The position numbers were made by a program, and so were the translations under genes. Shown here piece by piece: positions 1-64,000 of a stretch of 64,000 nt of DNA; position 1 is the stretch's first letter; every line of letters begins with the position of its first letter. The DNA comes from Nitrospirota bacterium. Lineage in GTDB: Bacteria > Nitrospirota > Thermodesulfovibrionia > Thermodesulfovibrionales > UBA1546. The DNA lies in assembly GCA_009773185.1 (NCBI GenBank), contig WPIF01000004.1, positions 1 through 64,000 of the forward strand, read 5' to 3'. Below the pieces are notes generated by a model. It made no database searches, was not told the DNA's origin, and was given only the letters and a program-made list of their open reading frames with translations.

Positions 1-63
1 GATAATCAAATACGTGAAATGGCAGGAAAGCCAGGATTCAGGTCAAGCGAAGCTTGTTCTGTG

Positions 64-90
64 AAAAAGTGCCACGGGCTTGCCCGTGGG
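64..90 (-). terminator. Rho-independent terminator of the feo operon
   Basis: On the minus strand a perfect 8-bp stem (CCACGGGC / GCCCGTGG) is followed by CACTTTTT. It lies just after the stop codon of the FeoB-associated gene, as expected for the end of the minus-strand iron operon. Confidence 0.75.
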
Positions 91-96
91 TATCTA

Positions 97-246
97 CTAG
101 GTTTTTGGATTAAATTTCTTTTTCACATTGCATGTCCCTGAATCGCAACCGGGGCAATGCCCCTTTTTCTTCCACAGGGAACGGTATAAAAGATATACCG
201 CTCCTGCAATAATTAATCCCATCAATAGAATATCTATCAACCCCAT
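97..246 (-). CDS. FeoB-associated Cys-rich membrane protein (49 aa)
   Basis: This small gene has a good ribosome site (GGAGG, 5 nt before the ATG). It encodes MGLIDILLMGLIIAGAVYLL, one membrane helix, then a basic stretch and a CPGCDSGTC motif (C-x2-C-x4-C) with a Lys-rich tail. That architecture, and its place directly behind feoB, match the small FeoB-associated Cys-rich proteins (PF12669 type). These are thought to assist FeoB at the inner membrane, but their role is poorly known. It lies 20 bp after the feoB fragment's stop codon and before the operon terminator. The gene looks intact even though feoB itself is not, so it may be an orphan left by the feoB deletion. Confidence 0.75.
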   Translation of the reverse strand: MGLIDILLMGLIIAGAVYLLYRSLWKKKGHCPGCDSGTCNVKKKFNPKT

Positions 247-266
247 ATTAACCTCCTTCTAACACA

Positions 267-626
267 TTACGTATCAAGATTTGTGGCATCAACAACATTT
301 ACTATCACGTCAGGTTTTTCATGCACGAGATAATCCCTCGCAATAATCTCTTCCTGTGTATAAGGGCTTAGGCTGTATGTGCCGGGGAGATCTACCAGCT
401 TTATCTTTCTGCCCTCATGCTCAAACATCGCCTCTTTCTTTTCAACAGTAACCCCGGGCCAGTTGCCGACATACAATCTTGTCCCTGCAATTGCATTTAT
501 AAGAGTGGATTTGCCTGAATTGGGATTACCGGCAACCGCAACAGTGATAGTCCTTTGATGCATGATGCCAGATGCATGATGCACGTTTTGTGTATCCTGT
601 ATCGTGTATCCTGTATCATGCATCAT
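267..626 (-). pseudogene. feoB: Truncated FeoB: N-terminal GTPase fragment only
   Basis: FeoB is the inner-membrane Fe(II) transporter, normally about 650-800 aa with an N-terminal G domain and a polytopic membrane domain. Here only 119 aa are open. Visible are the P-loop GNPNSGKS, the G2/switch region, the G3 motif DLPGTYS and the start of the strand before G4 ([10 protein letters not shown]). Then comes T and a TAA stop, after which the FeoB-associated gene begins. The rest of the G domain and all membrane helices are missing, so the fragment cannot transport iron. The first 24 residues are encoded by a word repeat (556-626) and are foreign to FeoB; the native start is probably near [12 protein letters not shown]. 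The start overlaps the feoA stop (ATGA). Either a precise internal deletion or an assembly collapse explains this. Confidence 0.8.
556..626. repeat. Inverted word repeat at the feoB start
   Basis: The left arm iterates TGATGCATGATG / CCAGATGCATGATGCAC. The right arm iterates GTGTATCCTGTATC. The reverse complement of the right arm begins TGATGCATGATACAGG, so the arms are imperfect inverted copies. It is read in frame as the first 24 codons of the feoB fragment. Confidence 0.7.
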
Positions 627-850
627 TTAATCACCTCCACTTCTATTCCCTCAGCTTCTTTTTTCCTTAATGAGAGGTTATAGTTTTTAATTGTTACTTC
701 AATGGGGTCTCCGAGAGGCGCGATCTTTTCGACCTTTACCTTTTCTCCCACAAGCACTCCCATATCCATAAGCCTCCTTTTTAAGGGGCCTATTGCGCCC
801 ATCTTTGTAATCTTCCCGTGTTCGCCGGGTTTTAAATCAGACAAATTCAT
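623..850 (-). CDS. feoA: FeoA family protein (Fe(II) transport accessory)
   Basis: A 75-aa protein of FeoA size with the SH3-like core: [20 protein letters not shown], then [27 protein letters not shown] and a hydrophobic end. FeoA proteins are small cytosolic partners of FeoB. It overlaps the preceding feoA-like gene and the following feoB fragment by ATGA junctions, so translation is probably coupled. It belongs to the Fur-controlled minus-strand operon running from 1970 to 97. It looks intact although its FeoB partner is truncated. Confidence 0.85.
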
Positions 851-1101
851 AGTTTTTTCCTCCTCACCAGTATCTTCATTGCCATTCCTCTTCCGATGGC
901 AATCCTTGATTCATCTACTTTTAAGAGAATTGGGCCGCGGCCCTCGTTGTTTAACATTTCAATCATCTTGCCTACGCGCAGCCCCATATCCTCTGCATGG
1001 CACAACTGATTCCTGCTGCTTCCATGAACGCAGCCCGTTTGTCCTTTTATCTCCACAATTTCAGCCTTTTCACCTATGCTCAAAAGCCCAAGCGGCGCCA
1101 T
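847..1101 (-). CDS. feoA: Second FeoA family protein
   Basis: An 84-aa FeoA-type domain, the first of a tandem pair. GEKAEIVEIKG, the central MGLRVGKMIEML and the closing ESRIAIGRGMAMKILV follow the FeoA fold. It carries two cysteines in the segment TGCVHGSSRNQLCHAEDMGL that its neighbour lacks; this Cys-containing insert is seen in FeoA proteins of anaerobes. The stop overlaps the start of the next feoA by 4 bp. It starts 12 bp after the outer-membrane protein gene in the same Fur-controlled operon. Confidence 0.8.
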   Translation of the reverse strand: MAPLGLLSIGEKAEIVEIKGQTGCVHGSSRNQLCHAEDMGLRVGKMIEMLNNEGRGPILLKVDESRIAIGRGMAMKILVRRKKL

Positions 1102-1112
1102 ATCATTACCTC

Positions 1113-1970
1113 CTAAAACTTAAATGCTATTCCTGCAAGGAATGTTAAATCCGTAGCCGGTTTGTTCAGTCCTCCCTTAATGCCGATATCAACAGAAATG
1201 CTTTCTGATATTGAATAAATAAGTCCGCCAAGTATAAATGCAGGGTGGGTATTAGATGTCTTGTCAGGATTCCTCTCTATACCGATATTGGCGACTGCTT
1301 TCAGGCCTTTGATGACTTCTGCCTCCGAGGCAAGGGATGCATGCCATATATTCTTTCTGTTTGCCTCTTTATCGGCCTGGAGTTTGTATTCGTTGTATGC
1401 ACCACCTAAATTCAGGTGGAATGCCCATGGCTTAATCTCCTTTGTTGTTATAAACATAAGGCTATACGAAGCCCTTCCATTGCCGAGACCTTTATTTTCG
1501 TCTCCTGTCGGCAGTGTGATTCCGGGTTTGAGCGCAAAGCTTAGCTCATCTTTTTCAAAGAACCTCCACTTGACTTCCAATGACGTGTCAGATATGCCGT
1601 CGCCTTGCTCGGTTGCATCAGTTGTGACAACCCCGTCTATCCTTGTCTTTTTCCATTGGTACGGCAGGCCGAGGACAATATCTGTAGTATCTGTTATGCC
1701 GTAAGACAATATGGTTGCAAGTTCACTGCCTGTTTCTTTCTTTGTTTCCCATTTCGCCTCATCTGTGTTGTACTGTTGCTCCTTTTCCTTAGTGAATTCG
1801 CTGTTAACTTCCATCTGGATTTTTCCCTTTCCCTGCGTGCCTGCGTCATCCGTGATTAACGGATGGGCCGCGTAAGAGGCAGTGAATAGCGAGAAGTGAA
1901 CTGTGAATAGCAGGAAAAACGAAAAACCCCTCACCTTTAAACCTTTTAACCTTAACCCTTGAAACTTCAT
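1113..1970 (-). CDS. Outer-membrane channel-like protein (phenol MetA-deg / transporter family)
   Basis: A 285-aa protein with an N-terminal signal peptide ending SYA, followed by AHPLITDDAGTQGKGKIQMEVN. That opening is typical of the PF13557 'transporter' beta-barrels. The rest alternates short amphipathic beta strands and ends in F-K-F, a typical outer-membrane insertion signal. It is the first gene of the feo operon and has a Fur-type palindrome just upstream (1987-2005). A role in iron passage across the outer membrane is therefore an inference. The signal peptide (FSFFLLFTVHFSLFTASYA) and the preceding LRLKGLKVRG are encoded by a word repeat. Confidence 0.7.
   Translation of the reverse strand: MKFQGLRLKGLKVRGFSFFLLFTVHFSLFTASYAAHPLITDDAGTQGKGKIQMEVNSEFTKEKEQQYNTDEAKWETKKETGSELATILSYGITDTTDIVLGLPYQWKKTRIDGVVTTDATEQGDGISDTSLEVKWRFFEKDELSFALKPGITLPTGDENKGLGNGRASYSLMFITTKEIKPWAFHLNLGGAYNEYKLQADKEANRKNIWHASLASEAEVIKGLKAVANIGIERNPDKTSNTHPAFILGGLIYSISESISVDIGIKGGLNKPATDLTFLAGIAFKF
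1879..1966. repeat. Word repeat forming the signal peptide of the 1113-1970 gene
   Basis: One arm iterates AGTGAATAGCG / AGTGAACTGTGAATAGC, the other iterates CCTTTAAACC / TTTTAACCTTAACCC. An A-rich centre lies between them. The whole unit lies inside the coding region and encodes nearly all of the signal peptide. Confidence 0.65.
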
Positions 1971-1986
1971 TCCCCCTCCTTTTAAT

Positions 1987-2005
1987 ATTGATATTCATTA
2001 TCAAT
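1987..2005 (-). promoter_or_regulatory. Fur box upstream of the iron operon
   Basis: The sequence ATTGATATTCATTATCAAT is a near-perfect palindrome of the Fur/ferric-uptake type. It lies directly before the ribosome site of the outer-membrane protein gene, and the fur gene lies directly upstream. Confidence 0.7.
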
Positions 2006-2020
2006 TAAAGCACAAAAAAA

Positions 2021-2452
2021 TTACCTACACTTTTTGCACAAGCCGTATATTTCCAATTTATGCCGCTGCGGAGCAAAATCATTTGCCTCGGCAAGCTTCT
2101 CCTGCAGCCTCTCAATCTTGTCATCATGAACTTCTATGAATTTACCGCATTTCATACAGATAAGGTGATCGTGATGCTCATGCCCGTATTTCTGCTCAAA
2201 TCTCGTTTTATGAGAGCCTATCTTTATCTCATCAGCCAGGCCGCATTCAGTCATTAATTTTAAATTGCGATGAACCGTGGCATAGCCTATCTCCTGATTT
2301 GTCTTTTTTACTGTGTTGTAAAGGTCATCTATGGTGATATGTTTGCCTGAAGCGAGAAACGCCTCAAGAATTGCCTCTCTCTGTTTGGTGTAACGCAATC
2401 CCTTTTCTTTTATATAGTTTAAAAAAATATCTTTTGCGTTGTTTCTGGCCAT
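2021..2452 (-). CDS. fur: Ferric uptake regulator (Fur family)
   Basis: A 143-aa Fur family repressor. The N-terminal winged helix includes RYTKQREAILEAFL and IGYATVHRNLKLM. The metal-binding dimerisation half includes GHEHHDHLICMKCGKFIEV and a closing CKKC. The HHDH cluster and both CxxC pairs are present, giving structural zinc and regulatory metal sites. It sits between two palindromes of Fur type, one before its own start and one before the feo operon. Autoregulation and iron control of that operon follow from this layout. Zur or PerR specificity cannot be excluded from sequence alone, but the feo neighbourhood favours Fur. Confidence 0.85.
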   Translation of the reverse strand: MARNNAKDIFLNYIKEKGLRYTKQREAILEAFLASGKHITIDDLYNTVKKTNQEIGYATVHRNLKLMTECGLADEIKIGSHKTRFEQKYGHEHHDHLICMKCGKFIEVHDDKIERLQEKLAEANDFAPQRHKLEIYGLCKKCR

Positions 2453-2467
2453 AAAGCCTCCAAATTA

Positions 2468-2490
2468 ATATTGATAATTATTATCAATAT
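2468..2490 (-). promoter_or_regulatory. Perfect palindromic Fur box before fur
   Basis: ATATTGATAA-TTA-TTATCAATAT is a perfect 23-bp palindrome of the Fur-box type, 16 bp before the fur start. It probably mediates autoregulation. Confidence 0.75.
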
Positions 2491-2619
2491 AGCAGAAGGC
2501 CTCAAGTTTGTCAAGCTTTTTTAAAAAATCTTTTTTTAGGGGATGGTCTGAATGCCGGAGGCTATAACAATAAACTTTCTCACGGTTGATTTTTGAGCAT
2601 GGATATTTTATGCTGTAAG

Positions 2620-3585
2620 ATGGATTTTGAGAAGATTTTTAAAAATTTCAGGAATAAAAAGATACTTGTAATCGGCGACCTTGTCCTTGACCGTTATATA
2701 TGGGGCAAGGTCAGCAGAATCTCGCCTGAGGCGCCGGTGCCGGTAGTTGAAGTCACAAAGGAAAATTTTCTTTTGGGAGGCGCATCCAATGTTGCGTATA
2801 ACATTGTGAGTCTCGAAGGCCATGCGACAGTTGTCGGAATAGCCGGCAGGGACAGGGCAGGAGATGTCTTAAGGAATCTTCTTGATGAAAAAGGCATAGG
2901 CTCTTGCCTGTTCGATGACCAGAGGCCTACGACAGTAAAGGCAAGGGTGATAGCGCATAATCAGCAGGTGGTGAGATTCGACAGAGAAGATAAAAAGAAG
3001 GTTTCAGGCAAGACGTATAAGTCCTTTATTGAATATATAAAGAAGGCTGTAAAAGAGCACGATGCAGTAATAATATCTGATTACAAAAAAGGCATTGTCT
3101 CTTCAGAGCTTGTTTTAGAGGTTGTGAAGGCGGCAAGGCCGAAGAATAAGTTTATCGCTGTTGATCCAAAAACAGGGCATTTCCACTGTTATAAGGGTGT
3201 CTCGCTGATAACGCCGAATCTTATCGAGGCGTCACACGGTTCAGGAATAGAGATAAAGGACGAAAAATCGCTTATTAAGGCAGGCAGAACCCTTCTGAAG
3301 AAACTTCCGTGCAAGGCGGTTCTTATAACACGCGGTGAAGAGGGTATGAGCCTTTTTGAAAAAGGGAATGTGATTCACATCCCGACTGTTGCAAGGCATG
3401 TATATGATGTTACTGGCGCAGGTGATACTGTTGTGGCTTCATTCACCCTGGCGCATGCATCAGGCGCAACAATGAAGGAATCAGCAATAATTGCAAATCA
3501 TGCAGCAGGTATTGTTGTGGGCGAGGTAGGCACTGCAGTGACAACTTCCGCAAAGATTCTGAAGTCGATCAGGAGTTCGAAATAG
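2620..3585 (+). CDS. rfaE1: D-glycero-beta-D-manno-heptose-7-phosphate kinase
   Basis: A PfkB-family sugar kinase of about 321 aa that phosphorylates heptose 7-phosphate in ADP-heptose synthesis for lipopolysaccharide core. The hallmark opening ILVIGDLVLDRYIWG followed by SRISPEAPVPVVEV is present, as are the second PfkB signature and catalytic Asp in DVTGAGDTVVASFTLA. Only the kinase half is present; the nucleotidyltransferase domain found in bifunctional HldE is absent. The start at 2620 gives the usual spacing to the GD motif; upstream TTG 2593 and ATG 2599 are also in frame. It is divergent from fur. Confidence 0.85.
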   Translation: MDFEKIFKNFRNKKILVIGDLVLDRYIWGKVSRISPEAPVPVVEVTKENFLLGGASNVAYNIVSLEGHATVVGIAGRDRAGDVLRNLLDEKGIGSCLFDDQRPTTVKARVIAHNQQVVRFDREDKKKVSGKTYKSFIEYIKKAVKEHDAVIISDYKKGIVSSELVLEVVKAARPKNKFIAVDPKTGHFHCYKGVSLITPNLIEASHGSGIEIKDEKSLIKAGRTLLKKLPCKAVLITRGEEGMSLFEKGNVIHIPTVARHVYDVTGAGDTVVASFTLAHASGATMKESAIIANHAAGIVVGEVGTAVTTSAKILKSIRSSK

Positions 3586-3970
3586 ATTTCAAGGCGTTCT
3601 GCAGCACTCTAAGGGTAAAAGGCTTATTTATAAAAATATTTGCCCCTGCATCAAGGAAATCTTTCTCATTGCATGTTCCGCTTATGCCGATGATCAGAAG
3701 CTTTAATCCTACATTTCTAATTTTTTTTGTCAGTTCTATGCCGTTAATCCCGGGCATAATATGGTCTGTTATAAGGGCATCATAAATATTTTTTTGCATT
3801 AATTCTATTGCATCTTTACCATTGCCGGCGCATTCCACATTATATCCGAGAATGCTTAAGAGTTCATACAGCGAATCTCTTATGAGATGGTCATCATCAA
3901 CAACTAATATTTTTCTGCACTCTTTACACACGGGTGTAGTATATTTACTACTTTCAGTTGTAATTGTCAA
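3569..3970 (-). CDS. Single-domain response regulator (CheY-like receiver)
   Basis: A 133-aa protein with one receiver domain. The acidic pocket is VVDDDH, the phosphoacceptor Asp is in ALITDHIMPGINGIEL, and the conserved Thr/Ser position and Lys are in IIGISGT and FINKPFT. There is no output domain, so it presumably signals through protein contacts, but no histidine kinase is adjacent. Its end overlaps the 3' end of the heptose kinase gene by 17 bp on the opposite strand. The cysteines in VCKECRKIL near the start are unusual for this family. Confidence 0.8.
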   Translation of the reverse strand: MTITTESSKYTTPVCKECRKILVVDDDHLIRDSLYELLSILGYNVECAGNGKDAIELMQKNIYDALITDHIMPGINGIELTKKIRNVGLKLLIIGISGTCNEKDFLDAGANIFINKPFTLRVLQNALKSISNS

Positions 3971-4021
3971 TATCCAACAACTGTGGGTTTATAGACTTTT
4001 CCTGGTTTAAAAAGCAAAATT

Positions 4022-4429
4022 ATGCATTGTATTATGAACAGAGAGACAGATAAAAGACATATTGGAAATCTCATAAGAATAGCGAGAAAAACCGTTGGCC
4101 TATCTCAGATGGAATTAGCGGAGAGGGTTGGTATCTCATATCAACAGATCCAAAAATATGAAAAAGGGGCAAGCGAGATCAGCATATCAAGGCTTTCGCA
4201 GATCGCTCATGCCCTGAATATGCCTGTAAACAGATTTATTTCAGATGATGAAAAAACGATGGTAGCAGAATCTGTTAGTTTATACGGCACTCTAAGTGAC
4301 GATGAGATTGAACTTCTCAAGCTCTTCAGAAAAATAAAAAACAAGAAGTTAAAAGATGGATTCTTGATTGCGGTAAAAGGCATTGCCGGAATGTCAGAGC
4401 AAAGAGATACAAAAAAGGCTAAATCCTGA
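4022..4429 (+). CDS. XRE-family helix-turn-helix regulator
   Basis: A 135-aa protein with a Cro/CI-type HTH: IGNLIRIARKTVGLSQMELA, then VGISYQQIQKYEKGASEISI, SRLSQIAHALNMPVNRFI. A short acidic-basic C-terminal extension follows. A second in-frame ATG at 4034 is an alternative start; neither has a strong ribosome site. It converges on rimI with an 11-bp overlap. The target genes are unknown. Confidence 0.75.
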   Translation: MHCIMNRETDKRHIGNLIRIARKTVGLSQMELAERVGISYQQIQKYEKGASEISISRLSQIAHALNMPVNRFISDDEKTMVAESVSLYGTLSDDEIELLKLFRKIKNKKLKDGFLIAVKGIAGMSEQRDTKKAKS

Positions 4430-4883
4430 GCATCTCGGAATCGAGTCGCAACGACATGACAACTGCATCTTCTTCAGGTTTATTATAATATTTTTTTCTG
4501 GTCCCGACTACGCTGAATCCAAAACCTTCATAGAGTTCCCTTGCAGCATTATTGGAGGCCCTTACCTCAAGATATAAAAATCTGCAATCAGTTTCCTTTA
4601 GTTCTTCAAGAATATTTTCTACAAGGGTTTTTGCAATTCCCTTCCTTCTGAAATCAGGATGGACTGCAAGGTTAAGAATATGCCCTTCATCCGCAACATA
4701 ATTTGCGCATATATATCCGATGACTCTTTTATCTATAAGTGCAACTCTTGCAATGGAGCGCTGCTTGTATATTTCATTAAAAAATAATATTTCCGACCAG
4801 GGGGTGGTGAAGGAGATATTTTCGATTCCCACTACATCGGGTAGGTCATGCTCCAGCAGTTCTCTTATGATGAGCCCTTCCAC
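4419..4883 (-). CDS. rimI: Ribosomal-protein alanine N-acetyltransferase
   Basis: A 154-aa GNAT acetyltransferase. The acetyl-CoA pyrophosphate-binding motif is HPDFRRKGIAKTLV, preceded by ILNLAV. The RimI-typical C-terminal LEVRASNNAARELYEGFGF and KKYYNKPEEDAVVM follow. RimI acetylates the N-terminal alanine of ribosomal protein S18. It overlaps the end of tsaB by 19 bp. The tsaB-rimI pairing is common across bacteria and supports both calls. Confidence 0.88.
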   Translation of the reverse strand: MEGLIIRELLEHDLPDVVGIENISFTTPWSEILFFNEIYKQRSIARVALIDKRVIGYICANYVADEGHILNLAVHPDFRRKGIAKTLVENILEELKETDCRFLYLEVRASNNAARELYEGFGFSVVGTRKKYYNKPEEDAVVMSLRLDSEMLRI

Positions 4884-5569
4884 TTTACCTCGGCCTCTGA
4901 TCTTCTGATATAAATCGGCGCAAGACTGACAGGTTCTGAGAATTCTCCTCTGAGAGTCTTCTTCATACCCAGGGATGCAACATTTGCAGGTGAAGGGACT
5001 GTTTTTTCCGGTGATGCAAATACTGGCTTTTCTCCCATGACCTCGATAATTTTATCTTTGTAAATTACTGCTCCTTCACCGGCAAAGATGATTTTATCGT
5101 AATCAGCGCTGAGTAATACATTGCGTGTAAATTCTTCTGGATTTACTGACGCCTCGCTGATGAGTTTTGTAAAGCCATTGTCTTCCCACTTAAACAATGC
5201 TGCATACACCTCTTTTTTTCTCGCATCTAACATTGTGCATACAGGATATCTGCTGTAGGGGAAATTCAATGCAAGGGCATCAAGAGTTGGGACAGAAACT
5301 ATCGGTTTCCCTGTTGCATAAGCTAATCCTTTGACAGTGCTTAACCCAATTCTCAGCCCTGTAAAAGAACCAGGCCCGATAGCTACGGCAAAGACATCAA
5401 TATCAGATATCTTCAGGGAGGACTGTTTGAGGCAATGCTCTATTTCCGTCATAAGCCTCTCCGAATGTGTGGACTTGACATTCAGCCTTGTCTCTGCAAT
5501 CAGATTAAGCTCATCCATGACTGCAATTCCGCCGAGCATTGTTGATGTGTCTATTGCGAGTATTTTCAT
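4865..5569 (-). CDS. tsaB: tRNA threonylcarbamoyladenosine biosynthesis protein TsaB
   Basis: A 234-aa actin-like ASKHA protein. It opens MKILAIDTSTMLGGIAV and contains AIGPGSFTGLRIGLSTVKGL and VPTLDALA, the TsaB signatures. TsaB is the scaffold partner of TsaD/TsaE in forming t6A37 of ANN-decoding tRNAs. The start at 5569 is chosen because the fold begins there; the open frame continues upstream without homology. It is co-oriented with rimI. A structured repeat element (5587-5694) begins 18 bp upstream. Confidence 0.88.
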   Translation of the reverse strand: MKILAIDTSTMLGGIAVMDELNLIAETRLNVKSTHSERLMTEIEHCLKQSSLKISDIDVFAVAIGPGSFTGLRIGLSTVKGLAYATGKPIVSVPTLDALALNFPYSRYPVCTMLDARKKEVYAALFKWEDNGFTKLISEASVNPEEFTRNVLLSADYDKIIFAGEGAVIYKDKIIEVMGEKPVFASPEKTVPSPANVASLGMKKTLRGEFSEPVSLAPIYIRRSEAEVKWKGSS

Positions 5570-5586
5570 AGTCCGGGTTTCATACA

Positions 5587-5694
5587 AGCAGGAGGGGACT
5601 GTCTTTGACCGGTTTTATTTTGCCGATAGTCCACCCCTGTATGTCCCCCCTTCCCAAGGGGGGAGAATGAGTGAAAAGATTGTCCCCTCCTGCT
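5587..5694 (-). repeat. Structured dispersed element, copy E
   Basis: Near-perfect 20-bp terminal inverted repeats (AGCAGGAGGGGAC... / ...GTCCCCTCCTGCT) enclose the conserved core words. Read on the minus strand these are TTTTCACTCATTCTC and ATCGGCAAAATAAAACCGGTC. The inner hairpin and GAGGATTTTGCC segment of other copies are replaced by a CCCCCCTTGGGAAGGGGGG hairpin. It belongs with copies at 8891, 27145, 44469 and 49558. Confidence 0.75.
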
Positions 5695-5752
5695 AAAGTT
5701 ATTTTAATAATATGTAGGCTAATACATCGGAGGTTCTTTTTCAAGGGCCGGC

Positions 5753-6607
5753 CTAAAAACCGAGGTACAATCCAACCCCGTAATAAGATATCCTGTCATT
5801 GTAGAACTGGCCATGTGGCGAATAACCTTTATATCCTTCAAGCATGATGCGTAAACGCCTCTGGCCCGGATTCGGCTGGCCGAATTCAAAACCTATATTG
5901 AGCGCAGCGTCAAGTGACCAGTGGTGTTCCTCGTAGCTCTTCAGGTCCAATCCTCCCACCAGCCTGCCGATTTTCAGAACATGTTTGGTCCCATAATACT
6001 CAATTCCTCCGTGGACTCCGGCCGGCTTAAGGTCTCCAGGCTCCCTGCGAAACAGATATTCTCCGCCGAGATAACTGCGCCATTTTTCCCATTCATAAGA
6101 GCCGAGCAGGTCAACAGCTTCATAGGAGAGATTAATCCGCTCCGGCTTTGCCTCAAGAAGGTACTCATCTCCAAGATGGGAGCTCTGGTGATAAACATTA
6201 AGGCGCGCAGAGAGAGGGCCGTTTCTATACGTTAGAGGGAAGCCTATGGTGTAATCAGCATTCAGCAGGTCGCGTGACGGCGCATCCAGATTGAACTGTG
6301 CAAACAGTCCGCCTACAATATTCAGCTGATAACCGGATTCATTCTCTTTCCCCTGGTGTTTGTATATCCCAAAATTTTCTCCGTATCCTACGGCAGCGCC
6401 ATTAATATTGTGTGCTTTAAAGTTATATTTTCTTAAGCTTACGAAGAACCTTGGCTGCTTCGGGTCGGCAATCAGGGGACGGAACAGGTCGCCTGTCGGG
6501 AGGAAAATATCGTTGGAACCATTGCTGCCTGCTGCAGCATCCTGCTCAACAGCGCTGGCTGAGATTGGCAGAGACAGGAGCGCTATTATCAATATGCAGG
6601 CTTTCAT
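5753..6607 (-). CDS. DUF1207 family secreted/outer-membrane protein
   Basis: A 284-aa protein with a clear signal peptide (MKACILIIALLSLPISASA). It continues DIFLPTGDLFRPLIADPKQP and RFFVSLRKYN, the typical opening of DUF1207 proteins. Alternating beta strands with aromatic residues and a terminal GVGLYLGF suggest an outer-membrane barrel. The function of the family is not established. It stands alone between the element at 5587 and the MFS gene. Confidence 0.7.
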   Translation of the reverse strand: MKACILIIALLSLPISASAVEQDAAAGSNGSNDIFLPTGDLFRPLIADPKQPRFFVSLRKYNFKAHNINGAAVGYGENFGIYKHQGKENESGYQLNIVGGLFAQFNLDAPSRDLLNADYTIGFPLTYRNGPLSARLNVYHQSSHLGDEYLLEAKPERINLSYEAVDLLGSYEWEKWRSYLGGEYLFRREPGDLKPAGVHGGIEYYGTKHVLKIGRLVGGLDLKSYEEHHWSLDAALNIGFEFGQPNPGQRRLRIMLEGYKGYSPHGQFYNDRISYYGVGLYLGF

Positions 6608-6672
6608 ATTCTTAACATGGTTTCAAACATTATTGATTGCCAGAAAAGTATGCCTTATTTATTGCCTTCATG

Positions 6673-7914
6673 TCAAAGGCTGGACGTGGGAAAATTGGCC
6701 TTGTTTTTCTGAGAGAGCCGCCGGGAACTGGCGCTGGAAAACAGGCTTGAGGCAATAATGCAGATTACGGCTGAGATGGAGACTGCGTTTGTTGTTCCCA
6801 GTGAATGTGATAGTATTCCGATAAGAAAATTTCCTATCGGAGCAAAACCAAGAAATACCAGCGAATAGACGCTTATGACCCTTCCTCTTAAATTATCAGG
6901 AGTGGAAAGCTGGATAAAGCTGTTTGCCGTTGCAAGGAAACTGGATATTCCCCATCCTGTGAAGACAAGGAATAAAAGAGAGAGCCATAAAATTTTTGAT
7001 ATGGAAACAACAAGCAGCGCCGCTGAAAAGCACAAGCCGGCAACTGACATATATCGCCATTTATTTTCTATGTTGCCTTTTACGGCGATTATTACCGCGG
7101 CAGAGAATGCGCCGAGCCCTGTGGCGCTGACTAACAGGCCAAGCCCCTTTGGGCCTGCATTGAATATCTCTTCAGCAAATATGGGCAGAAAACTTGTGAA
7201 AGGTATTCCAAACAGGCTGAATACAAAAATGAGGATTATAATATACAGGATATCTTTTTGGGCCTTTATAAAATGAAGGCCTTCTGAAAAATCCTTCAAA
7301 AATCCTTTTGAAGTTGCAGTAATCCCGCCTCTGTTTTTTATTAAAGACAGGGCGATTATCACTGCAACAAAACTTGCCGCATTAAGATAAAAACATGCCG
7401 GGAGCCCGAGATACGCTATTGTCAGGCCGGCAATGACAGGCCCTATGATGCGGGCGCCGTTAAATGCCGCTGAGTTAAGCGCTATGGCATTAAGAATATG
7501 CCCTTTGCCGACCATCTCAACAAGAAAGGATTGCCTTGCAGGCATATCAAAGGCGTTGACTGTTCCCATAAAAAATGCAAGCACGATGACCTGATAAACA
7601 GTTATGATTTTAAAGTCTATGAAAATGCCAAGCATAAGTGCAGGGATGATGGACAGCGCCTGTGTCAGGATTATCAGATTTCTTTTTCTGAACCTGTCTG
7701 CAACCATCCCGCCGATTAGTGTAAAGAGAAGTATGGGCAGGGTTGATGCAGCGGCGACAATGCCGAGGTAAAAAGGGGATTTTGTCAGCGAATATACAAG
7801 CCATCCCTGCGCAACAGACTGCATCCATGTGCCTGACAGGGAAATGAGCTGGCCGAACCAGAACAAACGGAAGTCCCTGAAATATAGCGCGGAGAATTTA
7901 TCTGAGTTTTTCAT
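6673..7914 (-). CDS. MFS transporter (exporter-type)
   Basis: A 413-aa polytopic membrane protein of the major facilitator superfamily, with about 12 helices. Motifs include GWLVYSLTKSPFYLG, the loop 2-3 signature GGMVADRFRKRNLI and FLATANSFIQLSTPDNLRGR. It resembles the drug/enterobactin exporter group (PF05977). The substrate cannot be read from sequence. It is divergent from znuA, and the two start codons are 60 bp apart with a palindrome between them, so shared regulation is possible. Confidence 0.75.
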   Translation of the reverse strand: MKNSDKFSALYFRDFRLFWFGQLISLSGTWMQSVAQGWLVYSLTKSPFYLGIVAAASTLPILLFTLIGGMVADRFRKRNLIILTQALSIIPALMLGIFIDFKIITVYQVIVLAFFMGTVNAFDMPARQSFLVEMVGKGHILNAIALNSAAFNGARIIGPVIAGLTIAYLGLPACFYLNAASFVAVIIALSLIKNRGGITATSKGFLKDFSEGLHFIKAQKDILYIIILIFVFSLFGIPFTSFLPIFAEEIFNAGPKGLGLLVSATGLGAFSAAVIIAVKGNIENKWRYMSVAGLCFSAALLVVSISKILWLSLLFLVFTGWGISSFLATANSFIQLSTPDNLRGRVISVYSLVFLGFAPIGNFLIGILSHSLGTTNAVSISAVICIIASSLFSSASSRRLSQKNKANFPTSSL

Positions 7915-7927
7915 TATGATATTTTAC

Positions 7928-7944
7928 ATGAATCTTCAATTCAT
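7928..7944. promoter_or_regulatory. Palindrome between the MFS gene and znuA
   Basis: ATGAAT-CTTCA-ATTCAT is a perfect inverted repeat between two direct copies of TATGATATT. Its place before a zinc transport operon suggests a metal-regulator (Zur/Fur-like) operator, but this is inference. Confidence 0.4.
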
Positions 7945-7974
7945 ATATGATATTAAGTCAGAAGATAAGGCAAT

Positions 7975-8880
7975 ATGAAAAAATTTCAGATAGTTCTAAT
8001 CATTCTGCTTCTGCTTGCAGCGCAAAACTCTTATGCCGAAAAACTTAAGGTTGTTGCGAGCATATTTCCCCTCGGTGACATTGCAAAACAGGTAGGCGGG
8101 GAAAGGGTTGATGTAAAAATTATGCTGCCTCCCGGAGTTTCTCCTCATACATTTGAGCCTACGCCGCCTGAGATGATGCAGTTACAGAATGCCATGGTCT
8201 TTATAAAAGCAGGCGCAGGGCTTGAGTTCTGGGCAGCGAAGATGCTGAGGGCAGCAGGGAATGAAGGGCTTATTGTTGTTGATGCATCTTCGGGGCTTCC
8301 GCTGATAAGGGATATACACTCTTATAAATCAGAGGCAGGGCATTATAAGCCGCAAGGTTGTTCAGAAATTGCAGACCCTCATGTATGGCTGGACCCTGTG
8401 TTTGCAAAAGCAATCACGGATAAAATAACATCTGCCCTCTCAAAGGCCGACCCTTCAGGAAGCGCCTATTACATGGGAAGGGCTGATAAATATAAAAAGG
8501 ATCTGGATATCCTTCATAATGAAATTTCAGATAAGGTTAAGACTTTTAAGGTAAAAGAATATGTGACTTTTCATCCTGCATGGGAGTATTTTTCTAAAAG
8601 ATACGGACTGAGGGTAGCGGGCGTCATAGAAGAATCACCTGGCAGGGAGCCTTCTCCGAAACATATTGCAAGGATAATCCGGGAGGTAAAGAGGATAAAC
8701 TCAAAAGTTGTTTTTGCAGAGCCGCAGTTCAATCCTGCCATTGCAGAGGTGATTGCAGAAGAGGCGGGAGCAAAGGTTTTATTCCTTGACCCGATCGGGG
8801 GGTCAAATATCAAAGGGAGGGATACTTATCTGGGGCTTATGAGATATAATCTTTCTGTGATGGAAGGGGCGATGAAATGA
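7975..8880 (+). CDS. znuA: Periplasmic zinc/manganese-binding protein of an ABC transporter
   Basis: A 301-aa cluster A-I solute-binding protein with a signal peptide (KFQIVLIILLLLAAQNSYA). Metal-ligand histidines are visible in PPGVSPHTFEPTP, IADPHVWLDP and YVTFHPAWEYF, with an acidic ligand near LFLDPIGGS. It delivers Zn2+ or Mn2+ to the ZnuBC permease. The His-rich loop is very short (IHSYKSEAGHYKPQG), so Mn2+ or Fe2+ is also possible. znuC and znuB follow, separated from znuA by a structured repeat element. Confidence 0.88.
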   Translation: MKKFQIVLIILLLLAAQNSYAEKLKVVASIFPLGDIAKQVGGERVDVKIMLPPGVSPHTFEPTPPEMMQLQNAMVFIKAGAGLEFWAAKMLRAAGNEGLIVVDASSGLPLIRDIHSYKSEAGHYKPQGCSEIADPHVWLDPVFAKAITDKITSALSKADPSGSAYYMGRADKYKKDLDILHNEISDKVKTFKVKEYVTFHPAWEYFSKRYGLRVAGVIEESPGREPSPKHIARIIREVKRINSKVVFAEPQFNPAIAEVIAEEAGAKVLFLDPIGGSNIKGRDTYLGLMRYNLSVMEGAMK

Positions 8881-8890
8881 GAAAGGAAGG

Positions 8891-9012
8891 AAAACAGGAC
8901 ATGGCATTTTCACTCATTCTCGCTGCGCTCCGAGGATTTTGCCTCTTATTATTATCTATTTACTGTTGGACTATCGGCAAAATAAACCGCTCAAATGCCA
9001 TATCCTGTTTTT
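8891..9012 (+). repeat. Structured dispersed element, copy A
   Basis: Outer arms AAAACAGGACATGGCATTT / AAATGCCATATCCTGTTTTT pair around the conserved core TCACTCATTCTCG, a short GC-loop hairpin, CTCCGAGGATTTTGCCTC and ATCGGCAAAATAAACCGCTC. This copy lies inside the znu operon between znuA and znuC, so it would be transcribed as an intercistronic RNA structure. Confidence 0.8.
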
Positions 9013-9032
9013 CTTTTGATGGGTGAAATAAT

Positions 9033-9803
9033 ATGAACGCAATAGAAATAAATAATCTCTCTGCAATGCTCAGCGGCAGGGAAATACTTGCTGATATAAA
9101 CCTTTCACTTGCTGAAGGGAAGTTTCTCGGCATTGTCGGGCCGAACGGCAGCGGCAAGACAACTCTATTGAGAGTGATACTCGGCCTTGTTAAGCCTGCC
9201 GGAGGCGGGATAAAGGTATTTGATAAATCTCCGGAGGAATGCCTGAGGCATGGTATATTCGGTTATTTGCCGCAGCATATAAACCTTGATATTAATTTTC
9301 CTGCAAGCGCTGTTGATGTTGTTACGATGGGGATGTACGGAAAGCTGGGAATGTTCAGATGGCCTTCAGCAAAGGAAAAGAAAAAGGCGTCGGAATATAT
9401 CGAACTTATCGGCATGTCAGGCCAGGGCGAAAAGCCGTTTGGTGATTTGTCAGGAGGGGAACAGCAAAGGATTTCCATTGCACGCGCCTTGGTCAGCGAC
9501 CCAAAGATACTTATTCTCGATGAGCCGAGCACAGGCATAGATGTTGTCGGGCAGGAGGATTTTTATCATCTGCTGAAAGGCCTGCAGAAGAGGTTTGGCC
9601 TTACTATCATCATGGTCTCGCATGACATAGGTGCGGTAACAGCTTATGTTGACGAGATTGCCTGCCTTAATAAAATCCTCTACTACCATGGCGCGCCCCT
9701 GGGCGCATTGGATGAAAAGGTGATGGAAAGGCTATACGGCAAGAACGTGGATATACTAATGCACTCTGATGTTTGCGACAAGTGCGAGAGGCTGAGGAAG
9801 TAA
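9033..9803 (+). CDS. znuC: ABC transporter ATP-binding protein for zinc/manganese
   Basis: A 256-aa ABC ATPase with Walker A GPNGSGKTTLLR, the Q-loop in FGYLPQHINLD, signature LSGGEQQRISIARAL, Walker B ILILDEPSTGID and switch His in IMVSHDIGAV. It powers metal import with ZnuB and ZnuA. The C-terminal ILMHSDVCDKCERLRK contains a CDKC pair, an extension that could bind metal. Its stop overlaps the start of znuB (TAATG). Confidence 0.9.
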   Translation: MNAIEINNLSAMLSGREILADINLSLAEGKFLGIVGPNGSGKTTLLRVILGLVKPAGGGIKVFDKSPEECLRHGIFGYLPQHINLDINFPASAVDVVTMGMYGKLGMFRWPSAKEKKKASEYIELIGMSGQGEKPFGDLSGGEQQRISIARALVSDPKILILDEPSTGIDVVGQEDFYHLLKGLQKRFGLTIIMVSHDIGAVTAYVDEIACLNKILYYHGAPLGALDEKVMERLYGKNVDILMHSDVCDKCERLRK

Positions 9804-10597
9804 TGGAAATACTTTCATACGGGTTTATGCAGAGGGCCTTGATAACAGGGATAGTTGTCAGCATTCTCACCGGCATCATCTCTGTATTTGTGGTCTTAAG
9901 AAGGGTTTCTTTTATCGGTTCAGGCATTTCCCATGCTGCATTCGGAGGTGTTGCAATAGGTTTTTTTGCAGGGATAAATCCCATGATAACGGCAATGATA
10001 TATTCCATCCTTATCGCGTTTGGAATAGAGAGGATTAGTTCAAAAGGCAAGGTTGCGGAAGACACTGCCATAGGCGTGTTTTTCTCAAGCTCGATGGCAC
10101 TCGGCATAGTGCTTATAGGGCTCTCGAAGAGCTACAATGTTGACCTCTTCGGTTATCTCTTCGGGAGCATCCTTGCAATAAGTGAAAATGAGATGTGGCT
10201 TACAATCGCCATAACTCTTGTCATTCTCGCAGCGCTGGCAGTCATAATGAAAGAGCTTCTGCTTACGACTTTTAATGAAGAGCTTGCAATAGTAAGCGGC
10301 ATACCTACAAGGCTGATTAAGTCAATCTTTCTTATCTCGATGGCAGTTGCTATTGTTATGTCAATAAAAGTTGTGGGAATCATCCTTGTTTCTGCCCTGC
10401 TTGTTATTCCCGGCGCTGTGGCCCAGCTTGTTTCAAGAAGGTTCTATCCTATGATGCTGATATCCTGCCTCATTGCCTTTTTTTCTACAATAGCAGGCCT
10501 TTACCTGTCCTATCAGTTTGATGTATCCTCCGGCGGCACAATCGTCCTTATACTCACGGCATTCTTCTTTGCAGCGTTTTTGAAAGGGAAGAGGTAG
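9803..10597 (+). CDS. znuB: Zinc/manganese ABC transporter permease
   Basis: A 264-aa ABC-3 family membrane permease with about eight helices. Motifs include VVLRRVSFIGSGISHAAFGG, the ATPase-contacting region LAIVSGIPTRLIKSIFLI and VGIILVSALLVIPGAVAQL. The start at 9803 is used because it is coupled to the znuC stop codon; the open frame extends 10 codons upstream without homology. It completes the znuACB importer. Confidence 0.9.
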   Translation: MEILSYGFMQRALITGIVVSILTGIISVFVVLRRVSFIGSGISHAAFGGVAIGFFAGINPMITAMIYSILIAFGIERISSKGKVAEDTAIGVFFSSSMALGIVLIGLSKSYNVDLFGYLFGSILAISENEMWLTIAITLVILAALAVIMKELLLTTFNEELAIVSGIPTRLIKSIFLISMAVAIVMSIKVVGIILVSALLVIPGAVAQLVSRRFYPMMLISCLIAFFSTIAGLYLSYQFDVSSGGTIVLILTAFFFAAFLKGKR

Positions 10598-11197
10598 ATG
10601 AAGCCATTTAACTTTTGGGACTCGTGTTGTTTTGAATATACGGGAATCTCTTTCTATAAAATGGCCAATGGGAAAACAGTATTTTATCCGTTTTGGAGAT
10701 TTGATGGGTATATTACTTCCCCAGAAAAAGAAGCTGAAATTAAGCAGTTTTTGAAATATTTTTGGATAGGTTACTCGATTTATTTTCTGGTTGCAATTAT
10801 GTTAACTCCATTTGTGAGCATGTTAATACCATTTTATGTCGATTTTAGATTGCTATTCATTATTTTATTAATGTTTCCATGCCCCCTTTACACGTTTAAA
10901 ATCAAAAGAATCCTTAAAGGTATCCAAAAAACCAAGATGCAAATACCACCTGAAAAAGCGATAGAAAATGCGGGTCTTATTTTTACTGTTCCTAGAGGCA
11001 TTATGATAAGTTTTATTATTTTTATTGCAAGTATATTGATAATAATTGATTCTATTTTAAATTTATTTCACACATCTGAAGCTATTGGGAAAAACCTGGG
11101 TGTATTAATTGGCTTGGCAGGCATATTCGTATCAGTTTTGATTTTAAAATATTTAATTTCTAAAAGAAGAAAGATTATTGAGGGGCATACGTTGTAG
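10598..11197 (+). CDS. Hypothetical four-helix membrane protein
   Basis: A 199-aa protein I do not recognise. It starts at the ATG immediately after the znuB stop, so it could be read from the same mRNA. The first 60 residues are aromatic and soluble (NFWDSCCFEYTGISFYKM, FYPFWRFDG). Then come two helices, a basic loop, and two more helices at about 130-150 and 165-185. Base composition is clearly more AT-rich than the znu genes, which suggests later acquisition. The znu link may be only positional. Confidence 0.55.
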   Translation: MKPFNFWDSCCFEYTGISFYKMANGKTVFYPFWRFDGYITSPEKEAEIKQFLKYFWIGYSIYFLVAIMLTPFVSMLIPFYVDFRLLFIILLMFPCPLYTFKIKRILKGIQKTKMQIPPEKAIENAGLIFTVPRGIMISFIIFIASILIIIDSILNLFHTSEAIGKNLGVLIGLAGIFVSVLILKYLISKRRKIIEGHTL

Positions 11198-11244
11198 GAA
11201 GACCCACCTTTAAATCCTCATGGCTATAAGGCTGCTCTTGACTT

Positions 11245-11274
11245 TGCTTTACTTTTTATGGTAAAAGTAAAGCA
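11245..11274 (+). promoter_or_regulatory. Perfect 12-bp inverted repeat before a MazE/VapC pair
   Basis: TGCTTTACTTTT and AAAAGTAAAGCA form a perfect inverted repeat with a 6-nt gap. It ends 20 bp before the antitoxin ATG and overlaps a TTGACT -35-like hexamer. It is likely the operator bound by the antitoxin. Confidence 0.5.
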
Positions 11275-11294
11275 TAAGGCAGGGAGGTGTTTTT

Positions 11295-11513
11295 ATGCAG
11301 ACTGTAAAACTAAGTTCCAAAAATCAGATAGTAATTCCAAAGGAAGCAAGAGAGGCAATGCATCTTAAAGGGCAGGATGAACTTTTAATTGTCGTTAAGG
11401 GCAATGTCACATTAATTATGCCGAAACCTAAAAGTTACCGAAGTGAACTCTCAGGCTCAGGCAAGGGAATCTACAAAAAGACCTATCTTCAAAAGGAACG
11501 CCAATCCTGGTAA
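11295..11513 (+). CDS. AbrB/MazE-type antitoxin
   Basis: A 72-aa swapped-hairpin AbrB-fold protein: MQTVKLSSKNQIVIPKEARE, then LKGQDELLIVVKGN. These proteins bind their own promoter and neutralise a toxin through a disordered tail, here SYRSELSGSGKGIYKKTYLQ. The stop overlaps the start of the PIN-domain gene (TAATG), and an inverted repeat lies upstream. All of this fits an antitoxin-toxin pair. Confidence 0.8.
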   Translation: MQTVKLSSKNQIVIPKEAREAMHLKGQDELLIVVKGNVTLIMPKPKSYRSELSGSGKGIYKKTYLQKERQSW

Positions 11514-11956
11514 TGCCGCTTAAGGATTTTTTTAAGAGGCACAGCAAGGTTTATCTTGATACAAGCCCATTCATCTACTTTGTCGAAAAGCATCCGCGCT
11601 ATTATACGTTCTGCGAATCAATATTTGGCAATATCGAGACTGGCTACATCGAGGCGTCAACATCCACTCTTACCTTGCTCGAAATCCTTGTTCAGCCTTA
11701 CAAACTTAAGAGGGATGACCTTGTTATTAAATTCTATTCTTTGCTGACAACTTATCCTCACCTTGCATGGATTAGACTAACTCTGGATATTTCAGACCTT
11801 GCAGCAAAACTACGAGCAGAACATAATCTGAAAACCCCTGATGCTATTCAGATTGCATCTGCGATTTCACATGGCGCCACTGGCTTCATTTGCAATGACG
11901 GAGTCTTTAAAAGGATAAAGGATATTGAGTGCCTGGTAATAGATGACCATACGTAG
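11513..11956 (+). CDS. vapC: VapC-like PIN-domain toxin
   Basis: A 147-aa PIN nuclease. The first acidic residue is in KVYLDTSPFIYFVE; the conserved Glu is in STLTLLEILVQP; LKTPDAIQIASAI and FICNDGVFKRI supply the later acidic residues. VapC toxins cut tRNA or rRNA. It is translationally coupled to the AbrB-type antitoxin, a common partner for this PIN subgroup. It converges on the RDD gene with no obvious terminator between. Confidence 0.82.
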   Translation: MPLKDFFKRHSKVYLDTSPFIYFVEKHPRYYTFCESIFGNIETGYIEASTSTLTLLEILVQPYKLKRDDLVIKFYSLLTTYPHLAWIRLTLDISDLAAKLRAEHNLKTPDAIQIASAISHGATGFICNDGVFKRIKDIECLVIDDHT

Positions 11957-11973
11957 TTGGTAAATTTTATTTC

Positions 11974-13500
11974 CTAAGTCTTTTTCTCCCTCACCACAAC
12001 TGTCTCTGCAACAATATCCCCGAGTCTCTGCCATTTGAGCGTGCCTGCCATGGAAATTATCCCGACGAGGTAATAGAAAAAATTATCAGCTATCCGCATT
12101 ACATTTCTCAGAAACCCTGCCAGCAGTCCGCACCTTGAGAAATCATCTTTAAGGACCACTATCCCGCAGATTTTTTTGCCTAGGGTTTTTCCGTAAAGCC
12201 CTTCAAGTAAAGAGTGATACAGAAAAGTGCCGAGGATTAAATATATGAATGCAAATATTCCGATAGCGCAGAGTTTAAAAGGGTTGGTCAGGAAGTCCTG
12301 ACTGAATAAAAACCAGGCTGTCACCGCAGCCGGCGGAATCATGATGATTATAGTGTCAATGACCTTTGCAATGAAACGCCTGAAAAGGCTTGCGAATTCG
12401 TATTCAGCGGAATTGACCTGCCATGCCCTTAACTTGAACTTTCTGATAAAGACTGAAAGCAGATAAATGAAAAATAAAAATACAAGGCTGCTTAATATTA
12501 TCAGCGCAATGATTTTACGGAAGAACCTTTTCCCGAAAAAAGAACTGCCGGCTCTTACCGGGCTTACTGCATTCCCGTTTTCAATTGTATAGAGGTTTTC
12601 AGAGGAAAAGCTCCTGACAAAAAGATGAAGTTTGCCCTGATGGATTAACGGAGACCAGTCAATAAACAGCCCCTGAATATTCAGGGCTTTGGGCTCGCTC
12701 CATGAGCCGCCTTCATAGGCTGTAAAATAAATTGAAGGCATTTGTTCGGAATACTGCTCATAAAAGATATATATTCTTTTATCATCAGCAATTGCTTTTA
12801 TAGGACCGTGCTGTGCGAAGGATTCTGTCCTGCTCCACGCTTTGCCGTCGTAAGATGTCCAGTAAAAATCATTGTCCGAAGGCCAGAAAAGGTACAGCCT
12901 GCCCTGAAACCACAGCATCTGTGTCGAACATTTTTTGTTTTTATCTTCAAGATATTCTTCGGGAAGCGGGATGGAGGATATTCCGCTGTCTTTAATTAAG
13001 TTGAGTGCCGGGTTGTTTTTTATCCCGCTCAGCACAAACAGGCCGTCAGGGCTTATCACCCCCTCCGGCCTTTTTCCTGCCGCATCTGTTTTTGTCTCGG
13101 CCCATTCAACACCGTCAAAAGTTCTGAAAAAACCTTCACTTAAGAAATATATCTTATTGCTGTCATTGGTAAAGGAATGAAAAGGTTTTATCTCCCTTGA
13201 GCCAGGGTTTTTATCGTCAAGGATGCTGAGCATGAATTTTTCTTTGGGCTCTTTTTTGTTTTCAAAAGACAGGCCGGTGAAATCAATTTCTTTTGAAATG
13301 ACATAGAGCCTGTTATTTATTCCTGCAATGCTCTTTGATAACGCCGGGAAAGGCATAAAGCTGAACACAAGCCCAGGCCTTAAAAACATCAGAGCAAATA
13401 TAATTACGTATAGCCCGGCAGAGAAAAAAATTCCTATTGCAGCGACTCCGATTGCAAGTTTTATATTTTTTTTCTTCTCTTTTTCCAGGTCTGTTGCCAT
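11974..13500 (-). CDS. RDD-domain membrane protein with a large extracytoplasmic domain
   Basis: A 508-aa protein. Residues 14-40 form one helix. Residues of about 60-320 form an extracytoplasmic domain of repeated strands such as LYVISKEIDF, IYFLSEGFFRTFDG, LYLFWPSDNDFYWTSYDG and IYIFYEQY, which look like a beta-propeller of about six blades. Another helix follows near 330-355. Then comes an RDD domain with FRRFIAKVIDTIIIM, GLYGKTLGKKICGI and LRNVMRIADNF. RDD proteins are poorly understood membrane modules, some linked to ion transport. No clear operon partner is visible. Confidence 0.65.
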   Translation of the reverse strand: MATDLEKEKKKNIKLAIGVAAIGIFFSAGLYVIIFALMFLRPGLVFSFMPFPALSKSIAGINNRLYVISKEIDFTGLSFENKKEPKEKFMLSILDDKNPGSREIKPFHSFTNDSNKIYFLSEGFFRTFDGVEWAETKTDAAGKRPEGVISPDGLFVLSGIKNNPALNLIKDSGISSIPLPEEYLEDKNKKCSTQMLWFQGRLYLFWPSDNDFYWTSYDGKAWSRTESFAQHGPIKAIADDKRIYIFYEQYSEQMPSIYFTAYEGGSWSEPKALNIQGLFIDWSPLIHQGKLHLFVRSFSSENLYTIENGNAVSPVRAGSSFFGKRFFRKIIALIILSSLVFLFFIYLLSVFIRKFKLRAWQVNSAEYEFASLFRRFIAKVIDTIIIMIPPAAVTAWFLFSQDFLTNPFKLCAIGIFAFIYLILGTFLYHSLLEGLYGKTLGKKICGIVVLKDDFSRCGLLAGFLRNVMRIADNFFYYLVGIISMAGTLKWQRLGDIVAETVVVREKKT

Positions 13501-13640
13501 GAATAAGAGGATACTTAAAAATCAGAAAAATGTAAACCTGCTAATGGGGTAAATAGAAAACTATAAGAATTAGATAGTCATAAAATACATGCTGCGAACT
13601 TTCCCTGGTTGCAAAGCTAAAATTGAAATTTCATGCTTTG

Positions 13641-13670
13641 TTGCAATAAGGCTTAAAAATTGTTTACAAT
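13641..13670 (+). promoter_or_regulatory. Probable sigma-70 promoter of the kinase-phosphatase-FHA operon
   Basis: TTGCAA and TACAAT are separated by 18 bp, and the -10 ends 9 bp before the kinase ATG. The leader would be very short. Confidence 0.45.
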
Positions 13671-13679
13671 TGAACTGTT

Positions 13680-16178
13680 ATGAAACGCAAGGTAAACCTG
13701 TTCCCTGATTGGCTTATCGGAATCCTGTTAACGCTGATTATCCTCGGCGGCCTTCTTATAGGGTGGGCCCCGTTACAGACCCTTGAGTATAAGACCTATG
13801 ATTTAAGGGCAAAGTTAAGGCAGCAGAAGGCTTCCAGCCCTGTAGTTATCGTTGCGATAGACGATATGAGCATAGCAAATATCGGGCGCTGGCCCTGGCC
13901 CCGCGGCTATATTGCTGCGATGATAGACCAGCTGGCAGGTTACGGCGCAAAGGTCATCGGCGTGAATATACTCTACACAGAACCTGACCTCAATTCAGGG
14001 CTTGCTGAGCTGAGGGCTGTCAGGGGAGAAGTGGAAAAGCTGCCCAACTATCAGAGGAATGCACAGCTGGCAAATATTTATAATGCCCTTGTTCAGGCAG
14101 AGCAGCGCCTTGATAATGATGCAATGCTTTCCGCCTCGATAGCAGCAGCCAAAAATGTCATACTGCCTCTGTATTTCGACATCGGGGAACAGCAGACAGG
14201 CAATCCCGATAATAATCTGCCTGAGTATCTTAAAGCTAATTCTGCGGCTGCGCTGCTGCCGTCTGACATGTATATACAGGCGAGAAAAGCAACTCCACCC
14301 ATCCCTGAGTTTGTTTCAGGCGCACTTGCGCTTGGGCACCTGAACCTTCTTGCTGATGCGGATGGGGCACTCAGAAGGGACCCCCTGTTTATACAGTACA
14401 TGGGGCGAGTTTATCCGTCGTTTGCCTTGCATATTGTTATGAAATACCTGAACTACAGCGTATCTGATGTAAGGATAACCGACAGGATAAATATAGGGAA
14501 GGTCAGTATTCCCCAGGACCGGAAACAGATGATGCTTATAAGTTATAACGGAAAGTTCGGCACATTCCCTTATTATTCATTCTTTGATGTAATAAACAGT
14601 AAAGTCCCGCCTGAGACCTTCAAAGACAAGATTGTCCTGATAGGTCATACTGCAACAGGGATTGCTACCCTGGAAGTAACGCCTGTGGAGACTAATTTTC
14701 CGACAATAGAGGTTGAGGCTAATATTATCGAAAATATATTGAACAGGAATTTTATTTCCCGGCCTGAATGGGCCTTATATGCCGAGATTGGTATCATTGT
14801 TCTTTTTGGCGGTTTTCTCTCGTTTTTCATCCCCAGGTTCAAAGCAGGGATAAGCGCTGTTATTGCAGCGGTGCTTTTGCTTATATGGAACGGGGTGGCA
14901 ATATATTTCTTTGTTGTAAACGGATACTGGCTTGTGATGCTTCATCCGACCCTTCTGCTGGGCCTTGGCTATACAATAATAATGTCAAAACGGTATATGG
15001 TCACAGAGAAGAAAAAAGAGCTTGTCGAGACTGACAGCATAGAGACAAATAAGATGTTGGGGCTGTCATTTCAGGGGCAGGGGATGCTTGACCTCGCCTT
15101 TGAGAAATTCAGGAAATGCCCTGCGGATGATGAGGCTGTCAAAGAACTCATGTATAACCTGGCCCTTGATTTCGAGAGGAAAAGGATGTTTAACAAGGCC
15201 GCAGCTGTTTATGAGCATATTTTAAAGGCAGGCAATTTCAAGGACATAAAGGAGAGGATAAAGAAACTCAAGGTCGCAGGCGAGACAATGATATTCGGAG
15301 GCGGGGTCGGCGCGACTAAAAAAGATGCCACAGTGCTGATGGAAGGCTCAACAACTACGCCTACTCTCGGCAGGTATGAAGTCCAGAAAGAACTCGGGCG
15401 CGGGGCAATGGGCATTGTCTATCTCGGTAAAGACCCGAAGATCAACAGGATGGTTGCCATCAAGACCATCAGGTTTGATGAGATTGAACAAAGCCAGCTT
15501 GCCGAAACAAAGAAACGGTTTTTCCGCGAGGCAGAGGCTGCCGGAACTCTCTCCCATCCCAATATCGTGACTATCTACGATGCAGGAGAGGATTATGACG
15601 TTGCGTATGTCGCAATGGAACTCCTCGAGGGCAAAGACCTCAGCGATATTTCTTCAAAGGAAAACAAGCTGCCGCTTAAAGAAGTTTTAAGGATGATAAG
15701 TTCGGTTGCCGATGGCCTGGACTATGCCCACTCCAAAGGAGTTGTACACAGGGATATAAAACCAGCAAATATTATGCTTATAAAAAGCGGGGAAATAAAG
15801 ATAACGGATTTCGGTATAGCAAGGGTCATGGCGACTTCCAGCACGCAGACAGGTTTGGTGCTGGGGACTCCGAGCTATATGTCTCCTGAGCAGGTGCTCG
15901 GCAAAAAGGTTGACGGCCGGTCTGATTTATTTTCCCTCGGAGTTGTATTTTTTGAGCTTCTTACAGGTGAGAAGCCCTTTAAGGGAGACAGCATTGCAAC
16001 TCTTATGTTCAATATAGCCAATACCCCGCCTCTTACGCTGGAAGAATTTTATCCGGATGTCCCCGGGTGCTGTGTTTCAATTGTCGGCAAGATGCTCGCA
16101 AAGGACGCTGAGACGAGATACCAGCGAGGCAGAGAGGTCGTGGATGATATAAATTTATGTATGAAGGAGCTGGGTTAG
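13680..16178 (+). CDS. CHASE2-domain membrane Ser/Thr protein kinase
   Basis: An 832-aa fusion. An N-terminal helix is followed by an extracytoplasmic CHASE2 sensor ([20 protein letters not shown]; about 40-350), three helices (about 360-430) and a short TPR-like helical segment (about 450-520). A eukaryotic-type kinase runs from about 565 to 830. Kinase motifs are [36 protein letters not shown] and [10 protein letters not shown], so all catalytic residues are present. It would sense envelope or periplasmic signals and phosphorylate cytosolic proteins. The PP2C phosphatase and FHA genes follow within a few bases, making one signalling operon. Confidence 0.88.
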
Positions 16179-16181
16179 ACA

Positions 16182-16988
16182 TTGAGATTGCTTGCATGCG
16201 GGCAGACAGATACCGGGATTTCAAGGACCAACAATGAAGACAATTTTTGTGTTGAAGAAGGATTAGGCCTTCTTGCTGTTGCAGACGGGATAGGAGGTTT
16301 TTCAGCAGGGGAGATTGCAAGCAAGATGGCAGTTGATGTGATACGGGATTATATAACAAGGTCTGCTTCTGCAAATGAACCGTTCATTGGCGAGTATAAT
16401 AAAAAACATTCCGAGTCTGCAAACAGGCTTGCATCAGCTATAAGGCTCTCGAATAAGGCAATATACGAGGCCTCACAAAACAATGCCGCATGGCGCGGGA
16501 TGGGAACAACAGTGGCTGCTGCCCTGTTTGCGGAAGGCAGGCTGAGCATAGCCCATGTGGGTGACAGCAGGGGTTACCTTATCAGGGCCAATTCAATTGT
16601 ACAGCTTACGGATGACCATTCTGTAGTATCAGAACAGGTAAGGCAGGGCTTGCTGACCAGGGAGGAAGCGGCGGAATCCAATATCAGGAACATCATTACC
16701 AGGGCCCTCGGTAAAGACCTTTCTCTTGATATTGATGTAGATGAAATAGAGGTTATGGATGATGACAGGGTCGTCCTGTGCACTGACGGACTGACAACCA
16801 TGGTGCCTGACGATACTATCCTTTCCATGCTTGGTTCCCTTGAGGAACCCGAGAAGGCATGCAGCAGGCTTATAGATACTGCAAACAAAAATGGCGGTAA
16901 AGATAATGTAACTGTAGTAGTTGCGCATTTCAGCAGGAAGAAATGGTTCAGCAGCGTAAAAAATCTTTTTAAATTTGCAGGGAGGTAA
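16182..16988 (+). CDS. PP2C-type Ser/Thr protein phosphatase
   Basis: A 268-aa PPM phosphatase with TTG start. Metal-binding motifs are [41 protein letters not shown] and [10 protein letters not shown]. It would remove phosphates placed by the adjacent CHASE2 kinase. It begins 4 bp after the kinase stop and ends 3 bp before the FHA gene. The C-terminal tail ([14 protein letters not shown]) is basic and may be membrane-adjacent. Confidence 0.88.
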
Positions 16989-16990
16989 AA

Positions 16991-17704
16991 ATGCCGAAAG
17001 TCACGCTGAAGTTTAAAGAGGCTGTACTGAAAGAAATACAACTGGACAAGGAAGTAATCACAATTGGCAGAAATCCTGATAACGATATCCACATTGACAA
17101 TCCCGCTGTTTCAGGCTCTCATGCAAAAATAATAAACGAGGGCGGGAGGATTTTTATAGAGGACATGAACAGCACAAACGGCACTTTTATAAGCGGGAAA
17201 AGGATTTCAAAAAGCGCATTGAATAATAATGACATAATTACTGTCGGCAAACATACGCTGGTTTTCAGCGGCCCTTCTTCTCAGGCAGCTGAGGCAGACA
17301 AGACCCTGAAGACAAAGAAACCCGGAGCTAATGAAACAATCGTAATGGACACGAGAGCGCAGAAGGCAATGCAGGCTGAGGCTTCAGGAGGAGCAGTTTC
17401 CGCTGAAAAACTCGGCGGCTTTACCGTGATAGAGGGGCATGCTGAAAAAAGTGAATATGAGCTTACCAAAAGGCTGACCACAATAGGCAAGACAGAAACA
17501 GCGGAAATCAAATTGAAAGGTTTTTTTGCTCCTAAAGTCGCTGCCCTTATCAACAGGACCAAGGACGGCTATTTTATCAGCCCTCCCGGGACCAAGACAA
17601 AGATTAAGATTAACGGCAACTCTCTTGAAGGCCGTCATGAACTTAAAGACGGGGATATAGTTGAAGTTGAGAACCTCAAGATGCAGTTTTATGTTAAAGC
17701 ATAG
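16991..17704 (+). CDS. FHA-domain protein with a second FHA-like domain
   Basis: A 237-aa protein. The N-terminal FHA domain (1-95) has the phosphothreonine-binding residues in ITIGRNPDNDIHIDNPAVSGSHAKI and MNSTNGTFI. A linker follows that contains NETIVMDT, a possible phosphorylation site of the neighbouring kinase. Residues of about 150-235 form a second, more degenerate FHA-like unit (LTTIGKTETAEIKL, GDIVEVENLKMQFY) lacking the full phosphopeptide motif. It is probably the phosphothreonine reader of the kinase-phosphatase system. Confidence 0.8.
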   Translation: MPKVTLKFKEAVLKEIQLDKEVITIGRNPDNDIHIDNPAVSGSHAKIINEGGRIFIEDMNSTNGTFISGKRISKSALNNNDIITVGKHTLVFSGPSSQAAEADKTLKTKKPGANETIVMDTRAQKAMQAEASGGAVSAEKLGGFTVIEGHAEKSEYELTKRLTTIGKTETAEIKLKGFFAPKVAALINRTKDGYFISPPGTKTKIKINGNSLEGRHELKDGDIVEVENLKMQFYVKA

Positions 17705-17732
17705 AAGCACATAACAAAAGCGGTTTAAATAT

Positions 17733-18209
17733 ATGCCTGAAAACAAAAAAACAAAAAGGCCGGGCTGGGATGAATATTTTATAGATATAGCCAGGGCTGT
17801 TTCGGCAAGGGCCACCTGCCTCAGGCGCAAATACGGCGCCGTAATAACAAAAAACAATATCATAGTCAGCACCGGCTACAACGGCGCTCCGGCAGGGATG
17901 AAAGACTGTCTTGAAGCCGGCAGGTGCACAAGAAAAGAGCTTCAGATCCCCCATGGTGAAAGATATGAGCTCTGCCACAGCGTTCACGCAGAGGCAAATG
18001 CAATAATACGCGCAGCAGTCCATGAACTTGAAGGCGCAACGATATATATATCAGGAGCTGACGATAATATCAAAGAATGCCTTTCAGAGCCTTGCATGAT
18101 GTGCAAGAGGATAATACTTAATTCAAAGATTGCGAGAGTTGTTTATTCAGACGGCAATGGAAAGTTTCATGTGCTGAACCCTAAGGGCTGGCTTAAAAAA
18201 AGGGTTTAG
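17733..18209 (+). CDS. comEB: dCMP deaminase / ComEB-like deaminase
   Basis: A 158-aa zinc deaminase. It opens RPGWDEYFIDIARAVSARAT, has the zinc His and catalytic Glu in HSVHAEANAII, and zinc cysteines in EPCMMCKRIIL. It converts dCMP to dUMP for dTTP synthesis. The extra GRCTRKELQIPHGERYELCH insert with cysteine and histidine is a dCMP-deaminase feature. It ends directly before cdaA (the ATG follows the TAG), so it may be read with cdaA-cdaR. Confidence 0.85.
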   Translation: MPENKKTKRPGWDEYFIDIARAVSARATCLRRKYGAVITKNNIIVSTGYNGAPAGMKDCLEAGRCTRKELQIPHGERYELCHSVHAEANAIIRAAVHELEGATIYISGADDNIKECLSEPCMMCKRIILNSKIARVVYSDGNGKFHVLNPKGWLKKRV

Positions 18210-18974
18210 ATGGAAATATTAAAGCATCTCAGATGGCAGGATTATCTGGACATCGGCCTTGTGTCCCTTCTGATTTATCGCCTTCTTCTCTTTATAAAAG
18301 GCACAAAGGCAGTCCAGATGCTCATAGGCCTCGGGGTACTGCTGTTTGCATCATTCCTTTCCACATACACAGGCCTTTACACAATGGACTGGATAATACA
18401 GAGCTTCTGGGCACAGATAGTGATAGCGCTCATCGTGCTTTTTCAGCCTGAAATAAGAAGGGCGCTGGCCCAGATGGGCGAGACCCCGTTTCTTCAGTCC
18501 TTCACTTCTGCTGAGGAACTTAAGTCACTCGAAGAGATAGTGAAGGCAACAGTCGCCCTTGCAAACAGGAAGATAGGGGCCCTGATTGCCATTGAGCGTG
18601 AGACAAGCCTCGGCGATTTTGTTGAGATAGGCACGCCACTGGATGCAAAGGTCACCAGAGAAATACTCCTCAGCATCTTTCACCCTTCATCTCCCATACA
18701 TGACGGGGCAGTTGTGATACGCGGGAACAGGATAGTTGCTGCAGGATGTTTTTTGCCTATCACACTCAAAACAGAGGTTGATAAGTCCATGGGGACAAGG
18801 CACAGGGCAGGCCTTGGGCTTACAGAAGAGACAGATGCTGTTGTTATCGTGGTTTCCGAGGAAACAGGCATGATATCAATGGCTATCGGCGGAAGGCTTG
18901 AGACCCACATTGACATGGGGACTTTAAGGGACAAACTGACGGATATGTTTACATCACAGAAGGGAAGGCGATGA
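18210..18974 (+). CDS. cdaA: Membrane diadenylate cyclase CdaA
   Basis: A 254-aa protein with three N-terminal helices and a DisA_N/DAC catalytic domain. Catalytic motifs are HDGAVVIRGNRIVAAG and GTRHRAGLGLTEETDAVVI. It makes the second messenger c-di-AMP, which controls osmolyte and potassium balance and wall homeostasis. The partner regulator cdaR overlaps its 3' end by 4 bp. The usual third gene, glmM, lies 2 kb further on. Confidence 0.92.
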   Translation: MEILKHLRWQDYLDIGLVSLLIYRLLLFIKGTKAVQMLIGLGVLLFASFLSTYTGLYTMDWIIQSFWAQIVIALIVLFQPEIRRALAQMGETPFLQSFTSAEELKSLEEIVKATVALANRKIGALIAIERETSLGDFVEIGTPLDAKVTREILLSIFHPSSPIHDGAVVIRGNRIVAAGCFLPITLKTEVDKSMGTRHRAGLGLTEETDAVVIVVSEETGMISMAIGGRLETHIDMGTLRDKLTDMFTSQKGRR

Positions 18975-19609
18975 GAAAGCTCCTGCTCGAAAATATGGGG
19001 ATGAAGGTTGCCGCAGTTGTCATGGCAATAACCCTGTGGTTTTTTGTCACGTCAAGGGGGCAATCCGAGGTGTCAGTGGACGTGCCTATTGAACTCAGGA
19101 ATATCCCCGGCGGCTTTGAGAGTGTAAGGCAGGGGATAAAAACCGTGAGTGTGAGCATAAAAGGACAGGAGAGGCTTCTCAGGAATATGAAGATAGCTGA
19201 TGTGAGGGTCCATGTAGATTTAAGCAAGGCAAAGAAGGGGAAAGGCACATATTACATAAACAATGAGGATGTAAAGCTTCCCTCAACAATGACCGTTACA
19301 AATATAAGCCCGTCGTCTGTTGTGGTTGCGCTCGAAGAGACAGCTATCAGGACAGCGCCTGTTCAGGCTGTTGTTGTAGGCGCCCCCAGGAAAGGATTTT
19401 TTGTCGGTTCAGTTGAGGTTAATCCGAAGCAAATGACCATTGAGGGCGCCAGGTCAGAGGTCAGCAGGATAAAGTCTCTCAGGACAGAACCAATTGATAT
19501 TACGGACCTGGATGAGACCTCTGTTCAGGAAGTGAGGCTTGATACTGGGGGCAGGAATGTAAGGACAGAGGTTCAGGAAGTCAACGTAAAGATTGTTATA
19601 AAAAAATAA
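18971..19609 (+). CDS. cdaR: CdaR-like YbbR-domain regulator of c-di-AMP synthesis
   Basis: A 212-aa protein with one N-terminal membrane anchor (MKVAAVVMAITLWFFVTS) and two or three YbbR repeats outside the membrane. One repeat contains VDVPIELRNIPGGFE, another APVQAVVVGAPRKGFFVGSV. It binds CdaA and modulates it. The ATGA overlap with cdaA indicates coupled translation. It is shorter than the Firmicutes protein because it has fewer repeats. Confidence 0.85.
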   Translation: MRKLLLENMGMKVAAVVMAITLWFFVTSRGQSEVSVDVPIELRNIPGGFESVRQGIKTVSVSIKGQERLLRNMKIADVRVHVDLSKAKKGKGTYYINNEDVKLPSTMTVTNISPSSVVVALEETAIRTAPVQAVVVGAPRKGFFVGSVEVNPKQMTIEGARSEVSRIKSLRTEPIDITDLDETSVQEVRLDTGGRNVRTEVQEVNVKIVIKK

Positions 19610-19612
19610 GTC

Positions 19613-20128
19613 TTACTCTTCCCACAGGTGTTTGTCAACATACTGCGCAAGAATCTCCTGCATCCTTCCGGGCGGAGGCGTGCCGAAATAGAAGTTAATC
19701 ACTGCATGGGATATCTCATGCGCAAGTATCCTGTCAGTTATATTTTCGAGTGAGACGTAAATAGACTTGGTCCTGTGGGAATAAAATGCAATCGGCGCCT
19801 TACCCATGATGCCCATCCCCCTGTAAGTATTTTCAAGCTCGCGATAAGTCTGATACAGGTATATGCTGAAATGAAGGTCCGGCGGGTGCATATCCAGTAT
19901 CTCGGTTATCTTCTCAACTATCCTGTCTACTCTGTTTTTTGCCAGCAAAGGGTTCTTCTCAGGGCTTTCACTGAAGAAACTGAACCCGCTTCCTATGTCT
20001 CTGGTAAAGCTGTTAAGCTGTTTATCGCTCGAATAATATATTGTGGAATATTGTGTTTTGTAGGATTTCTCCCATTCCTGTTGAGCCTCAAGGGTATGGG
20101 GATAGCAGATAAGGAGAAGAAGCCCCAG
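19613..20128 (-). CDS. Secreted HExxH-type peptidase-like protein with unclear start
   Basis: The C-terminal part contains LAHEISHAVINFYFG, a zincin HExxH motif, and a downstream Glu in MQEILAQYVD. The frame stays open upstream of the first TTG (19948) and encodes LGLLLLICYPHTLEAQQEW, a clear signal peptide. The true protein is therefore about 170 aa and probably exported. No ATG, GTG or TTG precedes that segment; CTG at 20128 is the best candidate, otherwise a frameshift or sequence error is likely. The gene overlaps or abuts the stop of the HAMP gene, so coupled reinitiation is possible. It is oriented against cdaR and glmM. Confidence 0.55.
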   Translation of the reverse strand: MGLLLLICYPHTLEAQQEWEKSYKTQYSTIYYSSDKQLNSFTRDIGSGFSFFSESPEKNPLLAKNRVDRIVEKITEILDMHPPDLHFSIYLYQTYRELENTYRGMGIMGKAPIAFYSHRTKSIYVSLENITDRILAHEISHAVINFYFGTPPPGRMQEILAQYVDKHLWEE

Positions 20129-20159
20129 ATAAAAGCTGATAAGATATGGTTTCCCGCAA

Positions 20160-20786
20160 TCAGAATTTTCTGATTTGTTGGTCTTGGGAGGTTTTAAAGT
20201 AATTTGCAGCCTCCTGTAATTCTATTAGTTTTTGGGATATATCCTGTAAGAGGCGCTCAAAATCTTTATCCGCGGAATGTGCTGACGCCGGGGTTCGAAG
20301 CCGGGAAAGCATTTTTGAAATTTCAGTTAACCCTGACTTTATATTCCCTGTTTTGCTGTCCAGAGTGTCTGTCAGTTCATTGATGCGTTTTTCCAATTCT
20401 TTAAACTGGTCTCCCTGCCTGAGTTTAAATTTGTAGGTCAGGTCGCCTTTGCTGATTTCATCAAGCACTTTTTCAAATCTGAACATGGGGCCGGCTATCC
20501 TGTGGGACATAAATATGAGAACCGCTATGCCTATTATGCCTGTTACCCCCACTATTACGATATTTGAGAGAAGAAGCATCGGCAGGAAGAAGTCATAAGT
20601 CCGGCTTATCCTAAGCTCTGAGCCGATGTAGCCTGTTGTCAGGGTCCCCTTTGAGAGGTAGAGGAAAAGGCCCACTGCCATTATCGCCTCTATGACTATG
20701 ATTACGAGAAACTTGATGGAAAAATCCATCTGGAACTTTTTATTGATAAAATAATTTCTTCGCCTGAATGGAGGTTTATTTGCCAT
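20160..20786 (-). CDS. Membrane protein with HAMP domain and coiled coil
   Basis: A 208-aa protein. Helix 1 lies at about 22-45 (FLVIIVIEAIMAVGLFLYL), a short outer loop follows, and helix 2 lies at about 68-92. Then comes a HAMP domain (MSHRIAGPMFRFEKVLDEISKG) and a coiled coil. There is no kinase, GGDEF or MCP signalling domain. It resembles stand-alone HAMP proteins that may transmit signals to partners. It lies between a PpiC-like lipoprotein and a secreted zincin-like protein, all in one direction, so a shared envelope function is plausible. Confidence 0.7.
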   Translation of the reverse strand: MANKPPFRRRNYFINKKFQMDFSIKFLVIIVIEAIMAVGLFLYLSKGTLTTGYIGSELRISRTYDFFLPMLLLSNIVIVGVTGIIGIAVLIFMSHRIAGPMFRFEKVLDEISKGDLTYKFKLRQGDQFKELEKRINELTDTLDSKTGNIKSGLTEISKMLSRLRTPASAHSADKDFERLLQDISQKLIELQEAANYFKTSQDQQIRKF

Positions 20787-21591
20787 TGCTCACTGCCTTC
20801 AGAAGTTTGGTGTTGATATTAATCGTGGATGACTTTTTAAGCTCTTCCATCCAATCTGTCATGGCCTTTTGTTTTTTCTGTTCGAGGAGAGATTCTTTTA
20901 TATGGTCATGTAAATCTTTAAGCGGCCGAAGCGCAGTCTTTTCATTTTTTATTACATAAATAACAAGGTATTCGCCATCGCTGTCAAAGGACTTTGCCTC
21001 TCCGCTGTTCATGTCAAAGGCGTTCTGGAGCGCTGAAGATTTCACATCTTCATAGAAACAGGAGTCTACGGTTTCTTCACCCTCTATATGTTCGCCTCTC
21101 AGCATCTTTTGCCTTATTCCTTCAGCCAGTTCTTTGGTTTTTGCCTTTGCCACTCTTGCCGTGACCGTGCATTGCATCCTTTGATATTGCTTCTGTATCT
21201 CGTCCTCAGTTACGTAAATCCTCTCAGCCCATTCTCTGTTTTTTGTGTTTATGAGTTCTCTTATAAGTGTTTGTTCCCAGAATTTCTTGATAGTTTCCAC
21301 GAATCTTTCATCCTCGGCAAGCCCTTTTTTCATGGCTTCCTGTATCATGATTTTTTTCTCTATCATGGTCCTGAGATGTTCTTCCATTGATTGAGAGGTT
21401 ATCCTTGATGCAGGCTGCGCTTTTGAATATGAGGCGACATCTTTTTGAAGTTCCACTAATGAAATTGGCGAGTCATTTACTGTTGCAACGACTTTCTGCT
21501 CCGGGTCTTTTCCCTTGCAGGAGGCCAGTAATAATGCAGCGGCAAAAAACACACACAGAAAGTAACCATTTATTTTTATAAACCGGCTCAT
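20776..21591 (-). CDS. SurA/PpiC-like lipoprotein chaperone
   Basis: A lipoprotein of about 271 aa with lipobox LLASC. It continues VVATVNDSPISLVELQKDV, the typical SurA-N opening, then LRTMIEKKIMIQEAMKKGL, followed by a degenerate parvulin-like half and a C-terminal helical arm. It would act as a periplasmic or outer-membrane chaperone. The start at 21591 gives the usual lipoprotein signal; the open frame runs further upstream. It overlaps the HAMP gene by 11 bp. It lies between cdaR and glmM on the opposite strand. Confidence 0.75.
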   Translation of the reverse strand: MSRFIKINGYFLCVFFAAALLLASCKGKDPEQKVVATVNDSPISLVELQKDVASYSKAQPASRITSQSMEEHLRTMIEKKIMIQEAMKKGLAEDERFVETIKKFWEQTLIRELINTKNREWAERIYVTEDEIQKQYQRMQCTVTARVAKAKTKELAEGIRQKMLRGEHIEGEETVDSCFYEDVKSSALQNAFDMNSGEAKSFDSDGEYLVIYVIKNEKTALRPLKDLHDHIKESLLEQKKQKAMTDWMEELKKSSTININTKLLKAVSNGK

Positions 21592-21735
21592 TAGCACTGT
21601 ATTTATAATAGCAGGATATTTAAAAAAAACAACAGTAAAAAACAAAATAGGAACAGGTATTTGGCAGAATTTGTGTTATCATATTTCAGATAATTACCGG
21701 GATTTAATTTAAAAACCTTTAATGGAGATTATTGC

Positions 21736-23088
21736 ATGAGACTGTTCGGGACAGACGGTATAAGGGGAAGGGTGAATAAATATCCCATGACCCCCGAGAA
21801 TGTGCTTAAGATCGGGATGGCAGCAGCAAAGGTCCTGAAGAAAGAACACAGCAGGAATATGGTGCTGATTGGAAAAGACACAAGGCTTTCAGGCTATATG
21901 ATAGAGAGCGCGCTTACATCAGGTATCTGTTCGATGGGCATGAATGTAATACTGGTCGGCCCTATACCAACGCCGGGAGTTGCCTTTCTTACCAGGGCCT
22001 TAAGGCTTGATGCAGGGATTGTAATATCGGCATCGCATAACCCGTATGAAGATAACGGCATAAAGTTTTTTTCATCTGATGGATATAAACTTCCTGATGA
22101 ACTTGAGAGAAGGATTGAGGAGCTTGTTATTGACGACGGCCTTGGCGCAAAAAGGCCTTCGGGTTCAGATATAGGCAAGGCCCACCGGCTTGATGATGCA
22201 ACAGGAAGGTATATCGAATATGTTAAGGCCTCAATCCCAAGGGGAATGACACTTGAAGGGCTCAAGGTTGTTGTTGACTGCGCAAACGGAGCTGCCTATA
22301 AGACAACACCGTGGGTCTTGCGTGAACTTGGCGCGGAGGTCGTTGTGATAAATGATAAACCCAATGGCGTAAATATAAATGACGGCTGCGGCGCCCTGCA
22401 TTGCGAAACACTCCAGAAGACCGTCAGAGAGCATATGGCCCATGCCGGCATAGCGCATGACGGCGACGCTGACAGGACGATATTCTGCGATGAAAAGGGC
22501 AATATTGTTGACGGTGACCAGATCCTCGGCATATGTGCGCTTGAATTCAAAGATGAAGGGAGGCTCAGAGGCAATACCGTTGTTTCTACGGTCATGAGCA
22601 ACCTTGGCTTTGAACACTATCTTTTAAAACATGGGATAAAACTTTTAAGGACAAAGGTTGGCGACAGGTTTGTTGCTGAGAAGATGCGCGCAGGCGGATA
22701 CAATCTCGGCGGGGAGCAGTCAGGGCATATAATCTTTTCTGATTACAATACAACAGGCGACGGCCCTATAACAGCCCTTCAGGTCCTCTATCTTCTGAAG
22801 AAGAAGGGCAAGTCTTTAGCAAAGCTTGCATCAGGCATAAAGCTTTATCCTCAGGTCCTTATGAATGTAGAGGTGGAAAAGAAAAGAGATATAAAATCAA
22901 TTCCTGAGATAGAGGCAGCCATAAAAAAGGCAGAAGAGAGGCTTGCCGGAAAAGGCAGGATACTTGTAAGGCCCTCAGGGACTGAGTCCAAGATACGGGT
23001 AATGGTTGAAGGCGAGGACCCTCATCTCATAGAGAAACTTGCAAAGAATATTTCTAAGGTTGTGAAAGAGAAAATGTCAGAGTCATAA
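21736..23088 (+). CDS. glmM: Phosphoglucosamine mutase
   Basis: A 450-aa alpha-D-phosphohexomutase. It opens RLFGTDGIRGRVN, has the catalytic phosphoserine in VISASHNPYEDNGIKFF, metal-binding HDGDADRTIF, sugar-binding GGEQSGHIIF and phosphate-binding RPSGTESKIRV. It makes glucosamine 1-phosphate for peptidoglycan and LPS. The cdaA-cdaR-glmM cluster is conserved elsewhere, but here three opposed genes separate the first two from glmM. Its stop overlaps the comEC start (TAATG). Confidence 0.93.
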   Translation: MRLFGTDGIRGRVNKYPMTPENVLKIGMAAAKVLKKEHSRNMVLIGKDTRLSGYMIESALTSGICSMGMNVILVGPIPTPGVAFLTRALRLDAGIVISASHNPYEDNGIKFFSSDGYKLPDELERRIEELVIDDGLGAKRPSGSDIGKAHRLDDATGRYIEYVKASIPRGMTLEGLKVVVDCANGAAYKTTPWVLRELGAEVVVINDKPNGVNINDGCGALHCETLQKTVREHMAHAGIAHDGDADRTIFCDEKGNIVDGDQILGICALEFKDEGRLRGNTVVSTVMSNLGFEHYLLKHGIKLLRTKVGDRFVAEKMRAGGYNLGGEQSGHIIFSDYNTTGDGPITALQVLYLLKKKGKSLAKLASGIKLYPQVLMNVEVEKKRDIKSIPEIEAAIKKAEERLAGKGRILVRPSGTESKIRVMVEGEDPHLIEKLAKNISKVVKEKMSES

Positions 23089-25535
23089 TGCCATTTTTCA
23101 TATCATTCCTTTCAGGCGTTGTCTTTTTTTATTCATTCAGTTATTTCCCTTTTGCAATTTCTTTTGTATTCTTTTTATCCGCAATCGTTCTGATTTTCAG
23201 GAAAAAGTATCTGTTAATCCCTGTAATAGCCATTGGTATTCTCTATGCATTTTTCAGGTATGTGCCTGAACATGATATCTCTCGTCTCAGGGGGAAAGAG
23301 ATGCTTGTGTCAGGCACATTTGTTTCCGGGGCAGTAGTAACATCCTCCGGGAAATTTATTCAGGCGTTTTATACGGATTCGGCAATTCCTGAATTAACCG
23401 GAAAAGATATAAATCTAATCTCTGATACTGAATTTGAGATTGGAGGCAGACATGAATTACTGATAAAAGCAGCAAAAGACTTAACAAGATTAAGCCCCGG
23501 CGTAATGAAGAATGACAATATTTATGCGAATCTCGTCGGGGTTATGGATAGTGAGAAGGGCAGCAAGACTGCGTTGTCAGTTTTGGAAAATGCAAGGGCA
23601 GGGCTTAACAGGCATATAACAAAAAATTTCGACGCTGACCCGGGTGCGCTTATCTCCTCGATAACTACAGGTCAGAGGGTTTATATGAGTGAAGAACTGA
23701 GGTATGCCTTTAATGCAACAGGCCTTGCCCATATCCTGAGCATCTCAGGAACTCATTTCGGCCTTTTCTCGGTTTTGCTTTTTGGATTATTCAGGTTTTT
23801 TATAAAATATCTGCCTTACAGGGTTTTGCAGAGGGTTACTGTTTATATTGCTCCTTCTCAGGCAGCAGCAGTGATGAGCCTTCCATTCATGGTTGCATAT
23901 CTTGGGCTTTCAGGCTGGCAAATTCCGGCAGTAAGGTCTTTCATAATGGTGAGTCTTTTTCTTGCAGGCCTTTTAATCGGACGGAAAGGATTCTGGCTCA
24001 ATTCACTTTTGTTCGCTGCATTTGTGATTGTTTTATGGAGCCCTGATGCCATGTTCAGCCTCTCGTTTCAGCTCTCGTTCCTTGCAGTGTTATTTATCGG
24101 ATTTTCTGTAGGCTATATGGAAGACAAGGAAAGTGCGGAAGCCGGGAAGAGCGGAAGCACTGAAGATAAGAATTTTTTTTCTCGCGTTATAACTTCCACG
24201 CTTCATATCTTCCGAACTTCCATCCTGCTCTCACTCGCTGCATCCCTTGGCACAGCTCCTCTGGTTGCATATTACTTTCATTATTTTTCTGTAATTTCTC
24301 CTCTGTCAAATCTTATTGTCACCCCATTGATAGGTTTTATTCTTTTGCCATTATCATTATTGTCGTCATTTGTTTTTATGGCCACAGGTTATTATCCCTT
24401 TATTCCGCTGATAAAAATAGTTGCAGGCCTTTCGATTTATCTCGTGAAGTTCATGTCCGCTGTCCCGTTTTCAGACATAAAGATACCTGCATTCCCTGTA
24501 TCTTTAGCCCTCTTTTTTTATGCTGGAGTTGCGGTTTATTTTATCAGCGCTCATTTGTCATTGCGAGGCAAAGCCGCGGCAATCTCAGAGGATGAGATTC
24601 CTTCTACCCCGGCGGATAAACGCCGCATCCGGAATGACAGATTAAAGAAGATATATCTCGCAACTCTTGTCTCTGTGATAATAGCGGGATACCTGTCTTT
24701 TTCTTTTCTTGGCAAAAAACACGGCATCAGCATTACGTATCTTGACGTAGGGCAGGGGGACGCATCAATCGCCGAACTGCCTGACAAGAGGACCATTGTG
24801 ATAGACACAGGCAGAACAGGAAAAGAAGCAGCGGCATTTCTGAAATACAGAGGTAAAAAAACAATAGATGCGCTTGTTCTTTCGCATTCGCACCCTGACC
24901 ATACAGGGGGCGCTGATTATCTTGTAAAACATTTTCTTGTTGAAGAAATATGGGACAACGGAAGGCTTATCTATCCGGATAATTTGTTAGGCGGAATTAC
25001 GCGAAGAGCATTCGAAAGGGGAGATGTTATCGAAGGCAGAGATTATAAGATTTTTGCGCTTCATCCGTATAAGGAGTTTTACACGATGGACGGCAGTGAA
25101 TATAACGAGGAGAATAACAGTTCTCTGGTGCTCAGGATAGAAGGAAGCAAAAGGTCATTTTTATTTTCAGGGGATGTGGAAGAAGAGGCAGAGGAGAATA
25201 TAGCCCATCTCGGCAAGTGGCTTAAGAGCGATGTGATAAAGGTTCCCCATCATGGGGGAAAGACATCTGCGTCAGAGTGGTTTTTGAGCACTGTTTCCCC
25301 TGAGGTTGCGGTGATAAGCGCGGGCAGGGATAATTCCTTCGGCCATCCGCATAAAGAGATGCTTGATATGCTTGCTGATGCAAAGGTATACAGGACAGAT
25401 ATTGACGGAGCGGTTAGGATTACGGAAAAGGAGGGAAGGCTTGAGATTAAGACATTCAAAGATTTTCAGTTTGAGAAAACAAAAAGTTTTTCAGGAGAAA
25501 TCAGAAATATTAAGAGGTTGTTTGAGGTGTGGTAG
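23088..25535 (+). CDS. comEC: ComEC/Rec2 DNA-uptake channel protein
   Basis: An 815-aa protein. An N-terminal DUF4131 region with three helices is followed by the Competence membrane domain (GLAHILSISGTHFGLFS at about 208-225; many helices to about 490). A C-terminal metallo-beta-lactamase domain (about 545-790) has VGQGDASIAE, SHSHPDHTGGADYL and VPHHGGKTSAS. It forms the inner-membrane channel for single-stranded DNA in transformation, and the beta-lactamase domain is the proposed nuclease. Its last codons (NIKRLFEVW) are repeated in diverged form beyond the downstream toxin pair. Confidence 0.9.
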   Translation: MPFFISFLSGVVFFYSFSYFPFAISFVFFLSAIVLIFRKKYLLIPVIAIGILYAFFRYVPEHDISRLRGKEMLVSGTFVSGAVVTSSGKFIQAFYTDSAIPELTGKDINLISDTEFEIGGRHELLIKAAKDLTRLSPGVMKNDNIYANLVGVMDSEKGSKTALSVLENARAGLNRHITKNFDADPGALISSITTGQRVYMSEELRYAFNATGLAHILSISGTHFGLFSVLLFGLFRFFIKYLPYRVLQRVTVYIAPSQAAAVMSLPFMVAYLGLSGWQIPAVRSFIMVSLFLAGLLIGRKGFWLNSLLFAAFVIVLWSPDAMFSLSFQLSFLAVLFIGFSVGYMEDKESAEAGKSGSTEDKNFFSRVITSTLHIFRTSILLSLAASLGTAPLVAYYFHYFSVISPLSNLIVTPLIGFILLPLSLLSSFVFMATGYYPFIPLIKIVAGLSIYLVKFMSAVPFSDIKIPAFPVSLALFFYAGVAVYFISAHLSLRGKAAAISEDEIPSTPADKRRIRNDRLKKIYLATLVSVIIAGYLSFSFLGKKHGISITYLDVGQGDASIAELPDKRTIVIDTGRTGKEAAAFLKYRGKKTIDALVLSHSHPDHTGGADYLVKHFLVEEIWDNGRLIYPDNLLGGITRRAFERGDVIEGRDYKIFALHPYKEFYTMDGSEYNEENNSSLVLRIEGSKRSFLFSGDVEEEAEENIAHLGKWLKSDVIKVPHHGGKTSASEWFLSTVSPEVAVISAGRDNSFGHPHKEMLDMLADAKVYRTDIDGAVRITEKEGRLEIKTFKDFQFEKTKSFSGEIRNIKRLFEVW

Positions 25536-25561
25536 GGCGTACTTTAAACAGTATTATCCCC

Positions 25562-25590
25562 TTGACTTAGTCCATGTCTTAGTCTACTAT
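25562..25590 (+). promoter_or_regulatory. Promoter/operator of the Phd-VapC pair
   Basis: TTGACT and TACTAT are separated by exactly 17 bp. The spacer contains direct repeats CTTAGTC-CATGT-CTTAGTC, likely antitoxin contacts. GGAGG follows 6 bp before the ATG. Confidence 0.6.
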
Positions 25591-25606
25591 ATAACTGGAG
25601 GTATTT

Positions 25607-25840
25607 ATGGCAACAGTAAATGTTCATGAGGCAAAGACGCATTTCTCAAAGCTTTTGAACCGGGTTGGCAGTGGCGAAGAAATTATAATCGCAAAGGCGG
25701 GAAAACCTGTAGCCCGTATTCTTCCCATTACAAAAAAAATCAAAAAACGAATGTCTGGAACTGCAAAAGGGCTTATTGTTATAAAGAACAGTTTTTTTGA
25801 GCCATTGCCAGATGATCTGCTGGATGAATTTGAAAAATGA
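25607..25840 (+). CDS. Phd/YefM-family antitoxin
   Basis: A 77-aa protein with the Phd fold: ATVNVHEAKTHFSKLLNRV, EEIIIAKAGKPVARILPI, and a flexible tail FFEPLPDDLLDEFEK for toxin binding. It overlaps the PIN gene by 4 bp (ATGA). It has its own promoter with direct repeats. The pair is inserted between the 3' end of comEC and a second, diverged copy of that end. Confidence 0.85.
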   Translation: MATVNVHEAKTHFSKLLNRVGSGEEIIIAKAGKPVARILPITKKIKKRMSGTAKGLIVIKNSFFEPLPDDLLDEFEK

Positions 25841-26235
25841 AAGTTTTGTTAGATACTCATGTTTTTCTCTGGTGGATTACTGACGATTCTAAGCTTCCAG
25901 TGCATGTCCGTAAAATTGTGGCTGATGGAGAAAATGAATTGTTTCTAAGCTCAGCAAGTTGCTGGGAAATTGCAATTAAAGCTCATATAGGGAGTCTTAA
26001 ATTGCCTGCCAAACCTGATGTTTTTGTGTCTGAACAAATGGTTTTGAATTCGATTCAATCACTTCCGATACAGGTGAGTCACGCGCTGCATGTTTTCAAT
26101 CTGCCGCACCATCACAGGGACCCGTTTGACCGGATGCTTGTTGCACAGGCGCAATTAGAGGAGTTGCCTATCTTAACTTCAGACCCCTTGATTGCAAAGT
26201 ATAAGGTTAGGACTATCTGGAAGGAAGAGAGATAA
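25837..26235 (+). CDS. vapC: VapC PIN-domain toxin
   Basis: A 132-aa PIN nuclease of the group paired with Phd antitoxins. It opens KVLLDTHVFLWWITDDSKL, has SSASCWEIAIKAHIGSL, then PHHHRDPFDRMLVAQAQ and LTSDPLIAKY. All four acidic positions (D6, E43 region, D90s, D115 region) are visible. It likely cleaves RNA. Immediately after its stop begins the remnant of a comEC 3' end. Confidence 0.87.
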   Translation: MKVLLDTHVFLWWITDDSKLPVHVRKIVADGENELFLSSASCWEIAIKAHIGSLKLPAKPDVFVSEQMVLNSIQSLPIQVSHALHVFNLPHHHRDPFDRMLVAQAQLEELPILTSDPLIAKYKVRTIWKEER

Positions 26236-26239
26236 TCCT

Positions 26240-26347
26240 ATTGAGCATTTAAAAAAGCTGTTTGAGGTGTGGCAGGGGGGCGACATAAGGTATCTGTCAT
26301 TGCGGCTTGACCGCAATCTTAAGGCTGTCGGAAAGGGAGATAAATAA
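26240..26347 (+). pseudogene. Diverged second copy of the comEC 3' end
   Basis: The frame reads IEHLKKLFEVWQGGDIRYLS and on to a TAA. Its beginning matches the intact comEC end (NIKRLFEVW-stop), and the DNA shares TGTTTGAGGTGTGG with it. The piece lacks any upstream comEC sequence. It looks like the original gene tail displaced by insertion of the toxin pair with a replacement tail. Confidence 0.6.
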
Positions 26348-26351
26348 TAAT

Positions 26352-27116
26352 ATGGCATTTGTAATAGCAGTGGCAGGGAAGGGCGGGACAGGGAAGACGA
26401 GCATCGCTGCCCTGACAGTTAAATACATTGTAGAGAAAAAGAAAAAACCTGTTCTTGCTGTTGATGCTGACAGCAATTCATGCCTGGGCGAGGCGCTTGG
26501 CATTGAGGTGCATGCAACAATCGGGCATTTGAGGGAAGAGTCCTTGCAGACAATAAGAGGCGGCGGAGAAAGGCCCGGCGGCATGTCAATGGAGCAGCTC
26601 TTTGATTATCAGGTTCAGCAGTCAATTATGGAGGCAAAAGGGTTTGACCTGATGGTGATGGGAAGGCCGGAAGGCCCCGGCTGTTACTGTGCAGCAAATA
26701 ATATAATCAGGAAATACACAGACAAGCTTTCAGAGACATATTCCTATGTTGTGATTGACAACGAGGCAGGCATGGAACATCTTTCAAGAAGGACTACTCA
26801 CAAGGTTGACCTTCTTTTAATAATAAGCGACCCGACTGTGAGGGGGATTAAGACCGCTCAGAGGATTGACGGCCTTGTGAAAGAGCTTGACCTTGACGTT
26901 GAAAAACATGTTCTCATAATCAACCGTGTTACAGGAAGCGAAGGAGAAGAACTTAAAAAACTCGCAGAGTCATTCGGGCTTGCGGTCGCAGGCCTGGTTC
27001 CTCAGGACCAGAAAGTTTTTGAATATGACCTGCAGGGTAAGGCTATTGTTGAGCTGCCGGATGATGCCCCTGCGGTTAAGAATATATTCGGTATTATTGA
27101 CAAGTACAATATCTAA
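26352..27116 (+). CDS. cooC: CooC-like nickel-insertion ATPase
   Basis: A 254-aa MinD-type ATPase. It has the deviant Walker A GKGGTGKTSIAAL, LAVDADSNSCLGEALG, MGRPEGPGCYCAANN with the CxC pair that binds metal in CooC, and VVIDNEAGMEHLSRRT. CooC dimers insert Ni into carbon monoxide dehydrogenase or acetyl-CoA synthase. No cooS or acs gene is in this window, so the client is elsewhere. The start at 26352 fits the P-loop; the frame is open 15 codons upstream, within the comEC-tail remnant. Confidence 0.88.
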   Translation: MAFVIAVAGKGGTGKTSIAALTVKYIVEKKKKPVLAVDADSNSCLGEALGIEVHATIGHLREESLQTIRGGGERPGGMSMEQLFDYQVQQSIMEAKGFDLMVMGRPEGPGCYCAANNIIRKYTDKLSETYSYVVIDNEAGMEHLSRRTTHKVDLLLIISDPTVRGIKTAQRIDGLVKELDLDVEKHVLIINRVTGSEGEELKKLAESFGLAVAGLVPQDQKVFEYDLQGKAIVELPDDAPAVKNIFGIIDKYNI

Positions 27117-27144
27117 GCCAAATAATTCTTGAACTGTTTTTAAT

Positions 27145-27302
27145 CAGACAGGACATAGCACTTTCGCTCATTCTCGGTCTTCGACCTCCGAGGTATTTTG
27201 CCTCCCCCCCTTTTCGTTCCCCCCTTGCCAAGGGGGAAAATAAGAGGGGTGGTTTTCTGAATATCGGCAAAATAAAACCGCTCGAATACTATGTCCTGTC
27301 TG
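27145..27302 (+). repeat. Structured dispersed element, copy B
   Basis: Perfect 14-bp terminal inverted repeats (CAGACAGGACATAG / CTATGTCCTGTCTG) enclose the family core. The inner hairpin is GGTC-TTC-GACC. An extra CCCCCCTTGCCAAGGGGG...AGGGGTGG hairpin is inserted between GTATTTTGCCTC and ATCGGCAAAATAAAACCGCTCG. It lies between convergent cooC and msrAB and may also act as a two-way terminator. Confidence 0.8.
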
Positions 27303-27315
27303 CTTGGCGTAATGG

Positions 27316-28416
27316 TTATTTTTTCTCAAAAAGCTTCTTGTACTCGCCGTACCCTTCTTTTTCCAAATCCTCTTTTGGTATGAACCTGAGGGATGCCGAA
27401 TTTATGCAGTAACGCAGACCTGTAGGTGAAGGCCCGTCATTAAAGAGATGACCGAGGTGTGAATCGCCGTGTTTGCTTTTTACCTCTGTCCTTGTCATGA
27501 AAAGACTTTTATCTTCTTTTTCAATGATGTTCCCTTGCTCTAATGCCCGCTTAAAACTAGGCCAGCCAGTTCCTGAATCAAACTTATCGAGTGAACTGAA
27601 CAATGGCTCGCCTGAGACAATGTCAACATAAATGCCTTCTCTTTTATTGTTCCAGTATTCGTTGTCAAAGGCTCTTTCAGTTCCGCACTGCTGGGTAACC
27701 TGGTACTGCAATGGGTTGAGTTTTTTCTTCAATTCTTCATTTGCCGGTTTGGTGTATTTTTTAGGTTTATTCTCATGGTTTTTCATCTCAGGGTTATCTC
27801 CCCAGATTTTCTTTAAATACTGTTCTCTTCCGGAACCTGAATGATAAGCCTTGTACCTCAGCGAATTTTTCTCATAATATTTCTGGTGGTATTCCTCAGC
27901 CTTATAGAATGCCGACGCAGGCACAATCTCTGTGACAATGGGCTTATTGAACTTCCCTGATTTTGCGAGTCTCTCCTTTGAGGCTATAGCAAGCTTTTTC
28001 TGTTCTTCGCTGTGAAAGAAAATTGCGGTCCTGTACTGGGTTCCCTCATCAGCGAATTGTCTATTCGGGGTCGTCGGGTCAACATTTTTCCAGAAAACAT
28101 ACAGTATCTCCGAATATGTAATCTGAGAAGGGTCGAATACTATCTCTATTCCTTCAGCGTGGCCTGTTTTTCCTGACGATACTTCTTCATAAACCGGGTT
28201 TTTCTTGCTTCCGCCTGTGTATCCAACGGTTGTTGATACAACTCCCTTTACTTTATCAAAGGCATACTGCATGCACCAGAAACACCCGCCTCCGAAAGTG
28301 GCCTTTTCAATTTTTTTATTGCTTGCATCTGTATTTTTATTCATATTCCCTGCCTCTGCTATGCCAAAAAGACATAGCATTGCAACTAATGTTGTTATAA
28401 GGATTGATTTTTTCAT
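27316..28416 (-). CDS. msrAB: Secreted methionine sulfoxide reductase MsrA-MsrB fusion
   Basis: About 366 aa with a signal peptide ([19 protein letters not shown]), so it works outside the cytoplasm. The MsrA domain (about 40-200) has the catalytic Cys in [19 protein letters not shown]. The MsrB domain (about 235-355) has [30 protein letters not shown] and the catalytic INSASLRF region. The zinc CxxC pairs of some MsrB proteins are absent. It reduces both diastereomers of methionine sulfoxide in envelope proteins. The start at 28416 has a GAGGTG ribosome site. Confidence 0.92.
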
Positions 28417-28474
28417 GCTTTTCACCTCGATAGAAGCTTAACACGGGTTTGTGAAGAATTTATGAATGGAGACT

Positions 28475-29467
28475 TTAAACCTTTACCTTTCTTAAAAACT
28501 CCGCACTTTCTTCCGGAAGGGCTGAGTTGATGTACATCCCTGAACCGAGTTCAAATCCTGCTGTCTGGACAACCTTGGGAACAATGCTCAGATACCAGTG
28601 GAAATATTCTGAACCACACTCTTTGGGGCTTTCTGAACGGATGACATAGTTATAATCAGGATTGTCCAGACCATGATATAACTTGGCAAGAACTGTCTTT
28701 AAGTTATATGCAAGGTCAGCTATCTCATTATCCTGCATAATGCCGAATGTTGAAGTATGTCTTTTGGGGAAAATCCATATATGGAATGGTGAAAGAGCTG
28801 CATAAGGTATGAATGTAACAAAGTGCTGTGTATCCAGAATTATTCTTCTGCCTTCTGCAAGTTCGGCCCTCACAGTCGCGCACATCAAACACTCGCCTGT
28901 GTTGTCAAAATATCTTCTGGCCTCATCTATCCTTTCCCTGACCTGCATTGGCATTACAGGCGTGCCTACAATCTGGGAATGCGGGTGCTCGAGTGATGTG
29001 CCTGCCTTTTCACCATGGTTTTTGAAGATTATCACATGCTCAATTCTCGGGTCATTGTAAATATCAATGAAGCGTTTTTTATAAACTTGTATTATTTCAG
29101 CGACATCCTCAATTGGCAGCAGCGCGGGAGTTGTATTATGCAGCGATGATTCTATTATTACCTCGTGCCTTCCAACTCCTGTCACAAGATGCTTCAGGCC
29201 TTCATTTATTCTTGTTCTTTCACCCTCAATATTCAGGGCGGCAAATTTGTTGGGAGTGACCCTTATCTTCCAGCTTCCGTCAGATGATATCGTCATGATT
29301 TCACCTGGAGTTTTGGTTTCATTCCCTGTGCAGAACGGGCATGTGTTTAAATGTTCCGGAAGAAACTTGTGGTCTTTTTTCTGGCGGAAGTCATCAGGCC
29401 TTTTAGCCCTTTCAGTAGCTATGATTACCCATTCCCTTGTGATGAGGTTCAATCTTAGTTCTGACAT
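28475..29467 (-). CDS. galT: Galactose-1-phosphate uridylyltransferase
   Basis: A 330-aa HIT-superfamily enzyme. It has the zinc-type CPFCTGNE motif, the catalytic HPHSQIVGTPVMP (H-x-H), and C-terminal FHWYLSIVPKV. It interconverts hexose 1-phosphates and UDP-sugars. Many relatives in anaerobes act on ADP- or UDP-glucose rather than galactose, so the sugar is uncertain. It stands alone on the minus strand. Confidence 0.88.
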   Translation of the reverse strand: MSELRLNLITREWVIIATERAKRPDDFRQKKDHKFLPEHLNTCPFCTGNETKTPGEIMTISSDGSWKIRVTPNKFAALNIEGERTRINEGLKHLVTGVGRHEVIIESSLHNTTPALLPIEDVAEIIQVYKKRFIDIYNDPRIEHVIIFKNHGEKAGTSLEHPHSQIVGTPVMPMQVRERIDEARRYFDNTGECLMCATVRAELAEGRRIILDTQHFVTFIPYAALSPFHIWIFPKRHTSTFGIMQDNEIADLAYNLKTVLAKLYHGLDNPDYNYVIRSESPKECGSEYFHWYLSIVPKVVQTAGFELGSGMYINSALPEESAEFLRKVKV

Positions 29468-29572
29468 AGTATAATCATATCATATTATGTGGAGACTTCA
29501 ACCCATATTCTGACAGACCCGTGAATCTTGTAGAGTCGAGTCTACGACTTACTTCAATCCAGTCACAGCCTT

Positions 29573-30724
29573 CTATAAGCTGCCTAATGCCTTTAGCAGC
29601 TTTTCAATATCTTCATCAGTATGAGCAGCTGTTACAGTTATCCGTACCCTCGGATCTTTCACAGTCGGTGGCCTTATTGCAGGCGCAAAGATTCCCTTTT
29701 TCAGAAGATAGCGGGATGTTTTCAATGTGTTTTCGACAGAGCCTGTTTTAACCGGTATGACCGGTGTTTCGCTTTCCATGATATCATAGCCGAGTTTTGT
29801 TAACCCCTTTGCAGCTTTATCCCTGTTTGCCCATAGCTTTTTTATAAGTACAGGTTTTTTTTCGATTAGTTCCAATGCAGCGATTGATGCGGCAATAATA
29901 CAGGGCGGCAGGGCTGTGGAGAATATAAAACTCCGCGTAGTGTTTAATATAAATTCTATGGTATCTTTGCTTCCCGCAACAAATGCGCCAAATGAGCCTA
30001 ATGCCTTTGAAAAAGTTCCCATCTGGATAATCCATGGCTCGGGCTTAATCCCAAAATGTTCAAGGCTTCCCTTCCCTTTTCCGAGGACACCTGTTGCATG
30101 GGCGTCGTCAATGTAAAGAAGCGTGTTAGGCGTGCAGCGTGCAGCGTTTAGCGCAAGACAGATTGAGTAAATTTCTTTTAACGGAGCAATGTCGCCGTCC
30201 ATGCTGAAGACAGAGTCTGTGACAACTATCTTTCTTCTTGCCTTTGTTTTTCTAATGAGGTTTTCAAGGTTGGAGGTGTCTTTATGTTTATAGATATATG
30301 TCCTTGCCCTGCTCAGCCTGCAGCCGTCAACTATGCTTGCATGGTTCAGTTCGTCGCTGAATATGGTGTCTCCTTCTCCGGCAATTGCCGGGATTATCCC
30401 GGTGTTGGCTGCATACCCCGAGTTAAAAATAAGGGCCGACTCTGTTCTCTTGAATCGCGCGATTTTTTCCTCGAGTTCTTCATGCAGGATGCTCCCGCCG
30501 CACAGAAGCCTTGAGGCGCCTGAACCAAAACCGAATTTCTTCATTGCCTGCTGAGATGCCCTTATCAAAGCAGGATGATTTGCAAGGCCGAGATAGTCGT
30601 TGGACGAGAAATTGATATATTCTTTGCCGTTTATCTTAATGTGTGCACCTTGAGGAGAATTGCGGTTTCCAATTTCTCTCGAAAGGTTTTTTTCTTTAAG
30701 AAATTTCAATTGTTTTGAAAACAT
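29573..30724 (-). CDS. bioF: Alpha-oxoamine synthase (8-amino-7-oxononanoate synthase / glycine C-acetyltransferase)
   Basis: A 383-aa fold-type I PLP enzyme. Motifs are INFSSNDYLGLANHP, FSDELNHASIVDG, IDDAHATGVLG and the PLP lysine in GTFSKALGSFG. It condenses an acyl thioester with an amino acid. Biotin synthesis is the likely use, but KBL-type activity cannot be excluded because no bio genes are adjacent. The segment ALNAARCTPNTLLYIDD contains about five extra residues encoded by a word repeat (30121-30160). Confidence 0.82.
   Translation of the reverse strand: MFSKQLKFLKEKNLSREIGNRNSPQGAHIKINGKEYINFSSNDYLGLANHPALIRASQQAMKKFGFGSGASRLLCGGSILHEELEEKIARFKRTESALIFNSGYAANTGIIPAIAGEGDTIFSDELNHASIVDGCRLSRARTYIYKHKDTSNLENLIRKTKARRKIVVTDSVFSMDGDIAPLKEIYSICLALNAARCTPNTLLYIDDAHATGVLGKGKGSLEHFGIKPEPWIIQMGTFSKALGSFGAFVAGSKDTIEFILNTTRSFIFSTALPPCIIAASIAALELIEKKPVLIKKLWANRDKAAKGLTKLGYDIMESETPVIPVKTGSVENTLKTSRYLLKKGIFAPAIRPPTVKDPRVRITVTAAHTDEDIEKLLKALGSL
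30121..30160. repeat. Word repeat inside bioF
   Basis: GCGTG-TTAGGCGTGCAGCGTGCAGCG-TTTAGCG iterates the word GTGCAGC. It is read in frame and adds a short loop to the enzyme. It shares words with the copies at 31581 and 32039. Confidence 0.6.
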
Positions 30725-30804
30725 GGTTGATAATATTATACAGCAGTCAACGCTTCAAAAGTTTCACTAATAACAGCCTTGTAGACAGCCGGCTATCAGT
30801 TTTT

Positions 30805-32658
30805 TTATTTTTTCTGCAGCCTTACAAGCATATAAATAAATTCAAGATTCCTGCGTGTTCCGGCGAAATCTGGTTCAAGCTGTAATGTGGTTTTATATTC
30901 ACTAATAGCCTCATTAAAACGCCCCTGTCCTGCATAGGCAAGCCCAAGGTTATTATGTACCTTTGCATAATCAGGATTAATCTTTAGTGCAGCTTTATAT
31001 TCGTTTATAGCCTCATTAATTCGGCCCTGTCTGTAATAAGCACACCCAAGATTATTATGGATGTCAACGTCCCCCGGCTTGAACATTATCGCAGTCTTAT
31101 ATTCTCTGATGGCTTCGTCAATACGCCCTTGTTCGAAATATGATATGCCGAGATTAAAAAGAGCATCATTAAAGTCCGGTTTGATTTTTAGCGCAGCTTC
31201 ATATTCATTTACAGCCTCGTCAATCTGGCCTTGCTTCGCATAAGCACTGCCAAGATTATTATGAGGACGGGCTTTCTTAGGACTTTTCTTTACTGTATCT
31301 TCCCATAAGTTTATGCTGTCTTTCCATATGGCGTTTCTCGCATATGCCGCGCCTGACAGGGCAAGTATAACTGCAATCATTATCCCTGCAAATACCCTTT
31401 TACCGGATGCAGTTCTTTTCCCATGTCTTGCCGGTACAAAACCAACTACTGCTGTTAATGCAACAACAAAACCAACAGACGGCAGATACACCCTGTGTTC
31501 AAATATTACATCCCTTATGGGTATAATGCTTGATTCAACCGATAGGGTTATGAAAAACCAAAATATGCCGAAAGCTAAAAAGCGTGAAGTATATAGCGTG
31601 TAGCGTTTAGAGTAAAAAAGATAAATACCCAGCGCAAGAATTATTAACAGGAAAACAAATGACAGAAATACATTTGGCTCAAAGAATGAATGGTATACCG
31701 GATAGTCATAGTCAAGGTTCTGATTTATAGGGAGAAAGAGTAGCCTTATATATGTAACTATCACCCTGAACTGTGTGAATAGGTAACCCCATCTCGGAAC
31801 CTCTGCTGTCTCTTGAGCTGCCTCTCTTAGTTCTCCAATTACATCTCCAATGGGTTTATCTATCCCAATAAGGCTTAAGGGGATGATCAACATTGTAAAA
31901 AGAAGGGGAATTAAGTATAAAAACCTTTTCTTTATCTTTCCTTCAAAGAACATGAATTCATAGATAGCAATAATAACCGGCAGTGTAAATGCAATCTCCT
32001 TTGTCTTCATGGCGAGGATGGCGGACAAGAAAGAGACAGCGTATAGCGTGTAGCGTGTAGCGGGTAGTGTCGAGAGTCTTGATCTTATATAACATGCCAA
32101 TGAAAGCAGGTAAAACATAGTTGCAAGGGAAGTGAATCTTTGGACTATATATGTTACCGCCTGGGTCTGAACAGGATGAGAGACAAAGAGAAGGGCAATA
32201 AATAAGGGTAAATAGTTTAAAGGTTTAAAGGTGGAAAGGTTGAGTTGGTTTGGTTGATTACCGACACTGGCACTAATCACTGACACCTTGAAATAAGGTG
32301 TCCTGAATGTAAGAACCACAAACCAGTAAACAAGGATCGCATTCAAGATATGTATTGTGAGATTAACTACATGATAACCAATGGTATTCAGTCCTCCGAA
32401 ATAATAATTCAGAGCAAATGTTAAAAAGCCGACCCACCTTGAACCTGACGGAGGCCAGAAATTACTTAAATCTTTCAGCTTAGGGTTTTCAACAATATGA
32501 CCTATATCATCCCAAAGAAAGGGGACATGGAACGTGTTTGAATAGGCAAGAAGGCCGAGGATAATAATCAAGAGAATATGGAAAATTGGTTTGTTCATGA
32601 ATGAATATATCATTTTTTCTTTTAACGATTCAGTTTTTAATCTCTCCGAAAAAGCCAT
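30805..32658 (-). CDS. Polytopic membrane protein with C-terminal TPR repeats (TMTC-like)
   Basis: About 617 aa. Roughly ten helices begin IFHILLIIILGLLAYSNTFH, with the FLWDD motif after helix 1, as in GT-C fold proteins. From about residue 430 there are four TPR units, each of the type AYAKQGQIDEAVNEYEAALKIKP. TMTC-like proteins are suspected O-mannosyltransferases of the envelope; activity here is inference. Three word repeats lie within the coding sequence in frame (31581, 32039, 32212). The start is uncertain: ATGs at 32712, 32658 and 32598 are all in frame. Confidence 0.7.
   Translation of the reverse strand: MAFSERLKTESLKEKMIYSFMNKPIFHILLIIILGLLAYSNTFHVPFLWDDIGHIVENPKLKDLSNFWPPSGSRWVGFLTFALNYYFGGLNTIGYHVVNLTIHILNAILVYWFVVLTFRTPYFKVSVISASVGNQPNQLNLSTFKPLNYLPLFIALLFVSHPVQTQAVTYIVQRFTSLATMFYLLSLACYIRSRLSTLPATRYTLYAVSFLSAILAMKTKEIAFTLPVIIAIYEFMFFEGKIKKRFLYLIPLLFTMLIIPLSLIGIDKPIGDVIGELREAAQETAEVPRWGYLFTQFRVIVTYIRLLFLPINQNLDYDYPVYHSFFEPNVFLSFVFLLIILALGIYLFYSKRYTLYTSRFLAFGIFWFFITLSVESSIIPIRDVIFEHRVYLPSVGFVVALTAVVGFVPARHGKRTASGKRVFAGIMIAVILALSGAAYARNAIWKDSINLWEDTVKKSPKKARPHNNLGSAYAKQGQIDEAVNEYEAALKIKPDFNDALFNLGISYFEQGRIDEAIREYKTAIMFKPGDVDIHNNLGCAYYRQGRINEAINEYKAALKINPDYAKVHNNLGLAYAGQGRFNEAISEYKTTLQLEPDFAGTRRNLEFIYMLVRLQKK
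31581..31613. repeat. Word repeat inside the TPR membrane protein (1)
   Basis: AGCGTGAAGTATATAGCG and TGTAGCGTTTAGAG iterate the word TAGCG. It is read in frame as KRYTLYTSRFLA between two helices. Confidence 0.55.
32039..32073. repeat. Word repeat inside the TPR membrane protein (2)
   Basis: GCGTATAGCGTGTAGCGTG and TAGCGGGTAGTG iterate TAGCGTG. It is read in frame as STLPATRYTLYA, between helices. Confidence 0.55.
32212..32256. repeat. Word repeat inside the TPR membrane protein (3)
   Basis: TAAATAGTTTAAAGG, TTTAAAGGTGGAAAGG and TTGAGTTGGTTTGG are variants of one word. It is read in frame as NQPNQLNLSTFKPLNYL. Confidence 0.5.
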
Positions 32659-32770
32659 TTCCCATTCAAAAAAATAAGAGATTTTGAGAACATAATCGTT
32701 ATTATACCTCACAAATTAATAAAACTTATAATCAGATTAAAAAATTCTTTTTATTTTTTAAGCCTTTTCC

Positions 32771-32799
32771 TTGACAAAACAAAAAAGTATGTGATAAAT
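32771..32799 (+). promoter_or_regulatory. Promoter of the ATP synthase operon
   Basis: A consensus TTGACA is followed after 17 bp by ATAAAT, with an extended TG just upstream. It lies about 65 bp before atpF'. Confidence 0.65.
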
Positions 32800-32863
32800 T
32801 GCAGCGTTTTCATTTTTAATTATCAAGTGGTTTAGTTATCAAAAATATAATTAAGGTGGAGCA

Positions 32864-33286
32864 ATGTTAGAACTTCAGGTTAAATGGTTTTTGGTGTTGC
32901 TTGTAAATTTTCTCGTTCTGATTTATGTGTTGAACATTTTGCTTTTTAAACCCCTTCTCAGGCTTTTTAAAGAAAGGGAAGACAATGTCAACGGCGCCCT
33001 TGGCGCTGCAAAAGACATGAATCAAAAGAAGGACGAAACGATTGCAAAGCTGAGCAGGGAGTTGACTGACGCAAGGAATAAGGCAAAAGGGACATTCGAG
33101 GCATTGAGAGGAGAAGGTGCTAGCTTACAGAAAGAAGCATTCTCAAAGGCAGAGGCTGAGGCAGCCGATATCCTTCAGAAGGCAAGGCAGGAACTTAAGG
33201 CTGAGGCCGAAAAGGCTAGGCAGGCTTTAAAGTCCGATGTTGATAAATTCTCAGATGAAATAGTAAGGAAACTTATAAAGGCATGA
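32864..33286 (+). CDS. atpF': ATP synthase F0 subunit b'
   Basis: A 140-aa b-type stator subunit. One N-terminal helix (WFLVLLVNFLVLIYVLNILL) is followed by FKPLLRLFKERE and a long Ala/Lys/Glu-rich coiled coil. There is no signal peptide. It pairs with the second b subunit next door to form the peripheral stalk. It is the first gene of the operon, behind a consensus promoter, and overlaps the next gene by ATGA. Confidence 0.85.
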   Translation: MLELQVKWFLVLLVNFLVLIYVLNILLFKPLLRLFKEREDNVNGALGAAKDMNQKKDETIAKLSRELTDARNKAKGTFEALRGEGASLQKEAFSKAEAEAADILQKARQELKAEAEKARQALKSDVDKFSDEIVRKLIKA

Positions 33287-33885
33287 AAAAAATCCAAAAT
33301 TCAAAATTTAATTTTTCAGTTTTGCTCTATGCTCTGTGCTCTTTGCTGCTTGTTGTTTCAGTTGCTTACGCGAGCGGAGGAGGGGAAGAGGCTGCACATC
33401 ATACTCCTTTGTGGAAGGAATACCTCTGGAAGATAATAAATTTCGGAGTCCTGTTTTTTGTCCTTTTTAAATTCGGGAAAAAACCATTGCAGGATTTTCT
33501 GAAGACCAGAACCGAGCTCATAGAAAAAACCCTCAAAGAAGCCCAGGAAGCAAAGATGCTTGCACAGAAAGCCCTTGCCGAGGTTGAAGAGAGGCTTAAG
33601 GTGAAGGATAAAGAGCTTGAGGAGATTCTTTCTTCTGCAAGGCAGTCAGGAGAAAAGGAGAAGGCAAAGCTTATAGAAGAAGGCAATAAGATGAAGGCAA
33701 AGATACTTGAACAGGCAAAGACTAACATAGATTATGAACTCAGGGAAGCAAAGGCAGCCATTAAGGCAGAGGCTGTTGAGATAGCCATGGAACTTGCAGA
33801 GAAAAAGATCAGGGATAAAATCGGGAAGTCAGAGCAGGATATGCTTCTTGAAGAATCGCTTATGAAAATAGAGGGTAAGAAGTGA
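33283..33885 (+). CDS. atpF: ATP synthase F0 subunit b with N-terminal signal segment
   Basis: A 200-aa b subunit. After a hydrophobic leader ending VAYASGGGEEAAHH comes the membrane helix (YLWKIINFGVLFFVLFKFGK) and a coiled coil to the end. The leader-plus-GGGE layout is known for AtpF of deltaproteobacteria and relatives. Here most of the leader is encoded by a word repeat (33290-33352). It forms the stator with b' and delta. The next gene starts on an overlapping GTG. Confidence 0.87.
   Translation: MKKIQNSKFNFSVLLYALCSLLLVVSVAYASGGGEEAAHHTPLWKEYLWKIINFGVLFFVLFKFGKKPLQDFLKTRTELIEKTLKEAQEAKMLAQKALAEVEERLKVKDKELEEILSSARQSGEKEKAKLIEEGNKMKAKILEQAKTNIDYELREAKAAIKAEAVEIAMELAEKKIRDKIGKSEQDMLLEESLMKIEGKK
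33290..33352. repeat. Word repeat forming the AtpF leader
   Basis: The first arm iterates AATCCAAAATTCAAAATTTAA. The second iterates TGCTCTATGCTCTGTGCTC. It is read in frame as the start of the signal segment (NSKFNFSVLLYALCSLL). Confidence 0.6.
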
Positions 33886-34421
33886 AACAGGTAAAAGAAG
33901 GCAAGAGATACGCAAAGATGTTTCTTAATATAGTCGGCTTTGACAATGCGCCGGCTGCGATTAATGAATTAAACATGGTCAGTTCCCTGATGAGCAGGAG
34001 CAGGGAGTTCAGGGGGCTCCTCGTAGGGCCGCAATTTAAAGCAGGAGAAAGGGACAAGGTAATAAGGGAGGTCGCGGCCAAGACAGGGCTTTCAGACAAT
34101 ACAATAAAATTCATAAAACATCTCTCTGATTTAAGAGTTATCAGCGCCCTTTCCGATATTATAAGAATGGCTACCAATCTGTATCTCGAAAAGAAACGCA
34201 GGGCAAAGGCAGTTGTTATGACTTCAAGCGAGATAACAAAGGACTATGAGAACAGGCTCAAGGCAGCATTGGAAAAGGTTATAAAAAGGGATATAGACAT
34301 AGAGGTTGTTAAGGATTCCTCGCTTCTCGGTGGAATTCTCGTAAAGGTCGGCAGCACGATGTATGACAGCAGCATAAAAGGCCAGCTAAGGCTTTTAAAA
34401 GATGAGCTTATAAAGGGGTGA
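33882..34421 (+). CDS. atpH: ATP synthase F1 subunit delta
   Basis: A 179-aa OSCP/delta subunit with GTG start. Motifs are [13 protein letters not shown] at the N-terminus and the C-terminal [20 protein letters not shown] plus [16 protein letters not shown]. It links the b/b' stalk to the alpha3-beta3 head. Both ends overlap neighbouring genes by a few bases. Confidence 0.9.
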
Positions 34422-34426
34422 TGAAG

Positions 34427-35935
34427 ATGGAGATTAAGGTTGACGAGATAAGTGAACTTTTAAGAAAACAGATAACAGACTTCGAAAAGAAGGTTGATGT
34501 CAGCGAGGTCGGAACAATTGTTTCGGTCGGCGACGGTATTGCGAGAATTTACGGATTGGACAAATGCATGTCGTCAGAGCTTCTCGAATTCCCGGGTAAT
34601 ATTATGGGTATGGCCCTTAACCTTGAGGAAGATACAGTCGGCGCGGTTCTTTTCGGAGAAGATAAGTTCATCCATGAAGGTGATGTTGTAAAGCGTACAG
34701 GCAGGATTATGTCGGTGCCTGTTGGCGATGCAATGAGAGGAAGGGTTGTCAATGCAATAGGCCAGCCCATTGACGGAAAAGGCCCTATCAATACAAAAGA
34801 CTTCAGGATAGTTGACGTTGTCGCCCCCGGCATAGTTGACAGGCAGCCTGTTACAGAGCCTATGCAGACAGGCCTTAAGGCAATAGATTCCATGATACCT
34901 GTTGGAAGAGGCCAAAGAGAGCTTATAATCGGCGACCGCCAGGTTGGAAAGACAGCGGTTGCTATTGATGCAATTATAAATCAGAAGGGCGGGGACGTTA
35001 CCTGCATATATGTGGCAATCGGGCAGAAACGTTCGAATGTTGCACGTGTTATGAAGACCCTTGAAGAAAACGGCGCAATGGAGCATACAATTATAGTTTC
35101 TTCAACTGCAAGTGAGCCTGCACCGCTCCAGTATATAGCCCCATACACAGGCTGCGCCATGGGAGAGTATTTCAGGGACAAAGGCCAGCATGCATTAATC
35201 ATATATGATGACTTGAGCAAACAGGCTACGGCATACAGGCAGCTTTCACTTCTGTTAAGACGCCCTCCGGGACGTGAGGCCTTCCCCGGAGATGTTTTCT
35301 ATCTCCATTCAAGATTGCTTGAAAGGGCTGCAAAACTTTCAAAGGAACTTGGCGGCGGCTCTTTAACGGCGCTCCCCATAATCGAGACACAGGCAGGCGA
35401 CGTTTCAGGTTATATCCCTACAAACGTCATATCTATTACAGACGGACAGATATATCTTGAGCCCGAACTTTTCTATGCCGGTGTCAGGCCTGCTGTTAAC
35501 GTCGGCCTTTCAGTCAGCCGTGTTGGCGGCGCTGCGCAAACCAAGGCCATGAAGCAGGTGGCCGGCGGACTCAGAATAGACCTGGCACAGTTCAGGGAAC
35601 TTGCTGCATTTGCCCAGTTCGGAAGCGACCTTGACAAGGCTACGCTCCAGCAGATAGAGAGAGGGAAAAGAATGGTCGAGCTGCTTAAGCAGGACCAGTT
35701 TGTTCCGATGAATATGGTAGACCAGGTTATCGTACTGTTTGCCGGGACACAGGGATACCTTGACGACATAGCTGTGGAGTCTGTCAAAAAATTTGAACAG
35801 GAGTTCCTCCGCTACATGAATGACCGCAAGGCAGACGTGAAAAAGGAACTCGGGGAAAAGAAGGCGCTTGATGATACATTAAAGCCGAAACTTATACAGG
35901 CTGTTGAAGATTTCAAGAAAGGGTTTCAGGCATAA
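34427..35935 (+). CDS. atpA: ATP synthase F1 subunit alpha
   Basis: A 502-aa alpha subunit. The Walker A motif is [13 protein letters not shown], and [34 protein letters not shown] and the arginine-finger region [17 protein letters not shown] are present. The start at 34427 is 8 nt after a GGGG ribosome site; in-frame GTG 34418 and ATG 34421 are alternatives. It carries non-catalytic nucleotide sites and, with beta, makes ATP. Confidence 0.95.
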
Positions 35936-36805
35936 ATGCCGACATTAAGAGATATAAAAAGAAGAATAAAGGCGGTTCAGAGCACCAGCAAGATCACAAA
36001 GGCCATGAAGATGGTAGCTGCTGCAAAGTTCAGAAAGGCGCAGCAGCGCATGTTCGAGATGAGGCCTTATGCAGACAGGATGAACTCTATTCTTTCAAGC
36101 CTTGCAGCAGGGGCTGAGGGCGAGGCACATCCTCTTCTTGCAGTCAGGCCGCGGAAAAAAGTTGAGGTGCTCGTCCTTACAAGCGACAGAGGGCTCTGCG
36201 GAGCTTTCAATACCAATATACTTAAGGCGGCAGCAAACCATACAGCCAAGTTGCAAAAAGAAGGGTTTGAACTGAATATCAGCTCTGTTGGAAGAAAGGC
36301 GAGGGATTATTATAAGAGGAGAAATATCTCCCTGCACAAAACATGGACAGGTATTTCGGGCAGGATTGGATATGCGAATGCTCAGGAGATCGCAGCTGAG
36401 ATTATCGAGAACTATACAAACGAAACCGTGGATGAAGTTGTATTGATATATAATGAATTTAAGTCTGTTGTAGCACAAAAAATAGTTGTTACAAGGCTGC
36501 TTCCGCTTGCGCCTATTGAGGCCGGGGAAGAGACATTGCCGGTGTTTAATTTTATATACGAGCCGTCCAAAGAGGAAATATTCAGCAGTCTGTTGCCGAA
36601 GAATGTAGAGATCCAGATATTCAGGGCATTGCTTGAATCACAGGCATCCGAGGAGGCTGCGAGGATGGCATCCATGGAGAATGCGACAAAGGCTGCCAAT
36701 GACATGATAGACAGCCTAACATTGCAGTTCAACAAGGCAAGACAGGCCGCAATTACAAAAGAGCTTATGGATATTGTCGGCGGCGTTGAGGCATTGAAGG
36801 GATAA
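35936..36805 (+). CDS. atpG: ATP synthase F1 subunit gamma
   Basis: A 289-aa rotor-shaft subunit. The N-terminal helix is RDIKRRIKAVQSTSKITKAMKMVAAAK, the Rossmann part has LTSDRGLCGAFN, and the C-terminal helix ends NKARQAAITKELMDIVGG. It starts directly after the atpA stop. An AT-rich word repeat separates it from atpD. Confidence 0.95.
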   Translation: MPTLRDIKRRIKAVQSTSKITKAMKMVAAAKFRKAQQRMFEMRPYADRMNSILSSLAAGAEGEAHPLLAVRPRKKVEVLVLTSDRGLCGAFNTNILKAAANHTAKLQKEGFELNISSVGRKARDYYKRRNISLHKTWTGISGRIGYANAQEIAAEIIENYTNETVDEVVLIYNEFKSVVAQKIVVTRLLPLAPIEAGEETLPVFNFIYEPSKEEIFSSLLPKNVEIQIFRALLESQASEEAARMASMENATKAANDMIDSLTLQFNKARQAAITKELMDIVGGVEALKG

Positions 36806-36809
36806 TATG

Positions 36810-38277
<1,468 letters not shown>

Positions 38278-38278
<1 letters not shown>

Positions 38279-38691
38279 TGGCAGAAGGGAAATTACTGCT
38301 TGAAATAGTCACACCTTACGGCCTGATATTCAGCGAAGAGGTGGATGAAGTCACAGGAACAGGCAGCGAGGGAGAATTCGGCATCCTGCCAGGACATGTG
38401 CCTTTTGTAACTACCCTTAAGGTTGGCATGCTTATAGCCAAGGCAGGAAAGGAATTAAAGTACTTTTTTGTCAACTGGGGGTATGCCGAGATCGGGGCTG
38501 ACAAGGTCATGGTGCTTGCTGACAGCGCTGAAAGGTCTGAAGAGATTGATGTTGACAGAGCTAAAGAGGCAATGAAGAGAGCCGAGGAACGCCTCAAAAA
38601 ATGCGAGGACTGTGATTTCCACAGGGCAGAGGCGTCTCTGGAGAGGGCAGCCACAAGGATTCAGATAGCGCAGGTAAGAGTGCCGAGATAA
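38278..38691 (+). CDS. atpC: ATP synthase F1 subunit epsilon
   Basis: A 137-aa epsilon subunit. The beta-sandwich opens LLLEIVTPYGLIFSEEVDEV and contains GSEGEFGILPGHVPFVT. The C-terminal helical hairpin is present (about 85-137). It regulates rotation and couples gamma to the c-ring. A terminator follows 18 bp later, closing the operon. Genes for subunits a and c are not in this window. Confidence 0.93.
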
Positions 38692-38709
38692 ATTTACAGA
38701 TAAAATCTA

Positions 38710-38739
38710 AAGGCGTGGCTTTAAAGCCATGCCTTTTTT
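38710..38739 (+). terminator. Terminator of the ATP synthase operon
   Basis: AAGGCGTGGCT-TTA-AAGCCATGCCTTTTTT: a strong stem followed by a T-run. It lies between atpC and the convergent methylase gene and may serve both strands. Confidence 0.85.
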
Positions 38740-38743
38740 GTTT

Positions 38744-39553
38744 TTAAACCTTAATCCTCCTTTGCCTCACCGCTTCATAAAGGCATACCGCAGCAGAAGC
38801 AGAAACATTAAGGCTTTCGGCTTTTCCGAAAATCGGAATCTTCAGGATTAAATCAGAGTTTTTTTGCATGTGAGTGGTTATGCCGTGAGCTTCGTTTCCG
38901 AATACAAAGGCAATCGGTTTCTTAAGGTCTGTATTAAATATGGATTTGTTTGCATCAAGTGATGTTGCAGCAAGGCTTATCTTTTTGGCTTTTAGCCATT
39001 CAAGCAACTTGTCTGTTTCCGCATAAACAACAGGAATATTAAAGATGCTTCCTGCTGTTGCCCTGATTGTCTTCTGAGAAAAGACATCGCATGTGCCTTT
39101 AAGAATAATTACGGCATCAGCTCCTGCTGCATCTGATGTCCTTATGATTGCACCGAGGTTTCCGGGTTCCTGAACGTTGTCAATAATGACGATAAGTGGA
39201 ATTGATTTAAATGCGATATCGTCAGGAGTTGTTGGGTTGTAAGAGGCTATTGCAATAATGCCCTGTGGAGTTTCTGTGCCTGTGAGCTTATGAAGTATAT
39301 GGTCTGTGACCTCGAATATTTCGCCTGTATGTTTTGGAAGCTGGCCCATAAGTTTTTGAACATCTTTCTTGGCAGAAAATGTACTGGTAAAAAAGGCTTC
39401 TTTTATCTGATGGCCTGAGGATATTGCCATCTCAATCAGATGCGGGCCTTCTATGATAAACGCAGCGCTTTTGTACTTGCTCCTTTTATTTTTAATATCA
39501 AAGGCCTGTTTGATTTTTGGGTTAGATACGCTTGTGATTTTAGTGCAGTTCAT
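38744..39553 (-). CDS. SpoU/TrmH-family RNA 2'-O-methyltransferase
   Basis: About 269 aa. An N-terminal substrate-binding domain (SNPKIKQAFDIKNKRSKY, AAFIIEGPHL) precedes a SPOUT domain with IDNVQEPGNLGAIIRTSDAAG, FVFGNEAHGIT and LKIPIFGKAESLNVSASAAV. These bind SAM in the trefoil knot. It methylates a ribose in rRNA or tRNA; the target is not evident. The start at 39553 matches family length, and the longer open frame would overlap the LivK-like gene. Confidence 0.85.
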   Translation of the reverse strand: MNCTKITSVSNPKIKQAFDIKNKRSKYKSAAFIIEGPHLIEMAISSGHQIKEAFFTSTFSAKKDVQKLMGQLPKHTGEIFEVTDHILHKLTGTETPQGIIAIASYNPTTPDDIAFKSIPLIVIIDNVQEPGNLGAIIRTSDAAGADAVIILKGTCDVFSQKTIRATAGSIFNIPVVYAETDKLLEWLKAKKISLAATSLDANKSIFNTDLKKPIAFVFGNEAHGITTHMQKNSDLILKIPIFGKAESLNVSASAAVCLYEAVRQRRIKV

Positions 39554-39569
39554 TATGCGCTCAGGAAAA

Positions 39570-40682
39570 TTACGGTTTCCAGAATTCCTCGAATTTTCCG
39601 TTTTTCGTAATCCAGATAATATAAGGCGCAACAGTGACGTCGCCTTTAGCGTCAAACTTTATCTTGCCCAGAGCTCCATCAAATTCCACGGAATGAAGCT
39701 TTTCGGTTATTGCCCTGCCTTCTGTAGAATTGGCCTCTTTTATTCCAGAAAGCATAATGTTGGCCGCGTCATAGGCATATATTGAATACGGGCCAAGCTC
39801 CCCGAATTTCTTTTCATAGTCTTCAACGAATTTTTTTGCTGTTGGAATTTTTTTTGCATCGGGGCTGAATGTAAGGTATGTCCCTTCTGCTGCCTTTGCG
39901 CCTGCAATCTCTATGAACTTAGGGTCTATGGTGCCGTCGCCGCTCATGAGCGGCACGCTGAGCCCCAGTTCTTTGGCCTGTTTTACCAGCAGGCCAGCCT
40001 CAGGATATATTCCTCCAAAGTAGATGAGTTCCGGTTTTTTTTCTTTTATTGAGATAAGTACTGTCTTGAAATCCTTGTCTCCCTGTATGACGCCGCCGTA
40101 ATAGACAACTTCAACATCCTTCTCGACAAATTTTTTAAACTCATCGGCAAGCCCCTGGCCGTATGTTGTCTTGTCATGTATTACAGCTATCTTTTTAAGT
40201 TTTAATTTATTTATTACGAATTCAGCTCCTACTTTTCCCTGCTGGTCGTCTCTTCCGCATACCCTGAAAACGCCCTTGTGCCCTTTTTCTGTAAGCTGGG
40301 GGTTTGTTGAGCCGGGAGATATCATCGGAATGCCTGCGCGGTTATATACATCTGATGCAGGGATAGAACAACTCGAGTTAAAATGCCCGATTACACCTGC
40401 AATGCCTGCATTCACAAGCTTATTTGCAACAGAGACTGCCTGCTTGGGGTCGTGTTGGTCGTCTTCGATGAGCGCGACAATTTTTTTGTTGAGCACGCCT
40501 CCTCTTGTATTCCATTCCTCAACTGCGAGTGCAACTCCGTTCTTAAAATCAGTCCCCATCTTTGCCTGGTCGCCTGTCATCGGCCCAACGACGCCTATTT
40601 TGATCACATCCTCTTTTTTCCGGCATCCTGAAAATATCAGGACAGAAGACATTAGTAAAATGAGCAGAAATGATTTTTTCAT
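39570..40682 (-). CDS. livK: Branched-chain amino acid ABC transporter substrate-binding lipoprotein
   Basis: A 370-aa type I periplasmic binding protein with lipobox IFSGC. It continues VIKIGVVGPMTGDQAKMGTDF and AVIGHFNSSCSIPASDVYN, then SPGSTNPQLTEKG and VYYGGVIQGDKDFKTVLISI. This is the LivJ/LivK fold that binds Leu/Ile/Val or related compounds. No liv permease or ATPase genes are adjacent, so it is either an orphan or works with a distant transporter. Confidence 0.88.
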   Translation of the reverse strand: MKKSFLLILLMSSVLIFSGCRKKEDVIKIGVVGPMTGDQAKMGTDFKNGVALAVEEWNTRGGVLNKKIVALIEDDQHDPKQAVSVANKLVNAGIAGVIGHFNSSCSIPASDVYNRAGIPMISPGSTNPQLTEKGHKGVFRVCGRDDQQGKVGAEFVINKLKLKKIAVIHDKTTYGQGLADEFKKFVEKDVEVVYYGGVIQGDKDFKTVLISIKEKKPELIYFGGIYPEAGLLVKQAKELGLSVPLMSGDGTIDPKFIEIAGAKAAEGTYLTFSPDAKKIPTAKKFVEDYEKKFGELGPYSIYAYDAANIMLSGIKEANSTEGRAITEKLHSVEFDGALGKIKFDAKGDVTVAPYIIWITKNGKFEEFWKP

Positions 40683-40765
40683 GGTACCTCCCGCGTTAAG
40701 TGTAGTTTCGTTTGTTAATTATCTTATACAATTAAATAGCCTGTGTAAAGTATTGTGCCTTTATC

Positions 40766-42019
40766 TCATTCAATATAATTCAAATCCTTAGAGAAGGTCT
40801 CTTCAAGCCTGTATAGAGCATAAAGTGAGATGAGCAGGCATATCACGCCAACGATTGCGCCTCCGTACAGGATGCCAAAATATTTTTTTGCGAACTGAAA
40901 CGAGAATGTGATAGGTATCACTGTGCCGCGGATAAAATTAGGCACTGTTGAGGCCACGGTGGCCCTGAGATTGGTGCCGAACTGTTCTGCGGCTATGGTA
41001 ACAAATACCGCCCAGTAGCCGATTGAAAAACCAAGGGCTGTGCACACTGCATAAAATATTGAGGCGCTGACATTATGGAGCATGAAGTATAATGCTGCGA
41101 CAATACAGAAAAGTATCAGAAACAAAAAGACTATCTTTTTCCTGCTTCTGAAACGCTGACTCAAAAAACCGCTCGTAAAATCTCCAAACACTAAACCGAT
41201 ATAACAGAACATAACAGCCTCTCCGGCATTGATTGGTTCTGAAATAGACAATGCCTTTGCAAATTCAGGGGAAAACGTGATAAGTATCCCCACGCTAAAC
41301 CACGCCGGCAGGCCTATTAAGATGGATTTCATGTATTTCATAAATCTTTGACGGTTTGTGAAGAGGTGTAAAAAATTACCTTTGCTGATATTCATTCCCT
41401 CTATCCCCTTAAACATCCCTGACTCAAAGACGCTGATTCGCAGTATAAGCAGCAGCATCCCCAGCCCGCCGCCGATGAAATAGGCAATTCTCCACGCAAA
41501 ATACTTTGCAATGAAATTTGCGAGCACTGCGCCTGCAACACCTACAGAGGCTACAACCATAGTTCCGTATCCGCGTGTCTCCTTTGGCAGGGTCTCCAGC
41601 ACCAGTGTAATGCCTGCGCCTAGTTCACCGGCAAGCCCGATTCCTGCTATAAACCGCCATACTGCATAGCCTTCAACGGAATTGACAAAGCCATTGGCAA
41701 TGTTGGCAATAGAATAGAGGAATATGGAACCAAACAGTATTTTTACTCTCCCTTTTTTATCCCCGAGCACTCCCCATAGGATACCGCCGAGGAGCATCCC
41801 TGCCATCTGCGTGTTTAGCAGGAAAACACCCTGGTCAAGAAGCTCCTGCCCCTGCAGTCCCAGGGATTTTAAACTCGGAATCCTTACAATGCTGAAAAGC
41901 AACAAGTCATAAATATCAACAAAATATCCCAGCGAAGAGACGATAACAGGTATGGTAAGGATACCCATAATACCAACTCTTTCCTGTGCTACATCAACCT
42001 TTGAATTCTTTATGTCCAT
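40766..42019 (-). CDS. MFS transporter (sugar/metabolite:H+ symporter type)
   Basis: A 417-aa protein with about 12 helices. Signatures are GGILWGVLGDKKGRVKILFG in loop 2-3, RFIAGIGLAGELGAGITLV, ETLPKETRGYG, and FLSQRFRSRKKIVF in loop 8-9. The motif set matches the metabolite:H+ symporter group (acid, sugar or osmolyte import). The substrate is unknown. It ends just before the LivK-like gene's start region and follows thiE with a 6-bp gap, so it could be co-transcribed with thiE. Confidence 0.8.
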   Translation of the reverse strand: MDIKNSKVDVAQERVGIMGILTIPVIVSSLGYFVDIYDLLLFSIVRIPSLKSLGLQGQELLDQGVFLLNTQMAGMLLGGILWGVLGDKKGRVKILFGSIFLYSIANIANGFVNSVEGYAVWRFIAGIGLAGELGAGITLVLETLPKETRGYGTMVVASVGVAGAVLANFIAKYFAWRIAYFIGGGLGMLLLILRISVFESGMFKGIEGMNISKGNFLHLFTNRQRFMKYMKSILIGLPAWFSVGILITFSPEFAKALSISEPINAGEAVMFCYIGLVFGDFTSGFLSQRFRSRKKIVFLFLILFCIVAALYFMLHNVSASIFYAVCTALGFSIGYWAVFVTIAAEQFGTNLRATVASTVPNFIRGTVIPITFSFQFAKKYFGILYGGAIVGVICLLISLYALYRLEETFSKDLNYIE

Positions 42020-42025
42020 AGCCTT

Positions 42026-42643
42026 TCATTGCTTCCCGTAAAGTATTTTCAGGAAACCGGAAATGTTATCAGAAATATTACCCCTGAGTATTGCTGAAGC
42101 AACTGCAACAGCATCAGCGCCTGAATCAAGAACAGACTGGAGATTTTCAGAAGTTATACCGCCGATGGCAATAACAGGAATTTTCACATGTTTCTTTACT
42201 TCTTTCAGCATTTGGATGCCTTCGGGTTTGCCTGCATCTTTTGTCTTTGTATGAAATACCGGGCCAAAGCCTACATAGTCAGCCCCTCCTGCTTCAGCTT
42301 CTATTGCCTGCTCAATGCTGTGTGTGGATATGCCTATTATTTTTGTTTTCCCGAGAATCTTCCTTGCTTCTTTCAAAGGGAGGTCTTCCTGTCCAAGATG
42401 GACTCCCTCTGCATTTACTGCAAGGGCTATGTCGGCATGGTCGTTTACTATAAAAGAAGCCTTGAATTCTGCTGTCAGTTTCCTTAACAGCGCTGCTTCA
42501 TTGTAAATATCCCTGCGGGGTTTGTTTTTCTCCCTGTATTGAATCCATTTAATGCCTGCCCTGAGAACTAAGGAAGACATTTCCTTAGACGTGAGGCCGC
42601 ATATATTTCTGTCAGTAATAAAACAAAGACCGTCGAGATACAT
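42026..42643 (-). CDS. thiE: Thiamine-phosphate synthase
   Basis: A 205-aa TIM barrel. It opens GLCFITDRNICG and contains WIQYREKNKPRRD, FIVNDHADIALAVNAEGVHLGQEDLP, ISTHSIEQAIEAEAGGADYVGFGPVF and IPVIAIGGITSEN. It joins HMP-PP and thiazole phosphate to thiamine phosphate. Pyrophosphate and Mg ligands are present. It begins 5 bp after the GGDEF gene's stop. Confidence 0.92.
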   Translation of the reverse strand: MYLDGLCFITDRNICGLTSKEMSSLVLRAGIKWIQYREKNKPRRDIYNEAALLRKLTAEFKASFIVNDHADIALAVNAEGVHLGQEDLPLKEARKILGKTKIIGISTHSIEQAIEAEAGGADYVGFGPVFHTKTKDAGKPEGIQMLKEVKKHVKIPVIAIGGITSENLQSVLDSGADAVAVASAILRGNISDNISGFLKILYGKQ

Positions 42644-42648
42644 ATGTG

Positions 42649-43578
42649 TCAGCCAAGTTCTGCCCTGTTGCGGCCATTCTTTTTTGCCTTGTATAAGGCC
42701 ATATCAGATGCATGGATAAGTTTTTCTTCGGTATCTATGGAAGGGTCAGGCACGCTGGCAATCCCGATGCTTATGGTAATCCGTTCGTTAGATATTTCGG
42801 GAAACTTATGCTCCGAAACTTTCTTTATAATCCTTACCGCAGACTGCAAGGCATCCTCTTTTTTTGTCTGGGGGAATAAGGCAATGAATTCCTCCCCTCC
42901 CCATCTTGCCACAGTATCTATCTCTCTGGCACACTCTGTTATTATTTGGGCTGTTTCTTTAATGACCATGTCTCCTGTATGGTGACTGAATTTGTCATTA
43001 ATCCTTTTAAAATGGTCTATATCTATCATTAGGCAGGTAAGCGGGCTTTTGTATCTAACGGTTCTTCTGAATTCTTTTTCAAGAATAGTTACAAGGCGTC
43101 TTCTGTTATAAATACCTGTGAGCTGATCTGTAATTGCCATAATCTCAACCTGCTTTAAGAGGTTTTCCAACTGGCGGTTTTTTTGTTTTAATTCATCCTG
43201 CAAGGCCTTTGTCCTTAAAGATGCGTATATCCTTGCATTAAGTTCAATCTCATTATAGGGTTTGGGAAGGTAATCATCAGCGCCTGCCTCTAATCCGGCT
43301 ACCTTGTCAGTTATGGCATCCTTTGCCGTGAGCATTATTATAGGGATTCCCCTGGTATTTTCATTGAGTTTCAGCCAGCGGCATACTTCATTACCGCTTA
43401 TGTCCGGCAGCATGAGATCCAGGAGTATGATGTCTACACTCATGGTCTTGGCTGTTTTGATTGCAGATTTGCCGTTTTCGGCCCAGATTACTTCATATCC
43501 GGTTTTTTCGAGGAAATCCCTTACGAGTCCTGCCTGGACTTTACTGTCTTCAACAAGGAGAATCTTTGCCTTTGCCAT
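42649..43578 (-). CDS. Response regulator with GGDEF output (PleD-like diguanylate cyclase)
   Basis: 309 aa. A receiver domain (2-120) has phosphoacceptor Asp in DIILLDLMLPDISG and Lys in YLPKPYNEIEL. A coiled linker follows, then a GGDEF domain with active site ARWGGEEFIALF, FKRINDKFSHHTGD and ISIGIASVPD. It should make c-di-GMP when phosphorylated. No EAL domain or cognate kinase is adjacent. The start at 43578 fits the receiver fold. Confidence 0.88.
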   Translation of the reverse strand: MAKAKILLVEDSKVQAGLVRDFLEKTGYEVIWAENGKSAIKTAKTMSVDIILLDLMLPDISGNEVCRWLKLNENTRGIPIIMLTAKDAITDKVAGLEAGADDYLPKPYNEIELNARIYASLRTKALQDELKQKNRQLENLLKQVEIMAITDQLTGIYNRRRLVTILEKEFRRTVRYKSPLTCLMIDIDHFKRINDKFSHHTGDMVIKETAQIITECAREIDTVARWGGEEFIALFPQTKKEDALQSAVRIIKKVSEHKFPEISNERITISIGIASVPDPSIDTEEKLIHASDMALYKAKKNGRNRAELG

Positions 43579-43641
43579 AGCTTCTATGGTAACATTTTTC
43601 CCCTGCAAATTTGGCTTCAATTTTTAATTATCTAACGTGGT

Positions 43642-44442
43642 TTACTTGAAGCTCTGTTCTTCTGAAGGGAATGTGCCTTTTTCAACATCATCCTTGTAAG
43701 ACTTTATTGCCTTTAATGCCTCGGCCTTTAGATTTGCATATCTTTTTACGAATTTTGGCGCGAATCTTTCGAAAAGGCCCAGTACATCATGCAGCACAAG
43801 TATCTGCCCGTCACAGAACGGGCCTGCGCCGATTCCCATGGTCGGAATGGAGAGTTCTTCTGTAATTTTTTTTGCAAGCTCCATTGGTATTGCCTCAAGC
43901 AGCAGTGAAAATGCGCCTGCGTCTTCTGCAATATGGGCTTCTTCGATTAATCTTTTCTGAGCCTCTTCTGTCTTCCCCTGAACCTTATATCCGCCCATCC
44001 TGTGGATTGACTGTGGCGTAAGGCCGATATGTGCCATAACAGGGATGTCCGACCTTGTCATTGCCTTTATATGTTCTGCGACCTCTGGGCCGCCTTCAAG
44101 TTTTATGGCTGAGGCCCCTGCCTCTTTGATAAACCTGCCGGCATTCCTCACAGCATCTTCTACGCTTGCCTGATATGACATGAAAGGCATGTCGCCAATG
44201 ACCAATGCATTTTTTACTGCCCTTGATACCATCTTTGTGTGGTAAATCATTTCATCCATCGTGACAGGCAGGGTGTTTTCAAGCCCCTGCACAACCATCC
44301 CAAGCGAGTCGCCGACAAGTATTCCGTCAAGCCCTGCCTCATCTACTATCTGCGCGAACGGGTAGTCATATGCAGTGAGCATTGTGATTTTCTTTTTCTC
44401 TGTTTTTTTCTTTAAAAAATCCTGAATTGTTATTTTCGGCAT
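43642..44442 (-). CDS. panB: 3-methyl-2-oxobutanoate hydroxymethyltransferase
   Basis: A 266-aa TIM barrel enzyme. Motifs are [50 protein letters not shown] and [18 protein letters not shown]. It makes ketopantoate for pantothenate and coenzyme A, using methylene-tetrahydrofolate. It starts 27 bp from a structured repeat (44469-44589), which separates it from the Fn3 lipoprotein gene upstream. No panC or panD is adjacent. Confidence 0.93.
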
Positions 44443-44468
44443 AATGCGTTTCCTCCAGCAAGTTTAAT

Positions 44469-44589
44469 AAAAGACAAGGCATTGTATTTGAGCGGTTTAT
44501 TTTGCCGATATTCTGTTTTAAATATCAAGAGGCAAAATCCTCGGAGGGCGAAGCCCGAGAATGAGCGAAAGTGCAATGCCTTGTCTTTT
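44469..44589 (-). repeat. Structured dispersed element, copy C
   Basis: Outer arms AAAAGACAAGGCATTG / CAATGCCTTGTCTTTT are a perfect 16-bp inverted repeat. On the minus strand the core is TTCGCTCATTCTCG, inner hairpin GGGC-TTC-GCCC, CTCCGAGGATTTTGCCTC, and ATCGGCAAAATAAACCGCTC. Confidence 0.85.
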
Positions 44590-44596
44590 GGCATAA

Positions 44597-45535
44597 TTAA
44601 AAATCAACTGCAACTGCCCCGGAAAATTCGCTTTCTTTTGACGGGCCGACGGCAGTTATTTTATAGACATGTTTTGTGCCTGTTTTTTCTCTGTCGGTGA
44701 ATGCAGGGGTTACGGGTTCTCCGGCAAGTTTGAAGCCTTCTTCTTCATTTGTCTTGCGGTAAACCCTGTATTTTTTTACCCATACCTCCGGATTTTCCTT
44801 CCATGATATAACGGCCTTATCACCTGCAAAGATTGCCTGAAGCCCCTCCGGCCTTGAGGGTATAAAGTCTACAGGGTTAACTTCTATTTCATCTGATGCA
44901 GGGCCTTCATTCCGATATTCATTATTAAGCGCACCCCTGACCGTGTAATAGACAGTCTTGTCCATATCAAAATTATCAGAGTATGATGTTGTTTTTATCG
45001 GCTCATTATTTATAGGGGTAATACTATATTTCCCCTTTTCAGAACTTCTGTAGATATTATAAAGGATATTTTCGCGTGCACCTTCCCATGATATGGACAG
45101 GGCATCATTACCAACGAGGAACGAGACATTTTGAGGCGCCGGCGGTACAGCCAGAGGTTTTACTGCAATGATATTCGAATCATCGCTTAGGATTTTTTTC
45201 AGGCTTCCGGCAACTACTTTGTATTTGTAAAGAGCGCCTGTCTTAAAGTTAACGTCTGTGTAGGAACTTTCCTCCTTGGTTACAGGCGCTATTTTCTGGA
45301 AACTGCTGTCTTCTGCCCTGAGAATATAAAATTCTTTCAGATTTTCTTTTTTGTTGTATGACCAGGACAGGATAATATTATTTTCTCTGTGGATTGCCTT
45401 AAGGCCCGACGGCGCATCTGGTTTTTCATATGCCTTAAGCGTAGGAGGTTCTTTTTTGCCGCAGGCAGAGAGCAAAGAGCAGAGAACAATCAGGCAGAGA
45501 GCAAAGAGCAGAGAGGAGAGAGCTGCGAATTTCAT
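44597..45535 (-). CDS. Lipoprotein with tandem fibronectin type III domains
   Basis: 312 aa. A lipoprotein signal with lipobox LLSAC precedes three Fn3-like units. Their typical openings are [40 protein letters not shown] and [20 protein letters not shown]. It is probably an outer-membrane-anchored adhesion or scaffold protein. It starts on an ATGA overlap with argH, so the two genes share an mRNA. The signal peptide ([20 protein letters not shown]) is encoded by a word repeat. Confidence 0.75.
45463..45525. repeat. Word repeat forming a lipoprotein signal peptide
   Basis: The word GCAGAGAGCAAAGAGCAGAG occurs twice nearly perfectly, followed by GAGAGAGCTGCG. It is read in frame on the minus strand as the hydrophobic core of the signal peptide. 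Confidence 0.65.
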
Positions 45536-46905
45536 CTTAAAAGCTGCTTTAGCCGCTTAATCTGTTTTCTGACCTCGGACGGGGCTGTGCCGCCTCTCGA
45601 TTTTTTTGCCTTTATGGAATCCTCGGCCCTGATGCGGGAATAAATATCTCTTGCAATTGCCGGAGAGAATTTTTTGAATTCATTGATGGAAAGCCCTTTA
45701 AGTTCTTTTTTATTTTTGATGCAGTAAAAAACTATCTTCCCTGTTATCTCATGCGCCTCTCTGAAAGGGATTCTTTTTTTTACCAGGTATTCAGCTATAT
45801 CTGTTGCCGTGGAATATGCCTTTTCCGCAGCCCCATGCATTTTCCCCTTGTTAAATTTTATCTCAGGAAGCATCTGCGCGAGAACAGTGAGGCATGCCTT
45901 AACCGTATCTGTTGTATCGAAGACAGGCACCTTGTCCTCCTGCATATCCCTGTTATATGACAGAGGCAGGCCTTTCATTATTGTCAGGAGAGATAACAGG
46001 TTCCCGTAAACCCTTCCGGTTTTCCCTCTTATAAGTTCTGCGACGTCAGGATTTTTTTTCTGCGGCATTATGCTCGAGCCTGTTGTGAATGCGTCAGGCA
46101 GCTCAATAAAAGAGAACTCTTCTGTTGACCATAGTATGAGTTCCTCTGCCAATCGTGACAGGTGCATTATTAATATGCCCGCATCCGCTAAAAACTCTAT
46201 TGCAAAGTCTCTGTCAGATACTGCATCCATGCTGTTTTCAGTGATGCCATCAAACCCGAGCAGCTTAGCGGTATAAACCCTGTCAATCGGAAGCGTTGTC
46301 CCGCTCAGGGCACACGAGCCGAGTGGAAGGATATTAATTCTTTTTAATGCATCTTCAAAACGGTTTTTGTCCCTTTGAAGCATCTCGATGTATGCAAGGA
46401 GGTAATGTGACAAGAGCACCGGCTGGGCCCTTTGCAGATGTGTATATCCCGGCATGATGATACTGCTATATTTTTCTGCCATGCTGAGAATGGTTTTTTG
46501 AAGATTTTTAATAAGGGATATTATCCCTTTAGTCTCATCTCTCAGATAAAGTCTCAGGTCAAGCGCAACCTGGTCATTTCTTGAACGGGCTGTATGAAGT
46601 TTCTTGCCCGCAGAACCTGTTTTTTTTACGAGGGCCGCCTCTATGTTCATGTGAATATCCTCAAGTTCTTCGCTGAATTTAAATTTTCCGGACTCTATCT
46701 CTCTTGATATTGATTTAAGCCCGCTGATTATCTTTGAGGAATCCTTATGCGGGATGATCCCCTGCCTGCCAAGCATTCTGGCATGCGCAATGCTTCCTTC
46801 GATGTCATATCTCCAGAGCCTTTTGTCAAAGGAGATAGATTCTGTGAAGGCCTCTACAATCTTTGATGTTTTTCCGGCAAACCTTCCTGCCCATGGTTTT
46901 TTCAT
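45532..46905 (-). CDS. argH: Argininosuccinate lyase
   Basis: A 457-aa fumarase/aspartase superfamily enzyme. Motifs are [23 protein letters not shown]-like [44 protein letters not shown] and the signature [17 protein letters not shown]. It cleaves argininosuccinate to arginine and fumarate. It leads a minus-strand unit with the Fn3 lipoprotein gene. No other arg genes are adjacent. Confidence 0.95.
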
Positions 46906-47093
46906 GATGATGTAAGAATAAAATTTTAATCATGAAGTGTCAAGGGTTTTTATGAATCTCCTGCTCCGATAAAAAGGAATTATAGAGTAAAACAGCGAAA
47001 CGCGGAAGTTTCTGCGGGGTTTACAGAATCAAAGACAGTATGTTATCCTTATACACCATAAAACAAAGCAAAATACAGGAAGGTGGTGATTTA

Positions 47094-47363
47094 ATGCCTC
47101 TCAGCAAGGAAAAGAAAGGTACAATTATAAGCGGCTTTAAGGTTCACGAAAAAGATACCGGCTCTCCAGAGGTGCAGCTGGCTATTTTAAGTGAGAGGAT
47201 AAATTATCTTACAGAGCATTTTAGAGCACATAGCAGTGACCACCATTCACGCCGCGGACTGCTGAAACTTGTTGGACAGAGAAGGAAATTGCTTGACTAT
47301 CTCAAGGCCTCGAGCAAAGAACGCTATGCAAAGGTGATTGAGCGGTTAGGACTTAGAAAATAG
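47094..47363 (+). CDS. rpsO: 30S ribosomal protein S15
   Basis: 89 aa, the normal length. It contains [50 protein letters not shown] and [13 protein letters not shown]. It binds 16S rRNA early in assembly. The start at 47094 follows a strong AAGGTGGTG ribosome site. pnp follows 13 bp later, the classic rpsO-pnp order. Confidence 0.95.
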
Positions 47364-47376
47364 AGAGAGAGGATTA

Positions 47377-49467
47377 ATGACTACAGTAGAAGTTGAGATT
47401 AAAGGCAAGAGGCTGATTATTGAGACAGGCGAGATGGCTAAACAATCAGATGGAGCAGTTGTTTTAAGGTATGGAGACACAGTTGTACTGGCCACGGCAG
47501 TTGCGGCAAAGAAACCCAGGGAAGGGCTTGATTTTTTCCCGCTGACAGTTGATTACCAGGAGAAGACCTATTCGGCCGGCAAGATCCCCGGCGGATTCTT
47601 TAAGAGGGAAGGCAGGCCGACTGAAAAAGAAGTCCTGACATCCCGTCTGATAGACCGCCCGATTCGCCCGCTTTTCCCGAAAGGATTTTATTGTGAAACA
47701 CAGGGTATAGTACAGGTTCTCTCATACGGCGACGAGAATGTATCCGACATACTTGGAATAATCGGCATATCTGCTGCGCTGATGATTTCCGATATCCCGT
47801 TTAAGGGGCCGATTGCAGCTGTTAAGGTGGGAAGGGTTAACGGAGAGTTTATTGTTAATCCGGACCTGTCTGAAGCAGGAAGTGTTGATATAAACCTTGT
47901 TGTTGCCGGGACAGAAAGTTCTGTTCTTATGGTGGAAGGCGAGGCAATGGAAGTTCAGGAGGGGGCGCTCCTTAAGGCTATAGATTATGCACATGCAGAG
48001 ATAAAGCGTATTATTGCAGTGCAGAAAGACCTGAGGGAAAAGGTCGGCAGGGCAAAACGTACGTTAACCCCGCCTGTATTTGATGAGGAACTCAGAAAGA
48101 ATGTAGAGGCGCATGTCCTTGGAAAAATGAAAGATGCGGTCAAGATCCCGGGCAAACAAAGGAGACAGGAGGTGCTTGATATTATGCTGGCTGAAACAAT
48201 CAAGCATTTTAATACACCCGAGAAGGATATGACCAAGGAAATAGCTGATGCATTTTTTGAACTTGAAAAGAACCTTGTTAGAAGGATGATTATAGAGGAA
48301 GGAACCAGGGCTGACGGCAGAAGGCCTGATGAGATAAGGCATATAACCTCAAGGGTAGGGATACTGCCGAGGACTCATGGCTCAGCTCTTTTTGTAAGGG
48401 GCGAGACACAGGCGCTTGCCGTAGCAACACTCGGCACTGCGGATGATGAACAGAGAATAGACTCGCTCGATGGAGAAAGCCACAAGTCATTTATGCTTCA
48501 TTATAATTTCCCGCCGTTCAGCGTTGGAGAGGTCAAACCTCTGCGCTCTCCGGGCAGGCGCGAGATTGGGCATGGAGCGCTTGCTGAAAGGGCATTGAGG
48601 GCTGTAATTCCGTCTAAAGAGGCATTCCCTTACACTATCAGGATTGTCTCGGACATACTTGAATCCAATGGCTCGTCTTCGATGGCAACGGTCTGCGGCG
48701 GAACCCTGGCGCTTATGGATGCAGGGGTGCCGATAAAGTCTCCTGTAGCGGGTATTGCGATGGGATTGATACAGGAAGGCGACAAGAATATTGTTCTTAC
48801 AGATATACTTGGATTGGAAGACCATCTTGGCGACATGGATTTTAAGGTTACAGGAACAGAGAAGGGTGTGACAGCATTCCAGCTTGATGTAAAGACAGGC
48901 GGTATAAACTCCGCTATTATGGAGAAGGCGCTTGAACAGGCAAGACAGGGAAGGCTTCATATACTCGGGAAGATAAAAGAGGTGATTACATCACCGAGGG
49001 AAAAGTTGTCTCCGTACGCACCGCGGATATATACAATGCAGATTAAACAGGAAAAGATAAGGGATGTCATAGGAACAGGCGGCAAGGTTATAAGGGGAAT
49101 AATAGAGCAGACAGGGGTTAAGATAAACATTGATGATGCAGGCGTGATAAACATTGCATCTATTGATGAAACATCAGCCCAGAAGGCAATAGAGATAATA
49201 AACGGAATCATTGCAGAGGCGGAAGTCGGGAGGATATATCTCGGTACGGTGAAGCGTATTGTCGATTTTGGAGCATTTGTAGAGATAATGCCCGGCACCG
49301 AAGGCCTTCTTCATATATCCCAGATAGATGAGAAGAGGATAGCAAAGGTCACGGATGTGCTCCACGAGGGAGAGGAAGTCCTTGTCAAGGTAATTGAGAT
49401 GGACAGGACCGGCAAGATACGTTTAAGCAGAAAAGATGCACTGAGAGAAAAGGCAGCAAAAGAATAG
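47377..49467 (+). CDS. pnp: Polyribonucleotide nucleotidyltransferase (PNPase)
   Basis: 696 aa. Two RNase PH domains contain YGDTVVLATAVAAKKPREG, FFKREGRPTEKE, RTHGSALFVRGETQALA and GDMDFKVTGTEKGVTAFQLD. A KH domain follows (IGTGGKVIRGIIEQTGVKINI), then an S1 domain (GRIYLGTVKRIVDFGAFVEI). It degrades RNA 3' to 5' with phosphate. It is co-transcribed with rpsO. Confidence 0.96.
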   Translation: MTTVEVEIKGKRLIIETGEMAKQSDGAVVLRYGDTVVLATAVAAKKPREGLDFFPLTVDYQEKTYSAGKIPGGFFKREGRPTEKEVLTSRLIDRPIRPLFPKGFYCETQGIVQVLSYGDENVSDILGIIGISAALMISDIPFKGPIAAVKVGRVNGEFIVNPDLSEAGSVDINLVVAGTESSVLMVEGEAMEVQEGALLKAIDYAHAEIKRIIAVQKDLREKVGRAKRTLTPPVFDEELRKNVEAHVLGKMKDAVKIPGKQRRQEVLDIMLAETIKHFNTPEKDMTKEIADAFFELEKNLVRRMIIEEGTRADGRRPDEIRHITSRVGILPRTHGSALFVRGETQALAVATLGTADDEQRIDSLDGESHKSFMLHYNFPPFSVGEVKPLRSPGRREIGHGALAERALRAVIPSKEAFPYTIRIVSDILESNGSSSMATVCGGTLALMDAGVPIKSPVAGIAMGLIQEGDKNIVLTDILGLEDHLGDMDFKVTGTEKGVTAFQLDVKTGGINSAIMEKALEQARQGRLHILGKIKEVITSPREKLSPYAPRIYTMQIKQEKIRDVIGTGGKVIRGIIEQTGVKINIDDAGVINIASIDETSAQKAIEIINGIIAEAEVGRIYLGTVKRIVDFGAFVEIMPGTEGLLHISQIDEKRIAKVTDVLHEGEEVLVKVIEMDRTGKIRLSRKDALREKAAKE

Positions 49468-49557
49468 GTTTTAATTTTAGCTGAAGATTGTCTTGTGCAG
49501 TAAAAAGTAGTGCTGCTTTTCGCTTTTTGTGATATTTTTTGACAGTACTAAGTTTGT

Positions 49558-49697
49558 TAAAGACAGGGCATAGTATTCTCGCTCATTCTCGTCCCGATAA
49601 AATCGGGACTCCGAGGATTTTGCCTCTTTATTATTTAATATGGCTTACTGTTGGAATATCGGCAAAATAAGCCGCTCGGACACAATGCCCTATCTTT
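49558..49697 (+). repeat. Structured dispersed element, copy D
   Basis: Outer arms AAAGACAGGGCATAGT / ACAATGCCCTATCTTT pair with two mismatches. The inner hairpin is TCCCGAT-AAA-ATCGGGA, longer than in other copies and with a different sequence. The core CTCGCTCATTCTCG, CTCCGAGGATTTTGCCTC and ATCGGCAAAATAAGCCGCTC is conserved. Confidence 0.82.
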
Positions 49698-49770
49698 ATG
49701 CCTGAAACAAAAAGCATTCTGAAGCAGACAGGTTACCACTCTTTGCCCATTTCGCTTAGGAAAGGACGTT

Positions 49771-51018
49771 ATGTTCAAAAAAACATATCTTGAAAACGGC
49801 ATGCCTGTGGTTATGGAGCAGATTAAGAATGTCCGCTCTGTTGCTTTAGGCATATGGGTCAGGGTTGGTTCAAGAAACGAGCCGGCTGAAAAGAACGGCA
49901 TATCTCATTTCCTCGAACATATGTTCTTCAAAGGAACACAGAAACGTTCTGCAAAGGATATAGCTGTTGACACTGATTCTATCGGCGGAGACCTCAATGC
50001 GTTCACATCAAGGGAGAGCACGACATTCTATATTAAGGTGCTGGACGAATACTTCGAAAAAGGCAATGAGCTTCTGGCCGATATATTCCTGCATTCTGCA
50101 TTTCCTGAAAACGACGTGGAGAAGGAAAAGGGGATTATCAAGGAAGAGATAAAGATGGTCGAGGATACTCCTGACGATTATATCCATGACCTCTTCAATC
50201 TTGATATATGGGGTGATGAAGGCATAGGACAGGGTGTTCTCGGGAAAAGGAGTACGATTAAAACATTCAAAAGAGAAGACCTCTTAAGCCATATAAAGAA
50301 ATATTACGGCACAAAAGATACGGTAATCGCCTGCGCTGGAAATTTCGAGTTCGATAAGCTTATTGATATGCTGAACCATAACTTCGGCTCTCTGAGGAGA
50401 GGTTCGGAGCCCGAGAAAGGAAAGTCGCCTGTATTTAATAACAGGTTAACAGTCCACAACAAGGAACTTTCAGAAGCTCATCTGTGCATCGGGGTAGAGG
50501 GGTTGCCCCAGGCAAGCGACGAAAGGTATGTGCTTTTTCTCCTTAATACAATCCTGGGCGCCGGCGTGAGTTCGAGGCTCTTTCAGGAGATAAGGGAGAA
50601 AAGAGGGCTTGCATATTCGATATATTCATACATATCTGCATATCTCGACACAGGCCTCTGGGCTGTCTACGCAGGCACAGGCAGGAAGAGGGTTGCTCAG
50701 GTGATGGAACTTATCGTTAAGGAGATGGGGGAACTGGCTGACAATATGACAGAGGCCGAGCTTGAACGGGCCAAGGCGCAGCTTAAGGGCAATCTCATCC
50801 TCGGCCTTGAATCAACGTCCAGCAGGATGCAGAATATAGCAAGGCAGGAAATATACTACGGAAAATATTTTTCTCCTTCTGAGTTGATAAAGGATATAGA
50901 TGCAGTAGATTTAAAGCGTGTGAAGGAACTCTCGAAAAGGCTTATGTCCAAAAACGCCTTTGCTGTTACAGTCTTTGGCCCTGTGAGCGAGGGGGATATT
51001 AAGGGGATAACGGGGTAA
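49771..51018 (+). CDS. M16-family zinc peptidase (mitochondrial processing peptidase-like)
   Basis: 415 aa. The inverted zinc motif is HFLEH in ISHFLEHMFFKG, with the distal Glu in KGIIKEEIKMVEDTPDDY. The second half contains LFLLNTILGAGVSSRLFQEIREKRGLAYS in the usual order. Such proteins act as processing or salvage peptidases. The last 19 residues (FAVTVFGPVSEGDIKGITG) recur in diverged form at 52070-52129, beyond a toxin pair. Confidence 0.9.
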   Translation: MFKKTYLENGMPVVMEQIKNVRSVALGIWVRVGSRNEPAEKNGISHFLEHMFFKGTQKRSAKDIAVDTDSIGGDLNAFTSRESTTFYIKVLDEYFEKGNELLADIFLHSAFPENDVEKEKGIIKEEIKMVEDTPDDYIHDLFNLDIWGDEGIGQGVLGKRSTIKTFKREDLLSHIKKYYGTKDTVIACAGNFEFDKLIDMLNHNFGSLRRGSEPEKGKSPVFNNRLTVHNKELSEAHLCIGVEGLPQASDERYVLFLLNTILGAGVSSRLFQEIREKRGLAYSIYSYISAYLDTGLWAVYAGTGRKRVAQVMELIVKEMGELADNMTEAELERAKAQLKGNLILGLESTSSRMQNIARQEIYYGKYFSPSELIKDIDAVDLKRVKELSKRLMSKNAFAVTVFGPVSEGDIKGITG

Positions 51019-51043
51019 CGTATTTGCATTTCAGGTTGGTAGC

Positions 51044-51170
51044 CTTCTAACTCCCCTCCTTGGTTAAGGAGGGGAACAAGGGGTGGTTTGATTAGAATGA
51101 ATCTCCTTTCCCCACTTACCACCCTGTCCTTCGGACACCCCTCCTAAAATAGGAGGGGAGCTATAAGAAG
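51044..51170. repeat. Paired-hairpin CCCCTCC repeat
   Basis: Two hairpins, CTCCCCTCCTTGGTTAAGGAGGGG and the inverted CCCCTCCTAAAATAGGAGGGG, lie in opposite orientation. The outer ends CTTCT...AGAAG and the GGGGTGG / CCACCCTGTCC segments also pair. Related smaller hairpins sit inside the structured elements at 5587 and 27145. Confidence 0.7.
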
Positions 51171-51235
51171 CTTTTACTTTGCCCGCTTACTTTGAGAAAG
51201 AACCAGATTAATGTCGTCATGACCTATACACACCC

Positions 51236-51270
51236 TTGATTTTATAATGTAAAGTAGCTACAATAGCTAC
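51236..51270 (+). promoter_or_regulatory. Promoter with internal palindromic operator for the second Phd-VapC pair
   Basis: TTGATT and TACAAT are 17 bp apart. The -10 lies inside the palindrome GTAGCTA-CAA-TAGCTAC (51254-51270), a good autoregulatory operator. AGGAGGTG precedes the start codon. Confidence 0.7.
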
Positions 51271-51292
51271 ATAATAATCAAGGAGGTGAAGT

Positions 51293-51577
51293 ATGCATCA
51301 GGTAGGAATAAAAGAGCTAAAAAACAGACTGACGTATTATCTTGGTCTCACCAAAAAAGGCGACAGTATAGTGGTTACGGACAGAGGGATGCCTGTGGCC
51401 GTGCTGCACAACCTTGATGCAGTTGAAGAAAACGCCGGCATAGAAGAAAGACTCGCGAGCCTGGCAAAACAGGGAAAGATAAGACTGCCCTTAATAAATG
51501 CCAGATTGAAACCGTTTAAGCCAATAAAAGTTAAGGGGAAACCGGTGTCTGAGACCATTATCGAGGAAAGAAGATGA
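51293..51577 (+). CDS. Phd/YefM-family antitoxin
   Basis: 94 aa. The Phd fold opens MHQVGIKELKNRLTYYLGL and contains GDSIVVTDRGMPVAVLH. The tail (LPLINARLKPFKPIKVKG) is the likely toxin-binding part. It overlaps the PIN gene by 4 bp, and its promoter holds a palindrome that it probably binds. The pair lies between the M16 gene and a second copy of the M16 3' end. Confidence 0.85.
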   Translation: MHQVGIKELKNRLTYYLGLTKKGDSIVVTDRGMPVAVLHNLDAVEENAGIEERLASLAKQGKIRLPLINARLKPFKPIKVKGKPVSETIIEERR

Positions 51578-52008
51578 TATATTTTGACACGAGCGCATTA
51601 GCCAAGAAATATATCATTGAGGCCGGTTCCGAAGGAATCGCCAGGCTTATGACCGGAAAAGCCATTATGGCAACGTCCAAATTAACCTACCCCGAAATGC
51701 TGTCTGCGCTTACAAGACGCAGCAGAGAAGGTGATATACCGCATTCGAAATTAAAAGAGTTGCTGACTGAATTTGAGACTGACTGGAAGTGCCTTCTCAT
51801 CATTGATTTTCAGGATGAACTTCTTGTCAGTATAAAGAGACTGATAGAAAAATATTATCTCAGGGCCGCAGACAGCATCCATCTCGCCTCTGCATTGTGG
51901 CTGAAACACTCAATAAAGGAAAACATTACTTTTGCGGCATCTGATACAAATCTCCTGAACGCAGCAAGGGCTGAAAAGTTATCCGTATTTAATCCGCAGG
52001 ACTCCTGA
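51574..52008 (+). CDS. vapC: VapC PIN-domain toxin
   Basis: 144 aa. It opens MIYFDTSALAKKYIIEAGSE, has LTYPEMLSALTRR, and ends with RAADSIHLASALWL and TFAASDTNLLNAARAE, giving the four acidic positions of the PIN site. It is likely an RNA-cutting toxin held by the upstream Phd protein. Confidence 0.87.
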   Translation: MIYFDTSALAKKYIIEAGSEGIARLMTGKAIMATSKLTYPEMLSALTRRSREGDIPHSKLKELLTEFETDWKCLLIIDFQDELLVSIKRLIEKYYLRAADSIHLASALWLKHSIKENITFAASDTNLLNAARAEKLSVFNPQDS

Positions 52009-52069
52009 TTCATAGCGTATTTGTCAGTAAAAATTTGCTTGACAGTGCCGTGTCCCTCTTTTGTTTCCC

Positions 52070-52129
52070 TTCGCTGTCACAGTCCTCGGCCCTCTGAATG
52101 AGGGGGATATAAAGGGGGTAGTGGGGTAA
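52070..52129 (+). pseudogene. Diverged second copy of the M16 peptidase 3' end
   Basis: The frame reads FAVTVLGPLNEGDIKGVVG then TAA, against FAVTVFGPVSEGDIKGITG at the end of the intact gene. The differences are partly silent, as between homologues from related strains. No further M16 sequence lies upstream. Its stop codon coincides with the edge of the putative cassette array. Confidence 0.75.
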
Positions 52130-52186
52130 CACGCGCGTGACGCGCCGCCTTCTGGCGCGTCGCTGTCGAGGCGCTGGTTGTTGCTC
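52125..52186 (-). other. Putative attC site at the end of the cassette array
   Basis: On the minus strand, CAACAACCAGCGCC, then GACGCGCC-AGAAGGC-GGCGCGTC (8-bp perfect stem) and CACGCGCGTGTTACCCC follow in attC order. The GTTACCC end lies on the stop codon of the M16 remnant. The core fit is imperfect, so this is a candidate only. Confidence 0.5.
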
Positions 52187-52197
52187 GATATGCTTCT

Positions 52198-53124
52198 CTA
52201 CTTTGACTTTACACTCAAGTCTGTTTTGTAAAGCCTTATTGCTTCTGAAATTGTTTTAACATTAATGAGATCTAGCGTTTTGTAGCCATCTGGCTTGCGG
52301 AAATAAATCATCATGGTTTGCGGTTTAGCTATCTTTTGCCCCGTTGTATCAGCTACGATGATGCTTATGTGAAGGTAATATCCATTTTGTTGGGGAATTA
52401 TGGATTCTACACAAGCTGGAGCCGTTCTTCCATCGCCACCTTCTCCACAGTCATTTACTTCCCACGTGGCTTTTCCGCCACACGTAAATGTATTTTCTAA
52501 CCACTGAGGAATAACTATATCGGGTAGTCCTTTCTCCAAGACCCCTGCTTTCGTTTTTTTAACGATATTTATATAGTCTGAATCCTGAATTTGGGCGATT
52601 GAATCTTCTTTATTAATGCATTTGCAGCCACCAAGTTTTTTACAGAAGTCCTTATATTGTTGATATGCTTGAAACCCATCGACTGCAGGCTCGGTATATA
52701 CTATCGCTTCTTTTTCGACATCGAATATAACATCATCAATGGCAATTCTGCCCCACCATATTCTAATGAAAAGCAGTTTTTCATTTATCCATTTGATGTC
52801 AGAAACACCAAATACGTCCGTAATTTTAATTACTGTAAGGTGATCTTTCTCGGCATAAATTGATATGGTTACGTCAGGTCTGAACCCTTCGTTTTTGTAA
52901 GAGTAACCCTTATTGGGAGAAACATTTTCGAACTTGACAGGCTTTTCAATTTTAACTTTTTCGATTTTGAAATTTTGTGGTAGTTTCTTCCAGTTGTCTA
53001 TATTGTGCACTATGCGTGCCTCGGACCAACAATCTGGCGGTAACCCCGGCCAATTTGTGGTAGCGGCCAAGACCACATCAGATATCGAAAGAAATGTCAT
53101 AAAAAGATAAAGTGTTTTGAACAT
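52198..53124 (-). CDS. Hypothetical secreted protein (cassette gene 1)
   Basis: 308 aa with a signal peptide (FKTLYLFMTFLSISDVVLA), then ATTNWPGLPPDCWSEARIVH. I recognise no family. Six cysteines are in DFCKKLGGCKCINK, TFTCGG, NDCGEGG and PACVES, suggesting disulfides. Several strands suggest a beta-rich periplasmic or extracellular protein. Codon use differs from the housekeeping genes around the array. It lies between two putative attC sites and has no promoter of its own visible. Confidence 0.6.
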   Translation of the reverse strand: MFKTLYLFMTFLSISDVVLAATTNWPGLPPDCWSEARIVHNIDNWKKLPQNFKIEKVKIEKPVKFENVSPNKGYSYKNEGFRPDVTISIYAEKDHLTVIKITDVFGVSDIKWINEKLLFIRIWWGRIAIDDVIFDVEKEAIVYTEPAVDGFQAYQQYKDFCKKLGGCKCINKEDSIAQIQDSDYINIVKKTKAGVLEKGLPDIVIPQWLENTFTCGGKATWEVNDCGEGGDGRTAPACVESIIPQQNGYYLHISIIVADTTGQKIAKPQTMMIYFRKPDGYKTLDLINVKTISEAIRLYKTDLSVKSK

Positions 53125-53133
53125 ATCACTTCC

Positions 53134-53192
53134 TGATAACGGTTCAAGCGTCAGCCGGTTTTTCGGCTCAACGCGGTGGGTAGCGGTTGCCT
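53134..53192 (-). other. Putative attC site between cassette genes 2 and 1
   Basis: Minus strand: GGCAACCGC, then GCGTTGAGCCG-AAAAA-CCGGCTGACGC and TTGAACCGTTATCA. GTTGAGCCG with a facing CGGCTGA and a GTTAT core is the usual attC look. The inner stem is short and slightly bulged. Confidence 0.55.
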
Positions 53193-53193
53193 C

Positions 53194-53721
53194 TCATTTA
53201 ACACCATCACATCCACCCTTCACTTCAGGTTCATTTCGAAAATGTTGATACTTATTGCTGACCCACCGCCATACCGGATGACAGAATCCCGGACCCCCAA
53301 ATTTAAGGTCTGGAAACCCTTTGTTCTTTGTCGATAGTTTCTCATACTCGATTGCAGGAAAGCCGAGGTTGTCGATGTATTTTCCCGATGTTCCTTTGAT
53401 GAGAAGAGAGACCGTTGCACCGGCCTGTCCAGAAGTACATGTATTCCCCCATGTGACGAATACTTCCTCGATGCCATCTCCGTTCAAATCGTCGATTTTG
53501 ACATTTGGAGACACATCGGCCCCACAAGTCTCATCAGTTATAAACTTCTTGTCCTTTGATAAATGAAAACCGAGCACCTTAAATATTTGCTGTTTCTCTG
53601 TTGTTGTCAGCTTGGAGGTTGTTCCTTGGAATAGCAGTTCGTATCCCTCGGTGGCCATCGCTGAACTGCTGAATATTGCCACCACAGCGAGTATGGTAAA
53701 AATCATTATGTGTTTAATCAT
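53194..53721 (-). CDS. Hypothetical secreted protein (cassette gene 2)
   Basis: 175 aa with a signal peptide (HIMIFTILAVVAIFSSSAMA). The segment VKIDDLNGDGIEEVFVTWGN resembles an FG-GAP or EF-hand-like DxNxDG calcium loop. Cysteines in DETCGAD, NTCTSG, GFCHPVW and GGCDG could form disulfides. No family is recognised. It lies within the putative cassette array in the same orientation as its neighbours. Confidence 0.6.
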   Translation of the reverse strand: MIKHIMIFTILAVVAIFSSSAMATEGYELLFQGTTSKLTTTEKQQIFKVLGFHLSKDKKFITDETCGADVSPNVKIDDLNGDGIEEVFVTWGNTCTSGQAGATVSLLIKGTSGKYIDNLGFPAIEYEKLSTKNKGFPDLKFGGPGFCHPVWRWVSNKYQHFRNEPEVKGGCDGVK

Positions 53722-53729
53722 TTTCTTCT

Positions 53730-53763
53730 CCGCTAACCGCCTCGACCCGAATGGTTATTCTTT
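53730..53763 (-). other. Degenerate attC-like sequence between cassette genes 3 and 2
   Basis: Minus strand AATAACCATTCGGGTCGAGG followed by CGGTTAGCGG gives a short TAACC...GGTTA inverted pair with a GTTAGC core. The internal stem typical of attC is missing. It may be a decayed site or chance. Confidence 0.3.
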
Positions 53764-53773
53764 TCTGCGTAAC

Positions 53774-54358
53774 CTATAGTTTGCCCCAAAAGAACGAGTC
53801 CTTACGACTCACGATATCAAGTGTATACAGACGCTCTTCATCTTTTGGTCCATTTGACAAAGAGTTAAGCTCCACAATATTCTGGCCAAAATCGAATGCC
53901 AATATAGTTATCTTCTTGTATGCTCGTGTGGAATATTTGTCAGCTTGAATACCAGCACATTTCTGTTTACTTGATAGATCGGCGAGAACCCTTCTTAGTG
54001 TGGTAAATAGTACGACGGTGTTCCGGCTACCGTAAGAGTGATTGCGTATGGTAATAGGCCCATTATCTAAGACCCCAATAACGACTTCATGAGGTGAATC
54101 GCCTGTTTGTCTTAGAATAATGGATTTCTTATCAGTTTCACATCTGATAACGCCTTTCCCGATCTTGTTTATTTCGGAATATAGCGCCTCGATTGCCTTG
54201 ATTGTTGCATAATCATGTTTCTGAATGATTTGAGGATATGTTTGGTCAGAAATGATTTGGTCAGAAGGTCGATATATGTCTTTCAAGTTCGCCGACATCG
54301 AACTTGTTGCGATTGTCGATACGAAAGCGAGTGCAATTATGAACCTCCTCAGCAGCAT
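53774..54358 (-). CDS. Hypothetical secreted protein (cassette gene 3)
   Basis: 194 aa with a signal peptide (RRFIIALAFVSTIATSSMSA). The rest has mixed helices and strands (KHDYATIKAIEALYSEINKI, SPHEVVIGVLDNGPITIRNH) and two cysteines. No family is recognised. It ends with a Lys-Leu tail. A putative attC lies just upstream (54379-54445), between it and the lead gene. Confidence 0.6.
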   Translation of the reverse strand: MLLRRFIIALAFVSTIATSSMSANLKDIYRPSDQIISDQTYPQIIQKHDYATIKAIEALYSEINKIGKGVIRCETDKKSIILRQTGDSPHEVVIGVLDNGPITIRNHSYGSRNTVVLFTTLRRVLADLSSKQKCAGIQADKYSTRAYKKITILAFDFGQNIVELNSLSNGPKDEERLYTLDIVSRKDSFFWGKL

Positions 54359-54378
54359 ATTATCTGCCTTCTCCTTTG

Positions 54379-54445
54379 CCGATAACGCGAAAGCTCATGG
54401 GGAGTGGGGCCGTATCCCGCGATTCCATGAAGTGCTTCGTTAAGC
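54379..54445 (-). other. Putative attC site between cassette genes 4 and 3
   Basis: The best site of the array. Minus strand: GCTTAAC (fits RYYYAAC), GAAGC, ACTTCATGG, a central GC-rich hairpin, CCATGAGCT, TTCGC, GTTATCG. The two half-sites pair with one extra T (ACTTCATGG against AGCTCATGG), as the extrahelical base of attC sites requires. The length is 67 nt. Confidence 0.65.
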
Positions 54446-54464
54446 TGAAAAATGTCTTTAATCT

Positions 54465-54845
54465 TCATTTTTTCAACCTGGACTTTAAAACAGCCTTATA
54501 AGGTAGCAACTCACCTTCTGTTGGCTCATACCATTGAATTTGTTTTGTTGTGCGATTTACTCTGAAGCGATCTACTACCGGTGCCGTATTAGGATCGCCG
54601 GGACACCTACCTCCGTGTTTTTCTCGAATTGCAAAATCGAAATAGTCCTTATTTTTTTCCTCAATAATGAAAGAAAGACAAGACATTGTGGTCCAACTGT
54701 TGTAAAGTTTATCTTTCTGAATTCTCAACTGCAAAATATTTAAAGCTTGCTCTTCAATAAGTTGGTTTCCGGCAGTCGCATCGGAATTAGGGCAAATAAT
54801 ACAGAGTGAAAAGCACAGAACAAAACATAATAAGTATATCCTCAT
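54465..54845 (-). CDS. Hypothetical secreted protein (cassette gene 4, lead)
   Basis: 126 aa with a signal peptide (IYLLCFVLCFSLCIICP). It contains LIEEQALNILQLRIQKDKLY, MSCLSFIIEEKNKDYFDFAI, REKHGGRCPGDPNTAPVVDR and FRVNRTTKQIQWYEPTEGEL. No family is named, but this style of small periplasmic protein is common in integron cassettes. The start at 54845 is chosen for the signal peptide; the longer open frame reaches 54962. It is preceded by a promoter (54893-54921) that could drive the array. Confidence 0.65.
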   Translation of the reverse strand: MRIYLLCFVLCFSLCIICPNSDATAGNQLIEEQALNILQLRIQKDKLYNSWTTMSCLSFIIEEKNKDYFDFAIREKHGGRCPGDPNTAPVVDRFRVNRTTKQIQWYEPTEGELLPYKAVLKSRLKK

Positions 54846-54863
54846 AGTATTTGCCTCTTTTAT

Positions 54864-54870
54864 GCTTAAC
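54864..54870 (-). other. attC/attI-like core at the start of the array
   Basis: Minus strand GTTAAGC matches GTTRRRY. It lies in a small inverted repeat (GCTTAATAACAGTGTTAAGC) between the promoter and gene 4, and may mark the upstream edge of the array. Confidence 0.35.
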
Positions 54871-54892
54871 ACTGTTATTAAGCGACAGAACA

Positions 54893-54921
54893 AGTGTAGC
54901 AAAAATAAGCTTTTTTGTGAA
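54893..54921 (-). promoter_or_regulatory. Promoter reading into the cassette array
   Basis: Minus strand TTCACA and TACACT are exactly 17 bp apart, about 48 bp before gene 4. It is the only convincing promoter found for the four minus-strand genes. Confidence 0.6.
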
Positions 54922-54966
54922 ATAAAATTGCCATAACCACTAAACCTGACCAATCCACTCAACTAA

Positions 54967-54999
54967 ATACTTGACAAGGTTAGTAGGGTATTTTAAAAT
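54967..54999 (+). promoter_or_regulatory. iscR promoter overlapped by an IscR type-1 box
   Basis: TTGACA and TAAAAT are 17 bp apart. A 25-bp sequence from 54967 to 54991 (ATACTTGAC...AGTAGGGTAT) fits the IscR type-1 consensus at about 21 positions. It covers the -35, so the regulator should repress itself. The -10 ends 6 bp before the ATG, implying an almost leaderless mRNA. Confidence 0.7.
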
Positions 55000-55005
55000 T
55001 ATCCT

Positions 55006-55452
55006 ATGCTGAGGTTATCTACAAAAGGGCAGTATGGCGTGCGGGCCATGTTCGAAATAGCCAATGGCTATCCTGATAAGCCGGTTACCATAAAAGAGAT
55101 ATCGGAAAAACAGGCTGTTTCCGTTGCTTACCTCGAACAGATACTCAATAAGCTCAGGAACGGAGGGCTTATAAAAAGCATTAAGGGGCCGGGCGGCGGC
55201 TACCTGCTGAATAAAAAACCCGAGAAAATAAGTATCAGTGCAATTCTTAAGGAGCTCGAAGGGCCTGTTGCCATCACATCCTGTCTGGACCCTAAGGAGG
55301 GCTGTGTCAGGGTGGACGGGTGTGTTACTTATATGCTCTGGAAATCTCTCGGAGAAAAGATAGAGGGGTTTCTGGATACGGTCTCTCTGAAGGACTTGAT
55401 TACAGGCGCCCTTTTAGAAAGAACGGCCGGGAAAATTAAGAAAAAGGCCTGA
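55006..55452 (+). CDS. iscR: Rrf2-family Fe-S sensing regulator IscR
   Basis: 148 aa. The winged helix has MLRLSTKGQYGVRAMFEIAN, KEISEKQAVSVAYLEQILNKL and IKSIKGPGGGYLL. The [2Fe-2S] ligand region CLDPKEGCVRVDGC has the three cysteines of IscR with spacing C-x6-C-x5-C. It senses cluster status and controls the isc genes that follow. A type-1 box covers its promoter. There is no leader or ribosome site, so the message is probably leaderless. Confidence 0.9.
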   Translation: MLRLSTKGQYGVRAMFEIANGYPDKPVTIKEISEKQAVSVAYLEQILNKLRNGGLIKSIKGPGGGYLLNKKPEKISISAILKELEGPVAITSCLDPKEGCVRVDGCVTYMLWKSLGEKIEGFLDTVSLKDLITGALLERTAGKIKKKA

Positions 55453-55461
55453 TAATTTAAA

Positions 55462-55719
55462 ATGAAATTTGTAGAAGATTTGAAGGCAGATGTAACAACT
55501 GATATAGTTTATATGATGTGCCCGATGCATCTGCTGAAACTGGAAGAGAAGATACGCGAACTTGATGATGGGCAGATACTGGAAATCATGACAGACTATG
55601 ACGGAGCGCTTGAAGATATTCCGGGCTGGTGTGAAAAGACAGGCAATGAATTTTTAGGGATTAAGGAAACCGAAGATTTTTATAAATTTTATATAAGAAA
55701 GAAGGTGCGTAAGCAATGA
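55462..55719 (+). CDS. TusA-like sulfurtransferase-fold protein
   Basis: 85 aa. VYMMCPMHLLKLEEKIRELD contains the TusA Cys-Pro motif, followed by QILEIMTDYDGALEDIPGWCEKTGNEFLGIKE, the typical TusA/SirA fold ending. The Cys would carry persulfide sulfur. It sits between iscR and iscS and overlaps iscS by ATGA, so it probably takes sulfur from IscS or feeds IscU. It lacks the second Pro of canonical CPxP (CPMH here). Confidence 0.8.
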   Translation: MKFVEDLKADVTTDIVYMMCPMHLLKLEEKIRELDDGQILEIMTDYDGALEDIPGWCEKTGNEFLGIKETEDFYKFYIRKKVRKQ

Positions 55720-56915
55720 GGAAGTGTTATTTCGACCATGTAGCAACGAATCCTCTGGATTCCCGCGTACTTGACGAAATGATGCCTTATTTCAAAGAGG
55801 AATTCGGCAATCCTTTGAGCATGTATGAACTAGGTTCCAAGGCAAAGGAGGCAATAGATAATGCAAGAGGGCAGGTTGCATCATTAATTGGTTCAAAGGC
55901 GTCAGAGATAGTTTTTACTGCAAGCGGCGCTGAGGCAAATAATTTTGCATTGCGGGGCATTGCGCTTGCAAGGCAGAATGAAGGAAAACACGCGATCGTA
56001 TCAAAGATGGAGCACCATTCAATATTGAATTCCGCAAGGTTTCTTGAGAAGATGGGATTCGTGGTCACTTACCTTCCGGTTGATAAACACGGCGTTGTTG
56101 ACCCTGATACTGTGAAAAAGGCGATAATAAAAGAGACGACACTGATATCCGTGACTCATGCAAGCAGCGAGGTAGGGACCATAGAGCCGATAAAAGAGAT
56201 AGCTGCTATTGCCAGGGAGAAAAAGATAATCTTTCATACGGATGCAGTAGCAACAGCAGGAAACATACCCATTGATATAAAAGACCTCGGGGTGGACCTT
56301 CTGAGCATGGCAGCACATCAGTTCTACGGGCCGAAGGGCGCCGGAGCGCTTTATGTAAGGGAAGGGCTGAGAATAGTCCCTCTGATATATGGCGGAATAC
56401 AGGAAAATGGAAGAAGGGCGGGCACAGAGAACGTACCTGCTATTGCCGGTATGGGCAAGGCAGCTGAACTTGCCGTGAATGAGATGAATTCCCGGATAGA
56501 GCATGGCAGAAGATTAAGAGACAAACTTTTGAAAATTAAATCAAGCGCTGAAAATGTTCATCTTACAGGCCATCCTGAAAACAGGCTTCCTGGCCATGCA
56601 AGTTTTTGTGTTGAATTTATAGAAGGTGAGGCAATGCTTCTTTTGCTGTCAGCCAAGGGTGTGTATGCCGCCAGTGGTTCTGCATGTTCATCAAAGGCAT
56701 TGAAGGCATCGCCTGTCCTGCTGTCAATGGGCATACCTTCCGGCCTTGCGCAGGGCTCGATAGTCTTTACGCTCGGCAAAGATAACACGGACGATGATAT
56801 AGAATACCTGCTTGCCGAATTCCCGCAGGTGATAAAAAGGCTGAGAGAAATTTCCCCCTACGGAAAGGGCTGGGGGATAGAAGGAGAAGGTGGACAATGT
56901 ACAGTGCAAAAGTAA
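55716..56915 (+). CDS. iscS: Cysteine desulfurase (IscS/NifS)
   Basis: 399 aa fold-type I PLP enzyme. It opens RKCYFDHVATNPLDSRVLDE and contains FTASGAEANNFALRGI, HHSILNSARFLEKMG, HTDAVATAGNIPIDIKD, the PLP-Lys-type MAAHQFYGPKGAGAL and the catalytic loop ASGSACSSKALK. It moves sulfur from cysteine to scaffold proteins. His in place of Ser before QFYGPKG is the usual NifS pattern. iscU overlaps its end by 19 bp. Confidence 0.93.
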   Translation: MRKCYFDHVATNPLDSRVLDEMMPYFKEEFGNPLSMYELGSKAKEAIDNARGQVASLIGSKASEIVFTASGAEANNFALRGIALARQNEGKHAIVSKMEHHSILNSARFLEKMGFVVTYLPVDKHGVVDPDTVKKAIIKETTLISVTHASSEVGTIEPIKEIAAIAREKKIIFHTDAVATAGNIPIDIKDLGVDLLSMAAHQFYGPKGAGALYVREGLRIVPLIYGGIQENGRRAGTENVPAIAGMGKAAELAVNEMNSRIEHGRRLRDKLLKIKSSAENVHLTGHPENRLPGHASFCVEFIEGEAMLLLLSAKGVYAASGSACSSKALKASPVLLSMGIPSGLAQGSIVFTLGKDNTDDDIEYLLAEFPQVIKRLREISPYGKGWGIEGEGGQCTVQK

Positions 56916-57268
56916 TGGACCATTTTTCAAACCCGAGGAATGTGGGTGATATGCCTGATGCCGATGGTGTTGGCACAGAGGGGAATCCTACCTGCGGGGA
57001 TGTGATGCAGATTTTTATAAAGGTCAAGGACGGGAAGATAGTTGATGCAAAGTTTAAGACATTCGGGTGTGGCGCAGCTATTGCCGTAAGCAGCATGATT
57101 ACAGAGCTGGTTAAGGGCAAGACTCTCGAAGAGGCATTGGCTATATCAAAGGAAACAGTGGCAAATGAATTGGGGGGGCTGCCCGCCCAGAAGATGCATT
57201 GCTCAAACCTTGGCGCAGATGCACTCAAAAAGGCTATTGAAGATTATAGAAGCAAGAACAAAACATAG
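56897..57268 (+). CDS. iscU: Fe-S cluster scaffold protein IscU/NifU
   Basis: 123 aa. YSAKVMDHFSNPRNVGDM opens the protein. The three ligand cysteines are in EGNPTCGDVMQIF, FGCGAAIAVSSM and QKMHCSNLGADAL, with the Asp of CGD. It is the scaffold for clusters made by IscS. No HscA, HscB or ferredoxin gene follows; instead a pseudopilin frame begins inside its 3' end. Confidence 0.93.
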   Translation: MYSAKVMDHFSNPRNVGDMPDADGVGTEGNPTCGDVMQIFIKVKDGKIVDAKFKTFGCGAAIAVSSMITELVKGKTLEEALAISKETVANELGGLPAQKMHCSNLGADALKKAIEDYRSKNKT

Positions 57269-57653
57269 ACTGAACTGCGTAAGCGGTGCAGGAATTGTTG
57301 AGACCCTGATAGTTATCATAGTCATCAGTATTTTGGCAGTTGTGGTCATTGACAGGTATGATAGCATTGTCCGGGAGGCAAAAAAGGTTGCGCTCAGGGC
57401 AGAACTGAATAACCTCAGGCAAGCTATCCAGCTTTTTAAAATAACAAAAGGCAGATACCCTGAAAGTCTTAAAGAGCTTATTACAGAACATATTGTTGCG
57501 CCATATAAAGATACACTGATCAGCGCCAGGTATCTGGAGCCTTATTCTGTTGATAAGGATTTGAATGTGCTGGACCCCTTTGATTTGCCTATTGCCTACG
57601 ACCATTTGACCGGCAAGGTCCGGTCTCAGAAAAAAGGTTTTGAGGACTGGTGA
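57237..57653 (+). CDS. Type IV pilin-like / GspG-like pseudopilin
   Basis: 138 aa. A 17-residue basic leader ends SG, then AGIVETLIVIIVISILAVVV, the hydrophobic helix with Glu at +5 and the G^A cleavage site for prepilin peptidase. The helix continues REAKKVALRAELNNLRQAI and then GRYPESLKELI, a GspG-like pattern. TTG 57237 is the best start; it lies within iscU (32 bp overlap), so the genes are coupled. The closing VLDPFDLPIAYDHLTGKVRS resembles the GspG C-terminal loop. No other secretion or pilus genes are adjacent. Confidence 0.75.
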   Translation: MKIIEARTKHRLNCVSGAGIVETLIVIIVISILAVVVIDRYDSIVREAKKVALRAELNNLRQAIQLFKITKGRYPESLKELITEHIVAPYKDTLISARYLEPYSVDKDLNVLDPFDLPIAYDHLTGKVRSQKKGFEDW

Positions 57654-57739
57654 AGCTCCACTCTGTTAAAAAACTCCATCGGGCTTTCCGGCGGGGTTTA
57701 CAAATCTAATTTTAGACTGTTAATATATCAGGGTTTTAG

Positions 57740-57831
57740 GAGAGGTGGCCGAGTAGGTCGAAGGCAGCCGCCTGCTAAGCGGTTGTGGGGGTAAAACTTC
57801 ACCCAGGGTTCGAATCCCTGCCTCTCCGCCA
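57740..57831 (+). tRNA. tRNA-Ser (GCT)
   Basis: Acceptor GGAGAGG pairs with CCTCTCC, discriminator G, encoded CCA. The anticodon is GCT in CTGCTAA. A long variable arm and the T-loop GGTTCGAATCC identify a serine tRNA. Confidence 0.93.
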
Positions 57832-57837
57832 GTGAAC

Positions 57838-57882
57838 AGAAGTGAAAAGTTAGAAGTAAATTGCAACTTTTAACTTATAACT
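57838..57882. repeat. Inverted word repeat after tRNA-Ser (GCT)
   Basis: AGTGAAAAGTTAGAAGTAAA and AACTTTTAACTTATAACT are inverted versions of one word set. It starts 7 bp after the tRNA. The same words follow the other serine tRNA at 60101. Confidence 0.6.
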
Positions 57883-57909
57883 ATATAATTTTTTTAAAGG
57901 AGGTTCTAA

Positions 57910-58446
57910 ATGAACAAAAAGCTTATGGCAGTAGCGCTCAGTGTTTTGCTTGTGGGTTCTTTTGCCTGCAAGAAAAAAGAACAGCAGCCTCTTCCGCAGA
58001 CACCGGGTACACCTGGGATGGGGGCACTTCCTCCGGGACATCCTCAGCAAGGACAGGGAAACCAGGGCATAACTATGCCCAAGGGCGATCTCCAGGTTGT
58101 TGTCCCAGCTAATGTAAAGGGTAAATGGGGCGCTGTTAAGATTGTTGTTGAGGACAAGGCAACGAAAAAAGCGCAGGAATTCACTGTTAAACTTAACAGC
58201 GATCTGCAGATTCCAAATTCTAACCTGAAAGTAGTTGTAGGAGAGTTTCTGCCTGATTTCAAGATGGATGTCGGCACAATAACTTCGATATCAAATGAGC
58301 CAAATAATCCGGCAGTTAGCATTAAGGTATTTGAAGGCGGCAAGGAAGTATTTAAGGGATGGCTCTACGCAAAGTTCCCTGCGATTCATCCGTTTGAGCA
58401 TCCTAAAGTCGGCCTGGGCCTTAAAGAAGGAATTAAGAAGGGATAG
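57910..58446 (+). CDS. DUF2155 lipoprotein-like protein
   Basis: 178 aa. A signal peptide ends with SFAC, a lipobox-like site. A Pro/Gly/Gln-rich linker follows (QQPLPQTPGTPGMGALPPG), then a domain with LKVVVGEFLPDFKMD and GWLYAKFPAIHPFEHPKVGL, the DUF2155 signature. DUF2155 proteins are periplasmic and of unknown function. The strong AAGGAGG ribosome site supports the start. The tRNA-Arg begins right after its stop. Confidence 0.78.
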   Translation: MNKKLMAVALSVLLVGSFACKKKEQQPLPQTPGTPGMGALPPGHPQQGQGNQGITMPKGDLQVVVPANVKGKWGAVKIVVEDKATKKAQEFTVKLNSDLQIPNSNLKVVVGEFLPDFKMDVGTITSISNEPNNPAVSIKVFEGGKEVFKGWLYAKFPAIHPFEHPKVGLGLKEGIKKG

Positions 58447-58447
58447 C

Positions 58448-58524
58448 GCGCCCTTAGCTCAGCTGGATAGAGCGTCGGACTACGAATCCGCAGGCCGGGG
58501 GTTCGAATCCCTCAGGGCGCGCCA
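58448..58524 (+). tRNA. tRNA-Arg (ACG)
   Basis: Acceptor GCGCCCT pairs with AGGGCGC, discriminator G, encoded CCA. The anticodon is ACG in CTACGAA; TadA in this window (59411) would convert A34 to inosine. One T-C mismatch is at the top of the anticodon stem. Confidence 0.93.
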
Positions 58525-58594
58525 GTATAAGGCGCCTGGAGGAGTAGCTGAATGCTCCTGAAGGATTGGGCTATTTATTCTAGGATTGGTTTTG

Positions 58595-58637
58595 AAAAAG
58601 GGTTTGTCCCGAAAGCCTTCGGGATGAACCCTTTTTT
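58595..58637 (+). terminator. Terminator before the two-CW gene
   Basis: AAAAAGGGTTTGTCCCGAAA and GCCTTCGGGATGAACCCTTTTTT form a long hairpin with a T-run. It is nearly identical to the terminator at 59064. Confidence 0.85.
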
Positions 58638-58717
58638 GTTTATTTTTGATGGCAGCCTGTGACCTGACAATTGCTTTTTCAGGGATTAATATTTAAAATT
58701 GAATCAGGAGATTTTAA

Positions 58718-59032
58718 ATGAAGAAGAATTGCTGGGAAGTTAAGAAGTGCGGGAGGGAACCGGGGGGAGTTAATGTAAAAGAGCTGGGGGTGTGTCCTGC
58801 AGCCACTGAGGACAGGCTTGATGGCGTTCACGAAGGCAAAAACGCAGGGAGGGCATGCTGGGTAGTAGCCGGCACATTCTGTAAAGGTGAAGTTCAGGGA
58901 TTTTTTGCCAAGAAGTATAAGGATTGCGAGAAGTGTGATTTTTATCAAATGGTCAGGAAAGAGGAAGGCTCAAAGTTTACATTCTCATATGTTCTTTTAA
59001 ATATGATAGGCTGGAAAGAAAAAAGCGCTTAA
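58718..59032 (+). CDS. Two-CW domain protein
   Basis: 104 aa. It opens MKKNCWEVKKCGREPGGVNV, then GVCPAATEDRLDGVHEGKN, AGRACWVVAGTFCKGEVQG and KKYKDCEKCDFYQMVRKEE. The paired CW motifs and further cysteines define the two-CW family, thought to bind metal or an Fe-S centre and often found with sensory proteins. The function is unknown. It is flanked by two near-identical terminators, so it is probably transcribed alone. Confidence 0.78.
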   Translation: MKKNCWEVKKCGREPGGVNVKELGVCPAATEDRLDGVHEGKNAGRACWVVAGTFCKGEVQGFFAKKYKDCEKCDFYQMVRKEEGSKFTFSYVLLNMIGWKEKSA

Positions 59033-59063
59033 ATGACCGGGCTATAGGTTTGGGTTGGTTTTT

Positions 59064-59107
59064 AAAAGGGGTTTGTCCCGAAAGCCTTCGGGATAAACCT
59101 TTTTTTG
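59064..59107 (+). terminator. Terminator after the two-CW gene
   Basis: AAAAGGGGTTTGTCCCGAAA and GCCTTCGGGATAAACCTTTTTTT form a hairpin with a T-run. It is a near copy of the terminator at 58595. Confidence 0.85.
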
Positions 59108-59147
59108 TTAGGCTTGATATGCTGTTATCAGTCTGTGGAGGAGAAGA

Positions 59148-59393
59148 ATGGTCAGGGTGACTTTTTATCTTAAGGAAGGGTGCTGGATTTGCGATGCTAC
59201 GCAGGAAATGGTAAACGGGCTTACGGTAAAGTATGACCTTAAGGTTACAAAGGTTCATATTGACTCAAGCGATGAGTTGTATGAGATGTACAGGTTTGAT
59301 ATCCCTGTGCTTGAGTTCAGGGACGGCTCGACACTTCACGGCCATATCAGGAAAAAAGATTTAGTGAAGAAAATTGAAGAAAATAAGGAGTGA
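59148..59393 (+). CDS. Glutaredoxin-like protein (DUF836)
   Basis: 81 aa. VTFYLKEGCWICDATQEMVN carries a CxxC (CWIC) redox motif near the N-terminus. VHIDSSDELYEMYRFDIPVLEF contains the cis-Pro after a thioredoxin-fold strand. It is probably a small thiol redox protein. It is coupled to tadA (the tadA frame begins at its stop). Confidence 0.8.
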   Translation: MVRVTFYLKEGCWICDATQEMVNGLTVKYDLKVTKVHIDSSDELYEMYRFDIPVLEFRDGSTLHGHIRKKDLVKKIEENKE

Positions 59394-59410
59394 TAAAAGC
59401 TGATTATAAT

Positions 59411-59869
59411 ATGGATATAAAAGGACAGGATATATATTTCATGAAACTGGCGCTTGAGGAGGCCGGCATTGCTTTTTCAGAGGGAGAGGTTCCCGTAGGA
59501 GCAATTCTTGTAAGCGAGGGGAATATTATTTCAAAGGCCCATAACACGCGTGAGGCATCAAAAGACCCGACTGCACACGCAGAGATACTTGCAATACGAA
59601 AAGGAGTAGAAAAGAGCGACAGCTGGCGGTTAAGCAATGCCATGCTTTATGTAACAAAAGAGCCCTGCATCATGTGTGCAGGTGCGATGGTTAATGCAAG
59701 AATTAAGAGGCTTGTTTACGGTTGTAAAGATGAAAAAGGCGGCGCAGCCAGGAGCCTGTATCATCTTCTTTCGGATAAGAGGCTTAATCATCAGGTGGAG
59801 ATAGTCTCAGGTTTTCTTGAGGATGAATGCGCAGGGATATTGAAAAGGTTTTTTCAGGAGAGAAGATAG
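59411..59869 (+). CDS. tadA: tRNA-specific adenosine deaminase TadA
   Basis: About 152 aa. DIYFMKLALEEAGIAFSEGEVPVGAILV opens the protein. The catalytic HAE is in DPTAHAEILAI, and the zinc cysteines are in EPCIMCAGAMVNARIKRLVYG. TadA makes inosine at A34 of tRNA-Arg(ACG), which is encoded 900 bp upstream. The start at 59411 is preferred; an earlier in-frame ATG-like start at 59390 overlaps the glutaredoxin-like gene. Confidence 0.92.
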   Translation: MDIKGQDIYFMKLALEEAGIAFSEGEVPVGAILVSEGNIISKAHNTREASKDPTAHAEILAIRKGVEKSDSWRLSNAMLYVTKEPCIMCAGAMVNARIKRLVYGCKDEKGGAARSLYHLLSDKRLNHQVEIVSGFLEDECAGILKRFFQERR

Positions 59870-59940
59870 TTTTAGAAGAGATGCATATAGTATTCTCGCT
59901 CTATGCCTGTATTTTATCTGTATTCCTTAATTTATTGTCT

Positions 59941-60000
59941 TGTTGTAAACTAAAAACTGTTCACTATCCGCTTTAAGCTGACTGCTGACTGCTGATAGCT
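59941..60000. repeat. Word repeat before tRNA-Ser (CGA)
   Basis: GCTGACTGCTGACTGCTGAT iterates CTGACTG. TGTTGTAAACTAAAAACTG and TTCACTATCC flank it. It lies 8 bp before the tRNA. A decayed piece of the structured element family (ATAGTATTCTCGCTC) lies at 59887-59901. Confidence 0.5.
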
Positions 60001-60007
60001 TTGATTT

Positions 60008-60097
60008 GGAGGGGTGCCAGAGCGGTTGAATGGGACGGTCTCGAAAATCGTTGTGGGGGCAACTCCACCCAGGGTTCGAATCCCTGCCCCTCCGCCA
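60008..60097 (+). tRNA. tRNA-Ser (CGA)
   Basis: Acceptor GGAGGGG pairs with CCCCTCC, discriminator G, encoded CCA. The anticodon is CGA in CTCGAAA. A long variable arm and the T-loop GGTTCGAATCC are present. Confidence 0.93.
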
Positions 60098-60100
60098 GAA

Positions 60101-60175
60101 TAAAGTTAGAAGTGAAAAGTTAAATGAAGAAAAGTTTTAAAACTCTTAACTCATAATTTTTAACTCTTAACTTCA
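60101..60175. repeat. Inverted word repeat after tRNA-Ser (CGA)
   Basis: AAGTTAGAAGTGAAAAGTTA, ATGAAGAAAAGTTTT and the facing AAAACTCTTAACTCATAATT, TTTAACTCTTAACTTCAT are inverted sets of one word. It starts 4 bp after the tRNA and ends just before the mscS ribosome site. Confidence 0.65.
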
Positions 60176-60188
60176 TAGAGGAGGAATG

Positions 60189-61232
60189 ATGGACATTAAT
60201 ATAAAGAAGGTACTTATCCCTGCAATTATAGCCCTGTCGTCCGTATCCGTATTACTCATAATCAGGGGTATTAGCTTCAGATTGCTCCACAGATGGGCTG
60301 AAAAGACGGCGACGAAGCTTGACGACATAATAATCATGGTGCTTAAAACGCCGTCTGTTTACTGGTGCGTTGCCATAGGGCTTTATACAGGGATTGCAAT
60401 TTCGGAACTCCCTGAAAGATACGTCTTTTATCTAAGCAGGACGATTAATGTGATTGTAATATTATCCATTACCATTGCAGCGGCAAACCTTGCGGGTAAG
60501 ATATTCAGAAATTATGTCCAGAAATCCAATCTTCCTATTCCAACAACAGGCCTTGCATACGGGATATTAAAGGGGACAATACTGGCCCTGGGGTTCTTGA
60601 TAATACTGAGTTTTCTCGGGATTTCCATAACGCCCTTAATTACAGCATTAGGTGTTGGAGGCCTTGCAGTTGCGCTTGCGCTTCAGGATACCCTTGCAAA
60701 CCTTTTTGCCGGGATGCATATCCTTGTGGAGAAATCCATCAGGGTAGGCGATTTTATCAAACTCGAAACAGGGCAGGAGGGCTATGTTGAAGACATAACC
60801 TGGAGGACAACAAGGATAAAGATGCTTCCAAATAATATGGTCGTGATTCCAAATAATAAGCTTGCACAGAGCATCGTCACAAATTATTATCTGCCTGAAA
60901 AAAGGATGTCTCTGTCTATCCCAGTCTCTGTCAGTTATAATTCTGATATAGATAAACTTGAAAGAATCCTCACCGAAGAGGCAAAGAAGGCGGTTGAAGA
61001 AATTTCAGGACTTCTTGGGGAGCCTGAGCCTGCTGTAAGGTTTATCCCCGGATTTGGCGAAAGCTCCCTTGATTTTACCCTGGTATGTCATGTGCGGGAA
61101 TTTACAGACCAGTTTCCTGTTCAGCATGAACTGAGAAAGAGGCTATTTAAGAGATTTAAAGAAGAAGGCATTGAAATTCCATTCCCTCAAAGGACTGTGT
61201 ACCTGAGAGAAGATAAGAACTGGAAGCCGTAA
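60189..61232 (+). CDS. mscS: Small-conductance mechanosensitive channel (MscS family)
   Basis: 347 aa. Four or five helices are followed by the pore-lining helix ITALGVGGLAVALALQDTLANLFAG and the beta domain (VGDFIKLETGQEGYVEDITWRTTRIKML, NNMVVIPNNKLAQS). A C-terminal alpha/beta domain ends IPFPQRTVYL. These channels release solutes under hypo-osmotic shock. The start at 60189 has better spacing to GAGGAGG than 60186. Confidence 0.9.
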   Translation: MDINIKKVLIPAIIALSSVSVLLIIRGISFRLLHRWAEKTATKLDDIIIMVLKTPSVYWCVAIGLYTGIAISELPERYVFYLSRTINVIVILSITIAAANLAGKIFRNYVQKSNLPIPTTGLAYGILKGTILALGFLIILSFLGISITPLITALGVGGLAVALALQDTLANLFAGMHILVEKSIRVGDFIKLETGQEGYVEDITWRTTRIKMLPNNMVVIPNNKLAQSIVTNYYLPEKRMSLSIPVSVSYNSDIDKLERILTEEAKKAVEEISGLLGEPEPAVRFIPGFGESSLDFTLVCHVREFTDQFPVQHELRKRLFKRFKEEGIEIPFPQRTVYLREDKNWKP

Positions 61233-61280
61233 TATTTACACTGGTTGTTTTTTAAATTCACTCAGATATCCAGACAGGGA

Positions 61281-61309
61281 TTGACATAAATTTCAGGTTT
61301 CCGATAATT
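61281..61309 (+). promoter_or_regulatory. Promoter of the riboswitch-controlled operon
   Basis: A consensus TTGACA is followed after 17 bp by ATAATT. It lies just upstream of the riboswitch-like leader. Confidence 0.7.
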
Positions 61310-61316
61310 TATTTAG

Positions 61317-61410
61317 CAGAGAGGAGTAGCTTGGGGAAGTGGGTATCGTCAATATGGCTGAAGGCCTGATACCACTGGTCAGATAAACCTGGTATAAGCA
61401 GTACCTTTAT
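61317..61410 (+). ncRNA. yybP-ykoY-type (manganese) riboswitch
   Basis: The leader begins AGAGAGGAGTAGC, has CGTCAATATGG in the middle and GGCCTG, and ends GCAGTACCTTT, which pairs with AGAGG. These are the conserved 5' AGG-GGAGUAGC, internal UCAA-AUG and 3' ACCUUU blocks of the yybP-ykoY class. A P-type cation ATPase and a small membrane protein follow, the sort of genes this Mn2+ riboswitch controls. The expression platform between 61410 and 61462 contains a T-run (GGGGTTTTTTT). Confidence 0.72.
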
Positions 61411-61462
61411 CACGATTAAATATAATGTTGTGGTAGGGGTTTTTTTATGGAGGGAGTCTTAG

Positions 61463-61915
61463 ATGGAAAATTTATTGCGTAAAAGCAAGCATTTGATATT
61501 GATTGCAGTTGTCGCTTTATTTATTGCATCTGCAGCCGCATTTTTGTGGGGAGCGGCAAAGGTTCTTTTCCTTATAATAAATCTTGTTAAAACTTACGGC
61601 AAAGATCCATTATCTGCAATAGCTTTCATAGAGGTTATGGATACGTTTCTTATAGCTGCTGCCCTTCTCATATTTGCGGTCGGCATATATGAACTTTCCA
61701 TAGAAGCTGTAAGTCTTCCTGAATGGCTTGTAATTAATGATCTCCGGGACCTTAAGGCAAAGCTCAGCAGTATTGCAATACTTATTATGGTTTTTACATT
61801 TATAAGACATCTTGTAGAATGGAGAGACCCTCAGGGAACTTATTACTTTGGCATTGCAGTGGCATTGGTTTCAGCATCGCTTGCAGCGTTCAACCATTTT
61901 GACCGAAAAAGCTGA
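61463..61915 (+). CDS. UPF0114/YqhA family membrane protein
   Basis: 150 aa with four helices. Conserved family pieces are [26 protein letters not shown] and [30 protein letters not shown]. YqhA proteins are of unknown function. It is the first gene after the riboswitch, with the cation ATPase next, so a role in divalent metal balance is possible. The strong GGAGGG ribosome site supports the start. Confidence 0.8.
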
Positions 61916-61988
61916 AAGGCGTAGGAGCTTTACCAGTGAGAATATCAGGTGGAGTAAGCAAGGCCAACTATTGTTAAGGAAAGAGATT

Positions 61989-64000
61989 ATGCTCTGGCAT
62001 CAGAAAAAAATAGAGGATATATTGGAGCAACTGGTATCTTCTTCGGTAGGGCTTTCATCCGAAGATGCGCTGAGACGACTCAAGGAATACGGCCCCAATG
62101 AATTAAAAGAGAAGAAAAAGAGGCCTGCGCTTATGATGTTCCTTGACCAATTCAGGGACTTCATGATTCTGGTCCTTATTGCTGCTGCAGTCATATCAGG
62201 GATTATCGGCGAGCTCTCAGACACTATTGCGATAGTTGTGATTGTTGTCATTAATGCCGCCATTGGATTTATTCAGGAATACAGGGCTGAAAAGGCAATG
62301 GCTGCGCTCAGGAAGATGTCTACACCAGTTGCAACAGTCCTCAGGGACGGAGTCCATACAAACATCTCAGCATCAAAGATTGTGCCGGGAGATATCGTGC
62401 TGCTTGATGCAGGAAAGTTTGTGCCGGCAGATATGAGGGTGTTGGAGACAACACAGCTAAAGATAGAAGAGGCAGCGCTTACAGGAGAATCGGTCCCTGT
62501 TGAAAAGCATATCAGGCCGCTCGATGACGGGATGCTCTCGCTTGGTGACAGAAAGAACATGGCATATAAGGGTACGATGGTTTCTTATGGAAGGGGAAGC
62601 GGAATTGTTGTAAACACCGGCATGAATACCGAGCTTGGGAAGATTGCCACCATGCTTCAGGAAGAGGAGGAGGTAAAGACACCGCTTCAAAAAAGACTTT
62701 CGGGCTTTGGCCAGAAACTTGCGCTTGCTGTTCTCGGCATATGTGCCATTGTTTTCGGAGTTGGAATAATAAGAGGGGAACAGCCTTTGTTAATGTTTCT
62801 TACGGCTATTTCTCTGGCGGTTGCAGCAATACCTGAGGCGCTTCCTGCCGTGGTAACCATCTCCCTTGCCCTCGGCGCTAAAAAATTGGTTAAGCAGAAT
62901 GCATTAATAAGAAAACTTCCCGCTGTTGAGACCCTCGGCTCGGTCACATATATATGTTCTGACAAGACAGGCACACTGACGCAGAACAGGATGAGCGTGG
63001 AGGAAATATATGTGGACGGGACAATGATTAAGGACTTAAGGGGTCAAGGGGTCAAGGGGTCAAGGGAAAAAATAAATCAATTTTCTGAACCCTCGAACCC
63101 TCGAACCCTCGAACCCTTGCTTTTTACTGCCCTTGCCCTGAACAATGACGCACAGATTGATAAGGGCGGAAATATTATTGGAGACCCGACAGAAATCGCC
63201 CTTTTCGCAATAGCAAGAGAGTATGGATTCAATAAATCCGAGCTTGAAATAAATTTACCCCGTGTCTCTGAGATTCCGTTCGATTCCGAAAGAAAGTGCA
63301 TGACGACATTTCATAAGACATCAGGGGTCAGGGATTTGGGTTTAGGGGTTAGTGCAAAAAACCAATCCCAAACCCCTATTCCCCAGCCCCTCGTAGCGTT
63401 CACCAAAGGCGCAATCGAGGTTCTGATAGATAAATCGGAGAGCATATTAAAAAACGGCGGGATTGCAATGCTTGACAGGGAAGAGATTCACAAGGTTAAT
63501 GAGAGGATGGCTGCTGACGGGCTCAGGGTTCTCGGCATTGCAATGAGAGGCTGGGATGAGCTTCCATCAGAGATGTCTCATGAGAATGTGGAGAAAGGAC
63601 TCACAATCATTGGTCTTGCCGGGATAATGGACCCTCCAAGGGAAGAGGCAAAGGAAGCTGTCTTAATGTGCAGGAGAGCAGGAATAGTGCCGGTGATGAT
63701 TACAGGCGACCATCCCATCACTGCATGGGCTGTTGCAAGAAGGGTAGGCATTATCGCGGATGATGACATACATTTCAATACGATAACAGGAAAGGAACTC
63801 GAAAAATTATCTTTCAGGGAATTTGAAGACAGGGTTGAAAATATAAAAGTATATGCACGCGTGGCGCCTGAGCAGAAGCTTAAGATTGTGAAGGCCTTGC
63901 AGGATAAGGGGCAGTTCATTGCCATGACAGGGGATGGAGTGAATGATGCCCCTGCATTAAAAAGAGCAGACATAGGCATTGCCATGGGAATCACAGGAAC
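61989..64000 (+). CDS. P-type cation-transporting ATPase (type II, Ca2+/Mn2+-like), partial
   Basis: At least 670 aa; the gene runs off the window. Visible are the N-terminal cation ATPase domain ([15 protein letters not shown]), helices 1-4 with the ion-site motif VAAIPEALP, the TGES actuator loop in [11 protein letters not shown], the phosphorylated Asp in [15 protein letters not shown] of the nucleotide domain, and the hinge [16 protein letters not shown]. It pumps cations out of the cytoplasm; Mn2+ or Ca2+ is most likely given the riboswitch and VAAIPE motif. Two in-frame word repeats (63037, 63321) add extra residues in the nucleotide-binding domain. Confidence 0.88.
63037..63119. repeat. 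Inverted word repeat inside the cation ATPase (1)
   Basis: AAGGGGTCA-AGGGGTCA-AGGGGTCA-AGGG faces CCCTCGAA-CCCTCGAA-CCCTCGAA-CCCTT around an AT-rich centre. Each arm has three 8-bp words, and the arms are imperfect reverse complements. It is read in frame and adds about 27 residues. Confidence 0.8.
63321..63392. repeat. Inverted word repeat inside the cation ATPase (2)
   Basis: GGGGTCAGGGATTTGGG / TTTAGGGGTTAG faces CCAATCCCAAACCCC / TATTCCCCAGCCCC. The arms are inverted. It is read in frame and adds about 24 residues just before the KGA motif region. Confidence 0.75.

Follow-up and report, generated by a model that had tools for sequence, protein, structure and literature searches.

How did four minus-strand genes for predicted exported proteins, each followed by an attC-like site, come to stand together on a chromosome with no integrase beside them? 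The locus lies in the window, i.e. the whole 64,000-nucleotide stretch that was analysed, which corresponds to positions 1-64000 of contig C27 of the host genome (G000). This assembly comprises 2.79 Mb in 44 contigs, with a completeness of 100% and a contamination of 0.5%. The initial annotation, made from the sequence alone, described the genes as an integrase-less cassette array resembling a CALIN, the term for a cluster of attC sites without an integron integrase (Cury 2016; IntegronFinder 2.0, PMC9024848), and proposed that the cassettes had become fixed away from an integron. The reading as an integrase-less cassette array was right. The second proposal was not quite right, as the array still lies behind a predicted attI site and a putative cassette promoter (Pc). 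It thus looks more like an integron minus its integrase than like cassettes inserted elsewhere.

The array and its surroundings

The array (Table 1) is flanked by a PhdYefM/PIN toxin–antitoxin pair (51293-52008) and by the Rrf2-iscS-iscU group, which begins at 55006. An Rfam scan of the window returned tRNAs only. The composition of the array region had been said to differ from its surroundings, but its GC content (0.41/0.44/0.39) falls within the range over the window (0.35-0.49).

The 3' end of an M16 peptidase gene is present twice, at 50957-51019 and at 52068-52130, where this copy of the upstream gene end joins the outer end of attC4 (52130). In a second genome of the comparison (G001, locus L033), similar M16 3'-end copies are found at 3143-3203 and 4607-4660, either side of an ATPase gene. 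The arrangement of these copies around the ATPase gene and at the end of the array suggests repeated insertions at this place.

Table 1. Features of the array and related sites elsewhere in the host genome.
Feature	Position	Strand	Description
Four-cassette array	52130-54870	minus	integrase-less, attI/Pc at head
attI/Pc element	54867..54937	minus	Pc, then predicted attI core TAATAACAGTG^TT, crossover G at 54870
Cassette 1 gene	54465..54845	minus	126 aa, predicted exported, family none
attC1	54380..54445	minus	R'' GCTTAAC, R' GTTATCG
Cassette 2 gene	53774..54358	minus	194 aa, predicted exported
attC2, degenerate	53731..53765	minus	3' half alone recognisable: GGGTCGAGGCG-GTTAGCG
Cassette 3 gene	53194..53721	minus	175 aa, predicted exported
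attC3	53134..53192	minus	R' GTTATCA; L''/L' = CGTTGAGCCG/CGGCTGACG
Cassette 4 gene	52198..53124	minus	308 aa, predicted exported
attC4	52124..52183	minus	array outer end; R' GTTACCC, crossover G at 52130
Further attI/Pc copies	C41:115654, C7:18540, C8:204, C15:112 (L191, L205, L209, L211)		without integrase
Scattered significant attC	C16:29432, C20:110016, C20:128579, C44:78563, C15:1112, C11:13777, C27:90271, C38:8471, C41:52880		

The cassette genes

The four genes had been annotated as belonging to no recognisable family and as all carrying signal peptides, and both statements held. A Pfam search with the four proteins gave zero matches, and the NCBIfam search gave nothing firm, with a sub-threshold match for gene 3 alone. 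A signal-peptide-like N terminus was recognised in all four cassette ORFs, against 13 of the 58 other ORFs in the window; these calls come from a simple heuristic on N termini, not from SignalP. A GTTA core lies 9-31 nt 5' of the start codon of every array gene, and 8 of 58 background ORFs have a GTTA within 35 nt upstream.

Homologs of the array genes are scarce, with 0-3 further genomes per gene in a phylum sample of 316 genomes. The cassette 1 homolog in G203 (66% identical) has an attI-like site on one side and an attC of 27.9 bits on the other. A homolog of the cassette 4 gene in G008 is 86% identical at the amino acid level, and the DNA match (83% identical) spans 52602 to 53141 and stops at the crossover. 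G226 has a further homolog of this gene, placed behind an attI-like site. A unit of gene plus attC with G^TT boundaries therefore recurs for cassette 4 (G008) and for the relative of cassette 1 (G203). Recurrence as a cassette is weaker for cassette 3, the homolog of which (G083, 43% identical) has a sub-threshold FG-GAP_3 match (E = 0.03), and cassette 2 is without a homolog in the 316 genomes. Stand-alone cassette genes of 168-178 aa match gene 4 over its residues 1-176 but contain no counterpart of its C-terminal ~130 aa; the cassette 4 gene is probably a fusion.

A PDB sequence search with gene 1 gave no match. AlphaFold gave low-confidence models (mean pLDDT 50 for gene 4 and 60 for gene 1), and the fold searches were uninformative. 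A beta-propeller hint for gene 4 was set aside.

The attC sites

Two covariance models were used to examine the candidate attC sites. R1 was built from 27 attC beside IntI in other genomes, collected by a rule-based scan for canonical attC beside integron integrases, and R2 from 52 sites, with the window sequence excluded. The collecting scan gave 59 matches versus 2 in ~700 kb of shuffled sequence. On the known-type array of G008, R1 yields scores of 35-53 bits, and it can be regarded as reasonably specific because ~24 of 60 relatives have no match at E ≤ 0.01. The R1 search of the window was run with filters off.

The initial annotation had placed attC-like sites at 52125, 53134, 53730 and 54379 and had suggested a covariance model as a check. 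Three of the four, all on the predicted strand and at the predicted positions, take ranks 1-3 of the 64 kb across the two models, each with a weak score. The best R2 match is attC4 (52127-52180, minus; 13.9 bits, E = 0.66), the best R1 match is attC3 (53134-53185, minus; 11.8 bits, E = 1.1), and attC1 is third (54381-54445; R2 9.9 bits, E = 7.1; R1 5.4 bits). At 53730, only the right half of a site was found, and the R2 score of attC2 (4.1 bits at 53731-53760) is not significant. No attC of the window is significant on its own score, the best E value for 64 kb being that of attC4. Two rule-based attC scans failed to tell the window sites from background, the second serving only to collect the canonical sites beside IntI, and single-strand DNA folding indicated ordinary stability. 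The case for these sites is made by their predicted strand and positions together with comparative evidence, not by single scores.

The site at 54379 has the GCTTAAC motif, the single extrahelical base and the GTTATC core that had been described; its L''/L' pair is TTCATGG/CCATGA. The nearest look-alike of attC1 is an attC adjoining IntI in another genome (L076:9643-9709). For attC4, a sequence family was found with members at other loci of the genome and the genus, the flanks of which are different each time. The member in G001 reaches 23.8 bits (E = 0.0028).

The predicted attI site and cassette promoter

The initial annotation missed a predicted attI at 54870-54880. The 71 bp element containing it is 79% identical over 82 bp (E ~1e-12) to a sequence in G030 (L046 1057-1138) that has the side of a minus-strand array on one flank and is directly upstream of a decayed intI, pieces of which lie at 1215-1848. 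Copies in G002 and G013 are 92-97% identical to the window element. Intact IntI genes of the same subtype are preceded by the core AACCAGTTATTARRCAG in G008, G047 and G055, and by a variant of it in G013. The attI sites fall into three variants (A, B and C), every one of which has a copy adjoining an IntI gene, intact or decayed; the window attI is variant A. For variant B, 16 copies were aligned on the core. Pairwise identity is 0.98 over the 10 nt before the crossover; after G^, the TT is invariant, followed by values of 0.42, 0.31 and then random ones. Such identity up to G^TT, with random sequence thereafter, is the pattern expected if different cassettes were inserted by attC x attI recombination. 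By homology and by the crossover boundary of its sister copies, the head of the array is a predicted attI site. The signature of these sites is a promoter followed by TAATAACnnG^TT.

A good promoter had been reported at 54893-54921. The pattern is present (TTCACA-N17-TACACT, 54921-54893), but on its own it is one of 8 Pc-type patterns in the region, with ~7 expected by chance. Support for a predicted Pc comes from its conservation, as the same pattern is kept in other variant A attI copies. The element breaks only 16 bp past the Pc -35 box; besides loss of an adjoining intI, arrival of an attI/Pc unit without intI would explain this break too.

Integrases and further sites in the host genome

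The window contains no integrase gene, as had been noted, and an intact integron integrase is absent from the four genomes of the genus, G000 included. Integron integrases above the curated cut-off were found in 17 of 61 relatives and in none of 14 control genomes. The search of the genome for intI, which had been recommended, returned Xer-type recombinases and a single C-terminal IntI relic; the relic is on C41 (GHKHVETTMVYTHVLRDMKNAPQSPLDSL), close to an attC scoring 29.4 bits. G000 has two full-length integrase-like genes, which were considered as IntI and rejected, their sequence and neighbours fitting XerC/XerD. Beside the five attI copies of G000, that of the array among them, no intI remnant was found even at lax thresholds. 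An unassembled IntI is conceivable, the genome being in 44 contigs. The IntI proteins of the order (L012, L010, L013, L014, L017, L018 and L020) are extended at the N terminus, with ~100-170 aa ahead of the usual IntI start.

The attI/Pc copies at C15 and C41 are followed by their gene and an attC. The first gene after attI is signal-peptide-like, by the same heuristic, at all five copies of G000 and at most copies elsewhere. The C7 copy retains DNA resembling an integrase promoter, which is the expectation after an intI deletion. In all, G000 has ~10 significant attC, mostly single and amid housekeeping genes; these scattered sites are possible natural off-target insertions.

Comparison with relatives

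The content of the interval between the PIN and Rrf2 genes varies within the genus. In G001, ~830 bp of different DNA lie between the two genes, and the right junction corresponds exactly to window position 54937. In G003, attI variant B adjoins Rrf2 (L037 4626-4682); in G002, variant C is found (L034 1-100) on a contig that runs from the PIN gene and ends before Rrf2. Three species of one genus thus have attI variants A, B and C upstream of the same Rrf2 gene, with no integrase gene. In G008, an M16 gene is followed by Rrf2 with ~190 bp between them.

The relative of cassette 4 in G008 is part of an array on the minus strand that has attC of 35-53 bits and lies upstream of an intact IntI; the homology of this relative to the window stops at most 2 bases from the crossover. 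Also in this genome (G008:C126, L038), modABC lies between two attC of 39.9 and 47.9 bits (2391-4733). These molybdate transporter genes look like one cassette, 2.3 kb long, within an array that has an intact IntI.

Origin of the array

The array is very probably a chromosomal integron remnant in a Nitrospirota genome of the Thermodesulfovibrionales type, consisting of attI, Pc and four cassettes, from which the integrase gene has been lost. An extended integrase of the G008 type (~490 aa) would have inserted circular cassettes one by one at attI, through attC x attI recombination at G^TT. The intI gene, divergent from just right of 54937, would later have been deleted, giving the array the Rrf2 upstream region as its new neighbour, and the window copy would have been trimmed just past the Pc -35 box, so that only the cassette promoter was retained. 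We infer this deletion, since no intI fragment is left beside the array. The array would now be frozen, with its attC drifting (half of attC2 is gone) and its cassettes fusing (cassette 4). The putative Pc probably still transcribes the genes for exported proteins. The order of events, the exported location and the functions of the proteins are likewise to be read as presumptive.

Three other explanations have to be weighed. The first is an ordinary operon for exported proteins, in which palindromic repeats between the genes merely happen to look like attC. It would be in keeping with the individually weak attC scores and the usual fold energies, but it is very improbable. The four-gene order is not conserved; relatives retain the flanks with other DNA in place of these genes, the genes are found singly beside attC or attI in unrelated places, and homology stops at crossover positions. 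The conserved synteny that the initial annotation had named as pointing to an operon was therefore not encountered. A somewhat better, though still improbable, explanation is that an integrase encoded elsewhere placed the cassettes singly at a secondary, attG-like site of the chromosome, which would result in a plain CALIN. Formation of CALINs by off-target insertion has been proposed (PMC8618304), attG is accepted as a third site type (PMC12901181), the outer end of attC4 is joined to a copy of the M16 gene end, and the mostly single attC between housekeeping genes of G000 are what off-target insertion gives. Single cassettes inserted in this way would not, however, bring the genuine attI and the putative Pc that head the array. 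For the solitary attC elsewhere in G000, this mechanism may well be right.

The third alternative assumes that Pc-attI units spread to several loci by being duplicated or relocated, whether or not they carried cassettes, and that one integrase loaded them in trans without ever adjoining the array. It is favoured by the number of integrase-less attI/Pc loci (five in G000 and at least five in G001), by the three attI variants next to or upstream of one Rrf2 gene in three species of the genus, and by the 92% identity of variant A between genera, compared with only 77-78% for their Rrf2-region DNA. Against it, an IntI, intact or decayed, adjoins a copy of every attI variant, the longer sequence kept on the integrase side at C7 and G001:C172 points to graded loss, and no mechanism that moves attI alone has been demonstrated. 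That the array arose in this manner is unlikely, but less so than off-target insertion. The wider proposal, in which the integron of this genus would consist of many short Pc-attI sites dispersed over the chromosome, each with one or a few cassettes for exported proteins and filled and refilled in trans by one transient integrase, is similarly doubtful. If it were true, platform and enzyme would be genetically separate.

An integron is normally identified through its integrase or through a cluster of strong attC. G000, which has no intact integrase, harbours at least five loci headed by attI/Pc and ~10 mostly solitary attC cassettes, some of which would escape the standard rules (at least two attC; an integrase for the complete class). 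With the attI signature, such loci can be found directly. Cassette loading in trans at several attI sites can now be tested, as can the idea that integrase loss fixes cassettes for exported proteins behind a ready-made promoter.

Comparison with known systems

Compared with a complete integron, the array has a predicted attI at its head, recognised by homology and by the crossover boundary of sister copies, and no intI beside it. It resembles a CALIN in having several cassettes with candidate attC on one strand and no integrase nearby, and differs in the attI and putative cassette promoter at its head and in attC that are each below significance. CALINs are common and are thought to result from integrase loss, off-target insertion and rearrangement (PMC9024848; PMC8618304). 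With IntegronFinder 2, they were reported in only one Nitrospira genome (PMC9024848).

The Xanthomonas integrons, which show progressive integrase loss (PMC12444791), are similar in that an array remains after loss of intI and CALINs occur at further chromosomal loci. Xanthomonas has one ancestral platform by ilvD, whereas several attI variants at several loci are found here. The unusual delta-attI gene cassettes of mobile integrons (PMC12901181) also present an attI sequence apart from its integrase gene; in these, a truncated attI replaces the attC at the cassette end, whereas the attI described here keeps its head position and its putative Pc.

An attI-led CALIN is on record from the Shewanella prophage M16-3 (PMC9892861), which likewise has a cassette array with its own attI and no adjoining integrase. 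Unlike G000, in which no intact integrase was found, this prophage also contains an intact integron with the same attI, and the attI/Pc loci of G000 number five and are scattered over the chromosome. Our search, mostly outside subscription journals, found no report of integrons that have orphan attI or more than one attI. CALINs are already known, as is one that is led by attI; the occurrence of so many integrase-less attI loci per genome appears to be new with respect to the literature searched.
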